64,000 nt of DNA from Lachnospiraceae bacterium AC2031 (GTDB lineage: Bacteria > Bacillota > Clostridia > Lachnospirales > Lachnospiraceae): contig JIAB01000001.1 in the NCBI GenBank assembly GCA_000687975.1, positions 310,001 through 374,000 on the forward strand, in the 5' to 3' direction. Below the pieces are notes generated by a model, which searched no databases, had not been told where the DNA came from, and worked only from the letters and a program-made list of their open reading frames with translations. The position numbers were made by a program, and so were the translations under genes. Shown in pieces: positions 1-64,000 of the stretch (its first letter is position 1; each line of letters starts with the position of its first letter).

Positions 1-1704
1 CCAGTAACCTTCGATATATCTGCTTGTTACCATATAACCACTTCCATCAAAATAGTACCAACTACCATTGATTTTCTGCCACTGACTGTATGGGTACCAA
101 CCTGAAGTATCCATAAAGTACCAGCCTTTTCCATCCTTGTACCAGGATGCTGTCGGATCATAGTCAAGAGCTCCACTACCACTTAGGTAGTAGCCATCTC
201 TCCATTCACTTGATGCCATATAACCATCTGAATTGAAATAGTACCAGTAGCCATCAACTTTCTGCCACTGTGATACTGGGTACCAACCTGATGTATCTTC
301 TAACCACCAACCAACACTGTTACTCTTCCAACTCATTGTTGGTTCGTAGGTTTGACTACCATCTGCGTTATACCACTTTCCATTCACCCATTCAGATGAA
401 TATGTCACTCCATTTGAAACATTACCTGTTGCAGCAGATCCAGAACCAGAATTTGATGAAGTTCCGGAGCTTCCACCATTACCTCCAGAAGTCCCAGCAT
501 CTGATGAATTATTACCGTTTTGTCCTAAATCTAAGGCTTCAAATATGACTTTTATTGTGTAATTAGATTCATCTGTATAAAAAATACTTTCTGAAGATTG
601 ATCAACAGCTTTACCTTGATTATTTACTACTTCTATAGATGCTACTTTATAACCTATATCTGGTACCACATTCACCGTTACAGCATCACCAACTAATAAT
701 CCATTTCTTTCTAATAGATCTTTAGGAGTATTCGTCGCAGAAATGTTTACCTTGCCATGATCTGCATTCACATCAAAAGTGCAATACTTTGAATAACTAT
801 AACATGGAGAACCACCGATAATTTTAGCACTATATGGAATATATAAAGATGACAGTTTATCACAGTCTTCGAACGCATTAGCCGATATTGTTTCTACATT
901 TGTCGGAACAATAACTCTTGTCAACATATCACAATTACAAAAAGCCTTTCCCTGAATCTCTGTAACAGAATCAGGGATTGTTATATTATTTATATTTGTA
1001 TCTGCAAATAATGCATAACGAAGAGTTTTAATAGAATTGGGTAATACTACTGTTTCGAGATTATTACAACGACCAAATGCTTCCTTTCCAATTTCTGTAA
1101 CAGAATCAGGGATTGTTATATTTGTTAATGATTCACAATCACCAAAAGCAGCGATTCCAATTTCTACAACAGAATCAGGGATTGTTATATTTGTTAATGA
1201 TTCACAACCATCAAAAGCACATTCTCCAATATAGGTGACAGAATTGGGGATTGATATACTTGTTAATGAATCACAAGCACAAAAAGCACATTCTCCAATA
1301 TAAGTGACAGAATTGGGGATAGAAACTTTCTTCAAATTCTCAGCATTTTTAAACGCTTCCTTACCAATAACTGTTACAGAATTAGGTATAGCTACTGATA
1401 TAAGTGAATTATTAACCATAAAGCAACCTCCTCCAATCTCTGTAACAGCATAAGTTTTATCTCTATAATTAACCTTACTTGGAATCTTGACATTCTCAAA
1501 ATAATCGGGAACATTCGACACACTTACGCTTACACCATCATCTAGTATTTTGTATCTAAATTCATCAACTTTAAAATCATAATCATACATATATGCATAT
1601 GTCGGAATATCCATTTGTGGTGCAGCGATTACTCCAATGACTATAGCAAAAGATATAATCACAGCCATTATCCGTTTATTTATTCTATGTGGTTTAGTTT
1701 TCAT
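1..1704 (-). CDS. BspA-type leucine-rich repeat surface protein with cell-wall-binding tail (3' end cut)
   Basis: Open reading frame of 568 codons that starts with ATG at 1704 and is still open at the left edge; its neighbour paralogue ends about six residues further, so only a few codons are missing. A basic start (MKTKPHRINKR) and hydrophobic stretch form a signal peptide ending near residue 37. Residues of about 65-290 hold LRR_5/BspA repeats of the form IPDSVTEIGKEAFxxC, four of them in near-identical 69-bp DNA units. A Gly/Ser/Asn-rich linker follows at about 385-425, then tryptophan/tyrosine-rich wall-binding repeats (GWWLEDTSGWYPVSQW, WYYFNSDGYM). Families of this architecture are secreted and bind the cell wall or host/matrix ligands; the ligand here is unknown. 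It lies 57 bp downstream of its paralogue, so the two may be co-transcribed. Confidence 0.88.
   Translation of the reverse strand, partial: MKTKPHRINKRIMAVIISFAIVIGVIAAPQMDIPTYAYMYDYDFKVDEFRYKILDDGVSVSVSNVPDYFENVKIPSKVNYRDKTYAVTEIGGGCFMVNNSLISVAIPNSVTVIGKEAFKNAENLKKVSIPNSVTYIGECAFCACDSLTSISIPNSVTYIGECAFDGCESLTNITIPDSVVEIGIAAFGDCESLTNITIPDSVTEIGKEAFGRCNNLETVVLPNSIKTLRYALFADTNINNITIPDSVTEIQGKAFCNCDMLTRVIVPTNVETISANAFEDCDKLSSLYIPYSAKIIGGSPCYSYSKYCTFDVNADHGKVNISATNTPKDLLERNGLLVGDAVTVNVVPDIGYKVASIEVVNNQGKAVDQSSESIFYTDESNYTIKVIFEALDLGQNGNNSSDAGTSGGNGGSSGTSSNSGSGSAATGNVSNGVTYSSEWVNGKWYNADGSQTYEPTMSWKSNSVGWWLEDTSGWYPVSQWQKVDGYWYYFNSDGYMASSEWRDGYYLSGSGALDYDPTASWYKDGKGWYFMDTSGWYPYSQWQKINGSWYYFDGSGYMVTSRYIEGYW
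1088..1333 (-). repeat. 69-bp tandem repeats encoding 23-residue LRR_5 units
   Basis: Successive units begin at 1088, 1157, 1226 and 1295 with the shared start ccaat. The first two are nearly identical over their length (shared stretch ttgttatatttgttaatgat) and the third is slightly diverged; the fourth unit is diverged in its second half. Conservation at the DNA level suggests recent expansion or conversion of LRR units. Confidence 0.85.
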
Positions 1705-1761
1705 TTTTGTTATCTTTATCCTCTTTTGTATTTCTAAGTGTAAATAATCATATAGAATACA

Positions 1762-3378
1762 TTAGTTACATACGCCATCAGCACCTATCCAGTAACCTTC
1801 GATATATCTGCTTGTTACCATATAGCCACTGCCATCAAAGTAGTACCAGCTACCATTGATTTTCTGCCACTGGCTGTATGGGTACCATCCTGATGTATCC
1901 ATGAAGTACCATCCGTTTGAATCACTATACCAAGAAGCGGTTGGAGCATAATCAAGAGCACCACTACCACTTAGATAGTAGCCATCTCTCCACTCACTTG
2001 AGGCCATATAACCATTAGCATTGAAGTAATACCAGCTGCCATCAATCTTCTGCCACTGCGATACTGGGTACCATCCTGATGTATCTTCAATCCACCAACC
2101 AGTACTATTGCTCTTCCAGCTCATTGTTGGTTCATAGGTCTGACTACCGTCAGCGTTATACCACTTTCCATTTACCCATTCTGATGAGTATGTAGTTCCT
2201 GTAGATGTCGTGCCATTAGATGCATCACCTGATGCTGAGCCTGTTGCTTCAGAACCAGTACCTGTTGTATTACCACCTGTGTTTCCAGAACCAGTATTTC
2301 CTGAAGAACCATTTCCTCCTACTGCACCTACGTTATTTGTATTGTCTATACCACTTGCGGTATTTCCAGTTCCTGCAGAACCATTTGAAGTATTATTTAC
2401 ACCCTGACCAACATAGGTTGCTTTTATTGTAAAATGAGCACTTTCAACCGAGAATTTATTTTCATAAACATCACGTGTCTCATTGGAGTCATTATCAATA
2501 ATCACTAAAGACTGTAACTTGTAACCAGCTTCAGGTGTAACAGTAACTTTTATTGTATCCCAAAATCGTGCCTTATTAGAAGCAAGATATTCCTTCTTAG
2601 TCATATCACCCGAAAGGCTTATCGTTCCGTGATCTGATTCAATAGTAAAATCACAAAAACTCATTACACGATCATCTTTAAGTATAAATGTTGCACCCAT
2701 TGGAGCTATTATTTCTTTAAGATTATCAGTATACACAAACGCTGTTTCATCAACATCTTTCAAACTCTCAGGAAGAGTAACTTTTGTCAGGCAATTGTTT
2801 TCGCCAAATGCTTCTTCACCAATTTTTTCAACTCCCTCTGGAACAGTTACTTCAGTTATTTTACAACCTGTAAAAACTCTATCATCTACACACTTAAGAT
2901 TTTTTGATAAAGTAACACTTGTAAGTCCACTATAATAAAATGCATCAGTACCAATAGATGTAACAGAATCTGGTATTGTAATACTCTTTAAGTTATAACA
3001 TATTTCAAATGCTGCAGAGCCAATATTTGTTACAGTATCAGGTATTACAACTGATTCAATAGGATTTTCAACATCGTCCCCATAGAGTACCCCCTGCTCA
3101 TCAAAAGCTAATCTTCCAATACTAGTTACTGTATAGGTTTTTCCTGAATTAGTTACTGTTTTAGGAATAACTATATTTTTTGACTTATGAAGATTCCTTG
3201 CAACTTCAACTGTAGTGTCAGTTAATATTTTATAGCCTAAACCATCAACCACAAATGAATAATCAGCCGCATGAGTTGGAATAACCATCTGGGGTGCTGA
3301 GATTACTCCAATTACCATGGCCAGAGATATTATCATAGCCAGTATTTTTTTGTTTGTTTTTAGTAGTTTTCCTTTCAT
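1762..3378 (-). CDS. BspA-type leucine-rich repeat surface protein with cell-wall-binding tail
   Basis: Paralogue of the gene on its left. I place the start at the ATG at 3378 (538 residues): it aligns with the paralogue's MKTK start and has an AAAAAGG ribosome-binding site about nine bases upstream; a longer frame to 3450 has no such support. A signal peptide (TNKKILAMIISLAMVIGV) is followed by LRR_5 repeats with the IPDSVTSIGTDAF pattern, a conserved domain around 255-325, a low-complexity Gly/Ser/Thr/Asn linker at roughly 330-400, and tryptophan-rich wall-binding repeats to the end (EGYWIGADGVCN). The LRR part is much more diverged between the two genes than the tail, which is almost the same. 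Probable secreted, wall-associated adhesin or sensor; no ligand can be inferred. Confidence 0.88.
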   Translation of the reverse strand: MKGKLLKTNKKILAMIISLAMVIGVISAPQMVIPTHAADYSFVVDGLGYKILTDTTVEVARNLHKSKNIVIPKTVTNSGKTYTVTSIGRLAFDEQGVLYGDDVENPIESVVIPDTVTNIGSAAFEICYNLKSITIPDSVTSIGTDAFYYSGLTSVTLSKNLKCVDDRVFTGCKITEVTVPEGVEKIGEEAFGENNCLTKVTLPESLKDVDETAFVYTDNLKEIIAPMGATFILKDDRVMSFCDFTIESDHGTISLSGDMTKKEYLASNKARFWDTIKVTVTPEAGYKLQSLVIIDNDSNETRDVYENKFSVESAHFTIKATYVGQGVNNTSNGSAGTGNTASGIDNTNNVGAVGGNGSSGNTGSGNTGGNTTGTGSEATGSASGDASNGTTSTGTTYSSEWVNGKWYNADGSQTYEPTMSWKSNSTGWWIEDTSGWYPVSQWQKIDGSWYYFNANGYMASSEWRDGYYLSGSGALDYAPTASWYSDSNGWYFMDTSGWYPYSQWQKINGSWYYFDGSGYMVTSRYIEGYWIGADGVCN

Positions 3379-3467
3379 CATTATCATCCTTTTTCCTTTA
3401 TATTTTTTATAGTGTACAAAAGTATTTATTAAATTGTCCTTAAGAGACAAATGTTATTATTTGCAAA

Positions 3468-3540
3468 ATTCCATTCGAATCCAAGTACCAAGACGCTGTA
3501 GGATCATAAGTGAGAGCTCCGCTACCACTGAGATAGCACT
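3468..3540 (-). pseudogene. Relic of a cell-wall-binding repeat
   Basis: The minus strand reads CYLSGSGALTYDPTASW then YLDSNG, matching the tail repeat YYLSGSGALDYAPTASWYSDSNG of the neighbouring LRR protein, but there is no start, no LRR part and the similarity ends abruptly on both sides. It looks like a leftover from deletion or rearrangement of a third tandem copy. Confidence 0.75.
3470..3483 (+). repeat. 14-bp direct repeat, left copy (tccattcgaatcca)
   Basis: Identical to 4261-4274. The two copies bracket the tetR gene. The left copy lies within the wall-binding repeat relic, where it encodes DSNG on the minus strand, so the right copy may be another scrap of the same repeat. Confidence 0.7.
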
Positions 3541-3553
3541 TTTCCGAATAATA

Positions 3554-3569
3554 TCTAACGAGCGTTACC
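3554..3569 (+). promoter_or_regulatory. Operator-like site downstream of tetR
   Basis: tctaacgagcgttacc, one base different from the site at 4351-4366 upstream of tetR, and both are followed by a similar tcaaaaaag run. Together with the relic it suggests that the flanks of tetR derive from one duplicated sequence. Whether the regulator binds here is inference. Confidence 0.45.
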
Positions 3570-3580
3570 TTTAAGGTCAA

Positions 3581-3616
3581 AAAAGATTATGCATTTAATA
3601 AATCATTAAATGCATA
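3581..3616 (-). terminator. Terminator after tetR
   Basis: Perfect 11-bp palindrome atgcatttaat / attaaatgcat with a five-base loop, followed on the minus strand by a CTTTTTT run. It lies just past the tetR stop codon. Confidence 0.65.
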
Positions 3617-3643
3617 TATCTAATTATCTACTTTACGAAAAGC

Positions 3644-4237
3644 TTATTTAAAATATAAATCTATAAAAACATCTATATGTTTATTAATCATTTCAAAAGC
3701 TTCGTCTTTTTTATCAGGTTCTCTCTCCATATACTGAATCATGATTGTTATAGGAGATATAAACTGCAGTGCATATATAGAAGCATCTCCTTCGATCATC
3801 TCGCCACGCTCCATCATTTTCTGAAATATAGAAGTATAAAGATCCTTAAGATATGTAAGCTGATGCCTTGTTGTCTGTTTAGAAAGCGCCTCATTTCTAA
3901 ACTGCTCTATGGTTGTCAGTCTTCGCATCTTTTTTGCTGTCTCATTATTTAGTGTAAAATTTAAAGATGCCAGAACATATCCTTTAAAATCTTCTCCTGT
4001 ATGAATTCTGTCAGGAATATCACGTGCGACTTCCATACCCCTCATATATTCATCTTCCGCACAATCTATAACCGCTTTTAACAGGTCTTCTTTATTTCTG
4101 AAGTACTTATAGATTGTTGGACCCTTGACGCCTACTGCCTCTGCAATCTCATCCACGCTTGTCCCATCATATCCTTTGATAGAAAACAGATTTCTTGCAG
4201 CTTCTACTAACGGTTCCTTAGCATTTGTTCTAGCCAT
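3644..4237 (-). CDS. TetR/AcrR family transcriptional regulator
   Basis: 197 residues, normal for the family. Residues 1-50 form the TetR helix-turn-helix: ARNLFSIKGYDGTSVDEIAEAVGV followed by TIYKYFRNKEDLL (given here in two parts). The remaining 145 residues would be the helical ligand-binding and dimer domain, which is family-variable, so the inducer cannot be predicted. ATG at 4237 is preceded by GGGGG eight bases upstream. Two operator-like repeats lie about 90 and 115 bp upstream, so autoregulation is likely. The upstream neighbour, on the same strand, is a nitroreductase, a common partner of such regulators, but a strong hairpin separates them. Confidence 0.9.
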   Translation of the reverse strand: MARTNAKEPLVEAARNLFSIKGYDGTSVDEIAEAVGVKGPTIYKYFRNKEDLLKAVIDCAEDEYMRGMEVARDIPDRIHTGEDFKGYVLASLNFTLNNETAKKMRRLTTIEQFRNEALSKQTTRHQLTYLKDLYTSIFQKMMERGEMIEGDASIYALQFISPITIMIQYMEREPDKKDEAFEMINKHIDVFIDLYFK

Positions 4238-4260
4238 ACAAGTATCCCCCTTTTACAGAC

Positions 4261-4274
4261 TCCATTCGAATCCA
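4261..4274 (+). repeat. 14-bp direct repeat, right copy (tccattcgaatcca)
   Basis: Exact second copy of 3470-3483, located between the tetR ribosome-binding site and its operator-like repeats. Confidence 0.7.
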
Positions 4275-4326
4275 CTTTTACATAGTGCATAAAAAAAATC
4301 TATCTGTTGCATAAAAATATAATTTT

Positions 4327-4366
4327 TCTAATGAACGTTACCAATTATATTCTAACGAACGTTACC
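4327..4366 (+). promoter_or_regulatory. Tandem operator-like repeats upstream of tetR
   Basis: Two direct copies, tctaatgaacgttacc (4327-4342) and tctaacgaacgttacc (4351-4366), start 24 bp apart, and each contains the palindromic core AACGTT. Repetition upstream of a TetR gene suggests its own operator. No well-spaced -35/-10 pair was obvious beside them. Confidence 0.55.
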
Positions 4367-4372
4367 TGTCAA

Positions 4373-4438
4373 ATCAAAAAAGTGCAGCGGGGTCCGTCCC
4401 CACTGCACCGAGGTCTGTCCCCAACTGCACTTTTTGAT
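4373..4438 (-). terminator. Composite palindrome, nitroreductase terminator; copy 1 of a dispersed element
   Basis: Outer arms atcaaaaaagtgcag and ctgcactttttgat enclose a second complete hairpin, gtgcagcgggg-tccgt-ccccactgcac (4382-4408), and a degenerate unit with gtctgtccccaa. The minus strand ends in TTTTTTGAT. Located four bases after the nitroreductase stop codon. The same core recurs at 51488-51516 and 62596-62622, so this is a dispersed repeat as well as a plausible terminator. Confidence 0.7.
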
Positions 4439-4441
4439 ATT

Positions 4442-4966
4442 TTATTCAGCCCAAACTACGAAGTCATCTTTACGAGGTTTTGCAGCTGGAAGATCACCAT
4501 CGATATATCCAACTACACAGTGACCAATACCTTCGTAGTCACCTTCAACTCCGATTTCCTTAAGGATAGCCTTACCCTCTTCAGACTCAACCTCCTGCTT
4601 AGCTCTATGGATCCAGCAAGCACCAAGTCCAAGATCTGTTGCAGCAATCTGAAGATTCTCAAGAACCACACTACCATCATAAACAGATGTGAAGCAATCC
4701 TTCTGAGCAAGTACCCAAAATACAACTGGCGCTCCATAGAATGGATCAAATCCTTCTTCTTTGCCCATGATAGAAGCATTCAGTTTTGAAAGTCTATCTC
4801 TGATTTCCTTATTTGTTATAACAATAATCTTTGCAGCCTGAGCACCCTTACCATTTGGAGCATAAGTTCCAGCCTCAGCAATCTTCTCAAGGAGCTCCTT
4901 TGGTACAGGATCACTCTTATAACTCTTTACACTTCTTCTCTTCTTTAACAACTCTAAAGTTTCCAT
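4442..4966 (-). CDS. Nitroreductase family protein
   Basis: 174 residues. Shows the FMN-dependent nitroreductase fold signatures: an N-terminal RRSVKSY phosphate/FMN contact, the APNGKGAQ segment, and the helix with LENLQIAATDLGLGACWI near residue 97-115. Members are homodimeric flavoproteins that reduce nitro-compounds, quinones or flavins with NAD(P)H; the physiological substrate is not visible here. It is the last gene of the long plsX-to-nitroreductase run, 24 bp after the RNase G gene, and is followed by a strong composite hairpin. A GGGGAAC site precedes the ATG at 4966. Confidence 0.9.
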   Translation of the reverse strand: METLELLKKRRSVKSYKSDPVPKELLEKIAEAGTYAPNGKGAQAAKIIVITNKEIRDRLSKLNASIMGKEEGFDPFYGAPVVFWVLAQKDCFTSVYDGSVVLENLQIAATDLGLGACWIHRAKQEVESEEGKAILKEIGVEGDYEGIGHCVVGYIDGDLPAAKPRKDDFVVWAE

Positions 4967-4990
4967 ATTGTTCCCCTTTCATATATATAA

Positions 4991-6178
4991 TTAATTAAAA
5001 TCTGCAAGTGTCAGTGGCCTCTCCCCCTTAACACGTGTAAGCTCCACGAGACCAAGTGGAGTCATATCTACATATGTAACTCTCTTTTCATCGAAAGAAA
5101 GAAAACTCTTTAAATATCCAATAAGTTCTCTGATATCCTCTGTATCTTTCATGCTTATAAAATCTATGATAATAATACCAGATATATTACGGAGTCTTAT
5201 GATTCGGGATATCTCTTTGGCAGCTTCAATATTTATCTTTAAAAATGTTTTCTGAACATCTTTACCTTTAATAGCCTTACCAGTATTTACATCAATAACA
5301 GTAAGCGCTTCTGTAGGTTCTACAATAATACTGCCACCCGACTTAAGATGAATAGTTCTGTTAAAGCCCTTCTTAAGCTTATCCTCGAGATTAAACACCT
5401 TTGAAAGACTTATCATTTCATCATTATATAACTCTAAGTATCCACTATCAATAATTCCAAACATCAGATCATACTCAGACTCAAGATCAGTAATTATCTT
5501 GAAATCATCATATTTGTTCTTCGCAATAATATCCAGCAGATCCTCGATATAATCCAGCGGTGCTGAAAACATACGATTCTTCGCTACACTATACTGCGCT
5601 GTGTTTAGAATACTGTTAAGCTTGATTGCCATTTCCCTTACTTCGGATAATATGGCTTCATCCGAGACATCATTGGCCGCTGTACGAATAAGTGCTCCAA
5701 TTTTAGAGAACGAACCCATCTCAGATTCGATCACATTCTTAACGCGTTCGCGAAGCACGTTCTTTCTATCCTCATCCACAAACTTCTTTGAGAAACCTAC
5801 TGTGTTATTTCTTTTAAGTATGGAATAACGACCCTTAAGCTCTATTATGCTTGTTACGGCGCCCTTCTTGGTCTTTATCGGATCCATTGAGACCTGAACA
5901 AGCAGCTCGTCGCCAATACAGACCTTTTCTGAATTTCCATGTTTAAGGAATATATGCTTTCCTTCATTATCAGAAAGAGAATAATACAAAGTATCTCCAG
6001 TTCCCGCATCCAGGAAAGCCGCATTTATGGAAGGCACTATATTAATAACCTTCGCAGTATAGATATTTCCTACCAGGCTCTCATTAGTAAGAAGGCAGGC
6101 TCTTACTAACTTGCCATCCTCAAGTAAAAAGCCTGTCTTCTTATTATTAAATTCAGTTATTATATATTTTGCTTCCAT
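4991..6178 (-). CDS. rng: Ribonuclease E/G family protein
   Basis: 395 residues. An N-terminal S1-like domain (about 35-125, with VPSINAAFLDAG) is followed by the RNase H-like and catalytic DNase I-like parts; the metal-binding aspartates are seen in VIDVNTGKAIKG (about 297) and IIDFISMKD (about 337). The enzyme cuts single-stranded RNA in rRNA maturation and mRNA decay. The frame stops at VELTRVKGERPLTLADFN, just where the family normally continues to the zinc-link CPxC motif, so the usual dimer-bridging cysteines and C-terminal part are missing. Three base pairs separate it from the DUF711 gene upstream, showing co-transcription. Confidence 0.9.
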   Translation of the reverse strand: MEAKYIITEFNNKKTGFLLEDGKLVRACLLTNESLVGNIYTAKVINIVPSINAAFLDAGTGDTLYYSLSDNEGKHIFLKHGNSEKVCIGDELLVQVSMDPIKTKKGAVTSIIELKGRYSILKRNNTVGFSKKFVDEDRKNVLRERVKNVIESEMGSFSKIGALIRTAANDVSDEAILSEVREMAIKLNSILNTAQYSVAKNRMFSAPLDYIEDLLDIIAKNKYDDFKIITDLESEYDLMFGIIDSGYLELYNDEMISLSKVFNLEDKLKKGFNRTIHLKSGGSIIVEPTEALTVIDVNTGKAIKGKDVQKTFLKINIEAAKEISRIIRLRNISGIIIIDFISMKDTEDIRELIGYLKSFLSFDEKRVTYVDMTPLGLVELTRVKGERPLTLADFN

Positions 6179-6181
6179 AGA

Positions 6182-7552
6182 TTAGTTCTTAAATGAATGT
6201 ACAGGAGCAGGAATACGACCTGTACGATTAATAAAGTCCTCACAACTATACTGATTAACTGGCATAACTGGAGCTTCACCAAGAAGTCCTCCAAATACTG
6301 CTCTGTCACCAATCTTCTTGCCAACGATAGGCATAATACGAACAGCTGTTGTCTTCTGATTGATCATACCGATAGCCATCTCATCTGCAATAATACCAGA
6401 AAGAGTTGCAGCAGATGTATCGCCAGGAACAGCGATCATATCAAGACCTACTGAACAAACGCATGTCATAGCCTCAAGTTTTTCTATAGAAAGTGCACCC
6501 TTGTCGACCGCATTTATCATTCCCTGATCCTCTGAAACAGGAATAAATGCACCAGACAGACCTCCAACATAAGAAGAAGCCATGATACCACCCTTCTTAA
6601 CCTGATCATTAAGAAGTGCAAGTGCAGCTGTTGTACCTGGAGCACCAGCATATTCAAGACCCATCTCACAAAGAATATCAGCAACAGAATCACCGATAGC
6701 TGGAGTTGGAGCAAGAGAAAGGTCAACGATTCCAAATGGAACTCCAAGTCTTGCAGAAGCTTCTTTTGCAACTAACTGACCAACACGGGTAATCTTAAAT
6801 GCTGTCTTCTTGATAGTCTCGCAAAGTACTTCGAAGCTCTCACCACGAACCTGCTCAAGAGCAGTCTTTACAACACCAGGACCTGAAACACCAACATTTA
6901 TTATTGTATCAGCCTCTGTTACTCCATGAAATGCTCCAGCCATAAATGGGTTATCATCAGGAGCATTACAGAATACAACAAACTTAGCTGTACCAAAACT
7001 GTCTCTATCTTTTGTAAGCTCAGCTGTCTCTTTAATCTTCTGACCAATAAGACGAACAGCATCCATATCGATACCAGTCTTTGTTGATCCGCAGTTAACA
7101 GATGAACAAACAAGTTCAGTCTCTGCAAGAGCCTTTGGAATAGACTCAATAAGAAGCTTATCAGCAGGAGTCATACCCTTAGAAACAAGTGCGGAATATC
7201 CACCAAGGAAATTCACACCAACTGTATGAGCAGCCTTATCAAGAGTCTTTGCAATCTCAACAAAGTCATCAATAGTCTTACATACTGAACCACCAACTAA
7301 AGCGATTGGTGTAACAGACACTCTCTTGTTAACGATAGGGATTCCATACATAGATGTAATCTCCTCACCAACCTTAACAAGATCCTTTGCCTTAGTTGTA
7401 ATCTTCTCATATATCTTATTGCAGGTATCCTCAACATCTACACCAACACAGTCAAGAAGCGAGATACCCATAGTAATGGTACGAACATCAAAGTTCATGT
7501 TCTGCACCATCTGATTAGTCTCTATTACCTCATCTAATGAAATCATATTCAA
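6182..7552 (-). CDS. PFL-like DUF711 family protein (UPF0210)
   Basis: 456 residues, full length for the UPF0210/DUF711 family, whose fold resembles the glycyl-radical enzyme barrel but which has no established reaction. The family features seen are the N-terminal [14 protein letters not shown] segment, the conserved central [18 protein letters not shown], and the glycine-rich [13 protein letters not shown]. No C-terminal glycyl-radical loop is evident, so radical chemistry should not be assumed. It is paired with an upstream ACT-domain gene (33-bp gap), an arrangement that recurs in Firmicutes and suggests the small protein senses an amino acid or similar ligand for this one. Confidence 0.9.
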
Positions 7553-7585
7553 ACCTCATATAATAATCTATTTTTATCGCCTTAC

Positions 7586-7858
7586 TTAAATACGGTGCAT
7601 CATATGGAAGATTTCTTCCTTCTGTGCCTTGATCTGTACACCGATTTCCTCACCAAGACTTGCAAGCTCATCTGAAAGTTCTCTATGCTCCTTCATAGAT
7701 TTAGATGTATCAACAAGCATCATCATGTTGAAATAGCCCTGCATAGTTGTCTGAGTAATATCATTGATATTGATATTGTTGCTCGCAAGATAGTTACATA
7801 CCTTAGCGATGATACCTACGGTATCCTTTCCTACTACTGTGATAATTGTCTTATCCAT
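7586..7858 (-). CDS. ACT domain protein (UPF0237)
   Basis: 90 residues, a single ACT domain: TIITVVGKDTVGIIAKVCNY (residues 4-23) is the ligand-loop and first helix, followed by the NININDITQTTMQGYF second strand. Stand-alone ACT proteins of this family bind small ligands, usually amino acids, and act as dimers. It is co-transcribed with the DUF711 gene downstream and lies 22 bp after walJ. Start at ATG 7858 with a GAGGTGC sequence about five bases upstream. Confidence 0.9.
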   Translation of the reverse strand: MDKTIITVVGKDTVGIIAKVCNYLASNNININDITQTTMQGYFNMMMLVDTSKSMKEHRELSDELASLGEEIGVQIKAQKEEIFHMMHRI

Positions 7859-7880
7859 ATAATTGCACCTCTATATTATA

Positions 7881-8678
7881 TTAAACTTCAATAATCTGGC
7901 TAGCTGTGTAGCGTGGGGCTACTTCTAAGCCAAAATCACGAACATCGTCCGAAAATGGATTTCCCTGAAGTTCCTGCTTTACCGATTCAAAAGCAAGCTC
8001 AGGATAGTTATTTTTATCTGAAAGATGTCCAAGAAAGACCGCTTTCATATGATCATTAAGTAATCTCTTAATAAGCTGTCCAGATGCCTCGTTACAAAGA
8101 TGACCTCTGTCACCAAGGATTCTCTGTTTCAACTGATATGGATACGGTCCAACCTCCAGCATCCTGATATCATGATTTGCTTCGATAACCATAGCATCAC
8201 TGTCACTAAGAAATGACACAAGCTTATCATCATATATTCCAAGGTCCGTTGCAACAGATACTTTAGCCTTACCATTATTAAAGCTGTAACATACAGGATC
8301 TGCCGCATCATGAGATATAGGATTTACATTTATTTTGATATCACCAATTTTAAATGTGGTCTCCCGTTCAATCTCATTAAAAAGACTATGATCATAATCC
8401 CCAAGGGACTTAACATTCTTTATCGCCGCTATGGTACCCGCCGTAGCGTAGATAGGAATATTATATTTTCTCGAAATGATACCGAGACATTTGATGTGAT
8501 CCGAATGTTCATGGGTAATCAGTATTCCATCCATTGAACAAGGATCAATCCCTGAATCGGTAAGTCCGAATTCAATATTCTTAAGACTGATGCCAACATC
8601 CAAAAGCAGTGATGTTCTGTCTGTTCCAATATAGGTACAGTTTCCGCTGCTTCCACTGGCAAGCGTCATTAACTTCAT
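7881..8678 (-). CDS. walJ: MBL-fold metallo-hydrolase, WalJ/YycJ type
   Basis: 265 residues. The metal-binding motif THEHSDHIKCLG (about residue 54) is the HxHxDH signature of metallo-beta-lactamase fold hydrolases, and further ligands are seen in NPISHDAADP and VFLGHLSDKNN. The N-terminus MKLMTLASGSSGNCTYIG is typical of YycJ/WalJ, a probable nuclease linked to the WalRK system and DNA repair in Bacilli. No walRK genes are in this window, so only the biochemical class is transferred. It starts immediately after the stop codon of the threonine deaminase gene, without any gap, indicating translational coupling. Confidence 0.88.
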   Translation of the reverse strand: MKLMTLASGSSGNCTYIGTDRTSLLLDVGISLKNIEFGLTDSGIDPCSMDGILITHEHSDHIKCLGIISRKYNIPIYATAGTIAAIKNVKSLGDYDHSLFNEIERETTFKIGDIKINVNPISHDAADPVCYSFNNGKAKVSVATDLGIYDDKLVSFLSDSDAMVIEANHDIRMLEVGPYPYQLKQRILGDRGHLCNEASGQLIKRLLNDHMKAVFLGHLSDKNNYPELAFESVKQELQGNPFSDDVRDFGLEVAPRYTASQIIEV

Positions 8679-9896
8679 TTACAGTACCGCCTTTGGACTC
8701 TTATCCTTTGGTCTATAACCCTTTTCAGCAAGAGTCTTCATAATCTTCTCTTTATGTTCAGGACCAAACGCTTCCATAGTTATCTTAAGCTCAACAGCAG
8801 CATTTCTGTTAAGAGATACGAACTGATTGTGCTCCAGCTCGATAACATTTCCCTGAAGCTCCGCAATAAGCTGTGATACCTTCACAAGTTCACCTGGCTT
8901 ATCAGGAAGAAGAACCGATACAGTAAAGATACGGCTTCTGGCAATAAGTCCATTCTGAACAACAGATGAAAGTGTGATAACGTCCATGTTACCACCAGAG
9001 ATGATTGCAGCAACCTTCTTACCTTCTGGCTTCAGATGCTTAAGAGCAGCTACTGTAAGAAGTCCTGAATTCTCAGCTATCATCTTGTGATTCTCGATCA
9101 TATCGAGGAATGTAACTATAAGCTCACTATCTTCAACAGTGATTATCTCATCGATATTCTGCTGAATGTATGGGAATATCTTCTCACCAGGAGTCTTAAC
9201 AGCTGTACCATCAGCGATAGTATTTACTCCATCAAGAGTTGTTACCTCACCCTTCTCAAGAGATGCCTTCATGCAGGCAGCCCCAGCAGGCTCAACACCG
9301 ATAACCTTGATTGATGGATTAAGCATCTTCGCAAGTGTTGCAACACCTGTTGCAAGTCCACCACCACCGATAGGAACTAAAATGATATCTACAAATGGCT
9401 GTTCTTTAAGAATCTCCATAGCAACTGTACTCTGACCAGTAGCTACATCAAGATCATCGAAAGGATGAACGAATGTTGATCCCTGCTCCTCAGCAAGCTT
9501 AAGTGCGTAGTTGCAGGACTCATCATATACATCTCCGTAGAGGATAACTTCTGCGCCATAACTCTTTGTACGATTTACTTTGATAAGTGGTGTTGTAGTA
9601 GGCATAACGATTGTTGCCTTTACACCATATGCCTTTGCTGCATACGCAACACCCTGAGCATGGTTACCAGCAGATGCTGTTACAAGACCCTTCTCTCTAT
9701 CCTCTTCAGAGAGCTGACTTATCTTATAATATGCTCCTCTTATCTTATATGCTCCAGTAAGCTGCATGTTTTCAGGCTTAAGGAATACCTTATTACCTGT
9801 CAGATTACTGAAATATTCACTTTCTACAAGGCCCGTGTTACGAGCCACCTTTGAAACTATCTCGTATGCTTCTTCACATTTCTCTCTTGTTATCAT
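8679..9896 (-). CDS. ilvA: Threonine ammonia-lyase (deaminase)
   Basis: 405 residues. PLP-dependent fold type II enzyme that converts threonine to 2-oxobutanoate and ammonia. The PLP lysine lies in LTGAYKIRGAYYK (about residue 50), the phosphate-binding loop is GGGGLATG (about 176-183), and SGGNMD precedes a C-terminal ACT-like domain (about 325-400, beginning FTVSVLLPDKPGELVKVSQL). The single ACT domain and length fit the short TdcB/IlvA form of Firmicutes. It could serve isoleucine synthesis with ilvN/ilvC at 24.6-26.2 kb or catabolism; position in a housekeeping operon does not decide. 22 bp follow ftsY. Confidence 0.92.
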   Translation of the reverse strand: MITREKCEEAYEIVSKVARNTGLVESEYFSNLTGNKVFLKPENMQLTGAYKIRGAYYKISQLSEEDREKGLVTASAGNHAQGVAYAAKAYGVKATIVMPTTTPLIKVNRTKSYGAEVILYGDVYDESCNYALKLAEEQGSTFVHPFDDLDVATGQSTVAMEILKEQPFVDIILVPIGGGGLATGVATLAKMLNPSIKVIGVEPAGAACMKASLEKGEVTTLDGVNTIADGTAVKTPGEKIFPYIQQNIDEIITVEDSELIVTFLDMIENHKMIAENSGLLTVAALKHLKPEGKKVAAIISGGNMDVITLSSVVQNGLIARSRIFTVSVLLPDKPGELVKVSQLIAELQGNVIELEHNQFVSLNRNAAVELKITMEAFGPEHKEKIMKTLAEKGYRPKDKSPKAVL

Positions 9897-9918
9897 TTTC
9901 CTTTACCTCTATAGTGAA

Positions 9919-10878
9919 TTATTCATCATCTTTGTCGGTATACTCATCGGCAAGGATTTCTTCATCAGACTTAAGATCAAAGTCTGAGAAAAGCGCATTG
10001 ATATATTCATCTGGATCAAACTTCTGAAGATCATCAATCTTCTCACCAACACCTATATATTTAACAGGCACGTTCAGCTCAGACTGAATAGCTACAGCAA
10101 TACCACCCTTAGCTGTTCCATCAAGCTTTGTAAGAATAATTCCGTTGATCTCAGTAACAGTTGAAAACTGTCTTGCCTGCTCAAGAGCGTTCTGACCAGT
10201 TGAACCATCAAGAACGATCATAGTCTCAACATAACACTCTGGATATTCTTTGGAAATGACACGACGCATCTTTGCAAGCTCGTCCATAAGGTTCTTCTTA
10301 TTATGAAGACGTCCAGCGGTATCAATAAGAGTTATATTGGTCTTACGAGCTCTGGCAGCCTGTACTGCATCGTGAACTACTGCAGAAGGATCAGCTCCTT
10401 CACTGTGTGCGATAATATCAACTCCTGATCTTTCAGCCCATGTACGAAGCTGATCGATAGCTCCGGCTCTAAATGTATCTGCTGCTGCAAGAAGTACTGA
10501 GCGCCCCTGGTTCTTATACTGGGCAGCCAGCTTTCCAATAGATGTAGTCTTGCCAACTCCATTTACTCCGATAATAAGCATTACAGTCTTTGCATCCTCA
10601 AAGCAATATGCATTATCCGGAACATTCATCTGATCGCGCAGGGAATTCATTACAAGTTCCTTACATTCAGAAGCATCTTTAATACCAAGTTCTTCAACCT
10701 TTTCGCGAAGGTCATCTATAACCTTCTCTGTGGTTTCAAATCCCATATCAGCTGAGATAAGAGTTTCTTCAAGCTCATCGTAGAAGTCATCATCAATCTC
10801 AGTTGTCTGCTTGAATACATTTGATATGCTGTTGCTGGTCTTCATCAGACCTTCTTTAAGTCTTTGGAAAAATCCCAT
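9919..10878 (-). CDS. ftsY: Signal recognition particle receptor FtsY
   Basis: 319 residues. SRP GTPase that docks ribosome-nascent chain-SRP complexes at the membrane translocon. The N domain (about 1-85) is followed by the G domain with GVNGVGKTTSIGKLA (G1, about 104), AADTFRAGAIDQLR (I-box region), DTAGRLHNK (G3, about 187) and TKLDGTAKGG (G4/G5, about 248). The acidic A domain of E. coli FtsY is absent, as usual in Gram-positives; the acidic stretch is instead at the C-terminus (DFDLKSDEEILADEYTDKDDE region). Lies 38 bp after smc in the conserved rnc-smc-ftsY order. ffh is not nearby. Confidence 0.97.
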   Translation of the reverse strand: MGFFQRLKEGLMKTSNSISNVFKQTTEIDDDFYDELEETLISADMGFETTEKVIDDLREKVEELGIKDASECKELVMNSLRDQMNVPDNAYCFEDAKTVMLIIGVNGVGKTTSIGKLAAQYKNQGRSVLLAAADTFRAGAIDQLRTWAERSGVDIIAHSEGADPSAVVHDAVQAARARKTNITLIDTAGRLHNKKNLMDELAKMRRVISKEYPECYVETMIVLDGSTGQNALEQARQFSTVTEINGIILTKLDGTAKGGIAVAIQSELNVPVKYIGVGEKIDDLQKFDPDEYINALFSDFDLKSDEEILADEYTDKDDE

Positions 10879-10916
10879 ATTATAATTATCTCCTAATAGT
10901 ATAAACCTAAAATGGT

Positions 10917-13900
10917 TTAGTCATCTAGTTTATCTTCGATAAGGTCTACAGATACAAGAGTGGATACACCCTTCTCCTGCATGGTGATACCATAGAGTCG
11001 GTTAGTCTGCTCCATAGTACCCTTTCTATGTGTGATAACGATAAACTGTGTATGCTTTGTCAGTTTATCTAGATACTTTGCAAATCTGCTTACGTTAGAA
11101 TCATCAAGCGCAGCCTCAATCTCGTCAAGAAGACAGAATGGAGATGGCTTCAGACTCTGAATTGCAAAAAGAAGTGATATAGCTGTAAGTGACTTCTCAC
11201 CACCGGACAGCTGCATCATGTTCTGAAGCTTCTTTCCAGGTGGCTGGGCATTAATAATAATACCTGTCTCAAGAAGATCTTCCTCATCTACAAGGATAAG
11301 TGAAGCCTTACCACCACCGAAAAGCTCCTTGAATACCTTGTTGAACATAACCTGAATATCCTGGAACTTCTCTGCGAAGGTTTCCTTCATTGCTTTATCA
11401 AGATCTGCAATGATTCTTCTAAGGTTATTCTCAGCCTCGATAATATCATCATGCTGTTCCTTAAGAAATTCATATCTTTCTGCTACTTCTTTATATTCTT
11501 CGATAGCATTTACATTTACATCACCAAGACTACGGATCTTCTGCTTAACAGCATTCATCTCTTTCTTCAGAGCAACAGGATCCTCATAGTCCTCAGTCTT
11601 AAGCTGCTCAGCAGAGCTGTATGTAAGCTCATACTCTTCCCACATGTAGTTAGAAGCCTTATCTTTTTCTTCCTCTAACTTTTCAATGTTCAGTTTAAGT
11701 GAATATGCAGCCTTTTCAAGACCATTTATATCTGCTGAAAGCTTCTCACGCTTACTGAAGAAATCCTTATGATTCTTATTAATATCATCCTTTTCCTGAA
11801 TGAATCCAGCAAGCTTTTCAGTCTCAGATGTAATAAGCTCATTGTTCTTCTGCTTTGTAGCCTCAAGATTCTTTAATTCTTTCTCAAAGTTATTAACATT
11901 ATCTGAGTTATTCTCAAGCCTTTCCTCGAAAGAACCAATATCCTCCTGATACTGATCGATCTCAGACTGATATCTCTTTATATCTTCTACCAGGTGATCA
12001 AGTCTATTCTTATCACCTTCAAGAGAAAGAGTAGCCTTAGTAAGCTTATCCTCTTCAGCATGCTTCATATCATTCTTCTGAGAAAGTTCAATCTCCAGCT
12101 TGGCAATTGCAGACTCTCTTTCAGAGATAGAATTCTCATGCTGCTTTCCTGTATCAAAGAGTTCCTTCTTGTTTGAATCGATAGTTTCAATCTGCGATTC
12201 AAGTTCAGTATTCTCTTTCTTAATGCTGGCAAATGTAGATTCAATAGCTGCCAGCTTTTCATTAACATTTGAAAGACCGATAGATACAGAGTTCTGATCA
12301 ATAGAAAGCTTCTGTATACGGTTCATAAGATTCGTACGTTCCTCACGAAGAGTCTCTCGTCTCATAGTGAGATTTGCATCCTCTTCCCTGGATTTACGAA
12401 GCTTATTGTTTGTCTCACCAATCTGCTGCTGAATATCTTCAAGTTCTCTCTTACGACCAAGAAGATTACTTGAGTTTCTAAATGCACCACCAGTCATGGC
12501 ACCACCTGGATTAATAAGTTCTCCAGTAGGAGTAACCAGACGGAGTGACTGATTGTACTTCTTTGAAATCTTTATAGCATTATCAATATTATCTACAACG
12601 ATACTTCTTCCAAGAAGACTCTCGATAATATTCTGATATTTCTTATCTGTATTAACCAGCTGAGAAGCAACACCGATAACACCCCTTTCAGAAAGTGCAT
12701 CAGGGCTTACATTTCCTCTCTTAACCACACTTGTAATAGGGAGAAATGTGGCTCTACCCAGTTTATTTTCACGAAGGTAAGCAATCATCTCTTTAGCTGT
12801 ATGCTCATCCTCAGTAACAATGTTCTGGATGCTGGCACCAAGTGCTGTTTCAATAGCTGTCTCATATTCCTTATCAACAGAGATGATATCAGCTACAACA
12901 CCGACAACCTTGGAGTTCTTAGACTTCTTCTCCATAACCTTCTTGATACTCTGACCATAGCCTTCATATCTTTCGGTAAGGTTACGTAAACTCTCATAAC
13001 GAGACTGCAGACTTATAACTGTCTGATTATATTTCTGCATCTCAGACTTAACTGTAGTTGCTCTATCAGAAACAGATCTAAGTTCTGACTCTGTCTTTGC
13101 AAGTTTTGCTCTATCCTTCTCAAGAGAATCATTAACACTATTTAATTCTTCCTCAAGAGTAACCTTCTCTGCTTCTGCCTGAGACTTCTCACTTGTCTCA
13201 GAGAGATACTTTGACTTAAGCTCAGTCTTTCTGAGACTGATATTCTCAAGCATAGTATCATATCTTGCAATCTTCTCTTTAAGATTACCACCTGCGTTAA
13301 TAAACTCTAAGATATCTGACTTAGCTGTCTCAATCTTTGCAGCAACCGCAGCTTCAGCTTCTTCAGCCTTAGCAACAGAAGCCTTAAGAGATTCAACGTT
13401 CTGTGACTCAGTCTTAAACTGATTCTCAGCTTCCTGTTTTCTCTCAAGAAGTCCTGCCTTCTCATTTTCAAGATCAGCTATCTTAGACTTTACTCTCTCT
13501 ATCTGAGTGTTAATCTCGGCAGTAATAACGCCTTCAGAAGAAATACGCTCATTTACAACTCGTATCTCACCATCAGCATGCTCATTTTCAAGTTTCTTTT
13601 CATTTATTACCTGCTGACAAGCTTCTATCTTATGAGATAGTTCTTCAAGAGTTTCCTCAAGTCTGTCATACTCAGCCTTAGTGAAGTCGAATTCTTCTCT
13701 AAGTCTTTCAGTGTCAGCCTCTGTAATATCAAGATTCTTCTTATTTTCGTCAAGCTTTGTTCTGATCTTATCAACTTCAATAAGGAACGAGTTAATGTCC
13801 AGAACCTTCTGTCTATCCTTAAGTTCAAGATATATCTTAGCCTTCTCGGACTGCTCACGAAGAGGTTCAACACGTTCTTCCAGTCCTGATAAGATATCAT

Positions 13901-14474
13901 TTACACGGTTCAGGTTCTGATGTTCCTGATCCAGCTGTTTCTCAGTAAACTGTTTATTCTTCTTATACTTAACAATACCTGCAGCTTCATCAAAAAGCGC
14001 ACGTCTGTCATCCGGCTTATCAGAAAGAATACGTTCAATCTGACCCTGTCCAATGATAGAGTATCCTTCTTTACCGATACCTGTATCAAAGAAAAGAGCT
14101 GACACGTCCTTAAGACGTGAAACAGTTCCATTAATCAAATATTCACTTTCTCCCGAACGATATACTCTACGGGCAACTGTTACTTCATTATAATCTATAG
14201 GAAGGGAATGATCAGAATTATCAAGGGTAATTGCAACATAGGCTGCAGCCTGAGGTTTTCTCTGCTCAGTACCAGCAAAGATAACATCCTCCATCTTGGA
14301 TCCACGGAGCTTGGATGCACTCTGCTCACCTAGAACCCATCTAACCGCATCGGCTACATTTGACTTACCAGAACCATTAGGTCCGACAATTCCTGTTATT
14401 CCTTGTTCAAATCGAAAATCAATCTTATTAGCAAATGATTTAAAACCATTTACCTCAATACTCTTTAGATACAT
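10917..14474 (-). CDS. smc: Chromosome segregation protein SMC
   Basis: 1185 residues, full length. ATP-driven DNA loop extruder and condenser acting with ScpA and ScpB, both encoded at 28.5-29.9 kb here. The N-terminal ATPase half has the Walker A GIVGPNGSGKSNVADAVRWV (about 29-48); long heptad-rich coiled coils run from about 170 to 500 and 680 to 1000; the hinge lies between, with the GGAMTGGAFRNSSNLL segment; the C-terminal half carries the ABC signature QLSGGEKSLTAI (about 1083) and Walker B FCLLDEIEAALDDSN (about 1106). Twelve bp follow rnc. Confidence 0.98.
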   Translation of the reverse strand: MYLKSIEVNGFKSFANKIDFRFEQGITGIVGPNGSGKSNVADAVRWVLGEQSASKLRGSKMEDVIFAGTEQRKPQAAAYVAITLDNSDHSLPIDYNEVTVARRVYRSGESEYLINGTVSRLKDVSALFFDTGIGKEGYSIIGQGQIERILSDKPDDRRALFDEAAGIVKYKKNKQFTEKQLDQEHQNLNRVNDILSGLEERVEPLREQSEKAKIYLELKDRQKVLDINSFLIEVDKIRTKLDENKKNLDITEADTERLREEFDFTKAEYDRLEETLEELSHKIEACQQVINEKKLENEHADGEIRVVNERISSEGVITAEINTQIERVKSKIADLENEKAGLLERKQEAENQFKTESQNVESLKASVAKAEEAEAAVAAKIETAKSDILEFINAGGNLKEKIARYDTMLENISLRKTELKSKYLSETSEKSQAEAEKVTLEEELNSVNDSLEKDRAKLAKTESELRSVSDRATTVKSEMQKYNQTVISLQSRYESLRNLTERYEGYGQSIKKVMEKKSKNSKVVGVVADIISVDKEYETAIETALGASIQNIVTEDEHTAKEMIAYLRENKLGRATFLPITSVVKRGNVSPDALSERGVIGVASQLVNTDKKYQNIIESLLGRSIVVDNIDNAIKISKKYNQSLRLVTPTGELINPGGAMTGGAFRNSSNLLGRKRELEDIQQQIGETNNKLRKSREEDANLTMRRETLREERTNLMNRIQKLSIDQNSVSIGLSNVNEKLAAIESTFASIKKENTELESQIETIDSNKKELFDTGKQHENSISERESAIAKLEIELSQKNDMKHAEEDKLTKATLSLEGDKNRLDHLVEDIKRYQSEIDQYQEDIGSFEERLENNSDNVNNFEKELKNLEATKQKNNELITSETEKLAGFIQEKDDINKNHKDFFSKREKLSADINGLEKAAYSLKLNIEKLEEEKDKASNYMWEEYELTYSSAEQLKTEDYEDPVALKKEMNAVKQKIRSLGDVNVNAIEEYKEVAERYEFLKEQHDDIIEAENNLRRIIADLDKAMKETFAEKFQDIQVMFNKVFKELFGGGKASLILVDEEDLLETGIIINAQPPGKKLQNMMQLSGGEKSLTAISLLFAIQSLKPSPFCLLDEIEAALDDSNVSRFAKYLDKLTKHTQFIVITHRKGTMEQTNRLYGITMQEKGVSTLVSVDLIEDKLDD

Positions 14475-14486
14475 GATATCATCCTG

Positions 14487-15179
14487 TTAATTAGTATTTT
14501 TCAGGGCGAGAATAGTCTTATGAGCCGCAACCTGCTCAGCCATCTTCTTCGTATGGCCTACCCCCACCTCGTACTGCTTTCCATCTATAGAAGCAGCATA
14601 TTCATAGAGCTTATTATGCTCTGGGCCTGTGGCAGAAACCAGAATATATTCTACCTTTGAGCCCCTGCTTTGGGCATACTCCTGAAGTATTGACTTAGCA
14701 TCGTAAAATGTAGAACGATGCTCAATATCAGTAAAGAGGAACTTATCAATATATTTCTCAGCCTCCTCAATACCACCATCAAGATATATAGCTCCCAGCA
14801 CAGATTCAAAAAGATCGCAGAGAATTGATGACCTGTTCTTTCCACCAGTAAGTTCTTCACCGTGGCTCAGATACAGATACTCACCAAATCCATAATCTCT
14901 TGTGATCTGTGACAATGTATATTCACATACAAGACTTGCTCTCAGTTTTGTTAGTTCGCCTTCTGACTTCTCAGGATACTTAAGGAACAGTTCTTTACTG
15001 GCAACAAACTGAAGTATAGCGTCACCAAGGAACTCATATCTCTCATAGGACACCTCATCGCCGCCATGCTCATTTGCATAGGACTTATGAGTAAAAGCTG
15101 TATCCAGGTGAGATTTATCCTTAAAATGATACCCAAGAACCTCTTCAAAGGCTGTGTAATCATTCTTCAACGTTCTCAA
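14487..15179 (-). CDS. rnc: Ribonuclease III
   Basis: 230 residues. Double-strand-specific endonuclease for rRNA and mRNA processing. The catalytic domain carries the RNase III signature YERYEFLGDAILQFVASKEL (residues about 40-59) and the second acidic cluster DLFESVLGAIYLDGG (about 116-130). A double-stranded RNA-binding domain begins at about 160 with DAKSILQEYAQSRG. The start appears to be TTG at 15179, overlapping the end of plsX by 20 bp and preceded by AAAGG; a second TTG three codons in is the alternative. Overlap and lack of a good separate site suggest translational coupling to plsX. Confidence 0.96.
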   Translation of the reverse strand: MRTLKNDYTAFEEVLGYHFKDKSHLDTAFTHKSYANEHGGDEVSYERYEFLGDAILQFVASKELFLKYPEKSEGELTKLRASLVCEYTLSQITRDYGFGEYLYLSHGEELTGGKNRSSILCDLFESVLGAIYLDGGIEEAEKYIDKFLFTDIEHRSTFYDAKSILQEYAQSRGSKVEYILVSATGPEHNKLYEYAASIDGKQYEVGVGHTKKMAEQVAAHKTILALKNTN

Positions 15180-16173
15180 ATCCTTTTATTATTTTTCCAC
15201 TAACATCATTCTTTACGAAGGATACGCACTGATCAATAGCTGAGATAACCTCATTCTCCTTGGAGTTACCATGAATCTTTACTACCAGACCTTTAAGACC
15301 AAGTAGTGGAGCGCCACCCTTATCAGAAGCATCAAACTTCTGAAGTGTCTTCTTCATACTCTTCTTAATAAGTACTGCTCCAAGCTTACTTGTGAATGAT
15401 GCAAGAAAAGCACCCTTCAGCTCACGAAGGATCATCTTAGAAAGACCTTCATAAAGCTTGATGATAACATTTCCTACGAATCCATCAGCAACAATAACAT
15501 CCGCTTTTCCATAAGGGATTGCACGTGCCTCGATAGAACCGATAAAATTAACCTTCTTATTTGTTTTCAGCTGAGCATATGCAGCTTTTACAAGAGAATT
15601 GCCCTTCTCTTCCTCAAGTCCAACGTTGGCAACCGCAACTCTTGGATTCTTTACGCCGCAGACTTCTTTCATATATATAGAACCCATCTCAGCAAACTGA
15701 ACAAGAACCTCTGGTTTAACATCTACATTTGCACCACAGTCAAGAAGAAGTGATGGTTCTCCAGAAGTAGGAAGAAGATGTGCAAGTGGAGTTCTCTTTA
15801 CTCCCTTTGCCCTTCCAACAACAAACTGGCCACCAGCCAAAATTGCACCTGTACTTCCAGCAGAGATAAATGCATCTGCCTTGCCCTTCTTAAGTAAAGA
15901 GAGACCAACAACAAGAGAAGAATCCTTCTTCTCACGAACAGCCTGAACAGGTGGTTCATTAAGACTCACCTCTTCGCTGCAATCTATTACTTCGAGACGA
16001 TCCTTATCATACTCGCATTCACCCAGAATTAGATCTATCTCTGATTTATGTCCAGTAAGAAATATCTTAACATTCTTATGATTTTTTAGCCCCTGGATAG
16101 CGCCCTTCACACATACATAAGCGCCATTATCTCCACCAATGGTATCTATAACGATATTTATCTTATCACTCAT
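15160..16173 (-). CDS. plsX: Phosphate acyltransferase PlsX
   Basis: 337 residues from ATG 16173, chosen because GGAGGAG lies seven bases upstream and the product then begins MSDKINIVIDTIGGDNG, the family start; an upstream frame to 16206 would add eleven poorly fitting residues. PlsX converts acyl-ACP and phosphate to acyl-phosphate for PlsY, which is encoded at 31.0 kb. Family marks include AFISAGSTGAILAGGQFVVG (about 100) and ADGFVGNVIIKLYEG (about 225). It opens the run of ten closely spaced genes that ends with the nitroreductase. acpP, often the next gene in Clostridia, is absent. Confidence 0.96.
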   Translation of the reverse strand: MSDKINIVIDTIGGDNGAYVCVKGAIQGLKNHKNVKIFLTGHKSEIDLILGECEYDKDRLEVIDCSEEVSLNEPPVQAVREKKDSSLVVGLSLLKKGKADAFISAGSTGAILAGGQFVVGRAKGVKRTPLAHLLPTSGEPSLLLDCGANVDVKPEVLVQFAEMGSIYMKEVCGVKNPRVAVANVGLEEEKGNSLVKAAYAQLKTNKKVNFIGSIEARAIPYGKADVIVADGFVGNVIIKLYEGLSKMILRELKGAFLASFTSKLGAVLIKKSMKKTLQKFDASDKGGAPLLGLKGLVVKIHGNSKENEVISAIDQCVSFVKNDVSGKIIKGFENVEE

Positions 16174-16213
16174 GGATAAACTCCTCCTACGATATAGGTA
16201 CGACAACTAATAC

Positions 16214-16242
16214 ATTCTAGACTATATGAAGATTTAATGCAA
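16214..16242 (-). promoter_or_regulatory. Promoter of the plsX operon
   Basis: On the minus strand TTGCAT (16237-16242), a 17-base spacer and TAGAAT (16214-16219), followed by a short leader and the GGAGGAG site. Placed between the rpmF terminator and plsX. Confidence 0.7.
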
Positions 16243-16253
16243 GACGAAATAAT

Positions 16254-16285
16254 CAAAAAAGCAGACCATATAATAGTCTGCTTTA
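16254..16285 (-). terminator. Terminator after rpmF
   Basis: Stem aagcagac / gtctgctt (16259-16266 with 16276-16283), then on the minus strand a run of T residues. It separates rpmF from plsX, which in many Firmicutes are co-transcribed. Confidence 0.75.
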
Positions 16286-16317
16286 TTGTTTCAATATTAG
16301 GCTTTATATTGCAAGAA

Positions 16318-16497
16318 TTAATCTACAGCAATGATCTCCTTCTGACCATATGAACCACAGCTCTTGCATACTCTATGAGGCATCATAAGCTCGCCGCACT
16401 TTGGACACTTAACAAGATTTGGAGCAGTCATCTTCCAGTTTGCTCTTCTCTTATCACGTCTTGCCTTTGATATCTTATTCTTAGGACATATTGACAT
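16318..16497 (-). CDS. rpmF: 50S ribosomal protein L32
   Basis: A short gene of 59 residues beginning MSICPKNKISKARRDKRRAN and ending CGSYGQKEIIAVD. The four cysteines of the zinc-ribbon form are seen as CPKC (residues about 31-34) and CKSC (about 44-47), so this is the C+ zinc-binding type. GGAGGTGT stands a few bases before ATG 16497. It has its own consensus promoter and terminator. The usual upstream partner yceD (DUF177) is not present; ackA is directly upstream. Confidence 0.96.
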   Translation of the reverse strand: MSICPKNKISKARRDKRRANWKMTAPNLVKCPKCGELMMPHRVCKSCGSYGQKEIIAVD

Positions 16498-16559
16498 ACC
16501 GAATACACCTCCTTCAAACGAAACTTGGTTTTCTCTTGGTTTTTAACCACACTCGACAA

Positions 16560-16588
16560 ATTATACTTATTATGCGAGCACTTGTCAA
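16560..16588 (-). promoter_or_regulatory. Consensus promoter of rpmF
   Basis: Minus strand TTGACA (16583-16588), 17-base spacer, TATAAT (16560-16565): a perfect sigma-70/SigA-type promoter between ackA and rpmF. The 60-base leader contains a repeated AACCAAG motif. Confidence 0.85.
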
Positions 16589-16617
16589 TAACAATTTTTA
16601 AAATTTATAAAGATATA

Positions 16618-17814
16618 TTACTTTACAAGCTCAAGTGTTTCTCTAGCGATTGTAAGTTCCTCATTTGTCGGGATAACAACAACCTTCACCTTAGAATCTG
16701 CTGACTGAATCTCTACCTCATCACCATGTGTTGAATCATTGAGTGACTTATCATACTTAACACCAAGATAATCGAAGTAATCAAGGATAGCTCCTCTGAT
16801 CTTAGCATCATTCTCACCGATACCAGCAGTAAATGCAATAAGATCAACACCGTTCATAGCTGCTGCATATGCACCAACAAGCTTAACAGCACTATATACG
16901 AATGCCTGGAATGCTATCTCACATCTCTTATCACCTGCATCTCTACCTGCATCAATATCTCTACAGTCACTTGACTTACCTGAAAGACCAAGAAGACCTG
17001 ACTTCTTATTAAGGATATTAAGAACCTCATCAGCTGAAAGATTTTCCTTATCTGCAATAAACTGTACAATAGCTGGATCGATAGAACCACTTCTTGTACC
17101 CATTACAAGACCCTCAAGTGGTGTAAGACCCATAGATGTATCTACTGACTTACCACCCTTAACAGCTGTGATACTAGCACCACCACCAAGGTGACATACG
17201 ATAACCTTTGTATCCTCAGCTGACTTATCAAGATGTGTAAGAGCCTTCTTTGATACATAGCTATGGCTTGTACCATGGAAACCATAACGTCTGATCTTAT
17301 AATCTTCATAGTATGAATATGGAATTCCATAGAGAAATGCTTTCTCTGGCATTGTCTGATGGAAAGCAGTATCAAACGTTACGCACTGTGGTGTAGTTGG
17401 CATAAGCTTCTGGCATGCACGAATACCAAGAAGGTTAGCTGGGTTATGAAGTGGAGCAAGATCCGAGATCTCTTCGATCTGCTTAATTACTTCATCAGTT
17501 ACAAGAACTGTCTTATCGAAGTACTCACCGCCGTGAACTACTCTATGTCCAACTGCATCTATCTCATCAAGCGATGAAACAGCTCCATCCTCTGGGCTTA
17601 CAAGAACATCAATAACAGCCTTAAGAGCTACACCATGATCTGGCATATCGATATCCTTTTCCTTCTTCTCTCCTGTCTTAGAACTGTCATACTTAAGATG
17701 ACCGCCTGCACCAATTCTCTCGCAAAGTCCCTTTGCAAGAACACCTTCTGTATCAGAATCAATAAGCTGATACTTAAGTGATGTTGAGCCCGCATTAATA
17801 ACTAGAATCTTCAT
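16618..17814 (-). CDS. ackA: Acetate kinase
   Basis: 398 residues, typical length. Interconverts acetyl-phosphate + ADP and acetate + ATP, the energy-yielding end of acetate fermentation. Family signatures are the N-terminal VINAGSTSLKYQLI (residues 4-17, ATP/acetate site) and the central FHGTSHSYVSKKAL (about 178) with GLTPLEGLVMGTRSG (about 230). A GGAG site precedes ATG 17814. The usual partner pta is not adjacent in this window; the neighbours are rpmF (downstream) and a diguanylate cyclase unit that ends in its own terminator upstream. Confidence 0.97.
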   Translation of the reverse strand: MKILVINAGSTSLKYQLIDSDTEGVLAKGLCERIGAGGHLKYDSSKTGEKKEKDIDMPDHGVALKAVIDVLVSPEDGAVSSLDEIDAVGHRVVHGGEYFDKTVLVTDEVIKQIEEISDLAPLHNPANLLGIRACQKLMPTTPQCVTFDTAFHQTMPEKAFLYGIPYSYYEDYKIRRYGFHGTSHSYVSKKALTHLDKSAEDTKVIVCHLGGGASITAVKGGKSVDTSMGLTPLEGLVMGTRSGSIDPAIVQFIADKENLSADEVLNILNKKSGLLGLSGKSSDCRDIDAGRDAGDKRCEIAFQAFVYSAVKLVGAYAAAMNGVDLIAFTAGIGENDAKIRGAILDYFDYLGVKYDKSLNDSTHGDEVEIQSADSKVKVVVIPTNEELTIARETLELVK

Positions 17815-17849
17815 AGTCTATATCTCCTTTAATATGAATTAACTATTAC

Positions 17850-17888
17850 GAAAAATAATATAGGTGTCAATAAAAATTGACACCTATA
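17850..17888 (-). terminator. Terminator after the diguanylate cyclase gene
   Basis: Perfect 12-bp stem ataggtgtcaat / attgacacctat (17860-17871 with 17876-17887), four-base loop, followed on minus by TATTATTTTT. Confidence 0.85.
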
Positions 17889-17923
17889 TATATTACTTCA
17901 ATATACTTTTATATTCAATAGAT

Positions 17924-19624
17924 TTATTCGCCTTCGCGACCATCAATTGTGATTCTTCCACGACCATGCTCTTTACTGTAGTACATAGCCTTATCAGCTC
18001 TATCAAGAACCTCATGAATATCGTCGCAGGTCTCTGGATAACAAGCAATACCCATACTAGAATTAACCTGTATCTTATAGTCTTCAAACTCAACCACATT
18101 TGCCTTGATAACCTCATGCGCCTCTTTAAGTATTGCATGAGTTTCTTCAACACCTTTGCCACGAAGTATAAGAAGGAATTCTTCACCACCATATCTAACA
18201 GCAGTTCCGTTATACTTCTTTGCGAAATCATTATCTACCTTTGCAACAGACTTAATAACCTCATCACCCGCAAGATGTCCATAAGTATCATTAACACGTT
18301 TAAAGTGATCGATATCAAGCATAACAACAGTAAATGTATCTCCTGATTCTTTAACCTCTTCAATCATCTCAGGATAGAACTGGTTGAAATAAATACGGTT
18401 ATAAATCTTTGTAAGACCATCTTTCTTTGCCATATCCTCAGTCTGGAGGTACAGACGATCGGATATAAGTGCTGATGTGAAGTCCATTATAGAAGACTCG
18501 TAAAATGCGAATCCATTTTCGAAGAAATCATACTTGCTTGATGTTATGACCATAACACCATAAATATTTTCATTCTCATACGCAGGGAATACTACTGCGT
18601 TACAAAGATTTGTTCCAGTAAGATATGGATATTTAAAATCATAATTGTCGCAAAGAACAAGCGGAGTAAACGCCTTCCTCTTCTTTACTGTTTCAAAAAT
18701 ACTGAGAATATCCTGTCTGAGGAGAGTTTCTGCAACCGCATTATCAGAAATGATCTCCAGATAAGGTTCCTCATTCATATAGATATCCTTATCAAGATAG
18801 AGAGCTGCTGCTCCAGTCTCTTTAATATTGACTACATTTTCAAGCATATAATGAGCATTGTTCTCAACGTTGAAGCTTGCTGAGAAATACTTCATAACTT
18901 CGATAAGAGAACGGGTTTCTTCGTTAATCTTAGCTAAGTCATCATTTGCCTTTGTAAGATTGATTTTCTGATAATTGATTTCATTATTTACCTTCTCAAC
19001 TCTCTCCTGGAATTTAAGAAGCTTCTTATTTTCAGAAATCATATCAGCATTCTTGAAATAAAGCTTTGTATATCTTTCATCAAGAAACATTACTGTTCTA
19101 TATGTAACATAATAGAAAAAGAATACCAGAGCACCATAAAGAAGAAGAACAATAACAGGAATAAGGAACCATACTCCTACTATACTTTTACGATACTGAA
19201 GTATGAACATAAAAAATCCTGTTACAACACAAAGAATACCTCTTTTAAAATTATTGGTATAGGTATTGAATATATCAGTAAATATAGAATCCTGAATTAC
19301 TATATAAAAAATAAAAAGAAGAATCCCTACAAAAAACACAGGAACAAGTTCATGAATAACACACCCAACACTAAAAAGTACTGGATACGCAAAGAATCTA
19401 ATTTCAAAAAATAATTTAGGGATTTTGTTTCGATTTTTTCTAAAGAGAATCTCGTCAGCGACGAAAACAAATGTGAATACCGCCAGATAATAGACATACT
19501 GAGCATAACCCTTGCCAACACCAGATGCCCACATAAGAAGTGTGGCAATAATAAATACACCGTAAGCCAGACGGTTAAATAGTCGAAAGCTATTAAAATA
19601 GGATAATCTATACTCTTCTGACAT
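17924..19624 (-). CDS. Membrane diguanylate cyclase (GGDEF)
   Basis: 566 residues. Six or so hydrophobic segments occupy residues 15-190, followed by a coiled-coil stretch (about 195-245), a GAF-like region (about 245-395) and a C-terminal GGDEF domain (about 400-560). The active-site motif is RYGGEEF (about 493) with DIDHFKRVNDTYGHLAGDE (about 448) as substrate and metal site, so the catalytic residues are intact. The four residues where the inhibitory RxxD I-site would be are KYNG, so product feedback at that site is not expected. Synthesises c-di-GMP in response to an unknown signal. Monocistronic, with a strong terminator downstream. Confidence 0.9.
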   Translation of the reverse strand: MSEEYRLSYFNSFRLFNRLAYGVFIIATLLMWASGVGKGYAQYVYYLAVFTFVFVADEILFRKNRNKIPKLFFEIRFFAYPVLFSVGCVIHELVPVFFVGILLFIFYIVIQDSIFTDIFNTYTNNFKRGILCVVTGFFMFILQYRKSIVGVWFLIPVIVLLLYGALVFFFYYVTYRTVMFLDERYTKLYFKNADMISENKKLLKFQERVEKVNNEINYQKINLTKANDDLAKINEETRSLIEVMKYFSASFNVENNAHYMLENVVNIKETGAAALYLDKDIYMNEEPYLEIISDNAVAETLLRQDILSIFETVKKRKAFTPLVLCDNYDFKYPYLTGTNLCNAVVFPAYENENIYGVMVITSSKYDFFENGFAFYESSIMDFTSALISDRLYLQTEDMAKKDGLTKIYNRIYFNQFYPEMIEEVKESGDTFTVVMLDIDHFKRVNDTYGHLAGDEVIKSVAKVDNDFAKKYNGTAVRYGGEEFLLILRGKGVEETHAILKEAHEVIKANVVEFEDYKIQVNSSMGIACYPETCDDIHEVLDRADKAMYYSKEHGRGRITIDGREGE

Positions 19625-19683
19625 GGCATTTCTCCTATCATCTGTATAGCTTTATAATAACATAAATACGTCAAAATAAAAAG

Positions 19684-20316
19684 TTATTTCAATAATGAAT
19701 ATTTATCATTAAAGCTTTTGATAACCTCATCAACTTCTGGGATAAGTGACTCTGTTCCATTCATATCATTATTGTTTATTACTCTGTCTGCATGAGCCAT
19801 ATAGTAATCATCGCCTGGCTGATTATCCATAAAGCTCTCCGCTTTCTCTAAAGTATAACCACGATTTTTCATGATACGCTCTAATCGAACTTCTCTTTCA
19901 GCTCTCACATACCATATCTCATCACAGATTTCCTCATATCCATCCTGAAGAAGTATTGCAGACTCAATGATAATAACATCATAACTCTCACTTGCAATTA
20001 TATCCTTAAAGTACTTCTTGACCCCCGGATGAACTATAGAATTCAGCCTAGCTAGAGCCTCCGGATCATTCATAACAACGCATCTGAGTTTTTCACTATC
20101 AATAGCTTTTAAAACTCCATCAGCGTTTTCTCTTTCAGACAGAATTTCATCACCGAACTCACGTACTATTTCTTTATATATATCATGAGGTGGCATCATC
20201 AGTTCCTTTGCAACCTTATCAGCTTCAAAAACAGAAATATTCCATCTATCATGAAAAAGATTTAATACAAAAGATTTGCCAGAACCAATTCCACCTGTAA
20301 GTCCAATTACAACCAT
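19684..20316 (-). CDS. coaE: Dephospho-CoA kinase
   Basis: 210 residues from ATG 20316. The product then starts MVVIGLTGGIGSGKSF, the usual family N-terminus with P-loop; a GTG/ATG pair at 20355/20349 is a possible longer start but adds residues atypical of the family. Last step of coenzyme A synthesis, phosphorylating the ribose 3'-OH of dephospho-CoA. Other marks: IESAILLQDGYEEICDEIW (about 110) and the lid RLERIMKNRGYTLEKAE. Directly follows polA, a common gene order in Firmicutes. Confidence 0.93.
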   Translation of the reverse strand: MVVIGLTGGIGSGKSFVLNLFHDRWNISVFEADKVAKELMMPPHDIYKEIVREFGDEILSERENADGVLKAIDSEKLRCVVMNDPEALARLNSIVHPGVKKYFKDIIASESYDVIIIESAILLQDGYEEICDEIWYVRAEREVRLERIMKNRGYTLEKAESFMDNQPGDDYYMAHADRVINNNDMNGTESLIPEVDEVIKSFNDKYSLLK

Positions 20317-20360
20317 ATTTTCACCCAAAAACCTGCCAACGAGAACCATCCTCACTGACC

Positions 20361-23018
20361 TTATTTTGCATCATAGAGAGAATCACCTGTGTGAACATCT
20401 ACATAGAGAGGCACCGCAAGTTTTGCTGCACCTTCCATATTTTCACGCAGCAGTTCCTTAACCTCTTCCACTTCACCAGGAGCAGTCTCTATCAGAAGTT
20501 CATCATGAATCTGAAGAATAAGCCTAGACTTAAGGTTTCGAGCCTTCAGCTCATGCCATACCTTGATCATAGCCAGCTTTATGATATCTGCAGCAGTACC
20601 CTGGATTGGAGAATTCATAGCAACCCTCTCTCCGAACGAACGCTGCATAAAGTTTGAACTGGATAGTTCAGGAATCGGACGAAGTCTTCCGTACATGGTA
20701 CGAACATAACCAGTCTCCTTTGCTCCACTTACACAGGAATCAAGATAATCCTTAACCCTCACATAAGTTGCAAAATATTTTTCTATATAATCCTTAGCTT
20801 CTTTACGGGAGATACCAAGATCCTCACCCAAGCCAAATGAACTTATGCCGTAAATTATACCGAAGTTAACAGCTTTAGCTCTTCTACGAAGTGTAGAGTC
20901 CACCTCTTCTATAGGAACACCAAACACCTGAGATGCAGTGATCGCATGTATATCTTTAGAAGAATTAAATGCATCAATAAGTGATGCATCTTCAGATATA
21001 GAAGCCATAACACGTAGCTCAATCTGAGAATAATCCGCATCCACAAAAGTATATCCTTCTGCAGGCACAAACGATCGTCTAATCTCACGACCTTCAGCAG
21101 TACGTGTTGGTATATTCTGAAGATTAGGTTCTGTTGAGCTAAGTCTTCCTGTAGCAGTCACCATTTGGTTAAACTTGCTGTGAATACGACCATCAGACTT
21201 AATACATTCAAGAAGTCCTTCAACATAGGTCGAACGAAGCTTAGAGATAGATCTATATTCAAGAATCTGTGGAATGATAGGATGCTCATCCACAAGCTTA
21301 CTAAGAACATCCACACTAGTTGAATAACCACTCTTAGTCTTCTTTCCGCTCTTCAGTCCAAGCTTCTCAAAAAGAATAACTCCCAGCTGTTTTGTAGAAT
21401 TAATATTAAATTCGGTATCTCCTGCCAGTTCATGAATACTACTTGTAAGCTCTTCAAGCCTCTTGTCAAGCTGCTTTCCATATTCAGTAAGACTATCAGC
21501 ATCAAGTCTGACACCATAGCCTTCCATAGAATTAAGCACGAAAATAACAGGATATTCAATATCCTTATAAAGGTCATACTCACCCAGATCTTTTAGTTTT
21601 TCAACTATAGACTGAACTGAATGAGCTGCAGTATACGCTGCATAAGCTATCATTTTTCGATAGTTTTCCATATCAAGGGAAAATGGGGTCACTTCCTCTT
21701 TTCCCATAAGAAGCTTTTCATCTTCCAACTCCACGCCAAGAAAACGGCTGGCAATATAACTGTAATTATATCCATTTACTAAAGGATCAATAAGGTAAGC
21801 TCCCAAAGATACATCAAAAAGATTATCTGTCTCTTCAAGGCCAAAATAGTTTATATATTCCTTAATACCAATAAATGATAATTTTATATCCGAAGGAATA
21901 TCCTTCCTTAGATTCTTGATCTCGTTACCACGAACAATATATACGTCTTCACCGACAGATACAGCCGCACCATAAAGAGAACCCTCATTTAACGTTGCAC
22001 CAAAGCCAACGATAGTTTCTGCAGTACCATCAGCAGATTTTACAGATTCCCCATATACACGAATCTTCTCAACCAGATCATTATACTCAATATCTACAGG
22101 ATTAATCTCAATTCTAGATTCAACTTTAATCTCCTCAGGTGAAATAGATTCAAATCTCTTAAGAAGATTTCTGAATCCCATATCAAGAAGAACATTATAT
22201 ACATCAGAACTGTAGATATCTTCTAAACCTACAGCTGATTCACTTACTGGTTTTTCCAGCTCACAGTCAAGCTTTATGGTAGCAAGGTCTCTTGAGAAGA
22301 TTGCCATATCGCGTTCAGCATCAAGATTTGCACGAGCTTTATCAGGCTTAACATTTTCAATATCAGCAAGTGCTGCTTCAATACTGTGATACTTTTGAAT
22401 AATATTTGACGCCGTCTTAGGTCCAATACCGGTAACGCCTGGGATATTATCAGAGGCATCGCCCATGAGACCCTTCATCTCTATAAATTCAAGAGGTGAT
22501 ACGCCATATTCTGCAACTACATCCTTTGCATAGTAATTCTCAACTGTAGTCTGACCAGACTTTGTCTTAGGTATACGAACAAGAATCGAATCAGTAGCAA
22601 GCTGAAGCAGATCACGGTCTCCCGAAAGAATACTTACTTCCATTCCTTCCTTTTCAGCCTGTCTTGAATAAGTACCGATAATATCATCAGCCTCATAGCC
22701 CTCTTTCTCTACATAGAGAATCTTCATAACCTTAAGGATGTCTTTGATAACAGGGAACTGCTCACGAAGCTCGTCATCCATTCCCTTTCTAGTACCCTTA
22801 TATTCTTTATATATCTCATGTCTGAAGGTTGGAGCATGCATATCAAAGGCAACGATTATGTTAGTTGGCTCCTCCTCAGAATAAATCTTATAGAAAATAT
22901 TGAGGAAGCCGAGTATTGCATTAGTATGAAGCCCTTTAGAATCAGCAAGAGTCTTTGGTAAAGCAAAGTAGCCGCGATTCATTATGCTGTTTCCATCAAT
23001 AAGTAGTAGTTTCGACAT
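20361..23018 (-). CDS. polA: DNA polymerase I
   Basis: 885 residues from ATG 23018, supported by GGGGAGG nine bases upstream and the product start MSKLLLIDGNSIMNRGYFAL. Residues 1-290 are the 5'-3' flap nuclease (aspartates in AFDMHAP, EADDIIG, SGDRDLLQL, and the helix-hairpin-helix GVTGIGPKTASNII). The middle region at 300-470 is a degenerate exonuclease domain lacking a clear DxE motif, so proofreading is unlikely. The polymerase domain (about 480-885) has DADYSQIELRVMAS (motif A), RRRAKAVNFGIIYGIS (O helix) and LQIHDELLIE (motif C). Functions in Okazaki fragment maturation and repair. Overlaps the preceding gene by 23 bp. Confidence 0.97.
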   Translation of the reverse strand: MSKLLLIDGNSIMNRGYFALPKTLADSKGLHTNAILGFLNIFYKIYSEEEPTNIIVAFDMHAPTFRHEIYKEYKGTRKGMDDELREQFPVIKDILKVMKILYVEKEGYEADDIIGTYSRQAEKEGMEVSILSGDRDLLQLATDSILVRIPKTKSGQTTVENYYAKDVVAEYGVSPLEFIEMKGLMGDASDNIPGVTGIGPKTASNIIQKYHSIEAALADIENVKPDKARANLDAERDMAIFSRDLATIKLDCELEKPVSESAVGLEDIYSSDVYNVLLDMGFRNLLKRFESISPEEIKVESRIEINPVDIEYNDLVEKIRVYGESVKSADGTAETIVGFGATLNEGSLYGAAVSVGEDVYIVRGNEIKNLRKDIPSDIKLSFIGIKEYINYFGLEETDNLFDVSLGAYLIDPLVNGYNYSYIASRFLGVELEDEKLLMGKEEVTPFSLDMENYRKMIAYAAYTAAHSVQSIVEKLKDLGEYDLYKDIEYPVIFVLNSMEGYGVRLDADSLTEYGKQLDKRLEELTSSIHELAGDTEFNINSTKQLGVILFEKLGLKSGKKTKSGYSTSVDVLSKLVDEHPIIPQILEYRSISKLRSTYVEGLLECIKSDGRIHSKFNQMVTATGRLSSTEPNLQNIPTRTAEGREIRRSFVPAEGYTFVDADYSQIELRVMASISEDASLIDAFNSSKDIHAITASQVFGVPIEEVDSTLRRRAKAVNFGIIYGISSFGLGEDLGISRKEAKDYIEKYFATYVRVKDYLDSCVSGAKETGYVRTMYGRLRPIPELSSSNFMQRSFGERVAMNSPIQGTAADIIKLAMIKVWHELKARNLKSRLILQIHDELLIETAPGEVEEVKELLRENMEGAAKLAVPLYVDVHTGDSLYDAK

Positions 23019-23568
23019 TTGCCAGTTCCTCCCCAATTCTTATGGTGTTATCATAATCAGCTTCCATCTTGTTAAATCCACTAATACGATCATAGGTTGT
23101 ATAAGTACTCTCTTCTATTATCTGATCACTTGTAGCTATACGATCAATATCTTCCGAAACAGTCTTCTCATGAAACGTATCATAAAAGAAGTACTGCCCC
23201 TGTTCAGAAGCCTTGGTATTCTGTTCATAGCTATAAACCTCAGTAAGGAAACCAGCATAGAAGAAAAGATAAACCAGTATTGCAGCAGACACAATAATAG
23301 AAAAGGCTGAAATCTTAAAGCCTTTTCTATGTCTTACGCCACTAAGAAGAGCCTTAAGGTCCGAATCAAGATCCTTTCCAAAATCTGAAGAAAGCACCTC
23401 ATTATTATCCAGCTGTTTCATGCCCACAAGGAGGGTATAATATATCTCCAGCTCCTCGTGACACTTTTCACAGGTACGCATATGGAGAACAAAATCCTCC
23501 TGCTTATCCTTAGGAACCTTCTGCTCGATAAATGGCATTATATACGATTGTGCTTCTAAGTGTGTCAT
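22996..23568 (-). CDS. Zinc-finger membrane protein, anti-sigma-like
   Basis: 190 residues. The N-terminal 45 residues contain HMRTCEKCHEELE, the HxxxCxxC pattern of zf-HC2/anti-sigma zinc fingers; one hydrophobic span lies at about 88-110 (ISAFSIIVSAAILVYLFFYA) and the C-terminal 80 residues would be outside the cell. This is the layout of single-pass anti-sigma factors, but no sigma-factor gene is adjacent. The last 23 bp overlap the start of polA, so translation of the two is probably coupled. Role unknown; sigma or partner-protein sequestration is only an inference. Confidence 0.75.
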   Translation of the reverse strand: MTHLEAQSYIMPFIEQKVPKDKQEDFVLHMRTCEKCHEELEIYYTLLVGMKQLDNNEVLSSDFGKDLDSDLKALLSGVRHRKGFKISAFSIIVSAAILVYLFFYAGFLTEVYSYEQNTKASEQGQYFFYDTFHEKTVSEDIDRIATSDQIIEESTYTTYDRISGFNKMEADYDNTIRIGEELANVETTTY

Positions 23569-23591
23569 AACACGTAGTTTACCATATCAAA

Positions 23592-23631
23592 CAAAAAAAG
23601 TCATCCTGAACAAAGATGCTCAGGATGACTA
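23592..23631 (-). terminator. Terminator after the AIM24-family gene
   Basis: Perfect 11-bp stem agtcatcctga / tcaggatgact (23599-23609 with 23620-23630) followed on the minus strand by a TTTTTTT run. Confidence 0.88.
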
Positions 23632-23652
23632 AATGATCATAATTTATAAAAT

Positions 23653-24510
23653 TTATGCATTGAACAGTGAGCTAACTACTGAACCAGCAATACCCTGTGA
23701 AGAAGTAGCTGTTGGCTCTGGTCCATTAACAGGATTCATAGTTGGAGCCTGACTTGTTGTAGGCGCCATAAGAACCTTTCCTGTTCCACGATATACATTT
23801 ACAAGTCCCTCACCAGTAGCTGCAGAACCGATAGCATTACCTGTAAGAGTCTCAACTGTAAACTGAAGAGATGATGACCAAGCAATAGCCATATTTCCAT
23901 CAATCTTAAGAACATCATCCTGAAGATTGAACTCAAAAAGCTCTTCTCTTGGAACTGGGCTTTCAAGAACTGCATAACCCTGTCCTGAAAGACAAAGATT
24001 GAAAAGACCCTCACCACCAAGAAGTGCACTAGATGCATTTGATCTTCTATTAAGCTGCTCCTGGATACCAGCGTCACAGCAAAGGAAAAGACCATCATCA
24101 AGAACCATACCTGATCCCCAAGCACCAACATCCTCGATAAGAAGATGCTTATATGTAGGCTCAAGCATTACAAATCCCTGACCAGTATACTCTGGCTTAA
24201 CTGCAGACTCGCCTGTTACAGCACCCTTAATAGCATTCTTAAGGAAACCACCTGCACTCTTAACACCTGAAGATGCCTGAACATTACCAGCAACCCACTG
24301 CATAGCTCCTGCCTGCATCTTACAAGCTGAATTATTAAGCTGAACAAGAAGCTGACGCTTCTTTACATTCATCTGCTGCATGAAGTAATCAGTTGTAGCT
24401 GACCATGGTGTTACAGAAAGATCCTTCTGATGCTCATAGATGAAATATTGTCCCCCACTAGCAACAAGTTTCATGTTTTCATTGTTAAATACATTGTTTA
24501 ATTGAATCAT
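23653..24510 (-). CDS. AIM24 family protein
   Basis: 285 residues. The central 200 residues fit the AIM24/TIGR00266-like beta-rich family: QQMNVKKRQLLVQLNNSACK (about 45), VMLEPTYKHLLIEDV, the glycine-rich LGGEGLFNLCLSGQGYAVLE (about 163) and a repeat of glycine-bounded strands. Bacterial members have no firmly established function. No signal peptide or membrane span is present, and the last 50 residues are Pro/Thr/Ala/Ser-rich. Stand-alone gene between the ilvC terminator and its own terminator. GGGGAGG precedes ATG 24510. Confidence 0.85.
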   Translation of the reverse strand: MIQLNNVFNNENMKLVASGGQYFIYEHQKDLSVTPWSATTDYFMQQMNVKKRQLLVQLNNSACKMQAGAMQWVAGNVQASSGVKSAGGFLKNAIKGAVTGESAVKPEYTGQGFVMLEPTYKHLLIEDVGAWGSGMVLDDGLFLCCDAGIQEQLNRRSNASSALLGGEGLFNLCLSGQGYAVLESPVPREELFEFNLQDDVLKIDGNMAIAWSSSLQFTVETLTGNAIGSAATGEGLVNVYRGTGKVLMAPTTSQAPTMNPVNGPEPTATSSQGIAGSVVSSLFNA

Positions 24511-24549
24511 TTAGTAACCTCCCCTTTGGATAAAATTAAAATATATATA

Positions 24550-24585
24550 TTTATAGAGATGACTGAAGCCAGCCATCTCTATAGA
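24550..24585 (-). terminator. Terminator after ilvC
   Basis: Stem atagagatg / catctctat (24553-24561 with 24574-24582); the minus strand continues into an AT-rich tract, so efficiency is uncertain. Confidence 0.6.
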
Positions 24586-24603
24586 TTCATAAGTTATTAT
24601 ATA

Positions 24604-25641
<1,038 letters not shown>

Positions 25642-25684
25642 TTATAAAAAATATAATTAAATGCTTAATGCATAATTATCATTA

Positions 25685-26185
25685 TTAACCTTCAGCCTGT
25701 TCCTCAACACGGCCACGAACAAGTCCAGTAACACCTGTTCTTACGATCTCCTGGATTTCAAAGCCATCTAAAAGATCCTTGAAAGCCTCGATCTTATTAT
25801 CATTTCCTGTAAGCTCTACCATAATAGAGTTCTTAGAAACATCAACAATATTAGCTCTATATACATTAGCTATAGAGATGATCTTCTGTCTGTCATCAGC
25901 ATCAGCCTTTACCTTAAAGATAACAAGCTCTCTGATAACTGCATCACCATATTTAAGTTCCTCTACAGACTTTACATCCTCAAGCTTATTAAGCTGATTC
26001 TTTATCTGAGAAAGAATCTTGTCATCGCCTGTCACAGCGACAGTCATACGGGAAATCTTTGGATCATTTGTTTCACCCACTGAAAGGCTGTCTATATTGT
26101 AGCCTCTACGGCTGAACATACCAGATACGCGGCTGAGCACGCCGGCAGAATTATCAACTATCAAAGAAAATATCTTAGTCTTCAT
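25685..26185 (-). CDS. ilvN: Acetolactate synthase small (regulatory) subunit
   Basis: 166 residues. N-terminal ACT domain SLIVDNSAGVLSRVSGMFSR (about 7-26) with RRGYNIDSLSVGETNDP, followed by the second, C-terminal ACT-like half beginning REVVIF-type sequence RELVIFKVKADADDRQKI (about 88). Binds valine and activates the IlvB catalytic subunit. First gene of ilvN-ilvC under a strong promoter. The absence of ilvB next to it is unusual. Confidence 0.95.
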   Translation of the reverse strand: MKTKIFSLIVDNSAGVLSRVSGMFSRRGYNIDSLSVGETNDPKISRMTVAVTGDDKILSQIKNQLNKLEDVKSVEELKYGDAVIRELVIFKVKADADDRQKIISIANVYRANIVDVSKNSIMVELTGNDNKIEAFKDLLDGFEIQEIVRTGVTGLVRGRVEEQAEG

Positions 26186-26225
26186 TCTAGTCTATCCTTT
26201 CTCTAAAAAATGTGACAACAAAAAT

Positions 26226-26254
26226 ATTTTAAATGTTATGTGATACGTTGTCAA
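26226..26254 (-). promoter_or_regulatory. Promoter of ilvN-ilvC
   Basis: Minus strand TTGACA (26249-26254), 17-base spacer, TAAAAT (26226-26231). The remaining leader of about 35 bases is too short for a T-box, so regulation by uncharged tRNA is not supported here. Confidence 0.8.
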
Positions 26255-26290
26255 CAGACTTTTAGGGCTAATTTCATCAGAAGAAAAGCC

Positions 26291-27667
26291 TTAATATACT
26301 ATAACAGGAACCCCTTGTTCTATTACCATAAAAAGCTCCTGAGCCTTATAATAAGGCATATTTACACAGCCGTGGGAACCACTCCACATATAGATGCTTC
26401 CACCAAAGCTTCCTCTCCATGTAGCATCATGGAAACCAATTCCACCGTTAAATGGCATCCAATAGGTTACCTTTGTTTCGTAATCGTCGCCCTTAAGAGT
26501 GGCAGGTGTCTGCTTATATGCGACACTATATATACCACTAGGAGTACCACGTCTTAAGTTTACACATCCCGTAACAACATCACAGTCCAATACCTGAACA
26601 CCGTCTTTGTAATAATACATATGCTGATTAGTCAGGTCCACCTCTGCATAGGTATCACCAATGTCGTCACCATATTCATCGTATGTGTACGCAACCGAGG
26701 AAAATGATGGGGTACGTTCTACATTGGTATGGTGAATTATGTCATTGAACAGATTATCTGTCTCAGTTTCTACATCAATCTGCCAGCCATAAGAACCATT
26801 TGAAATATTAATTTTTGATCTGTTATGAGTCTTAAAAGTTCTGATTGTTCCATATGTATCATGCAGTCTTGAAAAACTTTCAAGCATAGCCTGAACTTTA
26901 TTCTTGCTGACGACTGTCGAATAATCTTCACCAATCTTAATTGTAGAAATAAGCTGCTGTGGAGTAAGACGAATATCATAGTCTCCATACTTATATGTAA
27001 TCTTCAGTTCAGCAATGGTGTTACAAAAGTCAACACAGCTAACAACCTTCGGATCATCCAGCAGATACTCAGGCTGAGCATATAATCCCAACTCATCAAG
27101 ATCTACAGATGACTGACGATTTCTTATAGCATCACCGATTGCCTCTTTTACAGCCTCGATATCATCAATTCTGTTACCCTGGTCACCTTCCTGGGCATAA
27201 GCCATACCATCATCATCAATCTCAATAGATGGATTTTCAGGATCAACCATATTTTCAGGATCTAGCTCCGGATAGTTACTAACAATCCTATCAAGAGCTT
27301 CCTCATTAAACTTAAGGGAATCAGTAAGTGTATAATCATTGTCCCAGAAACATTTTACCCATAAAAATGGATTCTGAGATTTTTTAATCTCATTAAGCTC
27401 GGTAAGATAATCTACAGATAATCCTACGCTCTTACCGTTAATAGTTTTTGTACCATCTCTAAAGCGAACCTCTAGATTATAATTAGATGGAGAATTATAT
27501 AGCTGATTATCTACATATACAGGACTCTTAAATCCATAATCAACTCCATTAATTGTTGTCCCCGGATAATATGTATCAATAGATGTGAGCACCATAGCAA
27601 AGTAGCCCAAGACCAAAACGCCAACAACGCCTATGATAACTTTAATAAATACTTTTTTCGACCACAT
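26291..27667 (-). CDS. L,D-transpeptidase (YkuD) with N-terminal anchor
   Basis: 458 residues. One membrane span near the N-terminus (residues 7-27, VIIGVVGVLVLGYFAMVL) anchors the protein with the rest outside. The middle (about 75-300) resembles the peptidoglycan-binding PG_binding_4 region, and the C-terminal 120 residues form the YkuD domain with the catalytic motif SHGCVNMPYYKAQ preceded by GIGFHDATWRG. The enzyme would make 3-3 cross-links or attach proteins to peptidoglycan. Six bp after the phosphoesterase gene, last of the der-plsY-gpsA-scpA-scpB run. Confidence 0.93.
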   Translation of the reverse strand: MWSKKVFIKVIIGVVGVLVLGYFAMVLTSIDTYYPGTTINGVDYGFKSPVYVDNQLYNSPSNYNLEVRFRDGTKTINGKSVGLSVDYLTELNEIKKSQNPFLWVKCFWDNDYTLTDSLKFNEEALDRIVSNYPELDPENMVDPENPSIEIDDDGMAYAQEGDQGNRIDDIEAVKEAIGDAIRNRQSSVDLDELGLYAQPEYLLDDPKVVSCVDFCNTIAELKITYKYGDYDIRLTPQQLISTIKIGEDYSTVVSKNKVQAMLESFSRLHDTYGTIRTFKTHNRSKINISNGSYGWQIDVETETDNLFNDIIHHTNVERTPSFSSVAYTYDEYGDDIGDTYAEVDLTNQHMYYYKDGVQVLDCDVVTGCVNLRRGTPSGIYSVAYKQTPATLKGDDYETKVTYWMPFNGGIGFHDATWRGSFGGSIYMWSGSHGCVNMPYYKAQELFMVIEQGVPVIVY

Positions 27668-27673
27668 TTCTTT

Positions 27674-28531
27674 CTAAACACCTTTTGGTTTTTTAAGATT
27701 AACCTGAACTATCTCAGGAATATTGTTAATTCTAAGTTTTATCGAATGCTGTCCCAAACCATTTGTTACTATTTCTTTTTTCGAATTCTCTTCATAAATT
27801 CCATAGTCATATCGTGGAAGTAACAGAAGTCTCGGCGAAACCACACCTCCTAAAAAAGGAAGTCTTACCATACCACCATGGAAATGACCTGATAGAGATA
27901 GATCTGCTCCCCAGCTTGTATAGCCCTCTATAAAATCAGGAGCATGTCCAAGAAGAATACTGAATTCTTTTTTTGATTCCTCACCAAGTAATTCTTCTAT
28001 CTCATCTTTTGTGAGCTTTGGAAATCCAAAACCACGTTTATAATATTCTCTTGGAGTATTAAGACCATACACCCTTATATTCCCTCCAAGAGACACCGAA
28101 TCATTAAGCAGATACTTTATATCTGAACTAAGTGACTCTTGATACTTATTCCAAACAGCAGGAGCAATATCAATAAGTTTAGCCTCATGATTGCCATATG
28201 CATAATAAACAGGATACTTTTCAACCAGTTTATTTAGCAGCGCACCAGAACTTTCGACAAGTCCTTCATGTTCGAAACCATTTATCATGTCTCCACCTAC
28301 AAGTATCACATCTGGCGAAACCTTATCTACAGCAGAAACAATCTTTTCATTAATACTCTTGGCCTCATGATAATCAGAAAGAAAAACCACAGTTTTATCT
28401 TCCGATATTTTATCATCCTCGATATCGTAGGTTGTGATCTTCACGCATCTAAGTTCTCGAAGACTCTCTACGATGACCAGGACAATAAGTATTATTAAAA
28501 TGGCAATTATAATAATACAAATCTTTAACAT
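27674..28531 (-). CDS. Membrane-anchored metallophosphoesterase
   Basis: 285 residues. An N-terminal hydrophobic segment (residues 3-22, almost all I/L/V) is followed by a calcineurin-like phosphoesterase domain: FLSDYHEA (metal site, about 50), VGGDMINGFEH (about 78), YGNHEAKL (about 115), LGHAPDF and SGHFHGGMVRLP (about 217). The first D of the usual DxH is seen in SDYH. YkuE-like enzymes of this type are thought to act on wall or lipid phosphates; the substrate is unknown. Its start overlaps the scpB stop by one base. Confidence 0.9.
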   Translation of the reverse strand: MLKICIIIIAILIILIVLVIVESLRELRCVKITTYDIEDDKISEDKTVVFLSDYHEAKSINEKIVSAVDKVSPDVILVGGDMINGFEHEGLVESSGALLNKLVEKYPVYYAYGNHEAKLIDIAPAVWNKYQESLSSDIKYLLNDSVSLGGNIRVYGLNTPREYYKRGFGFPKLTKDEIEELLGEESKKEFSILLGHAPDFIEGYTSWGADLSLSGHFHGGMVRLPFLGGVVSPRLLLLPRYDYGIYEENSKKEIVTNGLGQHSIKLRINNIPEIVQVNLKKPKGV

Positions 28532-29127
28532 TAAGTTGGTACCTCTATGCCAGCTTCAGCTTCAGCCTGTTTTCTAAAGTCTTCAATCTTTTCAGGTGAA
28601 ATATCAGGCAGTTCATCCATTGACGAAATACCGAAGCATCTAAGAAAATCATCTGTTGTTCCAAACAGTATAGGATGACCTGGCGCATCAAGTCGTCCAA
28701 CTTCACAGATGAGATTATATTCAACCAGCTTATTAACTGCATGGTTACAGGATACTCCTCTAATCTTCTCTATCTCAGCTCTTGTAACCGGCTGTTTATA
28801 AGCAACAATAGATAGAGTTTCAAGAATAACATCTGTAAGACTATGCTTCTTTGGCATATTTACGATCTTCGCAAGAACATCATAGTATTCATTCTTTGTG
28901 CAGAGCTGATACTTTCCATCCAGCTCAATAAGATGAATTCCTCTTTCTTCTATCTCATATCCTGCCTTTAATTCTTCTATTGCAGCATTAAACTCTTTCT
29001 TACCAAGAGGTTCTTCTTCTGTACCAAGAGCAGCCATAAGTTTTGTTCCTTCTACAGCACTACCTGTTGCAAAAAGAATAGCCTCAATAGCAGATTTTAT
29101 ATTTACCTGTGACTGTGTATCACTCAT
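28531..29127 (-). CDS. scpB: Segregation and condensation protein B
   Basis: 198 residues from ATG 29127, chosen over the frame to 29139 because GGAGGAAAC stands directly upstream. Winged-helix kleisin-associated protein of the SMC-ScpA-ScpB condensin. The first winged helix begins IKSAIEAILFATG (about 10-22) and the second includes LSIVAYKQPVTRAEIEKIRG (about 105-124), a family hallmark; VGRLDAPGHPILFGTT follows. Downstream of scpA with a 59-bp gap containing an imperfect hairpin. The SMC partner is at 10.9-14.5 kb in the same window. Confidence 0.95.
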   Translation of the reverse strand: MSDTQSQVNIKSAIEAILFATGSAVEGTKLMAALGTEEEPLGKKEFNAAIEELKAGYEIEERGIHLIELDGKYQLCTKNEYYDVLAKIVNMPKKHSLTDVILETLSIVAYKQPVTRAEIEKIRGVSCNHAVNKLVEYNLICEVGRLDAPGHPILFGTTDDFLRCFGISSMDELPDISPEKIEDFRKQAEAEAGIEVPT

Positions 29128-29138
29128 TGTTTCCTCCA

Positions 29139-29182
29139 AATGAGTCAGCCCCCTATCAGGAAACCAAGTTCAGCGACTCATT
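29139..29182 (-). other. Hairpin upstream of the scpB start
   Basis: Perfect arms aatgagtc (29139-29146) and gactcatt (29175-29182) with a 28-base loop, abutting the GGAGG of scpB. Could modulate scpB translation relative to scpA; no U tract, so not a simple terminator. Confidence 0.4.
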
Positions 29183-29186
29183 ATTT

Positions 29187-29933
29187 TTATTCTAGAGAAT
29201 CGATCAAGATATCTCCAAACATTTCTTCCTGTCTGATAAGAAGAACTCCTGACTTCATAAGCTCAAGTATGGCAAGGAACGAAACGATTATGTTGATCTT
29301 TCCTCGTTTAGAACCAAGCAGAGTCTTAAAGTTGATACTTCTAAGACCTCTTACCTCATTACGGATCTCAACCATCTTATCCTCGAGTCTGATTTCTTCT
29401 CTTGTGATAGTACCGAATTTGCTTCGTACGGGGTCAACTCGGTCTATCTCTCTTCGAAGCAGAGTCTTGAAGATTTCATTTAACTTCTGCATCGTAAGAT
29501 CACCAATAAGTTCAGCAGGATCCACTTCTTCTTTTACCTGCTTTACTTCTTTAGGAATAGTCGGTTCTTTAAAATATGCATTTGCAGCATCTATAGACAT
29601 ATCCTTAAGCTCGCTAGAAGCATACTTGTACATCTTGTACTCCAGCAGGCTCTTAACCAGTTCAGCTCTAGGATCTTCCTCTTCTTCCTCTTCAGTTTCC
29701 TCTTTAGGAAGAAGCATCTTGGACTTTATGGATATCAGAGTTGCGGCCATAACGAGAAACTCACTCATTACATCCATATTTTCCTCTTCCATCTTATCCA
29801 GATAATCAAGATACTGTTCAGTAATCTCAACAATAGGTATATCGAATATATTAAATTTGTTCTTTTCAATCAGATGCAGAAGAAGGTCAAGAGGGCCTTC
29901 AAAAACATCTAACTTAAGATCAAGCTTTTCCAT
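29187..29933 (-). CDS. scpA: Segregation and condensation protein A
   Basis: 248 residues from ATG 29933; a TTG at 29936 would add one residue. Kleisin subunit bridging the SMC heads. The N-terminal domain shows LDVFEGPLDLLLHLIEKNKF (about 7-26) and VMAATLISIKSKMLLP (about 61-76), both diagnostic. A Glu-rich stretch (EETEEEEEEDPRAELVKSLL) follows, and the C-terminal winged helix includes VSFLAILELMKSGVLLIRQEE. Follows gpsA by 33 bp. Confidence 0.95.
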   Translation of the reverse strand: MEKLDLKLDVFEGPLDLLLHLIEKNKFNIFDIPIVEITEQYLDYLDKMEEENMDVMSEFLVMAATLISIKSKMLLPKEETEEEEEEDPRAELVKSLLEYKMYKYASSELKDMSIDAANAYFKEPTIPKEVKQVKEEVDPAELIGDLTMQKLNEIFKTLLRREIDRVDPVRSKFGTITREEIRLEDKMVEIRNEVRGLRSINFKTLLGSKRGKINIIVSFLAILELMKSGVLLIRQEEMFGDILIDSLE

Positions 29934-29969
29934 CAAACAATTGCTTCAACACTTAGTAACAAAATGCTA

Positions 29970-30980
29970 CTAATTATTCCAAGTAAGTGAAGAAGCCTCC
30001 TTTTTTTTGTCTCTTGTAATGAGGTCACGAAGAGCATCTTTTGCTGAAAGTCCATCAAAGAGAACCTTATTTACATGCTCTACGATAGGCATCTCAACAT
30101 CATACTTATTAGAAAGCGCCAGAGCAGCCTTTGCACTGTAAACGCCTTCAACTACCATCTTTACCTCATCCATAGCTTCCTGGTAAGTCTTACCCTGTCC
30201 CATAAGGAAGCCAGCTCTTCTATTACGACTGTGCTGTGATGCACAAGTAACTATCAGATCACCTGTACCTGACAGACCAGAAAATGTCTCAGGCTTTCCA
30301 CCCATTGCAACACCAAGGTTTGACATTTCATGAATACCTCTAGTAATAAGGGCAGCCTTTGTATTATCTCCACAACCAAGTCCATCAGCGATACCAGCTG
30401 CAAGAGCAATAACATTCTTAATAGCTCCGCCAAGCTCGATACCTATCACATCAGGGCTTGTATATACTCTGAAGAAATCAGACATAAATGTATCCTGAAC
30501 TGTTCTGGCAAGAGCTCTATCATCTGCTCCAACAACAACTGTGGTAGGAAGACATTTTCCTACTTCCTCTGCGTGGCTTGGTCCAGAAAGAACAGCAATC
30601 TGTGCCTGTGGAATTTCTTCCTTGATAACCTCTGAAAGTCTCTTAAGAGATGATTCCTCGATACCCTTTGCAACGTTTACGATGATTTCATTTTCTGTGA
30701 TATATGGACTGGCAGTCTTTGCTGTACTTCTAACAAATGGTGAAGGAACAGCCATAACAACCATATCCTTTTCCTTAAGTGCAGTCTCAATATCTGTTGT
30801 ATAATCAACTGTGCCTGGAAGCATTACTCCTGGAAGTTTTGTCTTATGCTGAGAAAACTCCTTCAGCATAGATATTTCTTCAGGATCTATAGACCAGACA
30901 GTCATTTCATGTCCATTTAAAGCAAGCAGCTTTGTTAGTGCAATACCCCAACTACCTGCACCAAGCATACAAATCTTCAT
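29970..30980 (-). CDS. gpsA: Glycerol-3-phosphate dehydrogenase [NAD(P)+]
   Basis: 336 residues. Reduces dihydroxyacetone phosphate to sn-glycerol-3-phosphate, the backbone acylated by PlsY just upstream. N-terminal Rossmann motif MLGAGSWGIALTKLLALNGH (about 4-23), NVAKGIEE (about 105), AVLSGPSHAEEV (about 132), and the catalytic segment GIELGGAIKNVIALAAGIADG (lysine in IKN, about 186-203). GAGGTAATACT precedes ATG 30980. Together with plsX and plsY it covers the first steps of phospholipid synthesis in this window. Confidence 0.97.
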   Translation of the reverse strand: MKICMLGAGSWGIALTKLLALNGHEMTVWSIDPEEISMLKEFSQHKTKLPGVMLPGTVDYTTDIETALKEKDMVVMAVPSPFVRSTAKTASPYITENEIIVNVAKGIEESSLKRLSEVIKEEIPQAQIAVLSGPSHAEEVGKCLPTTVVVGADDRALARTVQDTFMSDFFRVYTSPDVIGIELGGAIKNVIALAAGIADGLGCGDNTKAALITRGIHEMSNLGVAMGGKPETFSGLSGTGDLIVTCASQHSRNRRAGFLMGQGKTYQEAMDEVKMVVEGVYSAKAALALSNKYDVEMPIVEHVNKVLFDGLSAKDALRDLITRDKKKEASSLTWNN

Positions 30981-31020
30981 AGTATTACCTCCTCTTTAGA
31001 AATAATCTAAATCAAATACC

Positions 31021-31698
31021 TTAGATACCTTCTTGTTTCTTAAATCTAAACTTATTCTCTTCATGATTCTTAAGTCTTATGATATTAGCCTTATGTTTAA
31101 AGATTGCAAGAGCAGCAAGAAGCGCAACCATAATAGCTCCTTCAATAAACACTCCTCTGCTGTAAGGATCACTCAGATTGAAACAAGTAAGTCCTAAAAC
31201 AGTCTGAACAATAAAGCCTGTAGCGATACAGATCATAAGAACTATAGATCCAACCGACATATACTTTGTTATAGCAATAGTTCCAATAAAAATAGCCAGA
31301 AGCACAACAATAAAGATAGGATGAAAAAGGCTGGCAGCAAAACCACCGATTGTAGCAATACCCTTACCTCCCTTAAACTTCAGATAAAATGGGAATATGT
31401 GGCCAAGAACCGCACCAAATCCCATATATATCATATAGATGTAATATGTATCTGGATATGTATCCCTCAGCATGAATCTAAGAACCATGCAAGGAACAAA
31501 AGACTTGCAGAAATCACCTATAAAAACTACAAGACCAGCCTTGAAGCCAAGAACTCTAAGAGCATTTGTGGTACCAGAATTACCACTACCATGTTCTTTA
31601 AGATTTGTTCCAGCTAACTTACCATAGATTACACCTGTCTGAAGAAGTCCGAAGCCGTAGCCAAGTACGAGACATATTATCCTATATAAAACAACCAC
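31021..31698 (-). CDS. plsY: Glycerol-3-phosphate acyltransferase PlsY
   Basis: 225 residues, multi-pass membrane enzyme that transfers the acyl group from acyl-phosphate (made by PlsX) to glycerol-3-phosphate. Family motifs: GSGNSGTTNALRVLG (about 37-51), KSFVPCMVLR (motif with the invariant lysine) and FKGGKGIATIGG (about 107). Five hydrophobic spans are visible. Three bp after der, indicating co-transcription and possibly coupled translation. The C-terminal tail is lysine/arginine-rich (ENKFRFKKQEGI). Confidence 0.95.
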   Translation of the reverse strand: MVVLYRIICLVLGYGFGLLQTGVIYGKLAGTNLKEHGSGNSGTTNALRVLGFKAGLVVFIGDFCKSFVPCMVLRFMLRDTYPDTYYIYMIYMGFGAVLGHIFPFYLKFKGGKGIATIGGFAASLFHPIFIVVLLAIFIGTIAITKYMSVGSIVLMICIATGFIVQTVLGLTCFNLSDPYSRGVFIEGAIMVALLAALAIFKHKANIIRLKNHEENKFRFKKQEGI

Positions 31699-31701
31699 TT
31701 C

Positions 31702-33024
31702 TTACTTCTCCTTCCTTTCGCGAAGTATAATCTTTATAGGTGTTCCTGTGAAGAGAAAAGCCTCTCTGAGCTTATTCTCGATATATCTAATATAAGAAAA
31801 ATGGGCCAACTCCTTGCTGTTAACGAAGAGCACAAATGTTGGCGGCTTAACCGAAACCTGAGTAATATAGAACAGTTTCAGTCTCTTACCCTTATCATTA
31901 GGTGGTTCGTTCTCAGCAACAGCATCCGTTAAGATTTCATTTAGCACACCAGTCTGAATTCTCATGCAGCTGTACTGTTCAACCATATCAATAGTATCAA
32001 AGAGCTTAGGCAGTCTCTGACCTGTAAGGGCGGAGACAAATAGCATCTCAGCGTAAGGCATATAAGCAAGCTTGTTGCGAATATCCTTCTTCATCTTATT
32101 CATAGTATTGGTATCTTTCTCAATAAGATCCCATTTGTTCACAACGATGATCATACCCTTGCCGCGCTCATGAGCGATACCAGCAATCTTTGCATCCTGA
32201 TCAGTAACGCCTTCCTCTGCATCAATAAGAAGAACTGCAATATCACAGCGTTCAACTGCAGCAACCGTTCTTATAATACTAAAGCGCTCTATCTCATCTT
32301 TGATCTTACTCTTTCGACGTAGACCAGCAGTATCGATAAAGATGTACTCACGACCGTTACGCTTGATCTTTGTATCGATAGCATCTCTTGTTGTACCAGC
32401 AATATCTGAAACGATAAGTCTGTCAGTACCAAGAAGCTTATTGATCATTGATGACTTACCTGTATTAGGTTTTCCTATAACTGCGATTCTAGGAATATCC
32501 TCAGGCTCCTCATCAAGAGTTTCTTCAGGGAATTCTGCCACAACCTTTTCAAGCATGTCGCCGATACCAAGTCTGTTGGCAGCAGAAATAGGCATAGGAT
32601 CACCTATACCCAGATTATAGAACTCATATACATAGCTCTCAAACTTTTCAAAGCTGTCAGCCTTATTTACAGCAAGAACAACAGGTTTCTTAGATCTTCT
32701 AAGCATATCTGCAACCTGCATATCAGAAGCTGTCACACCATCTCTGACATCTGTAAGAAAGATTATTACATCGGCAGTCTCTATAGCAATCTCAGCCTGT
32801 TCTCTCATAGAACGCATGATGATATCATCAGACTTAGGTTCTATACCGCCTGTATCAACTATTGTAAAATTATGATTAAGCCACTCGACGTCAGCATAAA
32901 TCCTGTCTCTTGTTACTCCAGGTGTATCCTTAACTATCGCCAGTCTCTCACCTGCCAGCATATTAAAGAGTGTAGATTTACCAACATTAGGACGTCCTAC
33001 TATGGCAACGATTTTCTTAGCCAT
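31702..33024 (-). CDS. der: Ribosome-assembly GTPase Der (EngA)
   Basis: 440 residues. Two tandem GTPase domains: [14 protein letters not shown] (about 10), DTGGI, NKAD in the first, and [16 protein letters not shown] (about 185), [14 protein letters not shown] in the second; a C-terminal KH-like domain binds rRNA. Essential for 50S assembly. First gene of the der-plsY-gpsA-scpA-scpB unit; a TAAAAT -10 element about 45 bases before the ATG may be its promoter. Confidence 0.97.
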
Positions 33025-33135
33025 TTCATTTTCCTAACTATAAAAATTAACCTACTTCCACAATTTAGGTATTTTACCATAAACTCTTTCTTTTTGAAAG
33101 TACTTATATACATGTCAACATTTACTAAAAGCACC
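33025..33135 (-). promoter_or_regulatory. Region upstream of der
   Basis: A 111-bp gap. On the minus strand a TAAAAT hexamer (-10 like) is preceded 17 bases upstream by a weak TTTCAA, and a TTGACA lies further upstream without a matching -10. Promoter assignment is tentative. Confidence 0.35.
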
Positions 33136-33483
33136 CTAAAATGCATTCTTAATATGTGTGATTTTCTCTCCAAGTACGCCAACCGCATCAAACCTTATAC
33201 TTGTTTTCTCTATGTCATACCCTTTATCTCGTAGATAATAGAGGGCCGCATTTCTTATTCTTTTTATCTTACTGGCAGTAATCGACTCCAGCGGATCTCC
33301 CGCACGACCGGAAGAACGATACTTAACCTCAACAAAGACGAGGTCCCTCGCATCCTGAGCAACCACATCAATCTCAGAATACCTGGTTCTGTAATTCATC
33401 TCCAGAATTACATATCCCTCGTCTCTTAGATAGTCAGCAACTATTCTTTCCCATTTAGTTCCTAAACTTCTTTTGTTCTCCAT
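33136..33483 (-). CDS. yraN: YraN family protein (UPF0102)
   Basis: 115 residues. Small nuclease-like fold with the conserved GTKWERIVADYLRDEGYVIL (about 7-26), RTRYSEIDVVAQD and LVFVEVKYRSSGR; the E-x-D...ExK arrangement is that of restriction-endonuclease-like Holliday-junction-resolvase folds. Function not established. Six bp after rnhB, the frequent partner of yraN in Firmicutes. The gap of 111 bp separates it from der. Confidence 0.93.
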   Translation of the reverse strand: MENKRSLGTKWERIVADYLRDEGYVILEMNYRTRYSEIDVVAQDARDLVFVEVKYRSSGRAGDPLESITASKIKRIRNAALYYLRDKGYDIEKTSIRFDAVGVLGEKITHIKNAF

Positions 33484-33489
33484 AACCCT

Positions 33490-34287
33490 CTATACGAAAT
33501 TCTTAATGAAGGATCTACGATGTATTTCACAAGGTCCAATACTTTTAATAGCCTCAATATGCTTAGCAGAACCATACCCCTTATTGCGGGCAAAGCCATA
33601 TTCTGGATAAGTCTTATCATATTCATCCATCATCCTGTCTCTGGTTACTTTAGCCACAATACTGGCAGCTGCAATTGATACAGATTTAGCATCTCCCTTA
33701 ACAATACCAACCTGCTTGATATCAATACCAGGAATTCTAAATGCATCAACAAGAATAAGATTAGGAGAAGGATCAAGTCCAAACACGCTATCCTTCATAG
33801 AACTCATATCTGCATCTGATATTCCGCACTCATCAATATACTCAGCACTTCTCATTCCGACAGCATAAGCCACCGCATGCTCCAGGATAACATCATATAG
33901 TTCCTCACGTCTCTTCTCAGGCACCTGTTTAGAATCATTAAGATAAGGAATGACAAGGTCCTTAGGAAGAATAACAGCCGCAGTCACAATAGGACCAGCA
34001 AGAGGACCTCGTCCAACTTCATCAACGCCACAAATAAACTCAGCCTCATCCGCATACTTTCTTTCAAAGAACATCATATCTTCAACTCTTGCTATTTCTT
34101 TTTCAAGTGCTGTCTTCTGCTTTTCTGCCTGAGCAACAGCAGTTTTAACACCTGTTCTATCATCAGACGAGTATTGAGCTATATACTCTGCGTATTTCTG
34201 AATCTTATTGTTATACTCCATAAGTCCCAAAGAACCTATAGCTTTCAGCTTATCTTTAATTACACCAATCTTCTCTGCATCACTCAT
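33490..34287 (-). CDS. rnhB: Ribonuclease HII
   Basis: 265 residues. Removes ribonucleotides from DNA and RNA primers. The catalytic domain starts at about residue 88 with ICGVDEVGRGPLAGPIVTAA (Asp-Glu of the DEDD set), then LILVDAF (about 183) and GDAKSVSIAAASIVAKVTRD. The N-terminal 85 residues form a helical extension also seen in the long B. subtilis-type enzyme. Transcribed separately from the lepB gene upstream, which ends in a terminator. Confidence 0.95.
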   Translation of the reverse strand: MSDAEKIGVIKDKLKAIGSLGLMEYNNKIQKYAEYIAQYSSDDRTGVKTAVAQAEKQKTALEKEIARVEDMMFFERKYADEAEFICGVDEVGRGPLAGPIVTAAVILPKDLVIPYLNDSKQVPEKRREELYDVILEHAVAYAVGMRSAEYIDECGISDADMSSMKDSVFGLDPSPNLILVDAFRIPGIDIKQVGIVKGDAKSVSIAAASIVAKVTRDRMMDEYDKTYPEYGFARNKGYGSAKHIEAIKSIGPCEIHRRSFIKNFV

Positions 34288-34317
34288 ACTTTCACCTCAC
34301 GTCATAACAAATTATAG

Positions 34318-34351
34318 AATAAAAGCATCCACAATACTGGATGCTTTTATA
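34318..34351 (-). terminator. Terminator after lepB (34.4 kb)
   Basis: Perfect stem aaaagcatcc / ggatgctttt (34321-34330 with 34339-34348), eight-base loop, with T residues on the minus strand. Confidence 0.85.
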
Positions 34352-34368
34352 TTAGTCAAAATATTAAT

Positions 34369-35235
34369 TTACTTATCTATCTTTCCGAACTTACTAAATG
34401 GTGTAAGTCTGAATACCGCTTTACCGATAATATCCTTCTTATTGATATCACCTACGTCAGCCCATCTACTGTCTCGGCTGTCATTACGGTTATCACCAAG
34501 AACAAAGTATTCATCTGGTCCAAGAGTATGAGGTTCACTGGCAGTACCGCTATCTACCATGATCTCACGTCCGTAACTCTCGCTAAGAACCTGGCCATCG
34601 ATTATGATACTTCCATCAGGACCAATCTGTACTGTCTCACCAGGAAGACCAATAACTCTCTTGATGTAGTAAACATCCTGTCCCTGATAAGGGAATACGA
34701 TAACATCAAATCTCTTTGGATCAGAGAAATGATATGTCAGCTTGTCAATCCATAAGTTGTCACCATCCTGAAGTGTAGTCTCCATAGAATGGCCATGAAC
34801 TGTTGTTCTCTGACCTACAAATGTGATAATGCAGTAGCATATCATTATGATGACACCAATATAGATAATAAGACTAAGCAATTCCTTTACTATATTGACT
34901 TCTTCCTTGTTTTTCTTTTTCTTTACTTTCTTGTAATCAGGATTATAATCCTCTTCATCGTAAAGATCTTCATCAGTTGTATCTGTATTTACATCTGTAT
35001 CATCAGTTGATACATCTTTTGTCTTATCTGAATCTATATCAGAACCAGTTTCAGCAGTTTCTGAATCAGAAGAACTCTCTTCTTTCTTCGGACCTTTCTT
35101 AGCCAACTTTTCAGCCTTCTTTCTGTCCTTTTCTTCCTGCTTCTTCTGTCTCTTTAATTCTTTCTCGTCTTCATAACTCATTTCCTCTGCCCACTTGGCA
35201 AAGTCAGAACGCTTATCTTCAGAATCGAATGGCAT
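34369..35235 (-). CDS. lepB: Signal peptidase I with a long acidic/basic N-terminal region
   Basis: 288 residues. The catalytic domain carries HGHSMETTLQDGD (nucleophile serine about residue 144) and YYIKRVIGLPGETVQIG (general-base lysine about 187), with GDNRNDSRDSRW near the end. A single membrane span lies at about 115-137. The first 110 residues are unusual: a run of K/E/D/S/T-rich sequence (KKQEEKDRKKAEKLAKK, then SDSETAETGSDIDSDK) in the cytoplasm before the span. Cleaves signal peptides of secreted proteins, of which this window has many. Downstream of rbgA and of a second signal peptidase. Confidence 0.95.
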   Translation of the reverse strand: MPFDSEDKRSDFAKWAEEMSYEDEKELKRQKKQEEKDRKKAEKLAKKGPKKEESSSDSETAETGSDIDSDKTKDVSTDDTDVNTDTTDEDLYDEEDYNPDYKKVKKKKNKEEVNIVKELLSLIIYIGVIIMICYCIITFVGQRTTVHGHSMETTLQDGDNLWIDKLTYHFSDPKRFDVIVFPYQGQDVYYIKRVIGLPGETVQIGPDGSIIIDGQVLSESYGREIMVDSGTASEPHTLGPDEYFVLGDNRNDSRDSRWADVGDINKKDIIGKAVFRLTPFSKFGKIDK

Positions 35236-35252
35236 AACGTCATCTCCTCATA

Positions 35253-36107
35253 TTATTCAATGTTAGTTGGCTTCTCAAGAGATATTCTGCCCAGCTTGCC
35301 CGATCTGAAGTCATCAAGTATGAGCCTGCACGCCTTATCCGTGTCAATCTCGCCGCCTTTTTTTATGCATTTCTTATTTTCTGCAATTTTATATAGGAGT
35401 TCTTCTGAATCCCCCAACTCTTCTATAATATACCTATCCTTAAGTATATTGCAATAATTATCTTTTAGAAAATCCAGAAACTTTAGAGTAACCTCATGAA
35501 GCTGTAGGATATTGTCATTTATAGAACCAATAAACGCTATTCTCAGACCAATCTCCTGACTTTCGAACTTAGGCCAAAGGATTCCAGGAGTATCAAGAAG
35601 ATTCACATCTTTAGAGATTCTGATCCACTGATTTCCCCTTGTAACGCCAGGTTTATTGCCTGTCTTAGCTGTAGCTTTTCCCACATAAGAATTGATAAAT
35701 GTAGACTTACCAACATTAGGAATACCGCAGACCATAGCCTTAAGAGGTCTAGGCGCAACAATACCGCGTCTTCTATCACGCTCTATCTTATCCTTACAAA
35801 CCGTCTTAACAGCATCAGTAACCTTTAGAGTCTCTTTTCTAACTCGGCTGTCCATCTTAAGAACCATAAAGCCAAGCTTCTCGTAATAGTCCACCCAAAG
35901 CTTAGTAACTGCAGGATCCGCCATATCCACTTTATTCATAATTATTATTCGTTTTTTTCCAGAAGCGAGCGTATCAATATCAGGATTCTTACTGCTAAAT
36001 GGAATTCTCGCATCTACGAGTTCGATGATAACATCGCAGAGCTTTATATCCTCCTGCATCTTACGTCTCGCACCCGTCATATGACCGGGATACCAGTTAA
36101 TATCCAT
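35253..36107 (-). CDS. rbgA: Ribosome biogenesis GTPase RbgA (YlqF)
   Basis: 284 residues. Circularly permuted GTPase of 50S assembly: the G4 motif IMNKVD (about 56-61) precedes G1 GIPNVGKSTFINSYVG (about 129-144) and G3 DTPGILWP (about 174). The N-terminus MDINWYPGHMTGARRKM is the family signature. Lies between two lepB genes, a classic rplS-lepB-rbgA-rnhB order in Firmicutes with an extra signal peptidase. Confidence 0.96.
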   Translation of the reverse strand: MDINWYPGHMTGARRKMQEDIKLCDVIIELVDARIPFSSKNPDIDTLASGKKRIIIMNKVDMADPAVTKLWVDYYEKLGFMVLKMDSRVRKETLKVTDAVKTVCKDKIERDRRRGIVAPRPLKAMVCGIPNVGKSTFINSYVGKATAKTGNKPGVTRGNQWIRISKDVNLLDTPGILWPKFESQEIGLRIAFIGSINDNILQLHEVTLKFLDFLKDNYCNILKDRYIIEELGDSEELLYKIAENKKCIKKGGEIDTDKACRLILDDFRSGKLGRISLEKPTNIE

Positions 36108-36115
36108 ATATCTAC

Positions 36116-36715
36116 CTAATGATAGATATCCCCTCGAGTTTCTTCAGGGAATATCCTGTATATAACCTTTCCTTTTATCTCGGACTTCTGCACATTTCCA
36201 TAATTTATAAATCTGGAATCTTCACTATTGGATGTATTGTCTCCAAGAATGAAATATTCCTCATCCCCCAGTTCTATAGGTTCATCTAGCAAACCCGGGG
36301 AATTAATATATGAAAATGAATAATCATCATTTGTATGCTTACCATTTATAACCAGACGTCCAGCCACTACAGAGATTGTATCTCCAGGGAGTCCAACCAC
36401 CCTCTTGATATCATAGTAGTCATCACTACCAATCCTCTTAATAGCAACCACATCATAACGTCTTATCTTACCAAACTTATATGACAGCTTATTAAGAATA
36501 AGCTCATCACCATCAGATATGGTAGATTCCATAGAAGGACCTGTCATATATACAGTCTGAACGCAGAACGTGACTAAACCATAGCCAAGAACCACAGCTG
36601 CAAACATGATAAAAAGCGTATTAAGTATTAATCTTCCAGTATGCTTCTTATTCACCTTCTCAACATCGGACTTTTTACCGAGAGAAAACGAAGCAGAACC
36701 CTTTCTTTTTTTCAT
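36116..36715 (-). CDS. lepB: Signal peptidase I (second copy)
   Basis: 199 residues. Nucleophile in TGPSMESTISDGD (about residue 59), lysine in YYDIKRVVGLPGDTISV (about 108), and FILGDNTSNSEDSR near the C-terminus; one N-terminal membrane span at about 31-53. Short basic N-terminus, in contrast to the other copy. Eight bp before rbgA. Both copies look catalytically complete, so they may divide substrates; the sequence does not show how. Confidence 0.95.
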   Translation of the reverse strand: MKKRKGSASFSLGKKSDVEKVNKKHTGRLILNTLFIMFAAVVLGYGLVTFCVQTVYMTGPSMESTISDGDELILNKLSYKFGKIRRYDVVAIKRIGSDDYYDIKRVVGLPGDTISVVAGRLVINGKHTNDDYSFSYINSPGLLDEPIELGDEEYFILGDNTSNSEDSRFINYGNVQKSEIKGKVIYRIFPEETRGDIYH

Positions 36716-36734
36716 AGATTATTCTTCCTCATTT

Positions 36735-36768
36735 AAAACAATGACCGGAGCAATAAGCTCCGGTCATA
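36735..36768 (-). terminator. Terminator after rplS
   Basis: Perfect 11-bp GC-rich stem atgaccggagc / gctccggtcat (36741-36751 with 36757-36767), five-base loop, then TGTTTT on minus. lepB lies just downstream, so some read-through may feed it. Confidence 0.8.
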
Positions 36769-36779
36769 GAATTAGAAGT

Positions 36780-37133
36780 TTATTTAACGATTTCCTTAAC
36801 CTTAGCTCTCTTACCAACTCTATCGCGTAAGTAATAAAGCTTAGCACGTCTAGCCTTACCTCTTCTAACTACGTCAACTTTCTCAACGAGTGGAGAGTTA
36901 ACTGGCCATGTCTTCTCAACTCCTACACCGTTAGAATTCTTTCTAACTGTGAATGTCTGTCTTGCTCCGTGACCCTGCATCTTGATTACAGTTCCTTCAA
37001 AGACCTGAATTCTTGACTTCTCACCTTCCTTGATCATAGCTGAAACCTTAACAGTATCACCTACATTGAATGTGAATGGTGTCTCGCGAAGCTGAGCATC
37101 CTCGATGCCCTTGATAATGCTTTCGTAACTCAT
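36780..37133 (-). CDS. rplS: 50S ribosomal protein L19
   Basis: 117 residues from ATG 37133, chosen because GGAGG lies eight bases upstream; the frame to 37148 would overlap that site. Bridges the 30S and 50S subunits. Typical sequence: [20 protein letters not shown] (about 20-39), [17 protein letters not shown] and [19 protein letters not shown]. Monocistronic between two terminators. Confidence 0.97.
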
Positions 37134-37139
37134 GGGTAT

Positions 37140-37255
37140 TTCCTCCAAATAAAGATAAATATTTTTAAACGTTCTTTCTATCTAAATGAGTATATCCAAA
37201 AATTATATCTAAATGACATACTCGATACAGCGGACCGTCTAAATCGAACTCAAAT
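37140..37255 (-). promoter_or_regulatory. rplS leader, candidate autoregulatory region
   Basis: About 115 bases between the promoter and L19. The sequence can fold with arms GAGTAT and ATACTC (on minus) and contains two copies of CATTTAGATA, one in the loop and one after the stem. L19 leaders are known in Firmicutes; I cannot confirm that this matches their consensus. Confidence 0.4.
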
Positions 37256-37284
37256 AATATATCATATCAAAAAAAATAAAGCAA
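37256..37284 (-). promoter_or_regulatory. Promoter of rplS
   Basis: TTGCTT (37279-37284), 17-base spacer, TATATT (37256-37261) on minus. The -35 box overlaps the stem of the upstream terminator. Confidence 0.55.
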
Positions 37285-37309
37285 GCACTTTTTAAAAGCG
37301 CTTGCTTTA
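37268..37309 (-). terminator. Terminator after ispH-rpsA
   Basis: Long stem aaagcaagc / gcttgcttt with complementary inner bases and then ATTTTTTTT on the minus strand. Confidence 0.88.
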
Positions 37310-37322
37310 TATAGATTCTTAA

Positions 37323-39368
37323 TTACTCAGCATCCTCAGCTGGTGCATCTTCTGCAACTGCTGCAGCAAGAGCATCATCTACAGGAATTGTCTCAGCGAT
37401 ATCTTCGCTCTCAGGGATTACAACTTCATCCTCTTTCTCCTCAGCCTTTTCTTCAGCCTTTGGCTTTTCTGGAAGAAGTGCCTTCATTGAAAGACTAATC
37501 TTCTTGTCTTCAACCTTGATGTCAACAACCTTAGCCTCAATCTCCTGACCGCTCTTAAGAACGTCTGATGGCTTCTCAATACGATCCTGTGAAATCTGTG
37601 ATACATGAAGAAGTGCATCGATACCTGGCTCAAGAACAACAAATGCTCCAAAGTCTGTCATACGAGCAACCTTACCAGTTACTACTGTACCCTTAGCATA
37701 CTTCTCTTCAGCCTTAAGCCATGGATTCTCATCCTCGAACTTGCATGAAAGAGCAATCTTATCACCATTGATTTCCTTAACGAAGCATCTTACATGATCG
37801 CCAACATTGAAGATCTTCTTTGGCTTGTCAACTCTGCCCCATGACATCTCTGAGATGTGAAGCAGACCATCTGCAAGACCAAGATCAACGAATGCACCGA
37901 AGTCTGTGATATTCTTGATATCACCCTCAACAACCTGACCAACTTCAAGGCTTGAAAGAAGCTTCTCTGTATCAGCAGCCTTCTTCTCAACAAGAAGCTG
38001 CTTTCTGTTACCGATGAATCTCTTCTTGTGCATATCGCACTCTGTAAGTATGAACTCAAGTTCCTGACCTTCATACTTGTTAATGTCTCTCTCGAATCTA
38101 TCTGAAACAAGGCTGATAGGAATGAATACTCTACATTCCTTTACAAGAGCGATAAGTCCGCCCTTTCTTATCTCAATAACCTTTCCAGTAAGAACTGTCT
38201 TGTTCTCAAATGCTTCCTGAAGCTCTTTGTAAGCCTCATCAGCCATAATACTCTTGCATGAAAGAATAACATTTCCTTCTGAGTCCTTTGGTGAAAGAAC
38301 CATAACAGTAACAGGATCGTTCTCCTTAAATACTGTTGTAAGATCTACAGGCATGTTAGAATACTCATCTGCCTTGAGGATACCGTCAGCTTTGCAATGG
38401 ATATCTACTGCCATCTCATCTGGCTTTACCCATATTACTGAACCCTCAACAACCTGTCCTTTTCTAGGGTTAAATGAATTGCTCTCATCTAACCAATCTT
38501 CCATTGAATTCATCTCTGACATACTGTCTTGAACCTCCTTAATTATGTAATTCGGGGTAGATGCCCCTGCTGTAATACCTACCCTACTAGCGGATTCAAA
38601 AACAGTTAAATCCAAATCAACGAGTGTCTGTATATAGTAAGTATTGTTACACGCTTGTTTGCTTATTTCGTATAGCTTCTGAGTGTTGGAACTACTCTTT
38701 CCGCCGATGACTACCATCGCATCAACTGTGGATGCCAGCTTCTCGGCTTCTCTCTGCCTTTCCTCAGTCGCATTACATATAGTTTTGCAAACATTAACAT
38801 TATAATATCTATCTTTTAAAGTTTCAACTAATTCTTGAAATTTTTTTAGGCTGTATGTAGTCTGAGCTACAACTGTAATATTCGCATCGCCAAAATCTGG
38901 TAAAGCCTCAATATCCTCAGTACTATTAATGACATAAGGTGTTGAAACAGACCATCCTATGGTACCATCAACCTCTGCATGTCCAGGGTTTCCAATGATA
39001 AGAATCGTATCTCCAGCAACGGAGCGTTCAGAAACAATCTTGTGAATATTTTGAACAAAAGGACAAGTTGTATCTATAGCTTCAAGTCCAGCATTTTCAA
39101 TCCTGTCATAATCCGCCTTTGGTACACCATGAGATCTGATGATAACAGCCGAGCCTTCAGGAATCTCTTCAAGCTTATCCAGACTCTCCAGCTTGTATAC
39201 ACCCGAATCCTCCAGCTTCTTTATCACCTCTTCGTTATGGATTATTGGTCCATAGGTATAAAGTCTTCGACCTGTACCTTTAAACTCATCAGCCTTGGCA
39301 AATGCTGTATCTACTGCTCGCTTAACACCGAAGCAGAATCCAGCCTTCTCTGCAAGTATAACTTCCAT
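37323..39368 (-). CDS. ispH: IspH-S1 fusion: HMBPP reductase with ribosomal S1-type domains
   Basis: 681 residues, two modules. Residues 1-285 are IspH, the iron-sulphur enzyme of the MEP isoprenoid pathway; the three cluster cysteines are seen in AGFCFGVKRAV (about 12), DTTCPFVQNIH (about 98) and KTICNATEERQ (about 195). Residues 300-650 hold four S1 RNA-binding domains with typical cores such as ITDFGAFVDLGLADGLLHIS and MTDFGAFVVLEPGIDALLHV. An Ala/Glu-rich tail ends the protein. This fusion is known in Clostridia and is thought to supply S1-like function. Sixteen bp after cmk, the usual partner of rpsA. Confidence 0.96.
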   Translation of the reverse strand: MEVILAEKAGFCFGVKRAVDTAFAKADEFKGTGRRLYTYGPIIHNEEVIKKLEDSGVYKLESLDKLEEIPEGSAVIIRSHGVPKADYDRIENAGLEAIDTTCPFVQNIHKIVSERSVAGDTILIIGNPGHAEVDGTIGWSVSTPYVINSTEDIEALPDFGDANITVVAQTTYSLKKFQELVETLKDRYYNVNVCKTICNATEERQREAEKLASTVDAMVVIGGKSSSNTQKLYEISKQACNNTYYIQTLVDLDLTVFESASRVGITAGASTPNYIIKEVQDSMSEMNSMEDWLDESNSFNPRKGQVVEGSVIWVKPDEMAVDIHCKADGILKADEYSNMPVDLTTVFKENDPVTVMVLSPKDSEGNVILSCKSIMADEAYKELQEAFENKTVLTGKVIEIRKGGLIALVKECRVFIPISLVSDRFERDINKYEGQELEFILTECDMHKKRFIGNRKQLLVEKKAADTEKLLSSLEVGQVVEGDIKNITDFGAFVDLGLADGLLHISEMSWGRVDKPKKIFNVGDHVRCFVKEINGDKIALSCKFEDENPWLKAEEKYAKGTVVTGKVARMTDFGAFVVLEPGIDALLHVSQISQDRIEKPSDVLKSGQEIEAKVVDIKVEDKKISLSMKALLPEKPKAEEKAEEKEDEVVIPESEDIAETIPVDDALAAAVAEDAPAEDAE

Positions 39369-39384
39369 ATTACTCCATATATGT

Positions 39385-40041
39385 TTATTTATTTTTCGTA
39401 AGTTCTATGATCTTATCTACAACCTCAGCGATAGTCATATCTGAGCTATCAATAAGAACAGCATCCTCAGCTTGCTTAAGTGGTGCAATATCACGATTCA
39501 TATCCTGATAATCTCTTGTTTCAATACCCTTCTTGATTTCCTCAAGATCCGGATTTTCACCCTTCAGCTTCAGCTCATCAAAACGACGTTTAGCTCTAAC
39601 ATCAACAGATGCAGTAAGATAAATCTTTAATTCAGCATTTGGAAGGATGTTTGTACCGATATCACGACCATCCATTATAACATCATTCTTTGCTGCTATA
39701 CCTCTCTGAAGGTCAAGAAGCTTTTCTCTGACAGGAGCAAGCGCTGATGATGTTGAAGCCATATTTCCCACCTTCTCGCTTCTTATCTCTTCAGATACAT
39801 CCACAAGATCAAGGAAAACATGCTGAACATTATTCTCATATACAATATTAATATTGATATTTCCAAGAGCTCTCTTCAGCTCATCCTCATTGTAAATATC
39901 AACCTTATTATCCAGAAGATATAAAGCTATAGCTCGATACATAGCTCCTGTATCAACATAGACAAAGCCAAGTTCCTTAGCCGCAAGTCTTGCTATAGTA
40001 CTTTTTCCTGCACCAGCAGGTCCATCAATCGCTATATTCAT
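39385..40041 (-). CDS. cmk: Cytidylate kinase
   Basis: 218 residues. Phosphorylates (d)CMP. P-loop AIDGPAGAGKSTIARLAA (about 3-20), CMP site VDTGAMYRAIALYLL (about 30-44) and VIMDGRDIGTNILPNAELKIY (about 120-140). GGAGGGG lies five bases before ATG 40041. Gene order cmk-rpsA/ispH is conserved in many bacteria. Confidence 0.97.
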   Translation of the reverse strand: MNIAIDGPAGAGKSTIARLAAKELGFVYVDTGAMYRAIALYLLDNKVDIYNEDELKRALGNININIVYENNVQHVFLDLVDVSEEIRSEKVGNMASTSSALAPVREKLLDLQRGIAAKNDVIMDGRDIGTNILPNAELKIYLTASVDVRAKRRFDELKLKGENPDLEEIKKGIETRDYQDMNRDIAPLKQAEDAVLIDSSDMTIAEVVDKIIELTKNK

Positions 40042-40152
40042 AAACCCCTCCGTAAATCTTATAATTTCTCAACCTCTAGATTCTAACACAAAATGTACCA
40101 TTTTTGTAGTAGAAATAATCTATATATACTCATAATAACTCCATATACACAA

Positions 40153-40186
40153 AGAGAATCGCCACATAGATATTGTGACGATTCCG
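40153..40186 (-). terminator. Possible terminator after metF
   Basis: Stem gaatcgccaca / tgtgacgattc (40156-40166 with 40174-40184) with one mismatch; the minus strand then reads TCTCTTTGTG, a weak U tract. Confidence 0.5.
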
Positions 40187-40199
40187 CTTTACTCATGTC

Positions 40200-41060
40200 T
40201 TATACTATATTCTTAATCCCTTCACATATTTTTCTAGCCACAAACGGATTATTCATTGTATATAGATGTATTCCATCTATATCACTTACCAGGAGGTCTA
40301 TTATCTGACTGAGTGCATAAGACATGCCTGCATCAAAGAGCGCGTCCTTGTTATCCTCATACCTGTCTATGATCCTCTGGAATCTTTCCGGAAATGCAGC
40401 ATTACATAGTTTAACCATACGTTTTATCTGTGCCGCATTTATAACTGGCATAATACCTGGAATCACAGGAACATTGATATCTGCAATTCTGCAGCTCTCG
40501 ACAAAGTCATAAAATGTATCATTTGAAAAGAATAACTGAGAAAGAAGTAATTCCGCTCCCGCATCAACTTTGGATTTTAGACACTTAAGTTCACTAACCT
40601 TATCTTCCGACTCCGGATGACATTCAGGGTAGCATGCTCCCAACAGACAAAAGTCATACTTTTCCTTTAGATACTTGATAAGATCTGTTGAATGTTTAAA
40701 TGCATCCTTCTCCACTGCCTTCGGTGTCCTATCACCACGAAGCGCCAGGATATTCTCTATCCCTTCACCCTGCAGAACTCTGGCAAAGTTATCTATCTCA
40801 TCCTTGTCATAATGAAGACAGGTAAGATGGACAACAGGTTCCACTTTATATTCATTCTTTATCTTCTTAGCAAGTTCTATAGTTCTGTTAGAGTTAGCAC
40901 TGCCACCCGCTCCAAAGGTAACACTGATAAAATCAGGCTTTAGTTCACAAAGAACTGACAAGGTCTCATCAATGTTCTTAAGTTCATCATCCTTCTTAGG
41001 TGGGAATATCTCAAAGGACAGACTCTGTTTCTTCTTTTCGTAAATCTCTGAAATCTTCAT
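40200..41060 (-). CDS. metF: Methylenetetrahydrofolate reductase
   Basis: 286 residues, short bacterial form. Reduces 5,10-methylene- to 5-methyl-tetrahydrofolate, the methyl donor for MetE encoded directly upstream. Recognisable segments: SLSFEIFPPKKDDEL (about 13-27), FISVTFGAGGSANSNRT (about 45), HLTCLHYDKDEI (about 77), LALRGDRTP (about 104) and VPVIPGIMPVINAAQIKRM (about 195-213). Eighteen bp after metE, so the two form an operon that supplies and uses the methyl group. Confidence 0.95.
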   Translation of the reverse strand: MKISEIYEKKKQSLSFEIFPPKKDDELKNIDETLSVLCELKPDFISVTFGAGGSANSNRTIELAKKIKNEYKVEPVVHLTCLHYDKDEIDNFARVLQGEGIENILALRGDRTPKAVEKDAFKHSTDLIKYLKEKYDFCLLGACYPECHPESEDKVSELKCLKSKVDAGAELLLSQLFFSNDTFYDFVESCRIADINVPVIPGIMPVINAAQIKRMVKLCNAAFPERFQRIIDRYEDNKDALFDAGMSYALSQIIDLLVSDIDGIHLYTMNNPFVARKICEGIKNIV

Positions 41061-41078
41061 AATACTTCTTATACAACC

Positions 41079-43355
41079 TTAATTTACTTTTGCTCTAAGT
41101 TCCTTTGCCGCAGCAACAAGATTTATAAGACTGGCCTTAGTCTCTGTCTCTCCTCTTGTCTTGAGACCACAGTCAGGATTAACCCAAAGCTTCTTATCTT
41201 CTACACTATTTCTCATCTTATCCAGAGCTGTTACTATCTCTTCAACAGATGGTACTCTTGGACTATGGATATCATATACACCAGGACCAACCTCAGTCTT
41301 GAAGTTATTCTCCTTAAGAGAATCAAGAATCTGAAGGTCTGAACGTGAAGCTTCAAATGTTATTACATCAGCATCCATTGCATCGATGGCAGGAATGATA
41401 TCTGTAAACTCGCTATAGCACATATGTGTATGAATCTGAGTCTCAGGCTTAACTCCACTAGCTACAAGACGGAAAGCTGGTATTGCCCAGTCAAGGTATT
41501 CTGAATACCAGTCAGACTTTCTGAGTGGAAGCTTCTCTCTAAGAGCTGCTTCGTCAATCTGAATGATATCGATACCATTTGCCTCCAGATCAAGTACCTC
41601 ATCACGAATTGCAAGAGCTATCTGAAGTGTACTCTTCTTAAGAGATATATCCTCTCTAGGGAAGGACCAGTTAAGAATAGTAACAGGACCTGTAAGCATT
41701 CCCTTTACCGGCTTATCAGTACATGACTTAGCAAACTTTGACCACTTAACAGTGATTGACTCCTTACGAGATACATCACCCCAGATGATTGGTGGTTTAA
41801 CACATCTAGTACCATAAGACTGCACCCACGCCTTCTCTGTAAATACATATCCAGCAAGATGCTCTCCAAAGTACTCAACCATGTCGTTACGCTCAAACTC
41901 ACCATGTACGATTACATCGAGACCAATCTCCTCCTGAAGAGCTATACACTCAGCAATCTTCTTCTCATTGAACTCTTCATACTGTTCTTTAGTAATGAGT
42001 CCTTTTCTAAACTCCTGTCTGTTCTTTCTTACATCCGATGTCTGAGGGAAAGAACCGATAGTTGTAGTTGGGAATAAAGGAAGACCAAGTCTCTCCTTCT
42101 GAATCTTCTCTCTCTCCTCAAATACAGGAAGTCTTGTATAATCAGAATCCTTGATTTCGCTAACACGCTTCTGAACCGCTGCATCAACACTGTTAATTCT
42201 ATCAACGAAAAGAGCCTTATTCGCTTTAAGAACCTCTGAAGCAGCATCCTGAGAATCAAAGAGTGTAGCAATATCCTTAATCTCGCCAAGCTTCTCAGTA
42301 GCAAAAGCAAAATGCTTCTTATAATCCTCTGTAAGCTTTGTCTCACTATCAAGTGTATATGGAACATGAAGCAGTGAGCATGATGTATTAAGTACGATAT
42401 TATCCTTGTCCACTATCTCTTCAAGTTCTTTAAGAACACCAAGTGTCTTCTCATAGTTATTCTTCCAGATGTTCTTACCATTTACGAGACCAGCAAAAAG
42501 TAGCGTATCCTTAGGGAAGCCCTCTGTCTTTACAAGTTCATATGTCTTTCTTCCTTCAACAAAATCGAGACCAACTCCATCAAAGCCAAGACCTACCACA
42601 TCCTTATATGCATCTCTTATATCACCAAAGTATGTCTGAAGCAGAACCTTAACGCTGCCCTTATTAGCAAGAAGTGTCTTATAGATAGAAGTAAATAAAG
42701 CAATATCCTCTGCTGAAAGATCACGTACGAGATAAGGCTCATCGAACTCTACCCACTTTACACCGATATCATTTAACTTGTTTAAATAATCAGTATATGC
42801 AACCGTAAACTGATCAACAAAGTCAGCAAGTTTCTTATTACCTGTAAACTTAGCAAGCTTAAGGAATGTGAAAGGACCTACGATAGCAACCTTTGTTTCT
42901 ACACCGGCGTCATCAGCCTCGATAAACTCATTAAACACCTTAGAACCTACAAGCTTAACCTCTGTATCATCCTCAACCTCAGGAACGATATAGTGATAAT
43001 TAGTATTAAACCACTTCTTCATTGCAAGAGCCTTTACATTTCCCTTATCACCCTGGTAACCTCTCGCCATTGCAAAGAATGTCTCAAGCTCAGATACACC
43101 AAGAGCCTTATATCTTGCTGGAATCACATTAAAGAGTGCCGCTGTATCAAGCACATTGTCATAGAAAGAGAAATCATTTGAAGAGACAAATGTTATCTCA
43201 GCCTCTTTCTGAAGTCGAAGATTCTCTGAGCGAATCTCCTTTGCTACAGACTGAAGTTCAGCCTCTGTAATCTCGCCTCTAAAGAACTTCTCAGAAGCAA
43301 ACTTAAGTTCTCTATCTTTTCCGATTCTTGGAAAACCTATAACTGCTGTTTTCAT
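41079..43355 (-). CDS. metE: Cobalamin-independent methionine synthase
   Basis: 758 residues. Transfers the methyl group of 5-methyl-tetrahydrofolate (triglutamate) to homocysteine. Two related barrel domains; the zinc ligands are seen in the C-terminal half as HTHMCYSEF (His and Cys, about 645) and NPDCGLKTR (about 729), and the homocysteine/active region in [17 protein letters not shown] (about 430) and [16 protein letters not shown] (about 478). GGAGGAT precedes ATG 43355. The regulator gene is divergent, and three palindromic LysR-type sites lie between them. Confidence 0.97.
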
Positions 43356-43388
43356 TTTTTATCCTCCACGTATTTTTGATTTGTTCCG

Positions 43389-43417
43389 AGTATAAACCGA
43401 CTTTTTAAATAGGTAAA
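43389..43417 (-). promoter_or_regulatory. Promoter of metE-metF
   Basis: On minus TTTACC (43412-43417), 17-base spacer, TATACT (43389-43394). The poor -35 is typical of a promoter that needs an activator. Confidence 0.65.
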
Positions 43418-43440
43418 ATATATAAAATAATTGTTTATCC

Positions 43441-43455
43441 ATAGATTTTTTCTAT
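43441..43455 (+). promoter_or_regulatory. LysR-type operator 1, upstream of metE -35
   Basis: Perfect inverted repeat ATAGA-N5-TCTAT, matching the T-N11-A form of LysR sites. Its centre is about 65 bp upstream of the expected metE transcription start, the classical LysR activation position. Confidence 0.6.
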
Positions 43456-43490
43456 ATTTTATGATATATTGACATCAGAATCTATTCTTT

Positions 43491-43528
43491 ATAGAAACAG
43501 TCTATGAATTGTTATAGATAAAAGCTAT
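43491..43528 (+). promoter_or_regulatory. LysR-type operators 2 and 3, upstream of the regulator
   Basis: ATAGA-aacag-TCTAT (43491-43505) and ATAGA-taaaa-gCTAT (43514-43528), the latter imperfect in one base, 23 bp apart. They lie close to a TTGACA (43469-43474) that could be the -35 of the regulator gene, so autorepression is likely. Confidence 0.55.
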
Positions 43529-43558
43529 AGGTGAGGCATCATTTACAAGGAGAACATT

Positions 43559-44458
43559 ATGACACTCAAACAACTCCAATACATTGTAACCGTATCGGAA
43601 ATCGGTAATATTACAGAGGCAGCAAAGAAGCTTTATATTGCTCAGCCTTCTCTCACATCATCAATCAGAGAATTAGAAAAAGAATTTGGAATAACAATAT
43701 TTAAACGTAAAAAAACAGGAATCGAGGTAACGAAAGAAGGCGACGAATTCCTCGGATATGCTAGACAGGTCCTGGAGCAGACTAATCTTATAAATGAAAG
43801 ATACAACGGAGCAGCAAAAGGAAAGAAGCACTTCTGTGTTTCATCCCAGCACTACTCCTTCGTAGTAGAGGCCTTCGTCAAACTTCTTAGAGAATATGGT
43901 GGAGACAAATATGAATTTCACATGAGAGAAACAGAAACATACGACATAATAAGCGACGTTGCCACACTTCGAAGCGAAGTTGGAATCCTTTATATAAATA
44001 AATTCAACGAAACCGTTATCACTAAAACCCTTAAAGATAACAACCTAACGTTCACCCCATTATTCAGAGCAAAGCCACATGTGTTTGTAGGAAAAGACTC
44101 ACCACTGGCATCAAAGAAAAGTATATCACTTAAAGATTTAAAACCTTACCCTCGTCTTTCATATGAACAGGGAAGCCATAACTCTTTCTTCTTTTCAGAG
44201 GAGATTCTCAGTACTCTGGACTGCGACAAAGAACTTATCGTAAGAGACCGAGCAACCCTTTTCAATCTACTTATCGGTATGGACGGATATACAATCTGTA
44301 GCGGTGTGATCAACGAAGCATTAAATGGACCGAACATCGTAGCAAGACCTCTAAAGATTGATGACTACATGGAGATAGGTTACATCCTGCCATCCTCAGT
44401 CATAAAATCTAAACTCACTACAGCATATATTGATATATTAAAAAGTCTTACAGCTTAA
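43559..44458 (+). CDS. LysR family transcriptional regulator of the metE locus
   Basis: 299 residues. N-terminal winged helix-turn-helix TLKQLQYIVTVSEIGNITEA (about 2-21), then AKKLYIAQPSLTSSIRELEK (about 22-41), is followed by the periplasmic-binding-like effector domain (about 90-295). Divergent from metE-metF with palindromic sites between, so it very probably controls that operon, as MetR/CysB-like family members do elsewhere. The effector (homocysteine, O-acetylserine or another) cannot be read from the sequence. ATG 43559 follows AAGGAG about six bases upstream. Confidence 0.9.
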   Translation: MTLKQLQYIVTVSEIGNITEAAKKLYIAQPSLTSSIRELEKEFGITIFKRKKTGIEVTKEGDEFLGYARQVLEQTNLINERYNGAAKGKKHFCVSSQHYSFVVEAFVKLLREYGGDKYEFHMRETETYDIISDVATLRSEVGILYINKFNETVITKTLKDNNLTFTPLFRAKPHVFVGKDSPLASKKSISLKDLKPYPRLSYEQGSHNSFFFSEEILSTLDCDKELIVRDRATLFNLLIGMDGYTICSGVINEALNGPNIVARPLKIDDYMEIGYILPSSVIKSKLTTAYIDILKSLTA

Positions 44459-44466
44459 CAGAAAAC

Positions 44467-44493
44467 GAGACAGACGGTTTAACCATCTGTCTC
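44467..44493. terminator. Bidirectional terminator between lysR and the surface protein
   Basis: gagacagacgg / ccatctgtctc with one mismatch and a five-base loop, between two converging genes (lysR on plus and the sortase-anchored gene on minus). Confidence 0.7.
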
Positions 44494-44526
44494 GATAATT
44501 ATTTAACTATGATTAATCCATAGGGA

Positions 44527-45933
44527 TTATTTATTCTTCTTTAATACAGCCTTACGTACAAATACACATACGATTCCAGCAAGCGATGCAAGCATAACAA
44601 CTATCGCGATCACAAGTGGTGCCGAATCACCAGTTCCAGGAGATTTTGTATTTTGAGCTTTTTTAGCCTCCTTCTGTGGAGCCTGTGTTGCAGCTTCTGT
44701 AGGCTGTTCAACCTTTGTTTCCTTAGGAGCCTCAGTGGTAGCCTGTGTTGTTGCTTCTGTTGTAGCCTGTGTTGTCGCTTCTGTTGTAGCCTGTGTTGTT
44801 GCTTCTGTTGCCTGTTCAACCTTAGTAAACTTAGCATAAAGAGTTACATCTGCATCTGCAGTATCAGGTATTGATGTAACCTTGTTAGTAAGCTCAGCCT
44901 CTCCATACCAGCCATCAAACTTGTAACCAGCCTTAGTTGCATCAGCAAAGCTCTTAACTCCTGCACCGTACTCATATTCAGCAGGATTACTGTCGCTATT
45001 CTTTCCTCCGTCAAGATTATAAGTAATCTTAAACTTCTTAGGAACAGAATTAAATGAAGCAGTATATGTAGCATCTGCTGTTACATCTGTTATCGCCGGA
45101 GACCAATCTTTGAATGTATAATCAAACCCATTATCACTAGCTTTCGTTGGAGTATCAGCTGGTTTAATTATATCAGCAGCTTTGGTTCCATAATTATAAC
45201 TAATACTCTCAACTGTTTTACCATTATTATCTACAACAGATATAGTGTTGCCAGCTTCATCTACAAACTTAACTGTATAACTATTGATTGTTTTATCATA
45301 CTGCGCAGTATAAACGATTGGAGAATTCTGTTTTGTATCTGGAACATCAGAAAACTGTGGTGACCAGTTACCATTAAACTTGTATGTATAATCACTCTCA
45401 ATTATATCAGGAACATTAGCCGCTAATGGAGCTGTTTTTTCCACATCAGATGCTGGTATGTATTGACCACCATTTCCTGAAAACTTAAAACTCTTAGATT
45501 TAAGAACGTTATTATTCTTATCTACATAATTTACAATATTATAATATTTATTATAATAGTCATTACCATCTAAATAAAACGAAGAAATACCAGAATATGG
45601 ATCAGGATCAACATGCCAATCATCAAACTGATTAGATACAGTAATTTTATACAGATTATCAGTCGAATCCAATGTTGCATTTACTGAAGTGGATCCATTT
45701 ACAGTATTATAAGTAATTTCAAAACCAGAATCATAATATAATACAGTTCCTTTAGGAATTGTACTATACGCCCCTAAATCTGTAACTCTAATCATATTAG
45801 AATCAGCGGCATTCGCAGGAGAAAACCTTTGAAAAGCAAAAACAAACATTAAAAACAAAACAGGAAGAAGAATTAAAAATGTAATCCTTCTGTTTCGATA
45901 AGTATGATTATTTGTGTTTTCATTTCTTGCCAT
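44527..45933 (-). CDS. Sortase-anchored surface protein with InlB-type repeats and Thr-rich stalk
   Basis: 468 residues. A basic start and hydrophobic segment (FLILLPVLFLMFVFAFQ) form a signal peptide ending near residue 42. At least two beta-repeat domains of the InlB/Listeria-Bacteroides kind are seen (VKFVDEAGNTISVV...FKDWSPAITDVTADATYTAS; ITYNLDGGKN...GYKFDGWYGEAE, about 210-370). A threonine-rich stalk, (ATTQATTE)n, spans about 372-405, followed by the sorting signal SPGTGD, a hydrophobic span and a KAVLKKNK tail. The stalk resembles O-glycosylated linkers. The start overlaps the upstream membrane-protein gene by 14 bp. Confidence 0.88.
   Translation of the reverse strand: MARNENTNNHTYRNRRITFLILLPVLFLMFVFAFQRFSPANAADSNMIRVTDLGAYSTIPKGTVLYYDSGFEITYNTVNGSTSVNATLDSTDNLYKITVSNQFDDWHVDPDPYSGISSFYLDGNDYYNKYYNIVNYVDKNNNVLKSKSFKFSGNGGQYIPASDVEKTAPLAANVPDIIESDYTYKFNGNWSPQFSDVPDTKQNSPIVYTAQYDKTINSYTVKFVDEAGNTISVVDNNGKTVESISYNYGTKAADIIKPADTPTKASDNGFDYTFKDWSPAITDVTADATYTASFNSVPKKFKITYNLDGGKNSDSNPAEYEYGAGVKSFADATKAGYKFDGWYGEAELTNKVTSIPDTADADVTLYAKFTKVEQATEATTQATTEATTQATTEATTQATTEAPKETKVEQPTEAATQAPQKEAKKAQNTKSPGTGDSAPLVIAIVVMLASLAGIVCVFVRKAVLKKNK
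44738..44809 (-). repeat. 24-bp tandem repeat encoding ATTQATTE
   Basis: Three successive copies of gtagcctgtgttgttgcttc plus tgtt (the second differs by one base) encode the stalk. Copy number may vary between strains. Confidence 0.85.
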
Positions 45934-47242
45934 CTTTTACCCCATCCTTTGAATTATTTAACAATCTATCACTCAACCCTGGTAATGCAATCTCATCCAT
46001 AACAAGCACAAAACCAAGTATAGAAATCATCTGTGCTCGATATGTAAAAAAATGATGTAAAAAAGAATGATTATGCATCACAACGTATCTTAAATACGGC
46101 AAGATACATATAAAAATATACAACGATAGCAGCCCTTTGTCAAAACCTGTTCCACGATATACAAAAACTATATAAAGAAGGACTGCTAGTATAATAAAAC
46201 CTACTATCAAACCTGCCCATCCAAACTCTAGCGGAAACAGACAGCTTATATTACTCTTTAATGATATTCTAATATATTCTGGTAGCGAGGGCTGAATATC
46301 TCCCATGTACGCTCCACCTACACGAGTACTTATCTGACTAGTAATCCCAGGAATAACATTTTTCTGCAAAACTATTGCAGCCAGAACCCATTTCAGCCCC
46401 CACATAAACGAATACCCCATTCCCCAGAGTATTATACGAGAAAATACCACTTTATATTTGGGAGTTTTATCAAGCCAGATAAGAATTAGTAACGGAACAA
46501 ACAAAGTGATAAGTTCAGTAGTCAAGAAATCAAAATAACTTGTTATCATACCGAACACTAAGAACAATACGGTAATTCTTTCACTACTCCATTTATCATA
46601 TACTGTTAGGAGCAATACGAGAAACAAAAGCATTACCAAAAAGCACCAAGTAAACTCTAAAGATAACGGAACAAACCATGCAGACACAATGATAAGGCTA
46701 AAGATAAGACCAAATATCGGAACATAAGCTTTCTTCTTATACATAAGCACAACTGCTATACTTAGTAGCAAAAGAAGAATAACCGCATTAAATATATATA
46801 TACCTTTGATATCCAAAAACAAAAGAAGTGGTTTTACTATAATAGCCGAGCCATGCCAGTATCTAAGATACTCTTTATTTGGCTCTAGCGACTGAGTAAC
46901 CGCAGCATAAAGAGCTTCATTCTCCATACCATGATCATCGCTAAAATATGCTGTTTCCATCATAGATTTTAAAGGATGGTTCGAATCAAGCTGCCAAATA
47001 ATACCAAGAAGAATCGAATCTGCATATCGATCCTGCTTACTGCTATCTTTTCCCTTAATTATATAATCATAAGCTATATTTTGATCATATAAATATTCTG
47101 CAGATTTAAGCATATTCTTTCTTATAGAGCTTCTTGGGATAAGCGTTACAAGGAATAATAGACCAAAGCACACAAATGCCGTAACAACGAATACAAGAAC
47201 ATATTTAAGAATCGAAGAAAGAACACTATGTTTCTTATCCAT
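45920..47242 (-). CDS. Multi-pass membrane protein, possible GT-C type glycosyltransferase
   Basis: 440 residues. One N-terminal span (about 12-35), a large outside loop (about 40-125) containing DRYADSILLG and RYWHGSAIIVKPLL, then nine or so spans and a late motif MHNHSFLHHFFTYR (about 392). A first span, large acidic external loop and following multiple spans is the layout of GT-C lipid-linked sugar transferases, but I recognise no definitive family motif. Forty-one bp after a polyprenyl-phosphate-type glycosyltransferase and overlapping the gene for a sortase-anchored protein, so a role in that protein's modification or in wall glycan assembly is the leading inference. Confidence 0.6.
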   Translation of the reverse strand: MDKKHSVLSSILKYVLVFVVTAFVCFGLLFLVTLIPRSSIRKNMLKSAEYLYDQNIAYDYIIKGKDSSKQDRYADSILLGIIWQLDSNHPLKSMMETAYFSDDHGMENEALYAAVTQSLEPNKEYLRYWHGSAIIVKPLLLFLDIKGIYIFNAVILLLLLSIAVVLMYKKKAYVPIFGLIFSLIIVSAWFVPLSLEFTWCFLVMLLFLVLLLTVYDKWSSERITVLFLVFGMITSYFDFLTTELITLFVPLLILIWLDKTPKYKVVFSRIILWGMGYSFMWGLKWVLAAIVLQKNVIPGITSQISTRVGGAYMGDIQPSLPEYIRISLKSNISCLFPLEFGWAGLIVGFIILAVLLYIVFVYRGTGFDKGLLSLYIFICILPYLRYVVMHNHSFLHHFFTYRAQMISILGFVLVMDEIALPGLSDRLLNNSKDGVKDGKK

Positions 47243-47283
47243 TGATATCTCCAGAAAAAATATTTATAGTTTCATCTCAGAAG

Positions 47284-47970
47284 TTAATTCGAAAGAATAT
47301 ATAACAAATGACGCAGGCCGTCACGAACGGTTCTAAGTTTTGACTTACGTGGGTATGGGCAGCGTCTTAGGTGTACAGGAAGCTGACCGAGTCTTAGTCC
47401 AGCCTTAGAAGCTTGAGCTATCATTTCAGTTGCAAACTCCATGCCTCCAGTTTTAAACTCCAGCTTATCTGCAGCCTCTTTCGTGAGTCCTCTTAGGCCC
47501 GAATGATAATCTTTTATATGATTGTGGAACTTAATTCTACCAAGCAAAGAAAGCACGCTGGCACCTATCTTATGAGAAAAATACATAGCACCAAGAGAGA
47601 TACCGCCAGCAAATCTATTGCCTATTACAACATCGTATCGCCCCTGTTTTAGCAAACGGTATAATCGAACCACGTCATATGCATCATATGTTAGATCACA
47701 GTCGCAGATAACTATATAATCAGCCTCAGCCCTACGTATACCTGTGCGTATAGCGTAGCCATATCCTACTCGTTTAGCAAGAACAGTCTTTGCCCCAGCG
47801 TTTCTAGCTAGTTCGCGCGAATCATCAGTTGATGCATTATCAACCACGATAATCTCACCAACAATCTTATACGCATTAAAAGCATCCTTTAGTTTTTTTA
47901 CACAGATGCCAACTGTATTCTTTTCATTCCTACATGGTAAAACCACCGTAAGATCATACTTTGAACTCAT
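47284..47970 (-). CDS. Family 2 glycosyltransferase (dolichol-phosphate hexose synthase-like)
   Basis: 228 residues. GT-A fold: VVLPCRNEKNTVGICVKKL (about 10-28), VDNASTDDSRELARNAGAKT (about 48-67), and DCDLTYDAYD (about 108, DxD-like metal site). Length and lack of C-terminal membrane spans fit the DPM1-like or Ppm-type catalytic domain, which makes polyprenyl-phosphate sugars; a basic C-terminal region (HLRRCPYPRKSKLRTVRDG) is notable. Upstream of the membrane protein and surface protein genes. Confidence 0.88.
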   Translation of the reverse strand: MSSKYDLTVVLPCRNEKNTVGICVKKLKDAFNAYKIVGEIIVVDNASTDDSRELARNAGAKTVLAKRVGYGYAIRTGIRRAEADYIVICDCDLTYDAYDVVRLYRLLKQGRYDVVIGNRFAGGISLGAMYFSHKIGASVLSLLGRIKFHNHIKDYHSGLRGLTKEAADKLEFKTGGMEFATEMIAQASKAGLRLGQLPVHLRRCPYPRKSKLRTVRDGLRHLLYILSN

Positions 47971-48016
47971 TCTTTAACCTTTCTTAGTAGGATTTCACAT
48001 CATAATCTAATTATTC

Positions 48017-48886
48017 TTATGAGCCACATTCGTAAGCAAGTTTAAGAGCGCCCATAATCCCCTGCTTTCCACCAAGACCAGCAGGCACTATATAGTTATC
48101 GATATCTTCAAGTTCTTTAGTACTGATGTAATCATTTAGATTACTTAGTACTTTTTTACGAATAAGTGGAAACAGCTGCTCCTGTTCCATAACTCCACCA
48201 CCAAGAATTATCTTCTTAGGGCAGATAGTAAGGATGATATTTGTAAGTGCCTGAGCTATATAAAAGCTTTCAAGTTCCCACACTTTTTCATTATCATACA
48301 GTTCCTCAGCAGGTTTGCCCCATCTTGCTTCTATGGAAGGCCCACTAGCCAGTCCTTCAAAACAGTTCTTATGAAATGGACATACACCTTCAAAATCATC
48401 TGACTCATGTCTTGTCAGAAGCATATGACCAAGCTCAGGATGCTGCATACCATGAAGTATCTCACCATTTGTAAGTATGCCGCCACCTATACCTGTTCCA
48501 ATAGTGATATAGAGAGCATCACTTAATCCTTTAGCTGCTCCCCATGTTACCTCGCCCAGAAGAGAACCCGCCACATCTGTATCTATATTCACAGGAACTT
48601 CTAGTTCATCTTTTAGGACGCTGTATATTTCAAGATCCGTCCAGGCAAGCTTAGGTGTCTTTAATATATTTCCATATGTTGGTGATGATTTATCCAAATC
48701 AAGCGGACCAAAACAAGCTATTCCAAGCGCCTCTATATCTTTATCCCTGAAATACTTAATAATCTCAGGTATGGTATCATTCGGAACCGTTGTTGGAATA
48801 GTCATTTCATCAATTATATTGCCGTTTTCATCGCCGACAGCACATATCATCTTTGTGCCGCCTGCTTCTAAAGCTCCGTATAACAT
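48017..48886 (-). CDS. scrK: ROK family sugar kinase, fructokinase type
   Basis: 289 residues. N-terminal GALEAGGTKMICAVGDENGN (about 4-23) phosphate loop, IGTGIGGGILTNGEILHG (about 130), and the zinc-binding segment HPELGHMLLTRH...CPFHKNCFEG (about 150-180) seen in fructokinases of the ScrK/GmuE type. Phosphorylates fructose (possibly mannose) with ATP. No transporter or glycosidase is adjacent, so the supply route is unknown. Transcribed with the flavoprotein upstream (30-bp gap). Confidence 0.88.
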   Translation of the reverse strand: MLYGALEAGGTKMICAVGDENGNIIDEMTIPTTVPNDTIPEIIKYFRDKDIEALGIACFGPLDLDKSSPTYGNILKTPKLAWTDLEIYSVLKDELEVPVNIDTDVAGSLLGEVTWGAAKGLSDALYITIGTGIGGGILTNGEILHGMQHPELGHMLLTRHESDDFEGVCPFHKNCFEGLASGPSIEARWGKPAEELYDNEKVWELESFYIAQALTNIILTICPKKIILGGGVMEQEQLFPLIRKKVLSNLNDYISTKELEDIDNYIVPAGLGGKQGIMGALKLAYECGS

Positions 48887-48916
48887 ATCATTAATCCTTT
48901 ATCCGAAATATTCACA

Positions 48917-50275
48917 TCATTCTGCAGCCAAGTAAGCTGTAGACCATGCTATCTGAAGATTAAAGCCTCCAGTAAGCGCATCACAGTCTATAACCTCTCC
49001 AGCCACACGAAGATTCTTTACCTTCTTAAGCTCCATATTCTGAGGATTTATCTCTTTCACAGAGATACCACCGCCAGTAATTATGGCCTCATCAAAACCT
49101 CTTAGTTTCTTCACCGTTAGAGTAAAATGTTTAAGCACATGCAAGAGCCGTTCTCTTTCCTCAGCTGTTATACTGTTAACCTTCTTCTCAGGTTTTATTC
49201 CACTTCTATCTATTATCACTGGAATCATAAGTCTAGGAAGAAGCTTTCCAAGGCTGTTCTGAAAATCCCGGTTATGATACTCCTCAAAATCACGGAGAAG
49301 TCTTTTATCCAAATCTTCTTCTGAAAGTCCAGGTTTTAAGTCAATCTCCAAGGTTATACCACCGAAACCAAAATCCCCACTCATTTTTGCCTCTTCTTTT
49401 GCAGCAAAGGAACTGATATAAGAAGATGCAGAAAGACAAAGCGGACCACTAACGCCAAAATGAGTAAAGAGCATCTCACCAAGCTCCTCATATAGAACCT
49501 TATCTTTCTTTAGATTATAGGCTGTTTTAGAAGCAACAACCCTAAGAGAAACATTTTTAAGAGAAAGCCCCATCATGTCCTTAACGAACTTTTCTTTGGT
49601 CTCAATAGGAACAAGAGATGTTCTGGCAGGTTCTACTGCTATAAAGGAACTAGAATCAGTAAGCGAAGCATTTATCTTATACATAAAATCATAGCCATCA
49701 CCAGTTGAACCTGTAGCTTCATAGCTACAACCACCAGTTGTAACAACAATGACATCAGCAGACAGATTATACTTACTTGAATTCCTACTCTTTAGGTCAC
49801 GAACAACAACTCCTGTTGCCTTTCTTAGATATTTTTCTTTAGAGTTTGCTTCAGCTTGATATTCTTCAGTAATAATATCTACTACCTCAGCGTTATATAT
49901 GACCTCAATCTTTCTTTTAGCTAGCTGTTCTCTTAACGCTTTTATAATATCCGATGAATGATCTGATTCAGGAAAAACTCTGTTACCACGTTCAGTTTTA
50001 AGTTTCACTCCCCAGCTTTCGAAATCACTCATTACAGCCGACTGGTTGTAAGAATATATAGCACTATAAAGAAACTTAGGATTAGTGACAACATTCTTTA
50101 AGAACGTTTCCTCATCCGAATCATTTGTAACATTACAGCGTCCTTTGCCCGTTATATAGAGTTTCTTTCCAGGACGATCATTCTTTTCTATAAGTGTAAC
50201 GCTATAATGATCTGAGGCTTTGATGGCAGTCATCATACCTGCAGCTCCAGCGCCAATAATTATCATTTTTTTCAT
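48917..50275 (-). CDS. HI0933/YhiN-type FAD-dependent oxidoreductase
   Basis: 452 residues from ATG 50275, preferred over 50281 because of AGGAA spacing. N-terminal FAD-binding motif MIIIGAGAAGMMTAIKASDH (about 4-23) and second glycine-rich segment GKKLYITGKGRCNVTND (about 43), which is characteristic of the HI0933-like family, then VTTGGCSYEATGSTGDGY (about 182) and C-terminal AGEVIDCDALTGGFNLQIAW. The reaction is not established for the family. Divergent from the plus-strand diguanylate cyclase. Confidence 0.9.
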   Translation of the reverse strand: MKKMIIIGAGAAGMMTAIKASDHYSVTLIEKNDRPGKKLYITGKGRCNVTNDSDEETFLKNVVTNPKFLYSAIYSYNQSAVMSDFESWGVKLKTERGNRVFPESDHSSDIIKALREQLAKRKIEVIYNAEVVDIITEEYQAEANSKEKYLRKATGVVVRDLKSRNSSKYNLSADVIVVTTGGCSYEATGSTGDGYDFMYKINASLTDSSSFIAVEPARTSLVPIETKEKFVKDMMGLSLKNVSLRVVASKTAYNLKKDKVLYEELGEMLFTHFGVSGPLCLSASSYISSFAAKEEAKMSGDFGFGGITLEIDLKPGLSEEDLDKRLLRDFEEYHNRDFQNSLGKLLPRLMIPVIIDRSGIKPEKKVNSITAEERERLLHVLKHFTLTVKKLRGFDEAIITGGGISVKEINPQNMELKKVKNLRVAGEVIDCDALTGGFNLQIAWSTAYLAAE

Positions 50276-50379
50276 TATCATTTCCTATGTGAATCGCTTA
50301 CTTTCAACCTATATAAATATACCAAAATCAGAGTATATCTACAATGAAAATGGTGATAAAAAATCACACATGTGTTTTA

Positions 50380-50408
50380 TTGCTAAACAATGGATTTTTT
50401 AGTAAAAT
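50380..50408 (+). promoter_or_regulatory. Promoter of the plus-strand diguanylate cyclase
   Basis: TTGCTA (50380-50385), 17-base spacer, TAAAAT (50403-50408). About 45 bp upstream of the ATG. Confidence 0.6.
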
Positions 50409-50453
50409 AAAGAAGTAGACAAAAGGGGTATTTGTTTATTTTCGGGGTTACAA

Positions 50454-51476
50454 ATGAATCATCTACTTAATCATTCTAGAGCAAAGATCTTTTGCTATGG
50501 CATCGATATATGCTTTCTATGCATCCATATCTTTATGGTTTGTCTTTTTGCGGCCAATAACGTTACCCCAATGATAAAATTCAACATACTTAGTATCATC
50601 TTTTATTTATTCACTCTATTCATGATATATAAAGGTTTTCTCAGATACTTTGTAGTTGGAACTTATCTAGAGGTATTACTCCATATGACTCTTGCGGTAA
50701 TCTATACAGGTTGGGATCATGGTTTCCAGATAACACTTATTGGTATGAATATCCTCACATTCTTTGCAGAATATGTTGGAAGATCTATAAGTAGAAAATA
50801 TGTTCCAGCAATGCCTTTATGCATACTAGGCATGCTTGCATATGTTCACTCATTTATATTATCTAATAAGTTTGGAGCTATCTATCCTCTTCCCAAAAAA
50901 ACATCTGCCGCACTGGAAATCACTTGGGGAGTAATAGTCTTTGTAATCGGAATAGTTTGTTTACAGGGATTCACATTGTTATCGTTCCATTCGGCCAGAC
51001 TACTTTCAAACGCGGCTATCAAAGATAAGCTCACAAATCTTCCAAACAGATACTATGTAGCAAAAAACGAAAAAGACTATCTTAAAGAAAACAGATGGAT
51101 AGCCATCGCCGATATAGATAACTTCAAGAAGATAAACGACACATATGGTCATAACTTTGGAGATTACGTATTACAGACTCTGGCCGATCTGATGCAGACC
51201 AATATTGATGAAACCGAAGTCTGTAGATGGGGAGGCGAAGAATTCCTGATCATAGGGAAAGGCAATGATATCAACAAAGCCTTCGATGTACTAGAAAAGT
51301 TCAGAAAAGAAGTCGAAGAATATTCCTTTGAGAAAGATGAAGCTAAAACAAAACTAACAATCACCATAGGACTTTCTCAATATAGCAAAGGTCTAAGTCT
51401 TAACGAGTGGGTTAATATTGCAGACAAGAAACTATATGCCGGAAAATATAGCGGCAAGAACAAAATAGTTTTATAG
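50454..51476 (+). CDS. Membrane diguanylate cyclase (GGDEF)
   Basis: 340 residues. Five or six hydrophobic spans (residues 12-175) followed by a GGDEF domain (about 185-340). Catalytic sequence: LTNLPNRYYVAKNEKDYL (start of domain), DIDNFKKINDTYGHNFGDYV (about 222) and RWGGEEF (about 261). The I-site position holds IDET rather than RxxD. Only a weak GGGG lies near the ATG at 50454. Monocistronic with a converging terminator at 51488. Synthesises c-di-GMP in response to an unknown, presumably membrane-sensed, cue. Confidence 0.9.
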   Translation: MNHLLNHSRAKIFCYGIDICFLCIHIFMVCLFAANNVTPMIKFNILSIIFYLFTLFMIYKGFLRYFVVGTYLEVLLHMTLAVIYTGWDHGFQITLIGMNILTFFAEYVGRSISRKYVPAMPLCILGMLAYVHSFILSNKFGAIYPLPKKTSAALEITWGVIVFVIGIVCLQGFTLLSFHSARLLSNAAIKDKLTNLPNRYYVAKNEKDYLKENRWIAIADIDNFKKINDTYGHNFGDYVLQTLADLMQTNIDETEVCRWGGEEFLIIGKGNDINKAFDVLEKFRKEVEEYSFEKDEAKTKLTITIGLSQYSKGLSLNEWVNIADKKLYAGKYSGKNKIVL

Positions 51477-51484
51477 CAAAAAAA

Positions 51485-51521
51485 TATGGTGCAGCGGGGA
51501 CGGACCCCGCTGCACCTTTTC
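51485..51521. terminator. Bidirectional terminator; copy 2 of the dispersed palindrome
   Basis: Perfect 12-bp stem ggtgcagcgggg / ccccgctgcacc (51488-51499 with 51505-51516), loop ACGGA, T tracts on both sides. Ends both the diguanylate cyclase (plus) and oadA (minus). Confidence 0.88.
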
Positions 51522-51523
51522 TT

Positions 51524-52930
51524 TTATGCAGGGTATGTTTTATTCTTTGTGTCAGCCTTGGACAGATCTACACCTGTCTGCTGAGCCTCTCTATACTTGA
51601 AGAACTCAGTTGCAACCTGTGGGAACAGAGCATATGAAAGAACATCCTCTTCCTGCTGGCTGTACTGCTTAATCTCTTCGCGAAGCTTATCAAGTTCTGG
51701 CTCAAGATCATCTGCAGGTCTATGTGTGATAGGCTTTGTATCACCAATAGCTTTCTTCTGAACTTCTGGATTAAATGGCTTGATTGTCTGACCATACTTT
51801 CCAGCAAGAAGATCCTTAGATTCCTTAGTGATCATCTTATATCTTTCACCCATCAGTACATTAAGTACAGCCTGTGTACCAACGATCTGTGATGAAGGAG
51901 TAACAAGAGGTGGCTCACCAAAGTCCTTACGAACACGAGGAACTTCTTCAAGAACTTCCTGAAGCTTATCATCCTGCTTAGCTTCCTTAAGCTGTGATAC
52001 AAGGTTTGAAAGCATACCACCTGGTACCTGATAAAGAAGAGTCTTAATGTTAACACCAAGAATCTTTGTGCTCATAAGACCAGACTCAAGGCACTCTTCT
52101 CTATATGGTCTAAAGTACTCAGCTATCTCAGCAAGGAGATTCTGATCAAGACCTGTATCTCTATCTGTACCCTTAAATGTCTCAACCATAACTTCTGTAG
52201 CAGGCTGTGATGTACCAAGAGCAAATGGTGACATAGCTGTATCGATTACATCAACACCAGCTTCAGCAGCCTTAAGATAAGTCATAGAAGCTACACCTGA
52301 TGTGTAATGTGTATGAAGCTGAATTGGAAGACTTGAACCTTCCTTAAGAGCCTTAACAAGTCTCTCTGCCTCATATGGTACAAGAAGACCTGACATATCC
52401 TTGATACAGATTGAGTTAGCACCCATCTCCTCAATACGTCTAGCTGTATCCTTCCAGTAATCAAGTGTATAAGCATCTCCAAGTGTATATGAAAGTGCGA
52501 TCTGAGCATGACCGCCTTCCTTGTTTGTAGCCTTAACTGCAGTCTCAAGATTACGAAGATCATTGAGGCAGTCAAAGATACGAATAATATCAATACCGTT
52601 AGCAATAGACTTCTGAACGAAGTACTCTACTACGTCATCAGCATATGGTCTATAACCAAGGATGTTCTGACCTCTGAAAAGCATCTGAAGCTTTGTATTC
52701 TTGAAGCCATCCTTAAGCTTACGAAGTCTATCCCATGGATCTTCCTTAAGGAATCTAAGGCAGGCATCAAATGTAGCACCACCCCAGCACTCTACTGAGT
52801 GATATCCAACCTGATCCATCTTATCTATAATTGGAAGCATTTCTTCTGTTGGCATACGAGTTGCAATCAGTGACTGATGTGCGTCACGGAGGACTGTCTC
52901 AGTAATGCCAAGCTTCTTAATTTCTGACAT
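51524..52930 (-). CDS. oadA: Oxaloacetate decarboxylase alpha-type carboxyltransferase (no biotin domain)
   Basis: 468 residues. TIM-barrel carboxyltransferase: ITETVLRDAHQSLIATRM (about 9-26, metal and substrate site), ECWGGATFD, CIKDMSGLL (carbamylated lysine, about 173), LHTHYTSGVASM (metal histidines, about 206). Moves carboxyl between oxaloacetate/pyruvate and biotin. The protein ends soon after the barrel and its helical follow-on and has no Met-Lys-Met biotin domain, which is instead the separate gene at 54.3 kb. It is the last gene of the operon and is separated from oadB by the structured element. Confidence 0.93.
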   Translation of the reverse strand: MSEIKKLGITETVLRDAHQSLIATRMPTEEMLPIIDKMDQVGYHSVECWGGATFDACLRFLKEDPWDRLRKLKDGFKNTKLQMLFRGQNILGYRPYADDVVEYFVQKSIANGIDIIRIFDCLNDLRNLETAVKATNKEGGHAQIALSYTLGDAYTLDYWKDTARRIEEMGANSICIKDMSGLLVPYEAERLVKALKEGSSLPIQLHTHYTSGVASMTYLKAAEAGVDVIDTAMSPFALGTSQPATEVMVETFKGTDRDTGLDQNLLAEIAEYFRPYREECLESGLMSTKILGVNIKTLLYQVPGGMLSNLVSQLKEAKQDDKLQEVLEEVPRVRKDFGEPPLVTPSSQIVGTQAVLNVLMGERYKMITKESKDLLAGKYGQTIKPFNPEVQKKAIGDTKPITHRPADDLEPELDKLREEIKQYSQQEEDVLSYALFPQVATEFFKYREAQQTGVDLSKADTKNKTYPA

Positions 52931-52960
52931 TTTTTTATTTCCTTTCTATATCATATTCAC

Positions 52961-53151
52961 ATGCTCGATTTTGAAAATGTTTTTCTCAACTCAGCTCTCG
53001 CACAGTGCGGGTACCCCTAGCGGCCGTCAGCTTGATTTCTTCGAAAACAAGCTTGGACTCGCTAAGCTCTCACTTCGTACAAAGTACTCGTGAATCGCTA
53101 AGCGCCGAGACCCGCAATGGTTTCGAAAAACATTATTCAAAACTCTCGCAT
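52961..53151 (-). other. Structured intergenic element, 191 bp, with imperfect terminal inverted repeats
   Basis: Ends atgctcgattttgaaaatgt (52961 on) and, on the other strand, atgcgagagttttgaataatg (53151 on) form long imperfect inverted repeats. Inside them TGCGGGT (53006-53012) pairs with ACCCGCA (53110-53116), and enclosed hairpins are gcac-a-gtgc, agcttg...caagct (53029-53053) and cac..gtac-aaa-gtac..gtg (53071-53092), flanked by direct repeats tcgctaagc (53059-53067, 53095-53103). GC content is visibly above the surroundings. No reading frame is convincing. Could be a MITE-like element or a folded RNA in the operon mRNA. Confidence 0.7.
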
Positions 53152-53164
53152 CTATACATTCTAA

Positions 53165-54286
53165 TTAGTGGACGTTAAAAATCGCCATGAAGGTACCAGC
53201 AGCAACGGCTGTACCGATAACTCCGGCAACGTTAGGTCCCATAGCATTCATGAGCAGGAAGTTTGTTGGATCATACTCAGCAGCAACCTTCTGCGAAACT
53301 CTGGCAGCCATAGGTACAGCGGAAACTCCGGCTGAACCGATAAGAGGATTAACCTTACCCTTCGTAATCCAGCACATTAGTTTACCGAACAGAACACCCA
53401 TCGTCGTTCCAAGAATAAATGCAATAAGTCCAAGAGCAACGATTTTAAGTGTAGAAACCTGAAGGAATGCTTCAGCACTTGTTGTAGCACCAACTGATGT
53501 ACCAAGCATGATAACAACGATATACATCATTGCATTTGATGCTGTCTCAGTAAGCTGCTTAACAACTCCAGACTCTCTGAAAAGATTTCCAAGCATCAGC
53601 ATACCAATAAGTGGTGCTGTTGTAGGAAGGATCATAACAACCACGAGAGTAACTACGATAGGGAAGATAACCTTCTCAAGCTTAGTTACCTTACGAAGCT
53701 GAGGCATACGGATAAGTCTCTCCTTCTTGGTTGTGAAAAGCTTCATAAATGGTGGCTGAATTACAGGTACAAGTGACATATATGAATATGCTGCAACTGC
53801 GATAGGTCCAAGAAGTGTATCACCCATTCCAAGCTTACCAGCAAGGAAGATTGATGTAGGACCATCGGCACCACCGATGATTGATATAGCTGCTGCTTCT
53901 TTTCCTGTAAAGCCAAATGCTATTGCAAGGAAATAAGCACCATAAATACCGAACTGCGCCGCAGCTCCTAGTATAAAGCTCGGCGGGTAAGCAATTAGCG
54001 GTCCAAAGTCCGTCATTGCGCCAACACCCATGAAAATGAGTGATGGAAGAATACTCCACTCATCCAGTTTATAGAAGTAATGGAGAAGTCCACCCTCTTC
54101 TATAATACCAGGGAACATATTTACCAGAAACATACCAAATGAGATTGGTACCAGCAGGAGTGGCTCGAACCCTTTAGCGATTGCAAGATACATAAAGAAA
54201 AATGCAACTATTATCATTACGTAGTTCTTCCAATCAAGAGTAGCAAATCCTGTCTGACTGGCAAGATTTAATATTATCTCTTTCAT
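53165..54286 (-). CDS. oadB: Sodium-pumping decarboxylase beta subunit
   Basis: 373 residues, at least nine membrane spans. Couples decarboxylation of carboxy-biotin to Na+ export. The functional motif IIGGADGPTSIFLAGKLG (about 137-154, with the sodium-site aspartate) is intact, as is SAGVSAVPMAARVSQKVA (about 321) and NFLLMNAMGPNVAGVIGTAV (about 345). Transcribed 38 bp after the biotin carrier gene and upstream of the structured element and oadA. Confidence 0.95.
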   Translation of the reverse strand: MKEIILNLASQTGFATLDWKNYVMIIVAFFFMYLAIAKGFEPLLLVPISFGMFLVNMFPGIIEEGGLLHYFYKLDEWSILPSLIFMGVGAMTDFGPLIAYPPSFILGAAAQFGIYGAYFLAIAFGFTGKEAAAISIIGGADGPTSIFLAGKLGMGDTLLGPIAVAAYSYMSLVPVIQPPFMKLFTTKKERLIRMPQLRKVTKLEKVIFPIVVTLVVVMILPTTAPLIGMLMLGNLFRESGVVKQLTETASNAMMYIVVIMLGTSVGATTSAEAFLQVSTLKIVALGLIAFILGTTMGVLFGKLMCWITKGKVNPLIGSAGVSAVPMAARVSQKVAAEYDPTNFLLMNAMGPNVAGVIGTAVAAGTFMAIFNVH

Positions 54287-54324
54287 TGTATTTGTTTTCC
54301 TCTCTTAAAGTATAAAGATACAAA

Positions 54325-54705
54325 TTAATCAAGTGTTGCAAGTGTATCGCCTGACTCAACTGAAGCGCCAACAGTTACATCTACAGATGCTACTGTACCA
54401 TCTTCAGGAGCAACGATCTCATTTTCCATCTTCATAGCTTCAAGAACAAGAAGAACATCACCCTTCTTTACAGCCTTACCTACTTCAGTCTTAACTGCAA
54501 GGATCTTTCCAGGCATTGGTGCAGAAACTACTACTGAACCCTGTGAGCCTGAAGCTGCAGGCTTAGCAGCTGGTGCTGCAGGAGCAGGAGCTGCGGCTGG
54601 TGCTGGTGCTGCAGCAGGAGCGCTTGCAGGTGCTGAACCTGCGCCAACTTCTTCAACAGCAACATCATATGTTGTTCCATTTACTGTTATCTTATAATTC
54701 TTCAT
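54325..54705 (-). CDS. Biotin carboxyl carrier protein
   Basis: 126 residues. A short N-terminal region (KITVNGTTYDVAVEEV), an Ala/Pro-rich flexible linker (about 28-55) and a lipoyl/biotinyl domain with the biotin lysine in EAMKMENEIVAPEDG (about 92-106). Serves as the mobile carboxyl carrier between the two carboxyltransferases and the beta pump. Needs biotin ligase encoded elsewhere. Confidence 0.96.
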   Translation of the reverse strand: MKNYKITVNGTTYDVAVEEVGAGSAPASAPAAAPAPAAAPAPAAPAAKPAASGSQGSVVVSAPMPGKILAVKTEVGKAVKKGDVLLVLEAMKMENEIVAPEDGTVASVDVTVGASVESGDTLATLD

Positions 54706-54720
54706 TTTAAATTTCCTCCA

Positions 54721-55749
54721 TTATCTCTTTGCTCTTCTAATTGATCTTACAACCAGCTTATCATTACTTGCTGTATAAGCAGGTCCACGAACTGCACCGC
54801 CTGTAGCACCACTTGTTGCAGCATAAAGTGCTGCAGTGATAACAGCAACAAGCTCACTATCATTCATAAGATCTTCTGAATCATCCGCAGCCGCAGCCTT
54901 CTCAGCTGTCTTAGCACCGCTAGATGCAATAATTCTATCTTCTGTCTTCTTCTTTGCATCTTCATGAGCCTGCTTCTTCTTAGCATTTTCCTTACGGATA
55001 TCAGCATCGAAGAGCATTGGAAGATACTTCAGAAGGCTAATAACAAATGATATGAATATGAGTACGATGAATACGACACCCATACCGATACCAGTATTTA
55101 CACCAGCCTTCTTCATAAGTTCAGTCTTAGTATAAACAGGACTTACTTCACATTCCTCGGCCACATATGGATACTCACCATAATACTTAGCAAGTGCGCT
55201 TTCAAGGAAGCCTTCCATAGATGTCAGATTGAGGTCCGTATCTGTTCCATACATCTGTGTGATGTATGTAGCAACATCCATGTTATACTGCTCAGCCTGA
55301 GTACATAAATCATTGTAAAGTCTTTCTTTATCATATTCATAAGCAGCATTCTTGCTATATGATATCTTTACTTCAACATCTCTATGCTCATACTTACAAT
55401 ACTGTGAGAAAACAACCTTACCATCTGCACCATTTCTTACCTTATATGAACCAGGACCATCATTGAAACGTACAAAATCACCAACATGGTCAGTTGTTTC
55501 AGCAGCCATAAATCCTTTAACAGCTGTCTGAGCAAGATTATTACCCATTTCCAGATAATACTCCTGATCAACCTCAGAAGTCTGATGATACTGATTGATT
55601 ATGGCCTGTGTATAACTCTGCATAGCCATTCCATCTACTTCAAAGTTAAGACCGTCTGGGATAGCAGGTTCTTCTTTTCCACATCCAGTAAGAGAAAGAA
55701 CAAGTGCAAACAGCATCGTAAGCAGGAGCAACTTCTTAATCTTCTTCAT
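54721..55749 (-). CDS. oadG: OadG family gamma subunit with lipoprotein-type N-terminal domain
   Basis: 342 residues, far longer than the usual 80-100 residue gamma. Residues 1-23 form a lipoprotein signal peptide with lipobox LSLTGCG (Cys about 23); residues 24-215 form an extracytoplasmic domain; one span (GMGVVFIVLIFISFVISLLK, about 221-240) is followed by a charged cytoplasmic segment and the tail ending VRSIRRAKR. The span and following part are the OadG-like module, which holds alpha and beta together; the outer domain has no recognised function. 15 bp before the biotin carrier gene. Confidence 0.82.
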   Translation of the reverse strand: MKKIKKLLLLTMLFALVLSLTGCGKEEPAIPDGLNFEVDGMAMQSYTQAIINQYHQTSEVDQEYYLEMGNNLAQTAVKGFMAAETTDHVGDFVRFNDGPGSYKVRNGADGKVVFSQYCKYEHRDVEVKISYSKNAAYEYDKERLYNDLCTQAEQYNMDVATYITQMYGTDTDLNLTSMEGFLESALAKYYGEYPYVAEECEVSPVYTKTELMKKAGVNTGIGMGVVFIVLIFISFVISLLKYLPMLFDADIRKENAKKKQAHEDAKKKTEDRIIASSGAKTAEKAAAADDSEDLMNDSELVAVITAALYAATSGATGGAVRGPAYTASNDKLVVRSIRRAKR

Positions 55750-55762
55750 TAATTACTCCTCC

Positions 55763-57172
55763 TTAGAAAGCGATGTGCTTCTTATATGGTCTATCTTCAC
55801 TCTTTGTAGCAAGCATATCAAATGCTGCAATAACTCTCTTTCTTGTTGCATCTGGCTCGATGATATCATCAACATAACCGCGTCTAGCAGCAGCCTTTGC
55901 TCCAGTCTGAGAATCAACAATCTTCTTCTCTGTCTCCTTGATAGCAGCAACCTTATCATCGCTTGAAGCGATTTCATCTGCTGCAAGGATTTCTGCAAGG
56001 TACCTAGAATCCATAGTACCGATCTTAGCATTTGGCCAAGCAAATACTACATCAGCTCCAAGTGAACGTGAGTTCATCATAAGGTAACCGCTTCCGAAAC
56101 CGTTACCGATAACTACATTTACCTTTGGAACTGTAGCTACAGCGAAAGCTGAGATAAGCTTAGCGCCTGCCTTTGAGATATAAAGTTCATCATTAAGTGT
56201 ATTGTTGAAACCATCAACATTTGTAAGAGTAAGTACAGGTATGTTAAATGCATCTGCAAAGCTTACAAGTCCAGCAGCCTTACGGATACCCATAGCTGTC
56301 ATCTTCTTCTCCTGATTTGCAACTACTGCAACAGAGAATCCACCAAGCTTGATAAAGCCAGTAACGAAATCCTTACCTGACTCCTTCTTAAGCTCATAGA
56401 AGATGTTGTCATCTGCTATACTCTCTATAACTTTTCTTGCATCATCTGCGTATCCGTCAATACCAGGGATAGTTCTGTTAAGATCGTCCTCAGTATCTCC
56501 GTCTACGAAATCGTCGTTATTTGAAGGGAGGAATGTAATAAGATTCCTGATCTCATTAAGAGCTGCAGCATCATCTGCGCAAACCTTATCGACCATATTA
56601 CTATGAGTGCTAACGAACTCAGCTGAAGAAGTATCAAGCTTCTCCTCATAGTTACCCTCAACTGCATTAGGGCTGTTAACAAAAAGCTTTGCCGAATCAA
56701 CCATAATAGTAAAATCAGAAAGAGAAGTCAGAACTGCTGCTCCGCCTCCTGCGTTACCAAATATAGCTGTGATCTGTGGGATAACACCAGACGCCATAGT
56801 GAACTTCTTATAAAGTGCACCAAAGCTGTGAAGTGAATCTGTAGCCTCCTGGAGTCTCAGACCTGCACAATCGATCAGTCCGATTACCGGAGCACCTACC
56901 TTCATTGCCATGCCGTAGATATGTGAAATCTTCTTAGCATGCATCTCTCCAATAGCTCCACCAAGAACAGTTGCATCCTGGCTGTAAACAAATACGAGTC
57001 TTCCATCAATCTGTCCATAGCCTGTGATAACTCCATCCTTAGGAGTATCGAGAGACCCTTCGTTAAAATCGGTAGCTCTAGCATTAACCTCTGCGCCGAT
57101 TTCAACAAAACTTGCGTCATCAAGTAAGCTAGCAATTCTCTCACTTGCTGACAGTTTAAGCTTGTCGCTCAT
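55763..57172 (-). CDS. mmdA: CoA-type carboxyltransferase (methylmalonyl-CoA decarboxylase alpha-like)
   Basis: 469 residues from ATG 57172, chosen because GGAGG stands eight bases upstream; ATG 57187 lies on the site itself. Two crotonase-like halves of the biotin-dependent carboxyltransferase: GVITGYGQIDGRLVFVYSQD (about 47-66), then LRLQEATDSLH and FGNAGGGAAVLTSLSDFTIM (about 138) with the oxyanion glycines, and second-half NVDGFNNTLND and VVIGNGFGSGYLMMNSRSLG (about 360). The family's usual N-terminal HxxGKLTARER leader is largely missing. Likely acyl-CoA is methylmalonyl-CoA, unproven. First gene of the operon. Confidence 0.9.
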   Translation of the reverse strand: MSDKLKLSASERIASLLDDASFVEIGAEVNARATDFNEGSLDTPKDGVITGYGQIDGRLVFVYSQDATVLGGAIGEMHAKKISHIYGMAMKVGAPVIGLIDCAGLRLQEATDSLHSFGALYKKFTMASGVIPQITAIFGNAGGGAAVLTSLSDFTIMVDSAKLFVNSPNAVEGNYEEKLDTSSAEFVSTHSNMVDKVCADDAAALNEIRNLITFLPSNNDDFVDGDTEDDLNRTIPGIDGYADDARKVIESIADDNIFYELKKESGKDFVTGFIKLGGFSVAVVANQEKKMTAMGIRKAAGLVSFADAFNIPVLTLTNVDGFNNTLNDELYISKAGAKLISAFAVATVPKVNVVIGNGFGSGYLMMNSRSLGADVVFAWPNAKIGTMDSRYLAEILAADEIASSDDKVAAIKETEKKIVDSQTGAKAAARRGYVDDIIEPDATRKRVIAAFDMLATKSEDRPYKKHIAF

Positions 57173-57207
57173 TACATTTTCCTCCATAAAAATATATTTA
57201 GTGATAA

Positions 57208-57232
57208 TCCTAAAGATTTGCCTTTAGGACCA
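57208..57232 (-). other. Leader hairpin of the decarboxylase operon
   Basis: Stem tcctaaag / ctttagga with six-base loop between the operon promoter and mmdA. No U tract, so not a terminator; possible mRNA stabiliser. Confidence 0.45.
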
Positions 57233-57247
57233 ATTTTCGCCTCATAT

Positions 57248-57276
57248 ATTATATGGTTTAATCCATATTATTTCAA
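57248..57276 (-). promoter_or_regulatory. Promoter of the decarboxylase operon
   Basis: TTGAAA (57271-57276), 17-base spacer, TATAAT (57248-57253) on minus, about 75 bp before the mmdA start. Confidence 0.82.
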
Positions 57277-57289
57277 GTAAATTTATAAA

Positions 57290-57330
57290 TAAAATGAGTC
57301 AATTCTCTTAACCGAGAATCGACTCATTTG
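57290..57330 (-). terminator. Terminator after the first beta-helix surface protein
   Basis: Long stem aatgagtc-a-attctc / gagaat-c-gactcatt (57293-57307 with 57314-57328), one mismatch, six-base loop, then TTTTATTTA on minus. Confidence 0.85.
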
Positions 57331-57338
57331 ATACCATT

Positions 57339-58925
57339 TTACTTATATGCGCCGTCAGCGCCTACCCAGTAACCATCTATATATTTACTAGTTGCCATGT
57401 ATCCAGTTGATTCAAAATAATAACATGATCCATTAATCCATAACCACTGTGACACTGGATACCAGCCTGATGTATCTTCAAACCACCAACCTGTCGCATC
57501 TGACTTCCACTGACCATAGTAACCATCAACTAGAGCGCCATCAGAACCAAGCCAATAGCCATCACGATACTCACTATAGTCCATATAACCACTACTAAGG
57601 AAGTAGTACCATTTACCATCTATCTTTACCCACTGTGATACTGGGTACCAGCCATTGGTATCTTCGACCCACCAGCCAGTGCTATTGCATTTCCATTCAA
57701 GTACCCCTGAATAATCACAGACACCTGCCGCATTATACCATCTTCCATCTACCCATTCATTACAATAGGAGGATGTTGTACTTGTTGTATCTTCATTTGC
57801 TTTAGTTGTTGTGTCTTCTGATGCATTATTAGTTGTTTCATCATTTGACTTCTTCGCCACAGCCTCCTCAGCTGCTTTCTTTGCCGCTGCCTCTTCTTCA
57901 GCCGCCTTCTTTGCCGCTTCTTCCTCAGCCGCCTTCTTTGCCGCTTCTTCCTCAGCCGCCTTCTTTGCCGCTTCTTCCTCAGCTGCCTTCTGCTCAGAAA
58001 CTTTATTTCCTATGACTATATTATCAGGGCATATGCCGTCCGCATCCAGAATCGCCTTCTGTGTATCATCAAGCACCGGATAATACGGAATCACATCGTC
58101 TATTTTACCACCTGCAGGACTCTTTATATACATTGGATCAACAATGTTAATAGTTGGCGCAAATATATTATAATAATCCACTGTATTTTTTACTGTTGTC
58201 TCAACATATCCACCAGATATATTTATACTTCCACCGGCATTTATAGAAACATGTTCTACGTTACTGTATACACTTCCACCTGTAATATCTAAATTTTTGC
58301 TGGCTCCTATACCGAAATATTTAGAATTTATACGAGTTTCTCCACCAGAAATAGCAATACCCGATCCACTCATCATGCCATTGTAACTTGAATTAATAGT
58401 TACATTTCCAGCAATAGATAACTGATCAATACAAAAGAATGCAGCTGAACAAAACTCATCATCATAAAGATTTTCAACATACATATTAGCGCCAGACTTT
58501 ATAATAGCGCTACCCACTGTATAAAAATCACCATTTGTAATTACAACATTCGAACCGTTCTCCTGTATATAATTCGAAATCATACAGAATTCTCCATCAA
58601 TGGTAAGCTTTTTATTTCCCTTAACTGTAAAATTATATTTACTACTTTCTTTACTTATAGATTTATAATCTACACCTTTAAGAGTAAGATCAGAATCCAT
58701 ATCTAAATCGATATTATAAGTACCGCAATAAATATATAAACAATCTTCTTTAGCATCATAATGATAATACTGTGATTCTTTAGTTTTAATCTCACTAGCT
58801 TTTATAGTGTAAGTTTCACCAGCAGCATAACTACTAATTGATGTAATATCGAATACTGAAATCAAAACAAAAAGTGCTAAAACAACCGCAACAATTCGCT
58901 TTAATATATACTTTCTTTCCCTCAT
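57339..58925 (-). CDS. Secreted beta-helix protein with cell-wall-binding tail (paralogue A)
   Basis: 528 residues from ATG 58925, supported by GGGGAAAAGTG upstream; a longer frame to 59033 would run into the preceding gene. Signal peptide RIVAVVLALFVLISVFDITS, then a 240-residue region of strand-rich repeats ending in ISGG-type turns (SGSGIAISGG, NLDITGGSVYSNV, SINISGGYVETTV) that suggests a right-handed beta helix. An Ala/Glu/Lys-rich helical linker (AAEEEAAKK repeats, about 315-355), a KSNDETTNNASEDTT segment and tryptophan-rich wall-binding repeats (about 385-528) follow. Function not known; surface or wall binding is inferred. Confidence 0.85.
   Translation of the reverse strand: MRERKYILKRIVAVVLALFVLISVFDITSISSYAAGETYTIKASEIKTKESQYYHYDAKEDCLYIYCGTYNIDLDMDSDLTLKGVDYKSISKESSKYNFTVKGNKKLTIDGEFCMISNYIQENGSNVVITNGDFYTVGSAIIKSGANMYVENLYDDEFCSAAFFCIDQLSIAGNVTINSSYNGMMSGSGIAISGGETRINSKYFGIGASKNLDITGGSVYSNVEHVSINAGGSINISGGYVETTVKNTVDYYNIFAPTINIVDPMYIKSPAGGKIDDVIPYYPVLDDTQKAILDADGICPDNIVIGNKVSEQKAAEEEAAKKAAEEEAAKKAAEEEAAKKAAEEEAAAKKAAEEAVAKKSNDETTNNASEDTTTKANEDTTSTTSSYCNEWVDGRWYNAAGVCDYSGVLEWKCNSTGWWVEDTNGWYPVSQWVKIDGKWYYFLSSGYMDYSEYRDGYWLGSDGALVDGYYGQWKSDATGWWFEDTSGWYPVSQWLWINGSCYYFESTGYMATSKYIDGYWVGADGAYK
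57901..57981 (-). repeat. Three perfect 27-bp repeats encoding AAEEEAAKK
   Basis: gccgccttctttgccgcttc plus ttcctca repeated exactly at 57901, 57928 and 57955. Perfect identity implies recent slippage; the helical linker length probably varies among strains. Confidence 0.92.
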
Positions 58926-58957
58926 CACTTTTCCCCTTTTAATATATACCATTTTAA

Positions 58958-60472
58958 CTATTCCATATAACCATTGGCATTGAACCAGTACTTTGTTCCG
59001 TTGATCCAGAGGTACTGATTTGATGGATACCATCCATTATCCTCAAACCACCAGCCGGTTGAATCTACATGCCATGTTCCATTCTGATAGCCCTCAACCC
59101 AGGCTCCATCAGCACCAAGCCAGTAGCCATCACGGTATTCTGAATAATCCATGTAGCCAGAATCAAGGAAATAGTACCACTTGCCGTCTATCTTTACCCA
59201 CTGACTTTGTGGATACCAGCCTGCTGTATCTTCAAACCACCAGCCGGTTGAATTACATTTCCAGCTACCTTGAGCTGAATATGAAGTATCTCCATTACTT
59301 CCATACCACTGTCCATTAACCCATTCGTTATTATATATTACAGTGTTCCCAGCTGCTTCTTCCGCAGCCTTCTTTGTTGTGTCTTCTGATGCATTATTAG
59401 TTGTTTCATCATTTGACTTCTTTGCGACTTCTTCGGCCACTTTCTTTGTTGTTCCTTCCTTAGCAACCGCTTCTTCTTCAGCCGCCTTCTTAGATGCTTC
59501 TTCTTCAGCAGCTTTCTTTGCTGCCTCTTCCTCAGCTTCCTTCTGTTCCATCACTTTAGTTCCAATAATAATATGTGATGACTCTTTTCCTTCTTCATCT
59601 ACAATAAGGTTTTCATTATAGTCATAATCGTACGCATAATGCTTTCCAATTTTTCCATTTGAAGGAACCTTAACGTACATAGGATCAGCTAAGCTGAGAT
59701 TATATGAAGAAATGTTATTAGCATTCTCAGTAATTTCAGACGCTATCGATTCAACATAACCTCCAGAAATACTAATGGTACCATTAGAATGAATAGCAGT
59801 ACGAGTTACATTGCTATAAACATATCCACCTGTTATGTCCATATTACTAACCGCATGTATTCCACCTACATCAGCGTTAACACGCATCTCACCACCACTG
59901 ATGCTAATAGTTCTGCAAGCGAACACTCCAGTTCCTGCAGAATCAACTGTTATATATCCCTCAGTATTTAAACTACAACGACAATATAAAGCATAATTAT
60001 TAGCATCAACGTCAAGTTTTTCTATCTTAAGCTTAGCCTCTGAATTAACGGTAACCGATCCATTTGATTTTAAGAAACCATTATTAATAACAACATTTGT
60101 ACCACTTTCCTGAACATATGAAGTATTCATTGTAAAAGATCCATTTACAGTAAGTGTCTTATTTCCCTTAATAGTAAGATTATAAGCATCCATATATTTT
60201 CCAGTAGAAGTATAATTAATCCTACTTAATTCTATATCTGTATCAATTACAAAATCTATATTATGTTCAAGCTCCGTAATATTTAAAGAATTATTCGACT
60301 TATCATATGTATAATAATCTGCTTTTTCTGTTTTAACCTTACTTGCATATATAGTGTAGGTTTCACCTGCAGCATAACTGTTTGTAGATGTACTAAAAGA
60401 CCAGCCAATAACCATAATTATTGCCAGAACTATCAATATAACATTTTTTAAGTAACTCTTTTTAAGCTTCAT
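58958..60472 (-). CDS. Secreted beta-helix protein with cell-wall-binding tail (paralogue B)
   Basis: 504 residues from ATG 60472 (GAGGAAAAATT upstream). Signal peptide NVILIVLAIIMVIGWSFSTS; beta-helix-type region with INYTSTGKYM, NLTIKGNKTLTVNGSF, TISISGGEMRVNAD and NMDITGGYVYSNVTRT; A/E/K linker with the same KSNDETTNNASEDTT insert as paralogue A; tail of wall-binding repeats (GWWFEDTAGWYPQSQW, WYYFLDSGYMDYSEYRDGYW). The last 120 residues are nearly identical in DNA to paralogue C, while the linker insert matches A, so the gene is a mosaic. It sits 17 bp after pgsA. Confidence 0.87.
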   Translation of the reverse strand: MKLKKSYLKNVILIVLAIIMVIGWSFSTSTNSYAAGETYTIYASKVKTEKADYYTYDKSNNSLNITELEHNIDFVIDTDIELSRINYTSTGKYMDAYNLTIKGNKTLTVNGSFTMNTSYVQESGTNVVINNGFLKSNGSVTVNSEAKLKIEKLDVDANNYALYCRCSLNTEGYITVDSAGTGVFACRTISISGGEMRVNADVGGIHAVSNMDITGGYVYSNVTRTAIHSNGTISISGGYVESIASEITENANNISSYNLSLADPMYVKVPSNGKIGKHYAYDYDYNENLIVDEEGKESSHIIIGTKVMEQKEAEEEAAKKAAEEEASKKAAEEEAVAKEGTTKKVAEEVAKKSNDETTNNASEDTTKKAAEEAAGNTVIYNNEWVNGQWYGSNGDTSYSAQGSWKCNSTGWWFEDTAGWYPQSQWVKIDGKWYYFLDSGYMDYSEYRDGYWLGADGAWVEGYQNGTWHVDSTGWWFEDNGWYPSNQYLWINGTKYWFNANGYME

Positions 60473-60489
60473 AATTTTTCCTCTTTTTT

Positions 60490-61047
60490 TTATTTATATG
60501 TTTTTATAACATCCTTATTCTTCACTAAGTAATCGATAAGAGATACTACAGTAAGGATAAGAGATGCATAAATCAGAATCTGTTCGACTACATGGATAGG
60601 AGTAGCCGCATTTGTAAATATAGTTGCCAGATCCGGAATCATAACACAGAGCATCACCATGGTAACAGCAGTCTTAACTTTGCCCCACCATCCTGCTGCA
60701 ATTACGATACCATTATCTGCTGCAACAAGTCTAAATCCACTGATTATAAATTCCCTGGCAATAATTACGATTACTATCCAGGCAGGAATTCTCTCAAGTT
60801 CTATAAGCGCAATAAGCGCGGAGCTTACAAGAAGTTTATCCGCAAGAGGATCCATAAACTTACCAAAATCAGTAACCAGATTATACTTTCTTGCAATCTT
60901 GCCATCCACCATATCCGATAGAGATGCTATAACAAACACAGCAAGCGCCAGCCATTTATTTGCTGGTATTGCCGAAACATATAAAAACACAAGAAATACA
61001 GGAATCAGTATTACTCTAAATATTGTTATCTTATTTGGTAAATTCAT
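60490..61047 (-). CDS. pgsA: CDP-diacylglycerol-glycerol-3-phosphate 3-phosphatidyltransferase
   Basis: 185 residues. Multi-pass enzyme making phosphatidylglycerol-phosphate. The CDP-alcohol phosphotransferase motif is intact: SDMVDGKIARKYNLVTDFGK followed by FMDPLADK (residues about 44-71), D-x2-D-G-x2-A-R-x8-G-x3-D-x3-D. Four to five hydrophobic spans. In related genomes it commonly follows rimO directly; here a surface-protein gene lies between rimO and pgsA, and two more follow, so it seems embedded in an insertion hot spot. Confidence 0.96.
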   Translation of the reverse strand: MNLPNKITIFRVILIPVFLVFLYVSAIPANKWLALAVFVIASLSDMVDGKIARKYNLVTDFGKFMDPLADKLLVSSALIALIELERIPAWIVIVIIAREFIISGFRLVAADNGIVIAAGWWGKVKTAVTMVMLCVMIPDLATIFTNAATPIHVVEQILIYASLILTVVSLIDYLVKNKDVIKTYK

Positions 61048-61059
61048 AATTATTTCTCC

Positions 61060-62556
61060 TTATTCCATATAACCATTAGCATTGAACCAGTACTTTGTTC
61101 CGTTAATCCATAGATACTGATTTGATGGATACCATCCATTATCCTCAAACCACCAGCCTGTTGAATCTACATGCCATGTTCCATTCTCATAGCCCTCAAC
61201 CCAGGCACCATCTGCACCAAGCCAGTAGCCATCACGGTATTCTGAATAATCCATATAACCTGAATCAAGGAAATAGTACCACTTGCCATCTATCTTTACC
61301 CACTGACTCTGTGGATACCAACCTGCTGTATCTTCGAACCACCATCCTGTTGAATTGCATTTCCAGCTACCTTGAGCTGTATATGAAGTATCACCATTAC
61401 TTCCATACCACTGTCCGTTAACCCATTCGTTATTATATGTAACTGTGTTGTTTGCTGCTTCTTCGGACGCTTTATTGGTTGCTGTGCCTTCTGCCGCTTT
61501 ATTTGCCGAAGCTTCTTCAGTTGCCTTCTTTGCTGCCGCTTCTTCAGCCGCCTTCTTAGCTGCTTCTTCCTCGGCCGCCTTCTTAGCTGCCGCTTCTTCT
61601 TCAGCTGCCTTCTTTGCAGCTTCTTCCTCAGCCGCCTTAGCCTCTAATTCTTTATTAGCAAAAATAACATCTGTAGGAGTTTTACCAGAGTCATCCATCA
61701 AGCCAGTAACATGACTCATACCCCAAGCGCCATAATCTCTAACCTCTAAATTCATATCTGTCTTTATATACACCGGATCAACTGTAGTTACTTTTTTCGC
61801 AACGACACATACCGCATAATCATATGAACCTGTTAAATGAGCTTCAACATATCCACCGGTTATCTTTATTTCATTTCCTGAGCTTAAACTAGAATAGTAT
61901 CCAGTAGAATATACATTTCCACCTGAAATGTATATATTAGTCGCATGTATACCACCATTTACATTTATCTCACCACCTGTGACATTTAAATCGGCAGTAT
62001 CAATACCATTACAAACGTCGACGTCGGCTGTAATCTTTAGATTACCTGCAGTTGTCATACCATTGTCAGCACTTAAAGCATAATAATATGCGGAACCACC
62101 TACTATAGTCAGATTAGCCCCAGACTTTATTACTGCTGTATTAGATACGATCATATTTCCATTTACATATATATTGGTTCCGCTCTCCTGAATATAATTA
62201 TATCCAAAACATGCTTCACCATTAACAGTAAGCTTTTTGTCACCTTTAATTGTAAGTGTACGATTCTTATCATAATTTGTATTAATTCTTGAATCAGTAT
62301 AATTTATACGACTAAGCTCTAAATCTTCATCCATTACAAGGACCACATCATCAGCTAAATCAAGAAACAGAGCATTATCATTCTTGAAATATTTATAATG
62401 CTTTGAAGTCTTCTTCTTTATATCACTGGCATATATGGTGTTTTCATTTCCTTCAGCAAAACATCTTAAACCAGAGATTTCCAACGTTGCTACCACTATA
62501 AATATAGATAAAATGACAGCGATTGCCTTAGTTAATAGTTTCTTCTTTCTTTTCAT
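61060..62556 (-). CDS. Secreted beta-helix protein with cell-wall-binding tail (paralogue C)
   Basis: 498 residues from ATG 62556 (AAGGGGAAAATT upstream). The longer frame to 62622 would translate the dispersed palindrome and is rejected. Signal peptide LTKAIAVILSIFIVVATLEI; beta-helix-type region (NLTIVGGSAYYYA, DLNVTGGEINVNGGIHATNI, EIKITGGYVEAHLTG); A/E/K linker, longest of the three; tail as in paralogue B. The end of its coding region is close in DNA to B. Lies 155 bp after rimO and 12 bp before pgsA. Confidence 0.87.
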   Translation of the reverse strand: MKRKKKLLTKAIAVILSIFIVVATLEISGLRCFAEGNENTIYASDIKKKTSKHYKYFKNDNALFLDLADDVVLVMDEDLELSRINYTDSRINTNYDKNRTLTIKGDKKLTVNGEACFGYNYIQESGTNIYVNGNMIVSNTAVIKSGANLTIVGGSAYYYALSADNGMTTAGNLKITADVDVCNGIDTADLNVTGGEINVNGGIHATNIYISGGNVYSTGYYSSLSSGNEIKITGGYVEAHLTGSYDYAVCVVAKKVTTVDPVYIKTDMNLEVRDYGAWGMSHVTGLMDDSGKTPTDVIFANKELEAKAAEEEAAKKAAEEEAAAKKAAEEEAAKKAAEEAAAKKATEEASANKAAEGTATNKASEEAANNTVTYNNEWVNGQWYGSNGDTSYTAQGSWKCNSTGWWFEDTAGWYPQSQWVKIDGKWYYFLDSGYMDYSEYRDGYWLGADGAWVEGYENGTWHVDSTGWWFEDNGWYPSNQYLWINGTKYWFNANGYME

Positions 62557-62595
62557 AATTTTCCCCTTCTTTTTAAATACTTTTATCATAGAAAT

Positions 62596-62626
62596 GTGCA
62601 GTGGGGACGGACCCCGCTGCACTTTT
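62596..62626. repeat. Dispersed palindrome, copy 3
   Basis: gtgcagtgggg-acgga-ccccgctgcac then TTTTTGAT on plus. Between rimO and paralogue C. The U tract is on the plus strand, opposite to the neighbouring genes, so it is a poor terminator for rimO. Confidence 0.75.
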
Positions 62627-62634
62627 TGATAAAC

Positions 62635-62680
62635 ATTATCCCATACATATAGTTCTCTTAAAAACAGTCTTCATAATTTT
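62635..62680 (-). pseudogene. Possible 5' relic of a surface-protein gene
   Basis: Minus strand AAAGGAAAAATT then ATG at 62674 and codons MKTVFKRTICMG before a stop. The ribosome site and start resemble those of paralogue B, but only twelve codons remain before the stop and copy 3 of the palindrome follows. May be a duplicated gene start or chance. Confidence 0.3.
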
Positions 62681-62711
62681 TCCTTTTTTGTCCCTTTATA
62701 ATGTCAATAAT

Positions 62712-64000
62712 TTATATTAAACGTGCCTCCAGATCATAGACATCAGAATCAGTGATTTTAACACGAACTATCTCTCCTGATATAAGTTCGCGTGGGGAAT
62801 CAATAAATACCATACCATCTACATCTGGCGCATCCATATAGGATCTTCCTACATAAACATCATCATCCGGCAGATAGCCATCAATGATAACATCTAGTTC
62901 TTTATCTATATAGCTTTCAAGTTTCTCAGCAGATATATCCTGCTGAAGAAGCATTATATCTTCAAGACGCTCGTTCTTTGTATCCTCATCTATCTGAGAA
63001 TCAAAGCTTGCTGCTGGGGTACCATCCTCCTGAGAATATGTAAATACTCCCACATGGTCGAGGGAAAGTTCCTCAAGAGTATCAAGCAAAGCTTCATGCT
63101 CATCTATGGTTTCACCAGGGAAACCAGTTATAATTGTGGATCTTATTACCATATCCGGCATCTTATCACGAAGTTCATTCACCACTCTCTTTATGCCAGC
63201 ATTATCGATACGTCGACCCATACGTCTCAGGATATCATCTTCAGTATGCTGCACTGGCATATCTATATAGTGAAGAACCTTAGGATTTGAAGCCATCTCA
63301 TTTATTAGCTCAGGATAGATTTCTTCCGGATATGCATATAAGAGTCTAATCCACTCTATCCCCTCTATCTTTGAAAGTTCCTTTAAAAGCAAATGGAGTC
63401 TCTTCTCACCATATAAATCGATGCCATAACATGTTGTTTCCTGTGCCACAAGTATCAGTTCCTTTACTCCTGAATCAGCAAGGACCTTAGCCTCTTGGAT
63501 AACAGATTCCATAGGAACAGACTTGTACTTACCCTTAAAGTAAGGTATAGCACAGTATGTACAACGTTTATCACAGCCATCAGCTATCTTAAGATATTCC
63601 AGATATGGACGTTCTGTAACTATACGTTCTATCTGGTTTCTATCTGGGTAAGGACTATCCAGATCATTAAATCTAGTAACCGGAGAACTATCTCTAGATG
63701 AAGTAGTGTCATCAGAATCATTTACAGGTCGAATAGCCCTAAGTTCATCTATAACATCTACTATAGAGTCAAGGCTCATAGTTCCCACAAATGCATCAAC
63801 TTCAGGAAGTTCCTTTGCTATCTGATCTTTAAACCTTTGAGCCATGCATCCAGTACATATAAGATACTTAAGCCTTTCTTCCTTCAGTTCAGAAAGTTCA
63901 AGAAGCTTATCTATACTCTCCTGAGTTGCTGATTCTATAAAGCAGCAAGTGTTAACTATAGCTGCATCAGCCTCCTCAGGATCAGATACTAGATTATATT
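62712..64000 (-). CDS. rimO: Ribosomal protein S12 methylthiotransferase (5' end cut)
   Basis: The frame is open to the right edge; 429 codons are visible, with the beginning missing. Methylthiolates Asp of S12 near the decoding centre using two iron-sulphur clusters. Seen are NTCCFIESA and CTGCMAQR (N-terminal cluster cysteines), CDKRCTYCAIPYFKGKYKS (radical-SAM CxxxCxxC, about 145) and a C-terminal TRAM-like region ending VKITDSDVYDLEARLI. The linker between the MTTase and radical SAM parts contains a Ser/Asp/Thr-rich stretch (DSDDTTSSRDSSP). Ends 155 bp before the surface-protein gene C. Confidence 0.95.
   Translation of the reverse strand, partial: YNLVSDPEEADAAIVNTCCFIESATQESIDKLLELSELKEERLKYLICTGCMAQRFKDQIAKELPEVDAFVGTMSLDSIVDVIDELRAIRPVNDSDDTTSSRDSSPVTRFNDLDSPYPDRNQIERIVTERPYLEYLKIADGCDKRCTYCAIPYFKGKYKSVPMESVIQEAKVLADSGVKELILVAQETTCYGIDLYGEKRLHLLLKELSKIEGIEWIRLLYAYPEEIYPELINEMASNPKVLHYIDMPVQHTEDDILRRMGRRIDNAGIKRVVNELRDKMPDMVIRSTIITGFPGETIDEHEALLDTLEELSLDHVGVFTYSQEDGTPAASFDSQIDEDTKNERLEDIMLLQQDISAEKLESYIDKELDVIIDGYLPDDDVYVGRSYMDAPDVDGMVFIDSPRELISGEIVRVKITDSDVYDLEARLI

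What the first reader, a model, noticed from the sequence alone, without database searches (positions are those of the whole stretch)
52961..53151. A folded 191-bp element inside the sodium-pump operon
Seen: a GC-richer block bounded by imperfect inverted repeats (about 25 nt), an inner TGCGGGT/ACCCGCA pair and three nested hairpins with two tcgctaagc direct repeats. It lies between oadB and oadA on the transcribed strand, contains no credible gene, and is unlike any terminator. Such a multi-branched layout suits a structured RNA controlling oadA relative to the upstream subunits, or a miniature mobile element that became part of the mRNA. I know of no described RNA family with these features, but cannot search.
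Basis: partly seen in the sequence, partly recalled or inferred. Interest (0 to 1): 0.75.

Follow-up and report, generated by a model that had tools for sequence, protein, structure and literature searches.

The report
Dispersed structured RNA element in Lachnospiraceae
The folded stretch between two sodium-pump genes is one copy of a repeat, not found in the databases searched, that folds as RNA, is scattered up to dozens of times per genome between unrelated genes of rumen and related bacteria, and keeps its fold while the sequence of its closing stem changes almost freely.

Summary
The 191-bp block (52961-53151, minus strand; z -4.9) is one of 12 copies in this genome. The family occurs in 26 of 37 genus genomes and 48 of 334 sampled genera of its family, at least four of those by one arm only. 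No Rfam 15 family matches. Covariation is very strong: 49 double-change cells against 18.5 in shuffles within one genome, 1165 against 328 over 105 distinct copies (model-fitted). A small hairpin is a GNRA tetraloop in 223 of 223 readable rows, in six variants, which argues for RNA on this strand. Neighbouring genes are unrelated and orientation is mixed. Relatives have empty sites, and three sites hold a copy in the opposite orientation in a relative. Close neighbours are mostly head to head (22 of 29; 0 convergent). So it is not an oadA-specific switch but a mobile-like structured RNA element, whose core still stays conserved in place. What moves it, whether it is transcribed, and whether it serves the host are not shown.

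The parts
52961..53151 (-). whole structured element (window copy, c1), P1 to P1
   Evidence: R1 match 52964-53147, 193.6 bits, E 5.7e-56
53125..53151 (-). P1 5' arm (long closing stem, sequence varies freely between copies)
52961..52985 (-). P1 3' arm
53120..53124 (-). inner end of P1: GA, then AAC pairing with GUU at 52988-52990 (GAC/GUC in most copies); the GA faces the GA at 52986-52987
52986..52990 (-). GUU plus GA: partner of 53120-53124
53110..53116 (-). P2 5' arm UGCGGGU
   Evidence: (helix 3: 3 of 7 pairs with double changes)
53006..53012 (-). P2 3' arm ACCCGCA
53097..53107 (-).
53060..53067 (-). P3 3' arm GCUUAGCG (the other direct repeat)
53070..53093 (-). P3b/P4 apical arm UCAC GA GUAC UUU GUAC GAA GUGA
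53026..53058 (-). P5, optional hairpin (absent or replaced in several copies)
53014..53023 (-). conserved CCGCUAGGGG segment
52994..53001 (-). P6, GC-GAGA-GC hairpin with GNRA tetraloop
53165..54286 (-). oadB, upstream neighbour (context only)
   Evidence: PF03977, E 2.1e-148
51524..52930 (-). oadA, downstream neighbour (context only)
   Evidence: PF02436, E 8.4e-57

Best explanation
It is one copy of a dispersed, mobile-like element of about 140-200 nt that specifies a complex RNA fold: a long closing stem P1, inner stem P2, a P3/P4 arm with a U.U mismatch and a GAU/GA internal loop, an optional P5, and a GNRA-capped P6. Shown: copies are scattered in intergenic sites in either orientation, differ in presence between species, and keep the fold by compensatory change. 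Inferred: the RNA form (made when the host region is transcribed, since no promoter or terminator of its own stood out) is the state under selection, most likely because it is needed for the element's own spread or persistence with machinery supplied in trans. At this locus the element should be transcribed within the oadBA mRNA and fold between the two genes, so any effect on oadA would be a by-product such as mRNA processing or stability.
For: Multi-copy and dispersed: 12 copies here, up to 33 per genome, 53 of 397 family genomes although only 7 candidates per genome were scored (six of the 53 show only the P3/P4 arm in the listing). Unrelated neighbours, mixed orientation. Empty sites: for two other copies of this genome in relatives with flanks of 88-96% identity (G032, G070), and short oadB-oadA junctions (span at most 105 nt against 280 here) in 12 of 28 readable relatives. 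Copies in the opposite orientation at the same junction as one of our copies: L181 and L196 at oadB-oadA, L400 at the c8 site. RNA fold: double changes beyond all 500 shuffles and all slid controls; 223 of 223 GNRA loops with no GNYA; G.U outnumbers A.C in 9 of 10 helix groups and ties in one (on a model-fitted alignment). All 10 UPF0236 transposase genes of G002 carry the RNA 20-21 nt after the stop codon; for one subfamily the repeated unit is 1764 bp, identical in three copies, with the RNA inside. So the RNA can travel as part of an IS.
Against: No transposase common to the carriers: 19 of 20 carriers searched lack UPF0236, and 0 of 31 Y1-transposase loci have the element nearby; draft genomes may miss such genes. 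Target duplications were looked for only by eye; none is convincing (one copy, L048, has a possible 7-nt one). In 12 same-site pairs the core is 93-100% identical (gaps not counted) although the adjacent intergenic DNA falls to 59%, which suggests selection in place and so a host role, or gene conversion. Few decayed copies were seen (11 of 12 here are full length), where a purely selfish repeat should leave many. Transcription was not tested.
Confidence: 0.5

Rival explanations
1. Host-functional RNA family: copies are small RNA genes or mRNA elements (processing, stability or protein-binding sites) that the host keeps, with dispersal a secondary matter.
For: Core 93-100% identical at 12 same-site pairs while neighbouring intergenic DNA drifts; most copies of this genome intact; a weak sense bias, 55 against 35, or 49 against 35 without the IS copies of G002; RBS plus start within 80 nt downstream in sense 22% against 8% upstream in antisense, of 211 copies.
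Against: Same sites are empty in close relatives; 11 of 37 genus genomes have no match, with strict filters; no promoter or terminator enrichment; no gene class associated.
Confidence: 0.27
2. DNA-level hairpin: arms stay complementary because replication template switching rewrites one arm from the other, or because single-stranded DNA hairpins are used for transposition; no RNA function.
For: P1 is the least conserved part yet 81-88% Watson-Crick with only 3-5.5% G.U; 13 partly overlapping same-site pairs show 18 double changes to Watson-Crick and 7 to mismatches beside 40 single changes in P1; the mechanism is described (PMC8794818, abstract and opening read).
Against: All six loop variants obey GNRA, with no pyrimidine at position 3 in 223; G.U exceeds A.C; core stems covary too, across genera; no Y1 gene examined has it nearby.
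Confidence: 0.15
3. Non-autonomous derivative (MITE) of a UPF0236/ISLre2-type IS.
For: All 10 UPF0236 genes of G002 have the RNA 3' of the stop codon, within the repeated unit where that was compared.
Against: 19 of 20 carrier genomes searched have no UPF0236 gene; P1 arms are not conserved terminal repeats.
Confidence: 0.06
4. Gene-specific cis-regulator (riboswitch or attenuator) of oadA.
For: Lies in sense just upstream of oadA, also in the close relative G032.
Against: No shared downstream function in 104 neighbours; antisense copies; no match or a reversed match at this junction in all 28 readable relatives.
Confidence: 0.02

Closest known systems
Stem-loop repeat families of bacterial genomes (92 families, Cozzuto et al. 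2008, PMC2267715, abstract read)
   Same: multi-copy, largely intergenic, common predicted secondary structure, possibly acting as RNA
   Different: here a multi-stem fold with a GNRA loop, supported by covariation over many genera, and a closing stem that varies freely
REP/BIME and REPIN elements (PMC2817692, start of abstract seen in a search listing; details recalled)
   Same: dispersed hairpins; neighbours in alternating orientation
   Different: several times longer, no Y1 transposase gene alongside in 31 loci, foot of the hairpin not conserved
MITEs and ERIC/RU elements (PMC2759123, start of abstract seen in a search listing; ERIC recalled)
   Same: 100-200 bp, intergenic, inverted-repeat ends
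   Different: ends are the least conserved part; the inner core is the conserved part
Riboswitches and other 5'-leader RNAs (recalled)
   Same: conserved core, variable closing stem, lies upstream of start codons at several loci
   Different: no regulon, both orientations, many copies per genome
RNAs carried by IS elements (omega RNA of TnpB/IscB, bridge RNA of IS110; recalled)
   Same: structured RNA inside an IS in one genome (G002), behind the transposase gene
   Different: transposase is UPF0236 (PF06782), solo copies have no such gene, no Rfam match

Membership tests
any Rfam 15 family | match at or above the gathering score | tested here: not met
   0 matches in the window and in 19 loci; the window element has none at E up to 5; two diverged copies give only miRNA/snoRNA scores far below gathering
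conserved structured RNA | compensatory changes beyond chance | tested here: met
   0 of 500 shuffles reach the double-change count; slid controls far lower; the number of further pair types did not exceed shuffles (250 of 500) and little (60 of 500). De novo fold of an unfitted alignment of 14 diverged copies recovers P3, P4 and P6 but not P1/P2
riboswitch / gene-specific leader | sense orientation before functionally related genes | tested here: not met
riboswitch / gene-specific leader | ligand binding and expression switch | not testable with these tools
   no experiment
MITE | conserved terminal inverted repeats shared with a DDE transposon | tested here: not met
   P1 arms vary freely; only 24 of 225 copies have both TCGCGA and CCGCGG-type ends; UPF0236 absent from 19 of 20 carriers searched; other DDE transposases were not searched
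MITE | target-site duplication | tested here: inconclusive
   empty sites found but ends too fuzzy and only looked at by eye
REP/REPIN with RAYT | element flanks a Y1 (RAYT) transposase gene | tested here: not met
   0 of 31 Y1 loci, E up to 1; no BLAST match in 20 of them
UPF0236 (ISLre2-type, label recalled) IS component | RNA inside the IS unit | tested here: met
   only for G002: RNA behind 10 of 10 genes, inside the repeated unit; not so for the window copy
intrinsic terminator | hairpin followed by a T run | tested here: not met
   T6 or longer within 60 nt downstream in 5% of 211 copies
phage or plasmid element | present in phage or plasmid records | tested here: not met
   no match in the plasmid or phage collections with the window copy; 0 exact pattern matches in viral contigs

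The most novel reading that the evidence does not exclude
A minimal RNA-based mobile element of Bacillota: a protein-less element of about 190 nt whose folded RNA is itself the transposition intermediate (for instance copied back by a reverse transcriptase supplied in trans), with a closing stem renewed at or after each move so that its sequence is free while its complementarity is kept, and with a preference for landing head to head beside another copy.
Probability: 0.2. Interest if true: 0.88.

Novelty: new variant of a known kind. Interest (0 to 1): 0.68.

Why it matters
Small dispersed repeats are usually judged by their inverted ends. Here the ends are free and the inner RNA fold is what evolution keeps, across some 43 genera with a full-length match in one sample. 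That makes a testable case of an element selected at the RNA level in bacteria. The free but nearly always paired closing stem also offers a natural test bed for template switching against RNA selection as the source of compensatory changes. In practice the family is widespread in Lachnospiraceae, has no Rfam model, and sits inside operons of core metabolism.

Tried and rejected
Rejected: (1) gene-specific control of oadA. (2) Known Rfam family. (3) Insertion into a pre-existing hairpin, with P1 coming from the target: at the short junctions read, neither arm is present. (4) A REP/RAYT pair. (5) UPF0236 as general mover. (6) Head-to-head pairs formed by local inverted duplication: core identity within 20 pairs averages 63.3%, the same as random pairs, 62.6%. 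(7) Own promoter or terminator (promoter-like sites in 38% against 36% in shuffles). (8) A competing local hairpin GAGACC/GGUCUC, proposed by RNAalifold on A1 in place of P1b and P2: conserved, but it shows little covariation. (9) A boundary motif ACA|...|GT seen by eye: only 22 of 213 copies have GT on the right and 13 have both that and A on the left, so not claimed. Open: what moves it, whether it is transcribed, exact ends. Reverse transcriptases and DDE transposases other than UPF0236 were not searched.

Literature: searches listed no paper on this family by title or abstract start; only open-licence PMC papers are held, and supplementary files were not searched, so catalogues such as PMC8040213 (search listing only) could hold it unnamed.

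Limits: one search anchored two of its 30 loci (L179, L180) wrongly, so 28 are counted; one locus (L411) was anchored wrongly and four (L399, L406, L417, L422) were incomplete. Model-fitted alignments (A2, A5, A6) lean towards the structure; A1 and A7 are plain MAFFT. Seed A1 used 9 of the 12 own-genome copies (one core-deleted copy left out, two found later). Of 111 downstream and 102 upstream neighbour genes listed, 104 and 97 were scanned (dropped: G002 genes for the most part). Same-site pairs: one search listed 271 flank matches, 35 were aligned, 13 and 12 of them, those whose P1 arms still look alike, were counted; pairs with unlike elements at one site may be separate insertions and were left out; several pairs overlap. 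Some genomic copies were fetched under two locus ids; rows were made unique by sequence only. One search scored 7 candidates per genome, so copy counts there are lower bounds.

Full report
What is there. The intergenic space between oadB and oadA (52931-53164) holds a block that, read on the minus strand (the strand of both genes), folds to -75.3 kcal/mol over 231 nt, below all 200 shuffles (z -4.87).

Copies in this genome. BLAST and a covariance model R1 built from nine copies give 12 copies in the 3.19-Mb genome. Eleven score at least 65.9 bits; the twelfth (37 bits) has lost most of the core but keeps its closing stem. Aligned copies share the inner sequence but not the closing stem: P1 differs in sequence from copy to copy and is largely complementary in each.

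Covariation. On the plain MAFFT alignment of nine copies, 85.5% of cells pair; 21 pairs show double changes in 49 cells, against 18.5 in shuffles (0 of 500) and at most 22 in slid controls. One measure, the number of further pair types, did not exceed shuffles (250 of 500), and the outermost helix of that alignment pairs in only 36.5% of cells because MAFFT puts it out of register. On 105 distinct copies fitted to the model, 1165 double-change cells were seen against 328. On 39 distinct copies, most from other genera, also fitted, 586 against 170. Outer P1 pairs use all four Watson-Crick types about evenly. A de novo fold of an unfitted alignment of 14 diverged copies recovers P3, P4 and P6, 17 of 20 pairs with double changes, but not P1 or P2. 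RNAalifold on A1 recovers P1, P3, P4 and P6 but prefers a local hairpin to P2; that hairpin shows little covariation.

RNA or DNA. The P6 loop is GNRA in 223 of 223 readable rows of 226 (GAGA 88, GCGA 41, GAAA 37, GGAA 23, GCAA 21, GGGA 13; no GNYA), and its stem covaries. The seed copies all had such a loop, so some ascertainment is possible, but a changed loop would cost few bits. G.U exceeds A.C in 9 of 10 helix groups, for instance 26 against 8 in inner P1, although G.U is scarce overall. I read this as an RNA fold on this strand. The scarcity of G.U, and 18 double changes to Watson-Crick beside 40 single changes in P1 of same-site pairs, leave room for template switching as a source of the compensations in P1 (mechanism: PMC8794818, abstract and opening read).

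Distribution. R1: 26 of 61 genomes, all among the 37 of the own genus, 0 of 24 from other families of the order. R2, trained on 111 copies: 53 of 397 genomes of the family, 48 of 334 genera. In the listing 43 of these genera show a full-length match, four only the P3/P4 arm, and the row of one is not shown. An order-wide draw gave 12 of 392, all in the own family. A phylum-wide draw gave 7 of 398: three of the own family, one genome of another family with four full-length copies, and three genomes of a further family with mostly the P3/P4 arm, in one place as an 89-bp tandem array. There was no match in plasmids, phages or viral contigs.

Mobility. At oadB-oadA, 12 of 28 readable relatives have a short junction (span at most 105 nt against 280 here) with neither P1 arm; 26 of the 28 have no R2 match, and the two that do, L181 (120 bits) and L196 (54 bits), hold it reversed. 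The close relative G032 shares the window's copy in sense (L180). Others hold unrelated inserts, several of them palindromic. Two other copies of this genome have clean empty sites in relatives with flanks of 88-96% identity; at one of these sites another relative holds a reversed copy (L400), and two relatives show what look like partly deleted remnants. Flanking genes are unrelated; orientation is mixed. Of 29 neighbour pairs within 500 nt in the loci fetched, 22 are head to head, 7 tandem (in three loci) and none convergent; within 130 nt, 20 of 21 are head to head. A subset has shared ends, TCGCGA on the left and CCGCGG-like on the right (24 of 225 with both; background for TCGCGA 0.005 per 50 nt).

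Links to transposases. In G002 all ten UPF0236 (PF06782; ISLre2-type by recall) genes carry the RNA 20-21 nt after the stop codon. The repeated unit runs 55 nt or more past the RNA model in six of them, and three others share an identical 1764-bp unit with the RNA inside. Yet 19 of 20 carriers in that search have no UPF0236 gene. Y1 transposase genes are present in 34 of 61 genus genomes, but 0 of 31 loci examined have the element.

Selection in place. In 12 same-site pairs the core is 93-100% identical (gaps not counted; one pair also differs by a P5 indel), while the adjacent 40 nt fall as low as 59%, P1 arms as low as 68% and flanking regions 120-650 nt away as low as 76%. This speaks for a function in place or for gene conversion, and it is the main point against a purely selfish reading. 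No own promoter or terminator stands out.

Verdict. A real family of dispersed structured RNA elements that I could not find described; not an oadA switch. I favour an element selected at the RNA level for its own spread or persistence (0.5), with a host-functional RNA family as the main rival (0.27).

Noticed in passing
window 52931-53164 and loci L183, L185, L186, L188-L190, L193, L195, L197, L198, L203: The oadB-oadA junction is an insertion hot spot in the genus: relatives carry several other inserts there of about 100-300 bp, many palindromic, without a match to this model.
   Followed up: no
L430 about 1430-1730; L431 about 1467-1637: In another family of the phylum the P3/P4 arm alone forms a tandem array with an 89-bp period, suggesting that this arm is a separable module.
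   Followed up: partly
L348 3059-10038: One genome (G413) has eight copies within 7 kb, all in the same orientation, unlike the usual head-to-head pairs.
   Followed up: partly
L079-L085, L364-L366: Every UPF0236-type IS gene found in G002 has the RNA behind it.
   Followed up: partly
L306, L240, L234, L283, L295 between the two copies of each pair: Spacers of several head-to-head pairs read TCGCGA, a short AT-rich stretch, TCGCGA, which might be a symmetrical promoter region.
   Followed up: no
L416 and L401: What look like partly deleted remnants (outer P1 sequence without the core) at two sites that are full in this genome.
   Followed up: no
window 57339-60472: Two neighbouring, similar proteins with Ala/Lys/Glu-rich repeats and C-terminal Trp-rich repeats next to the oad gene cluster.
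   Followed up: no
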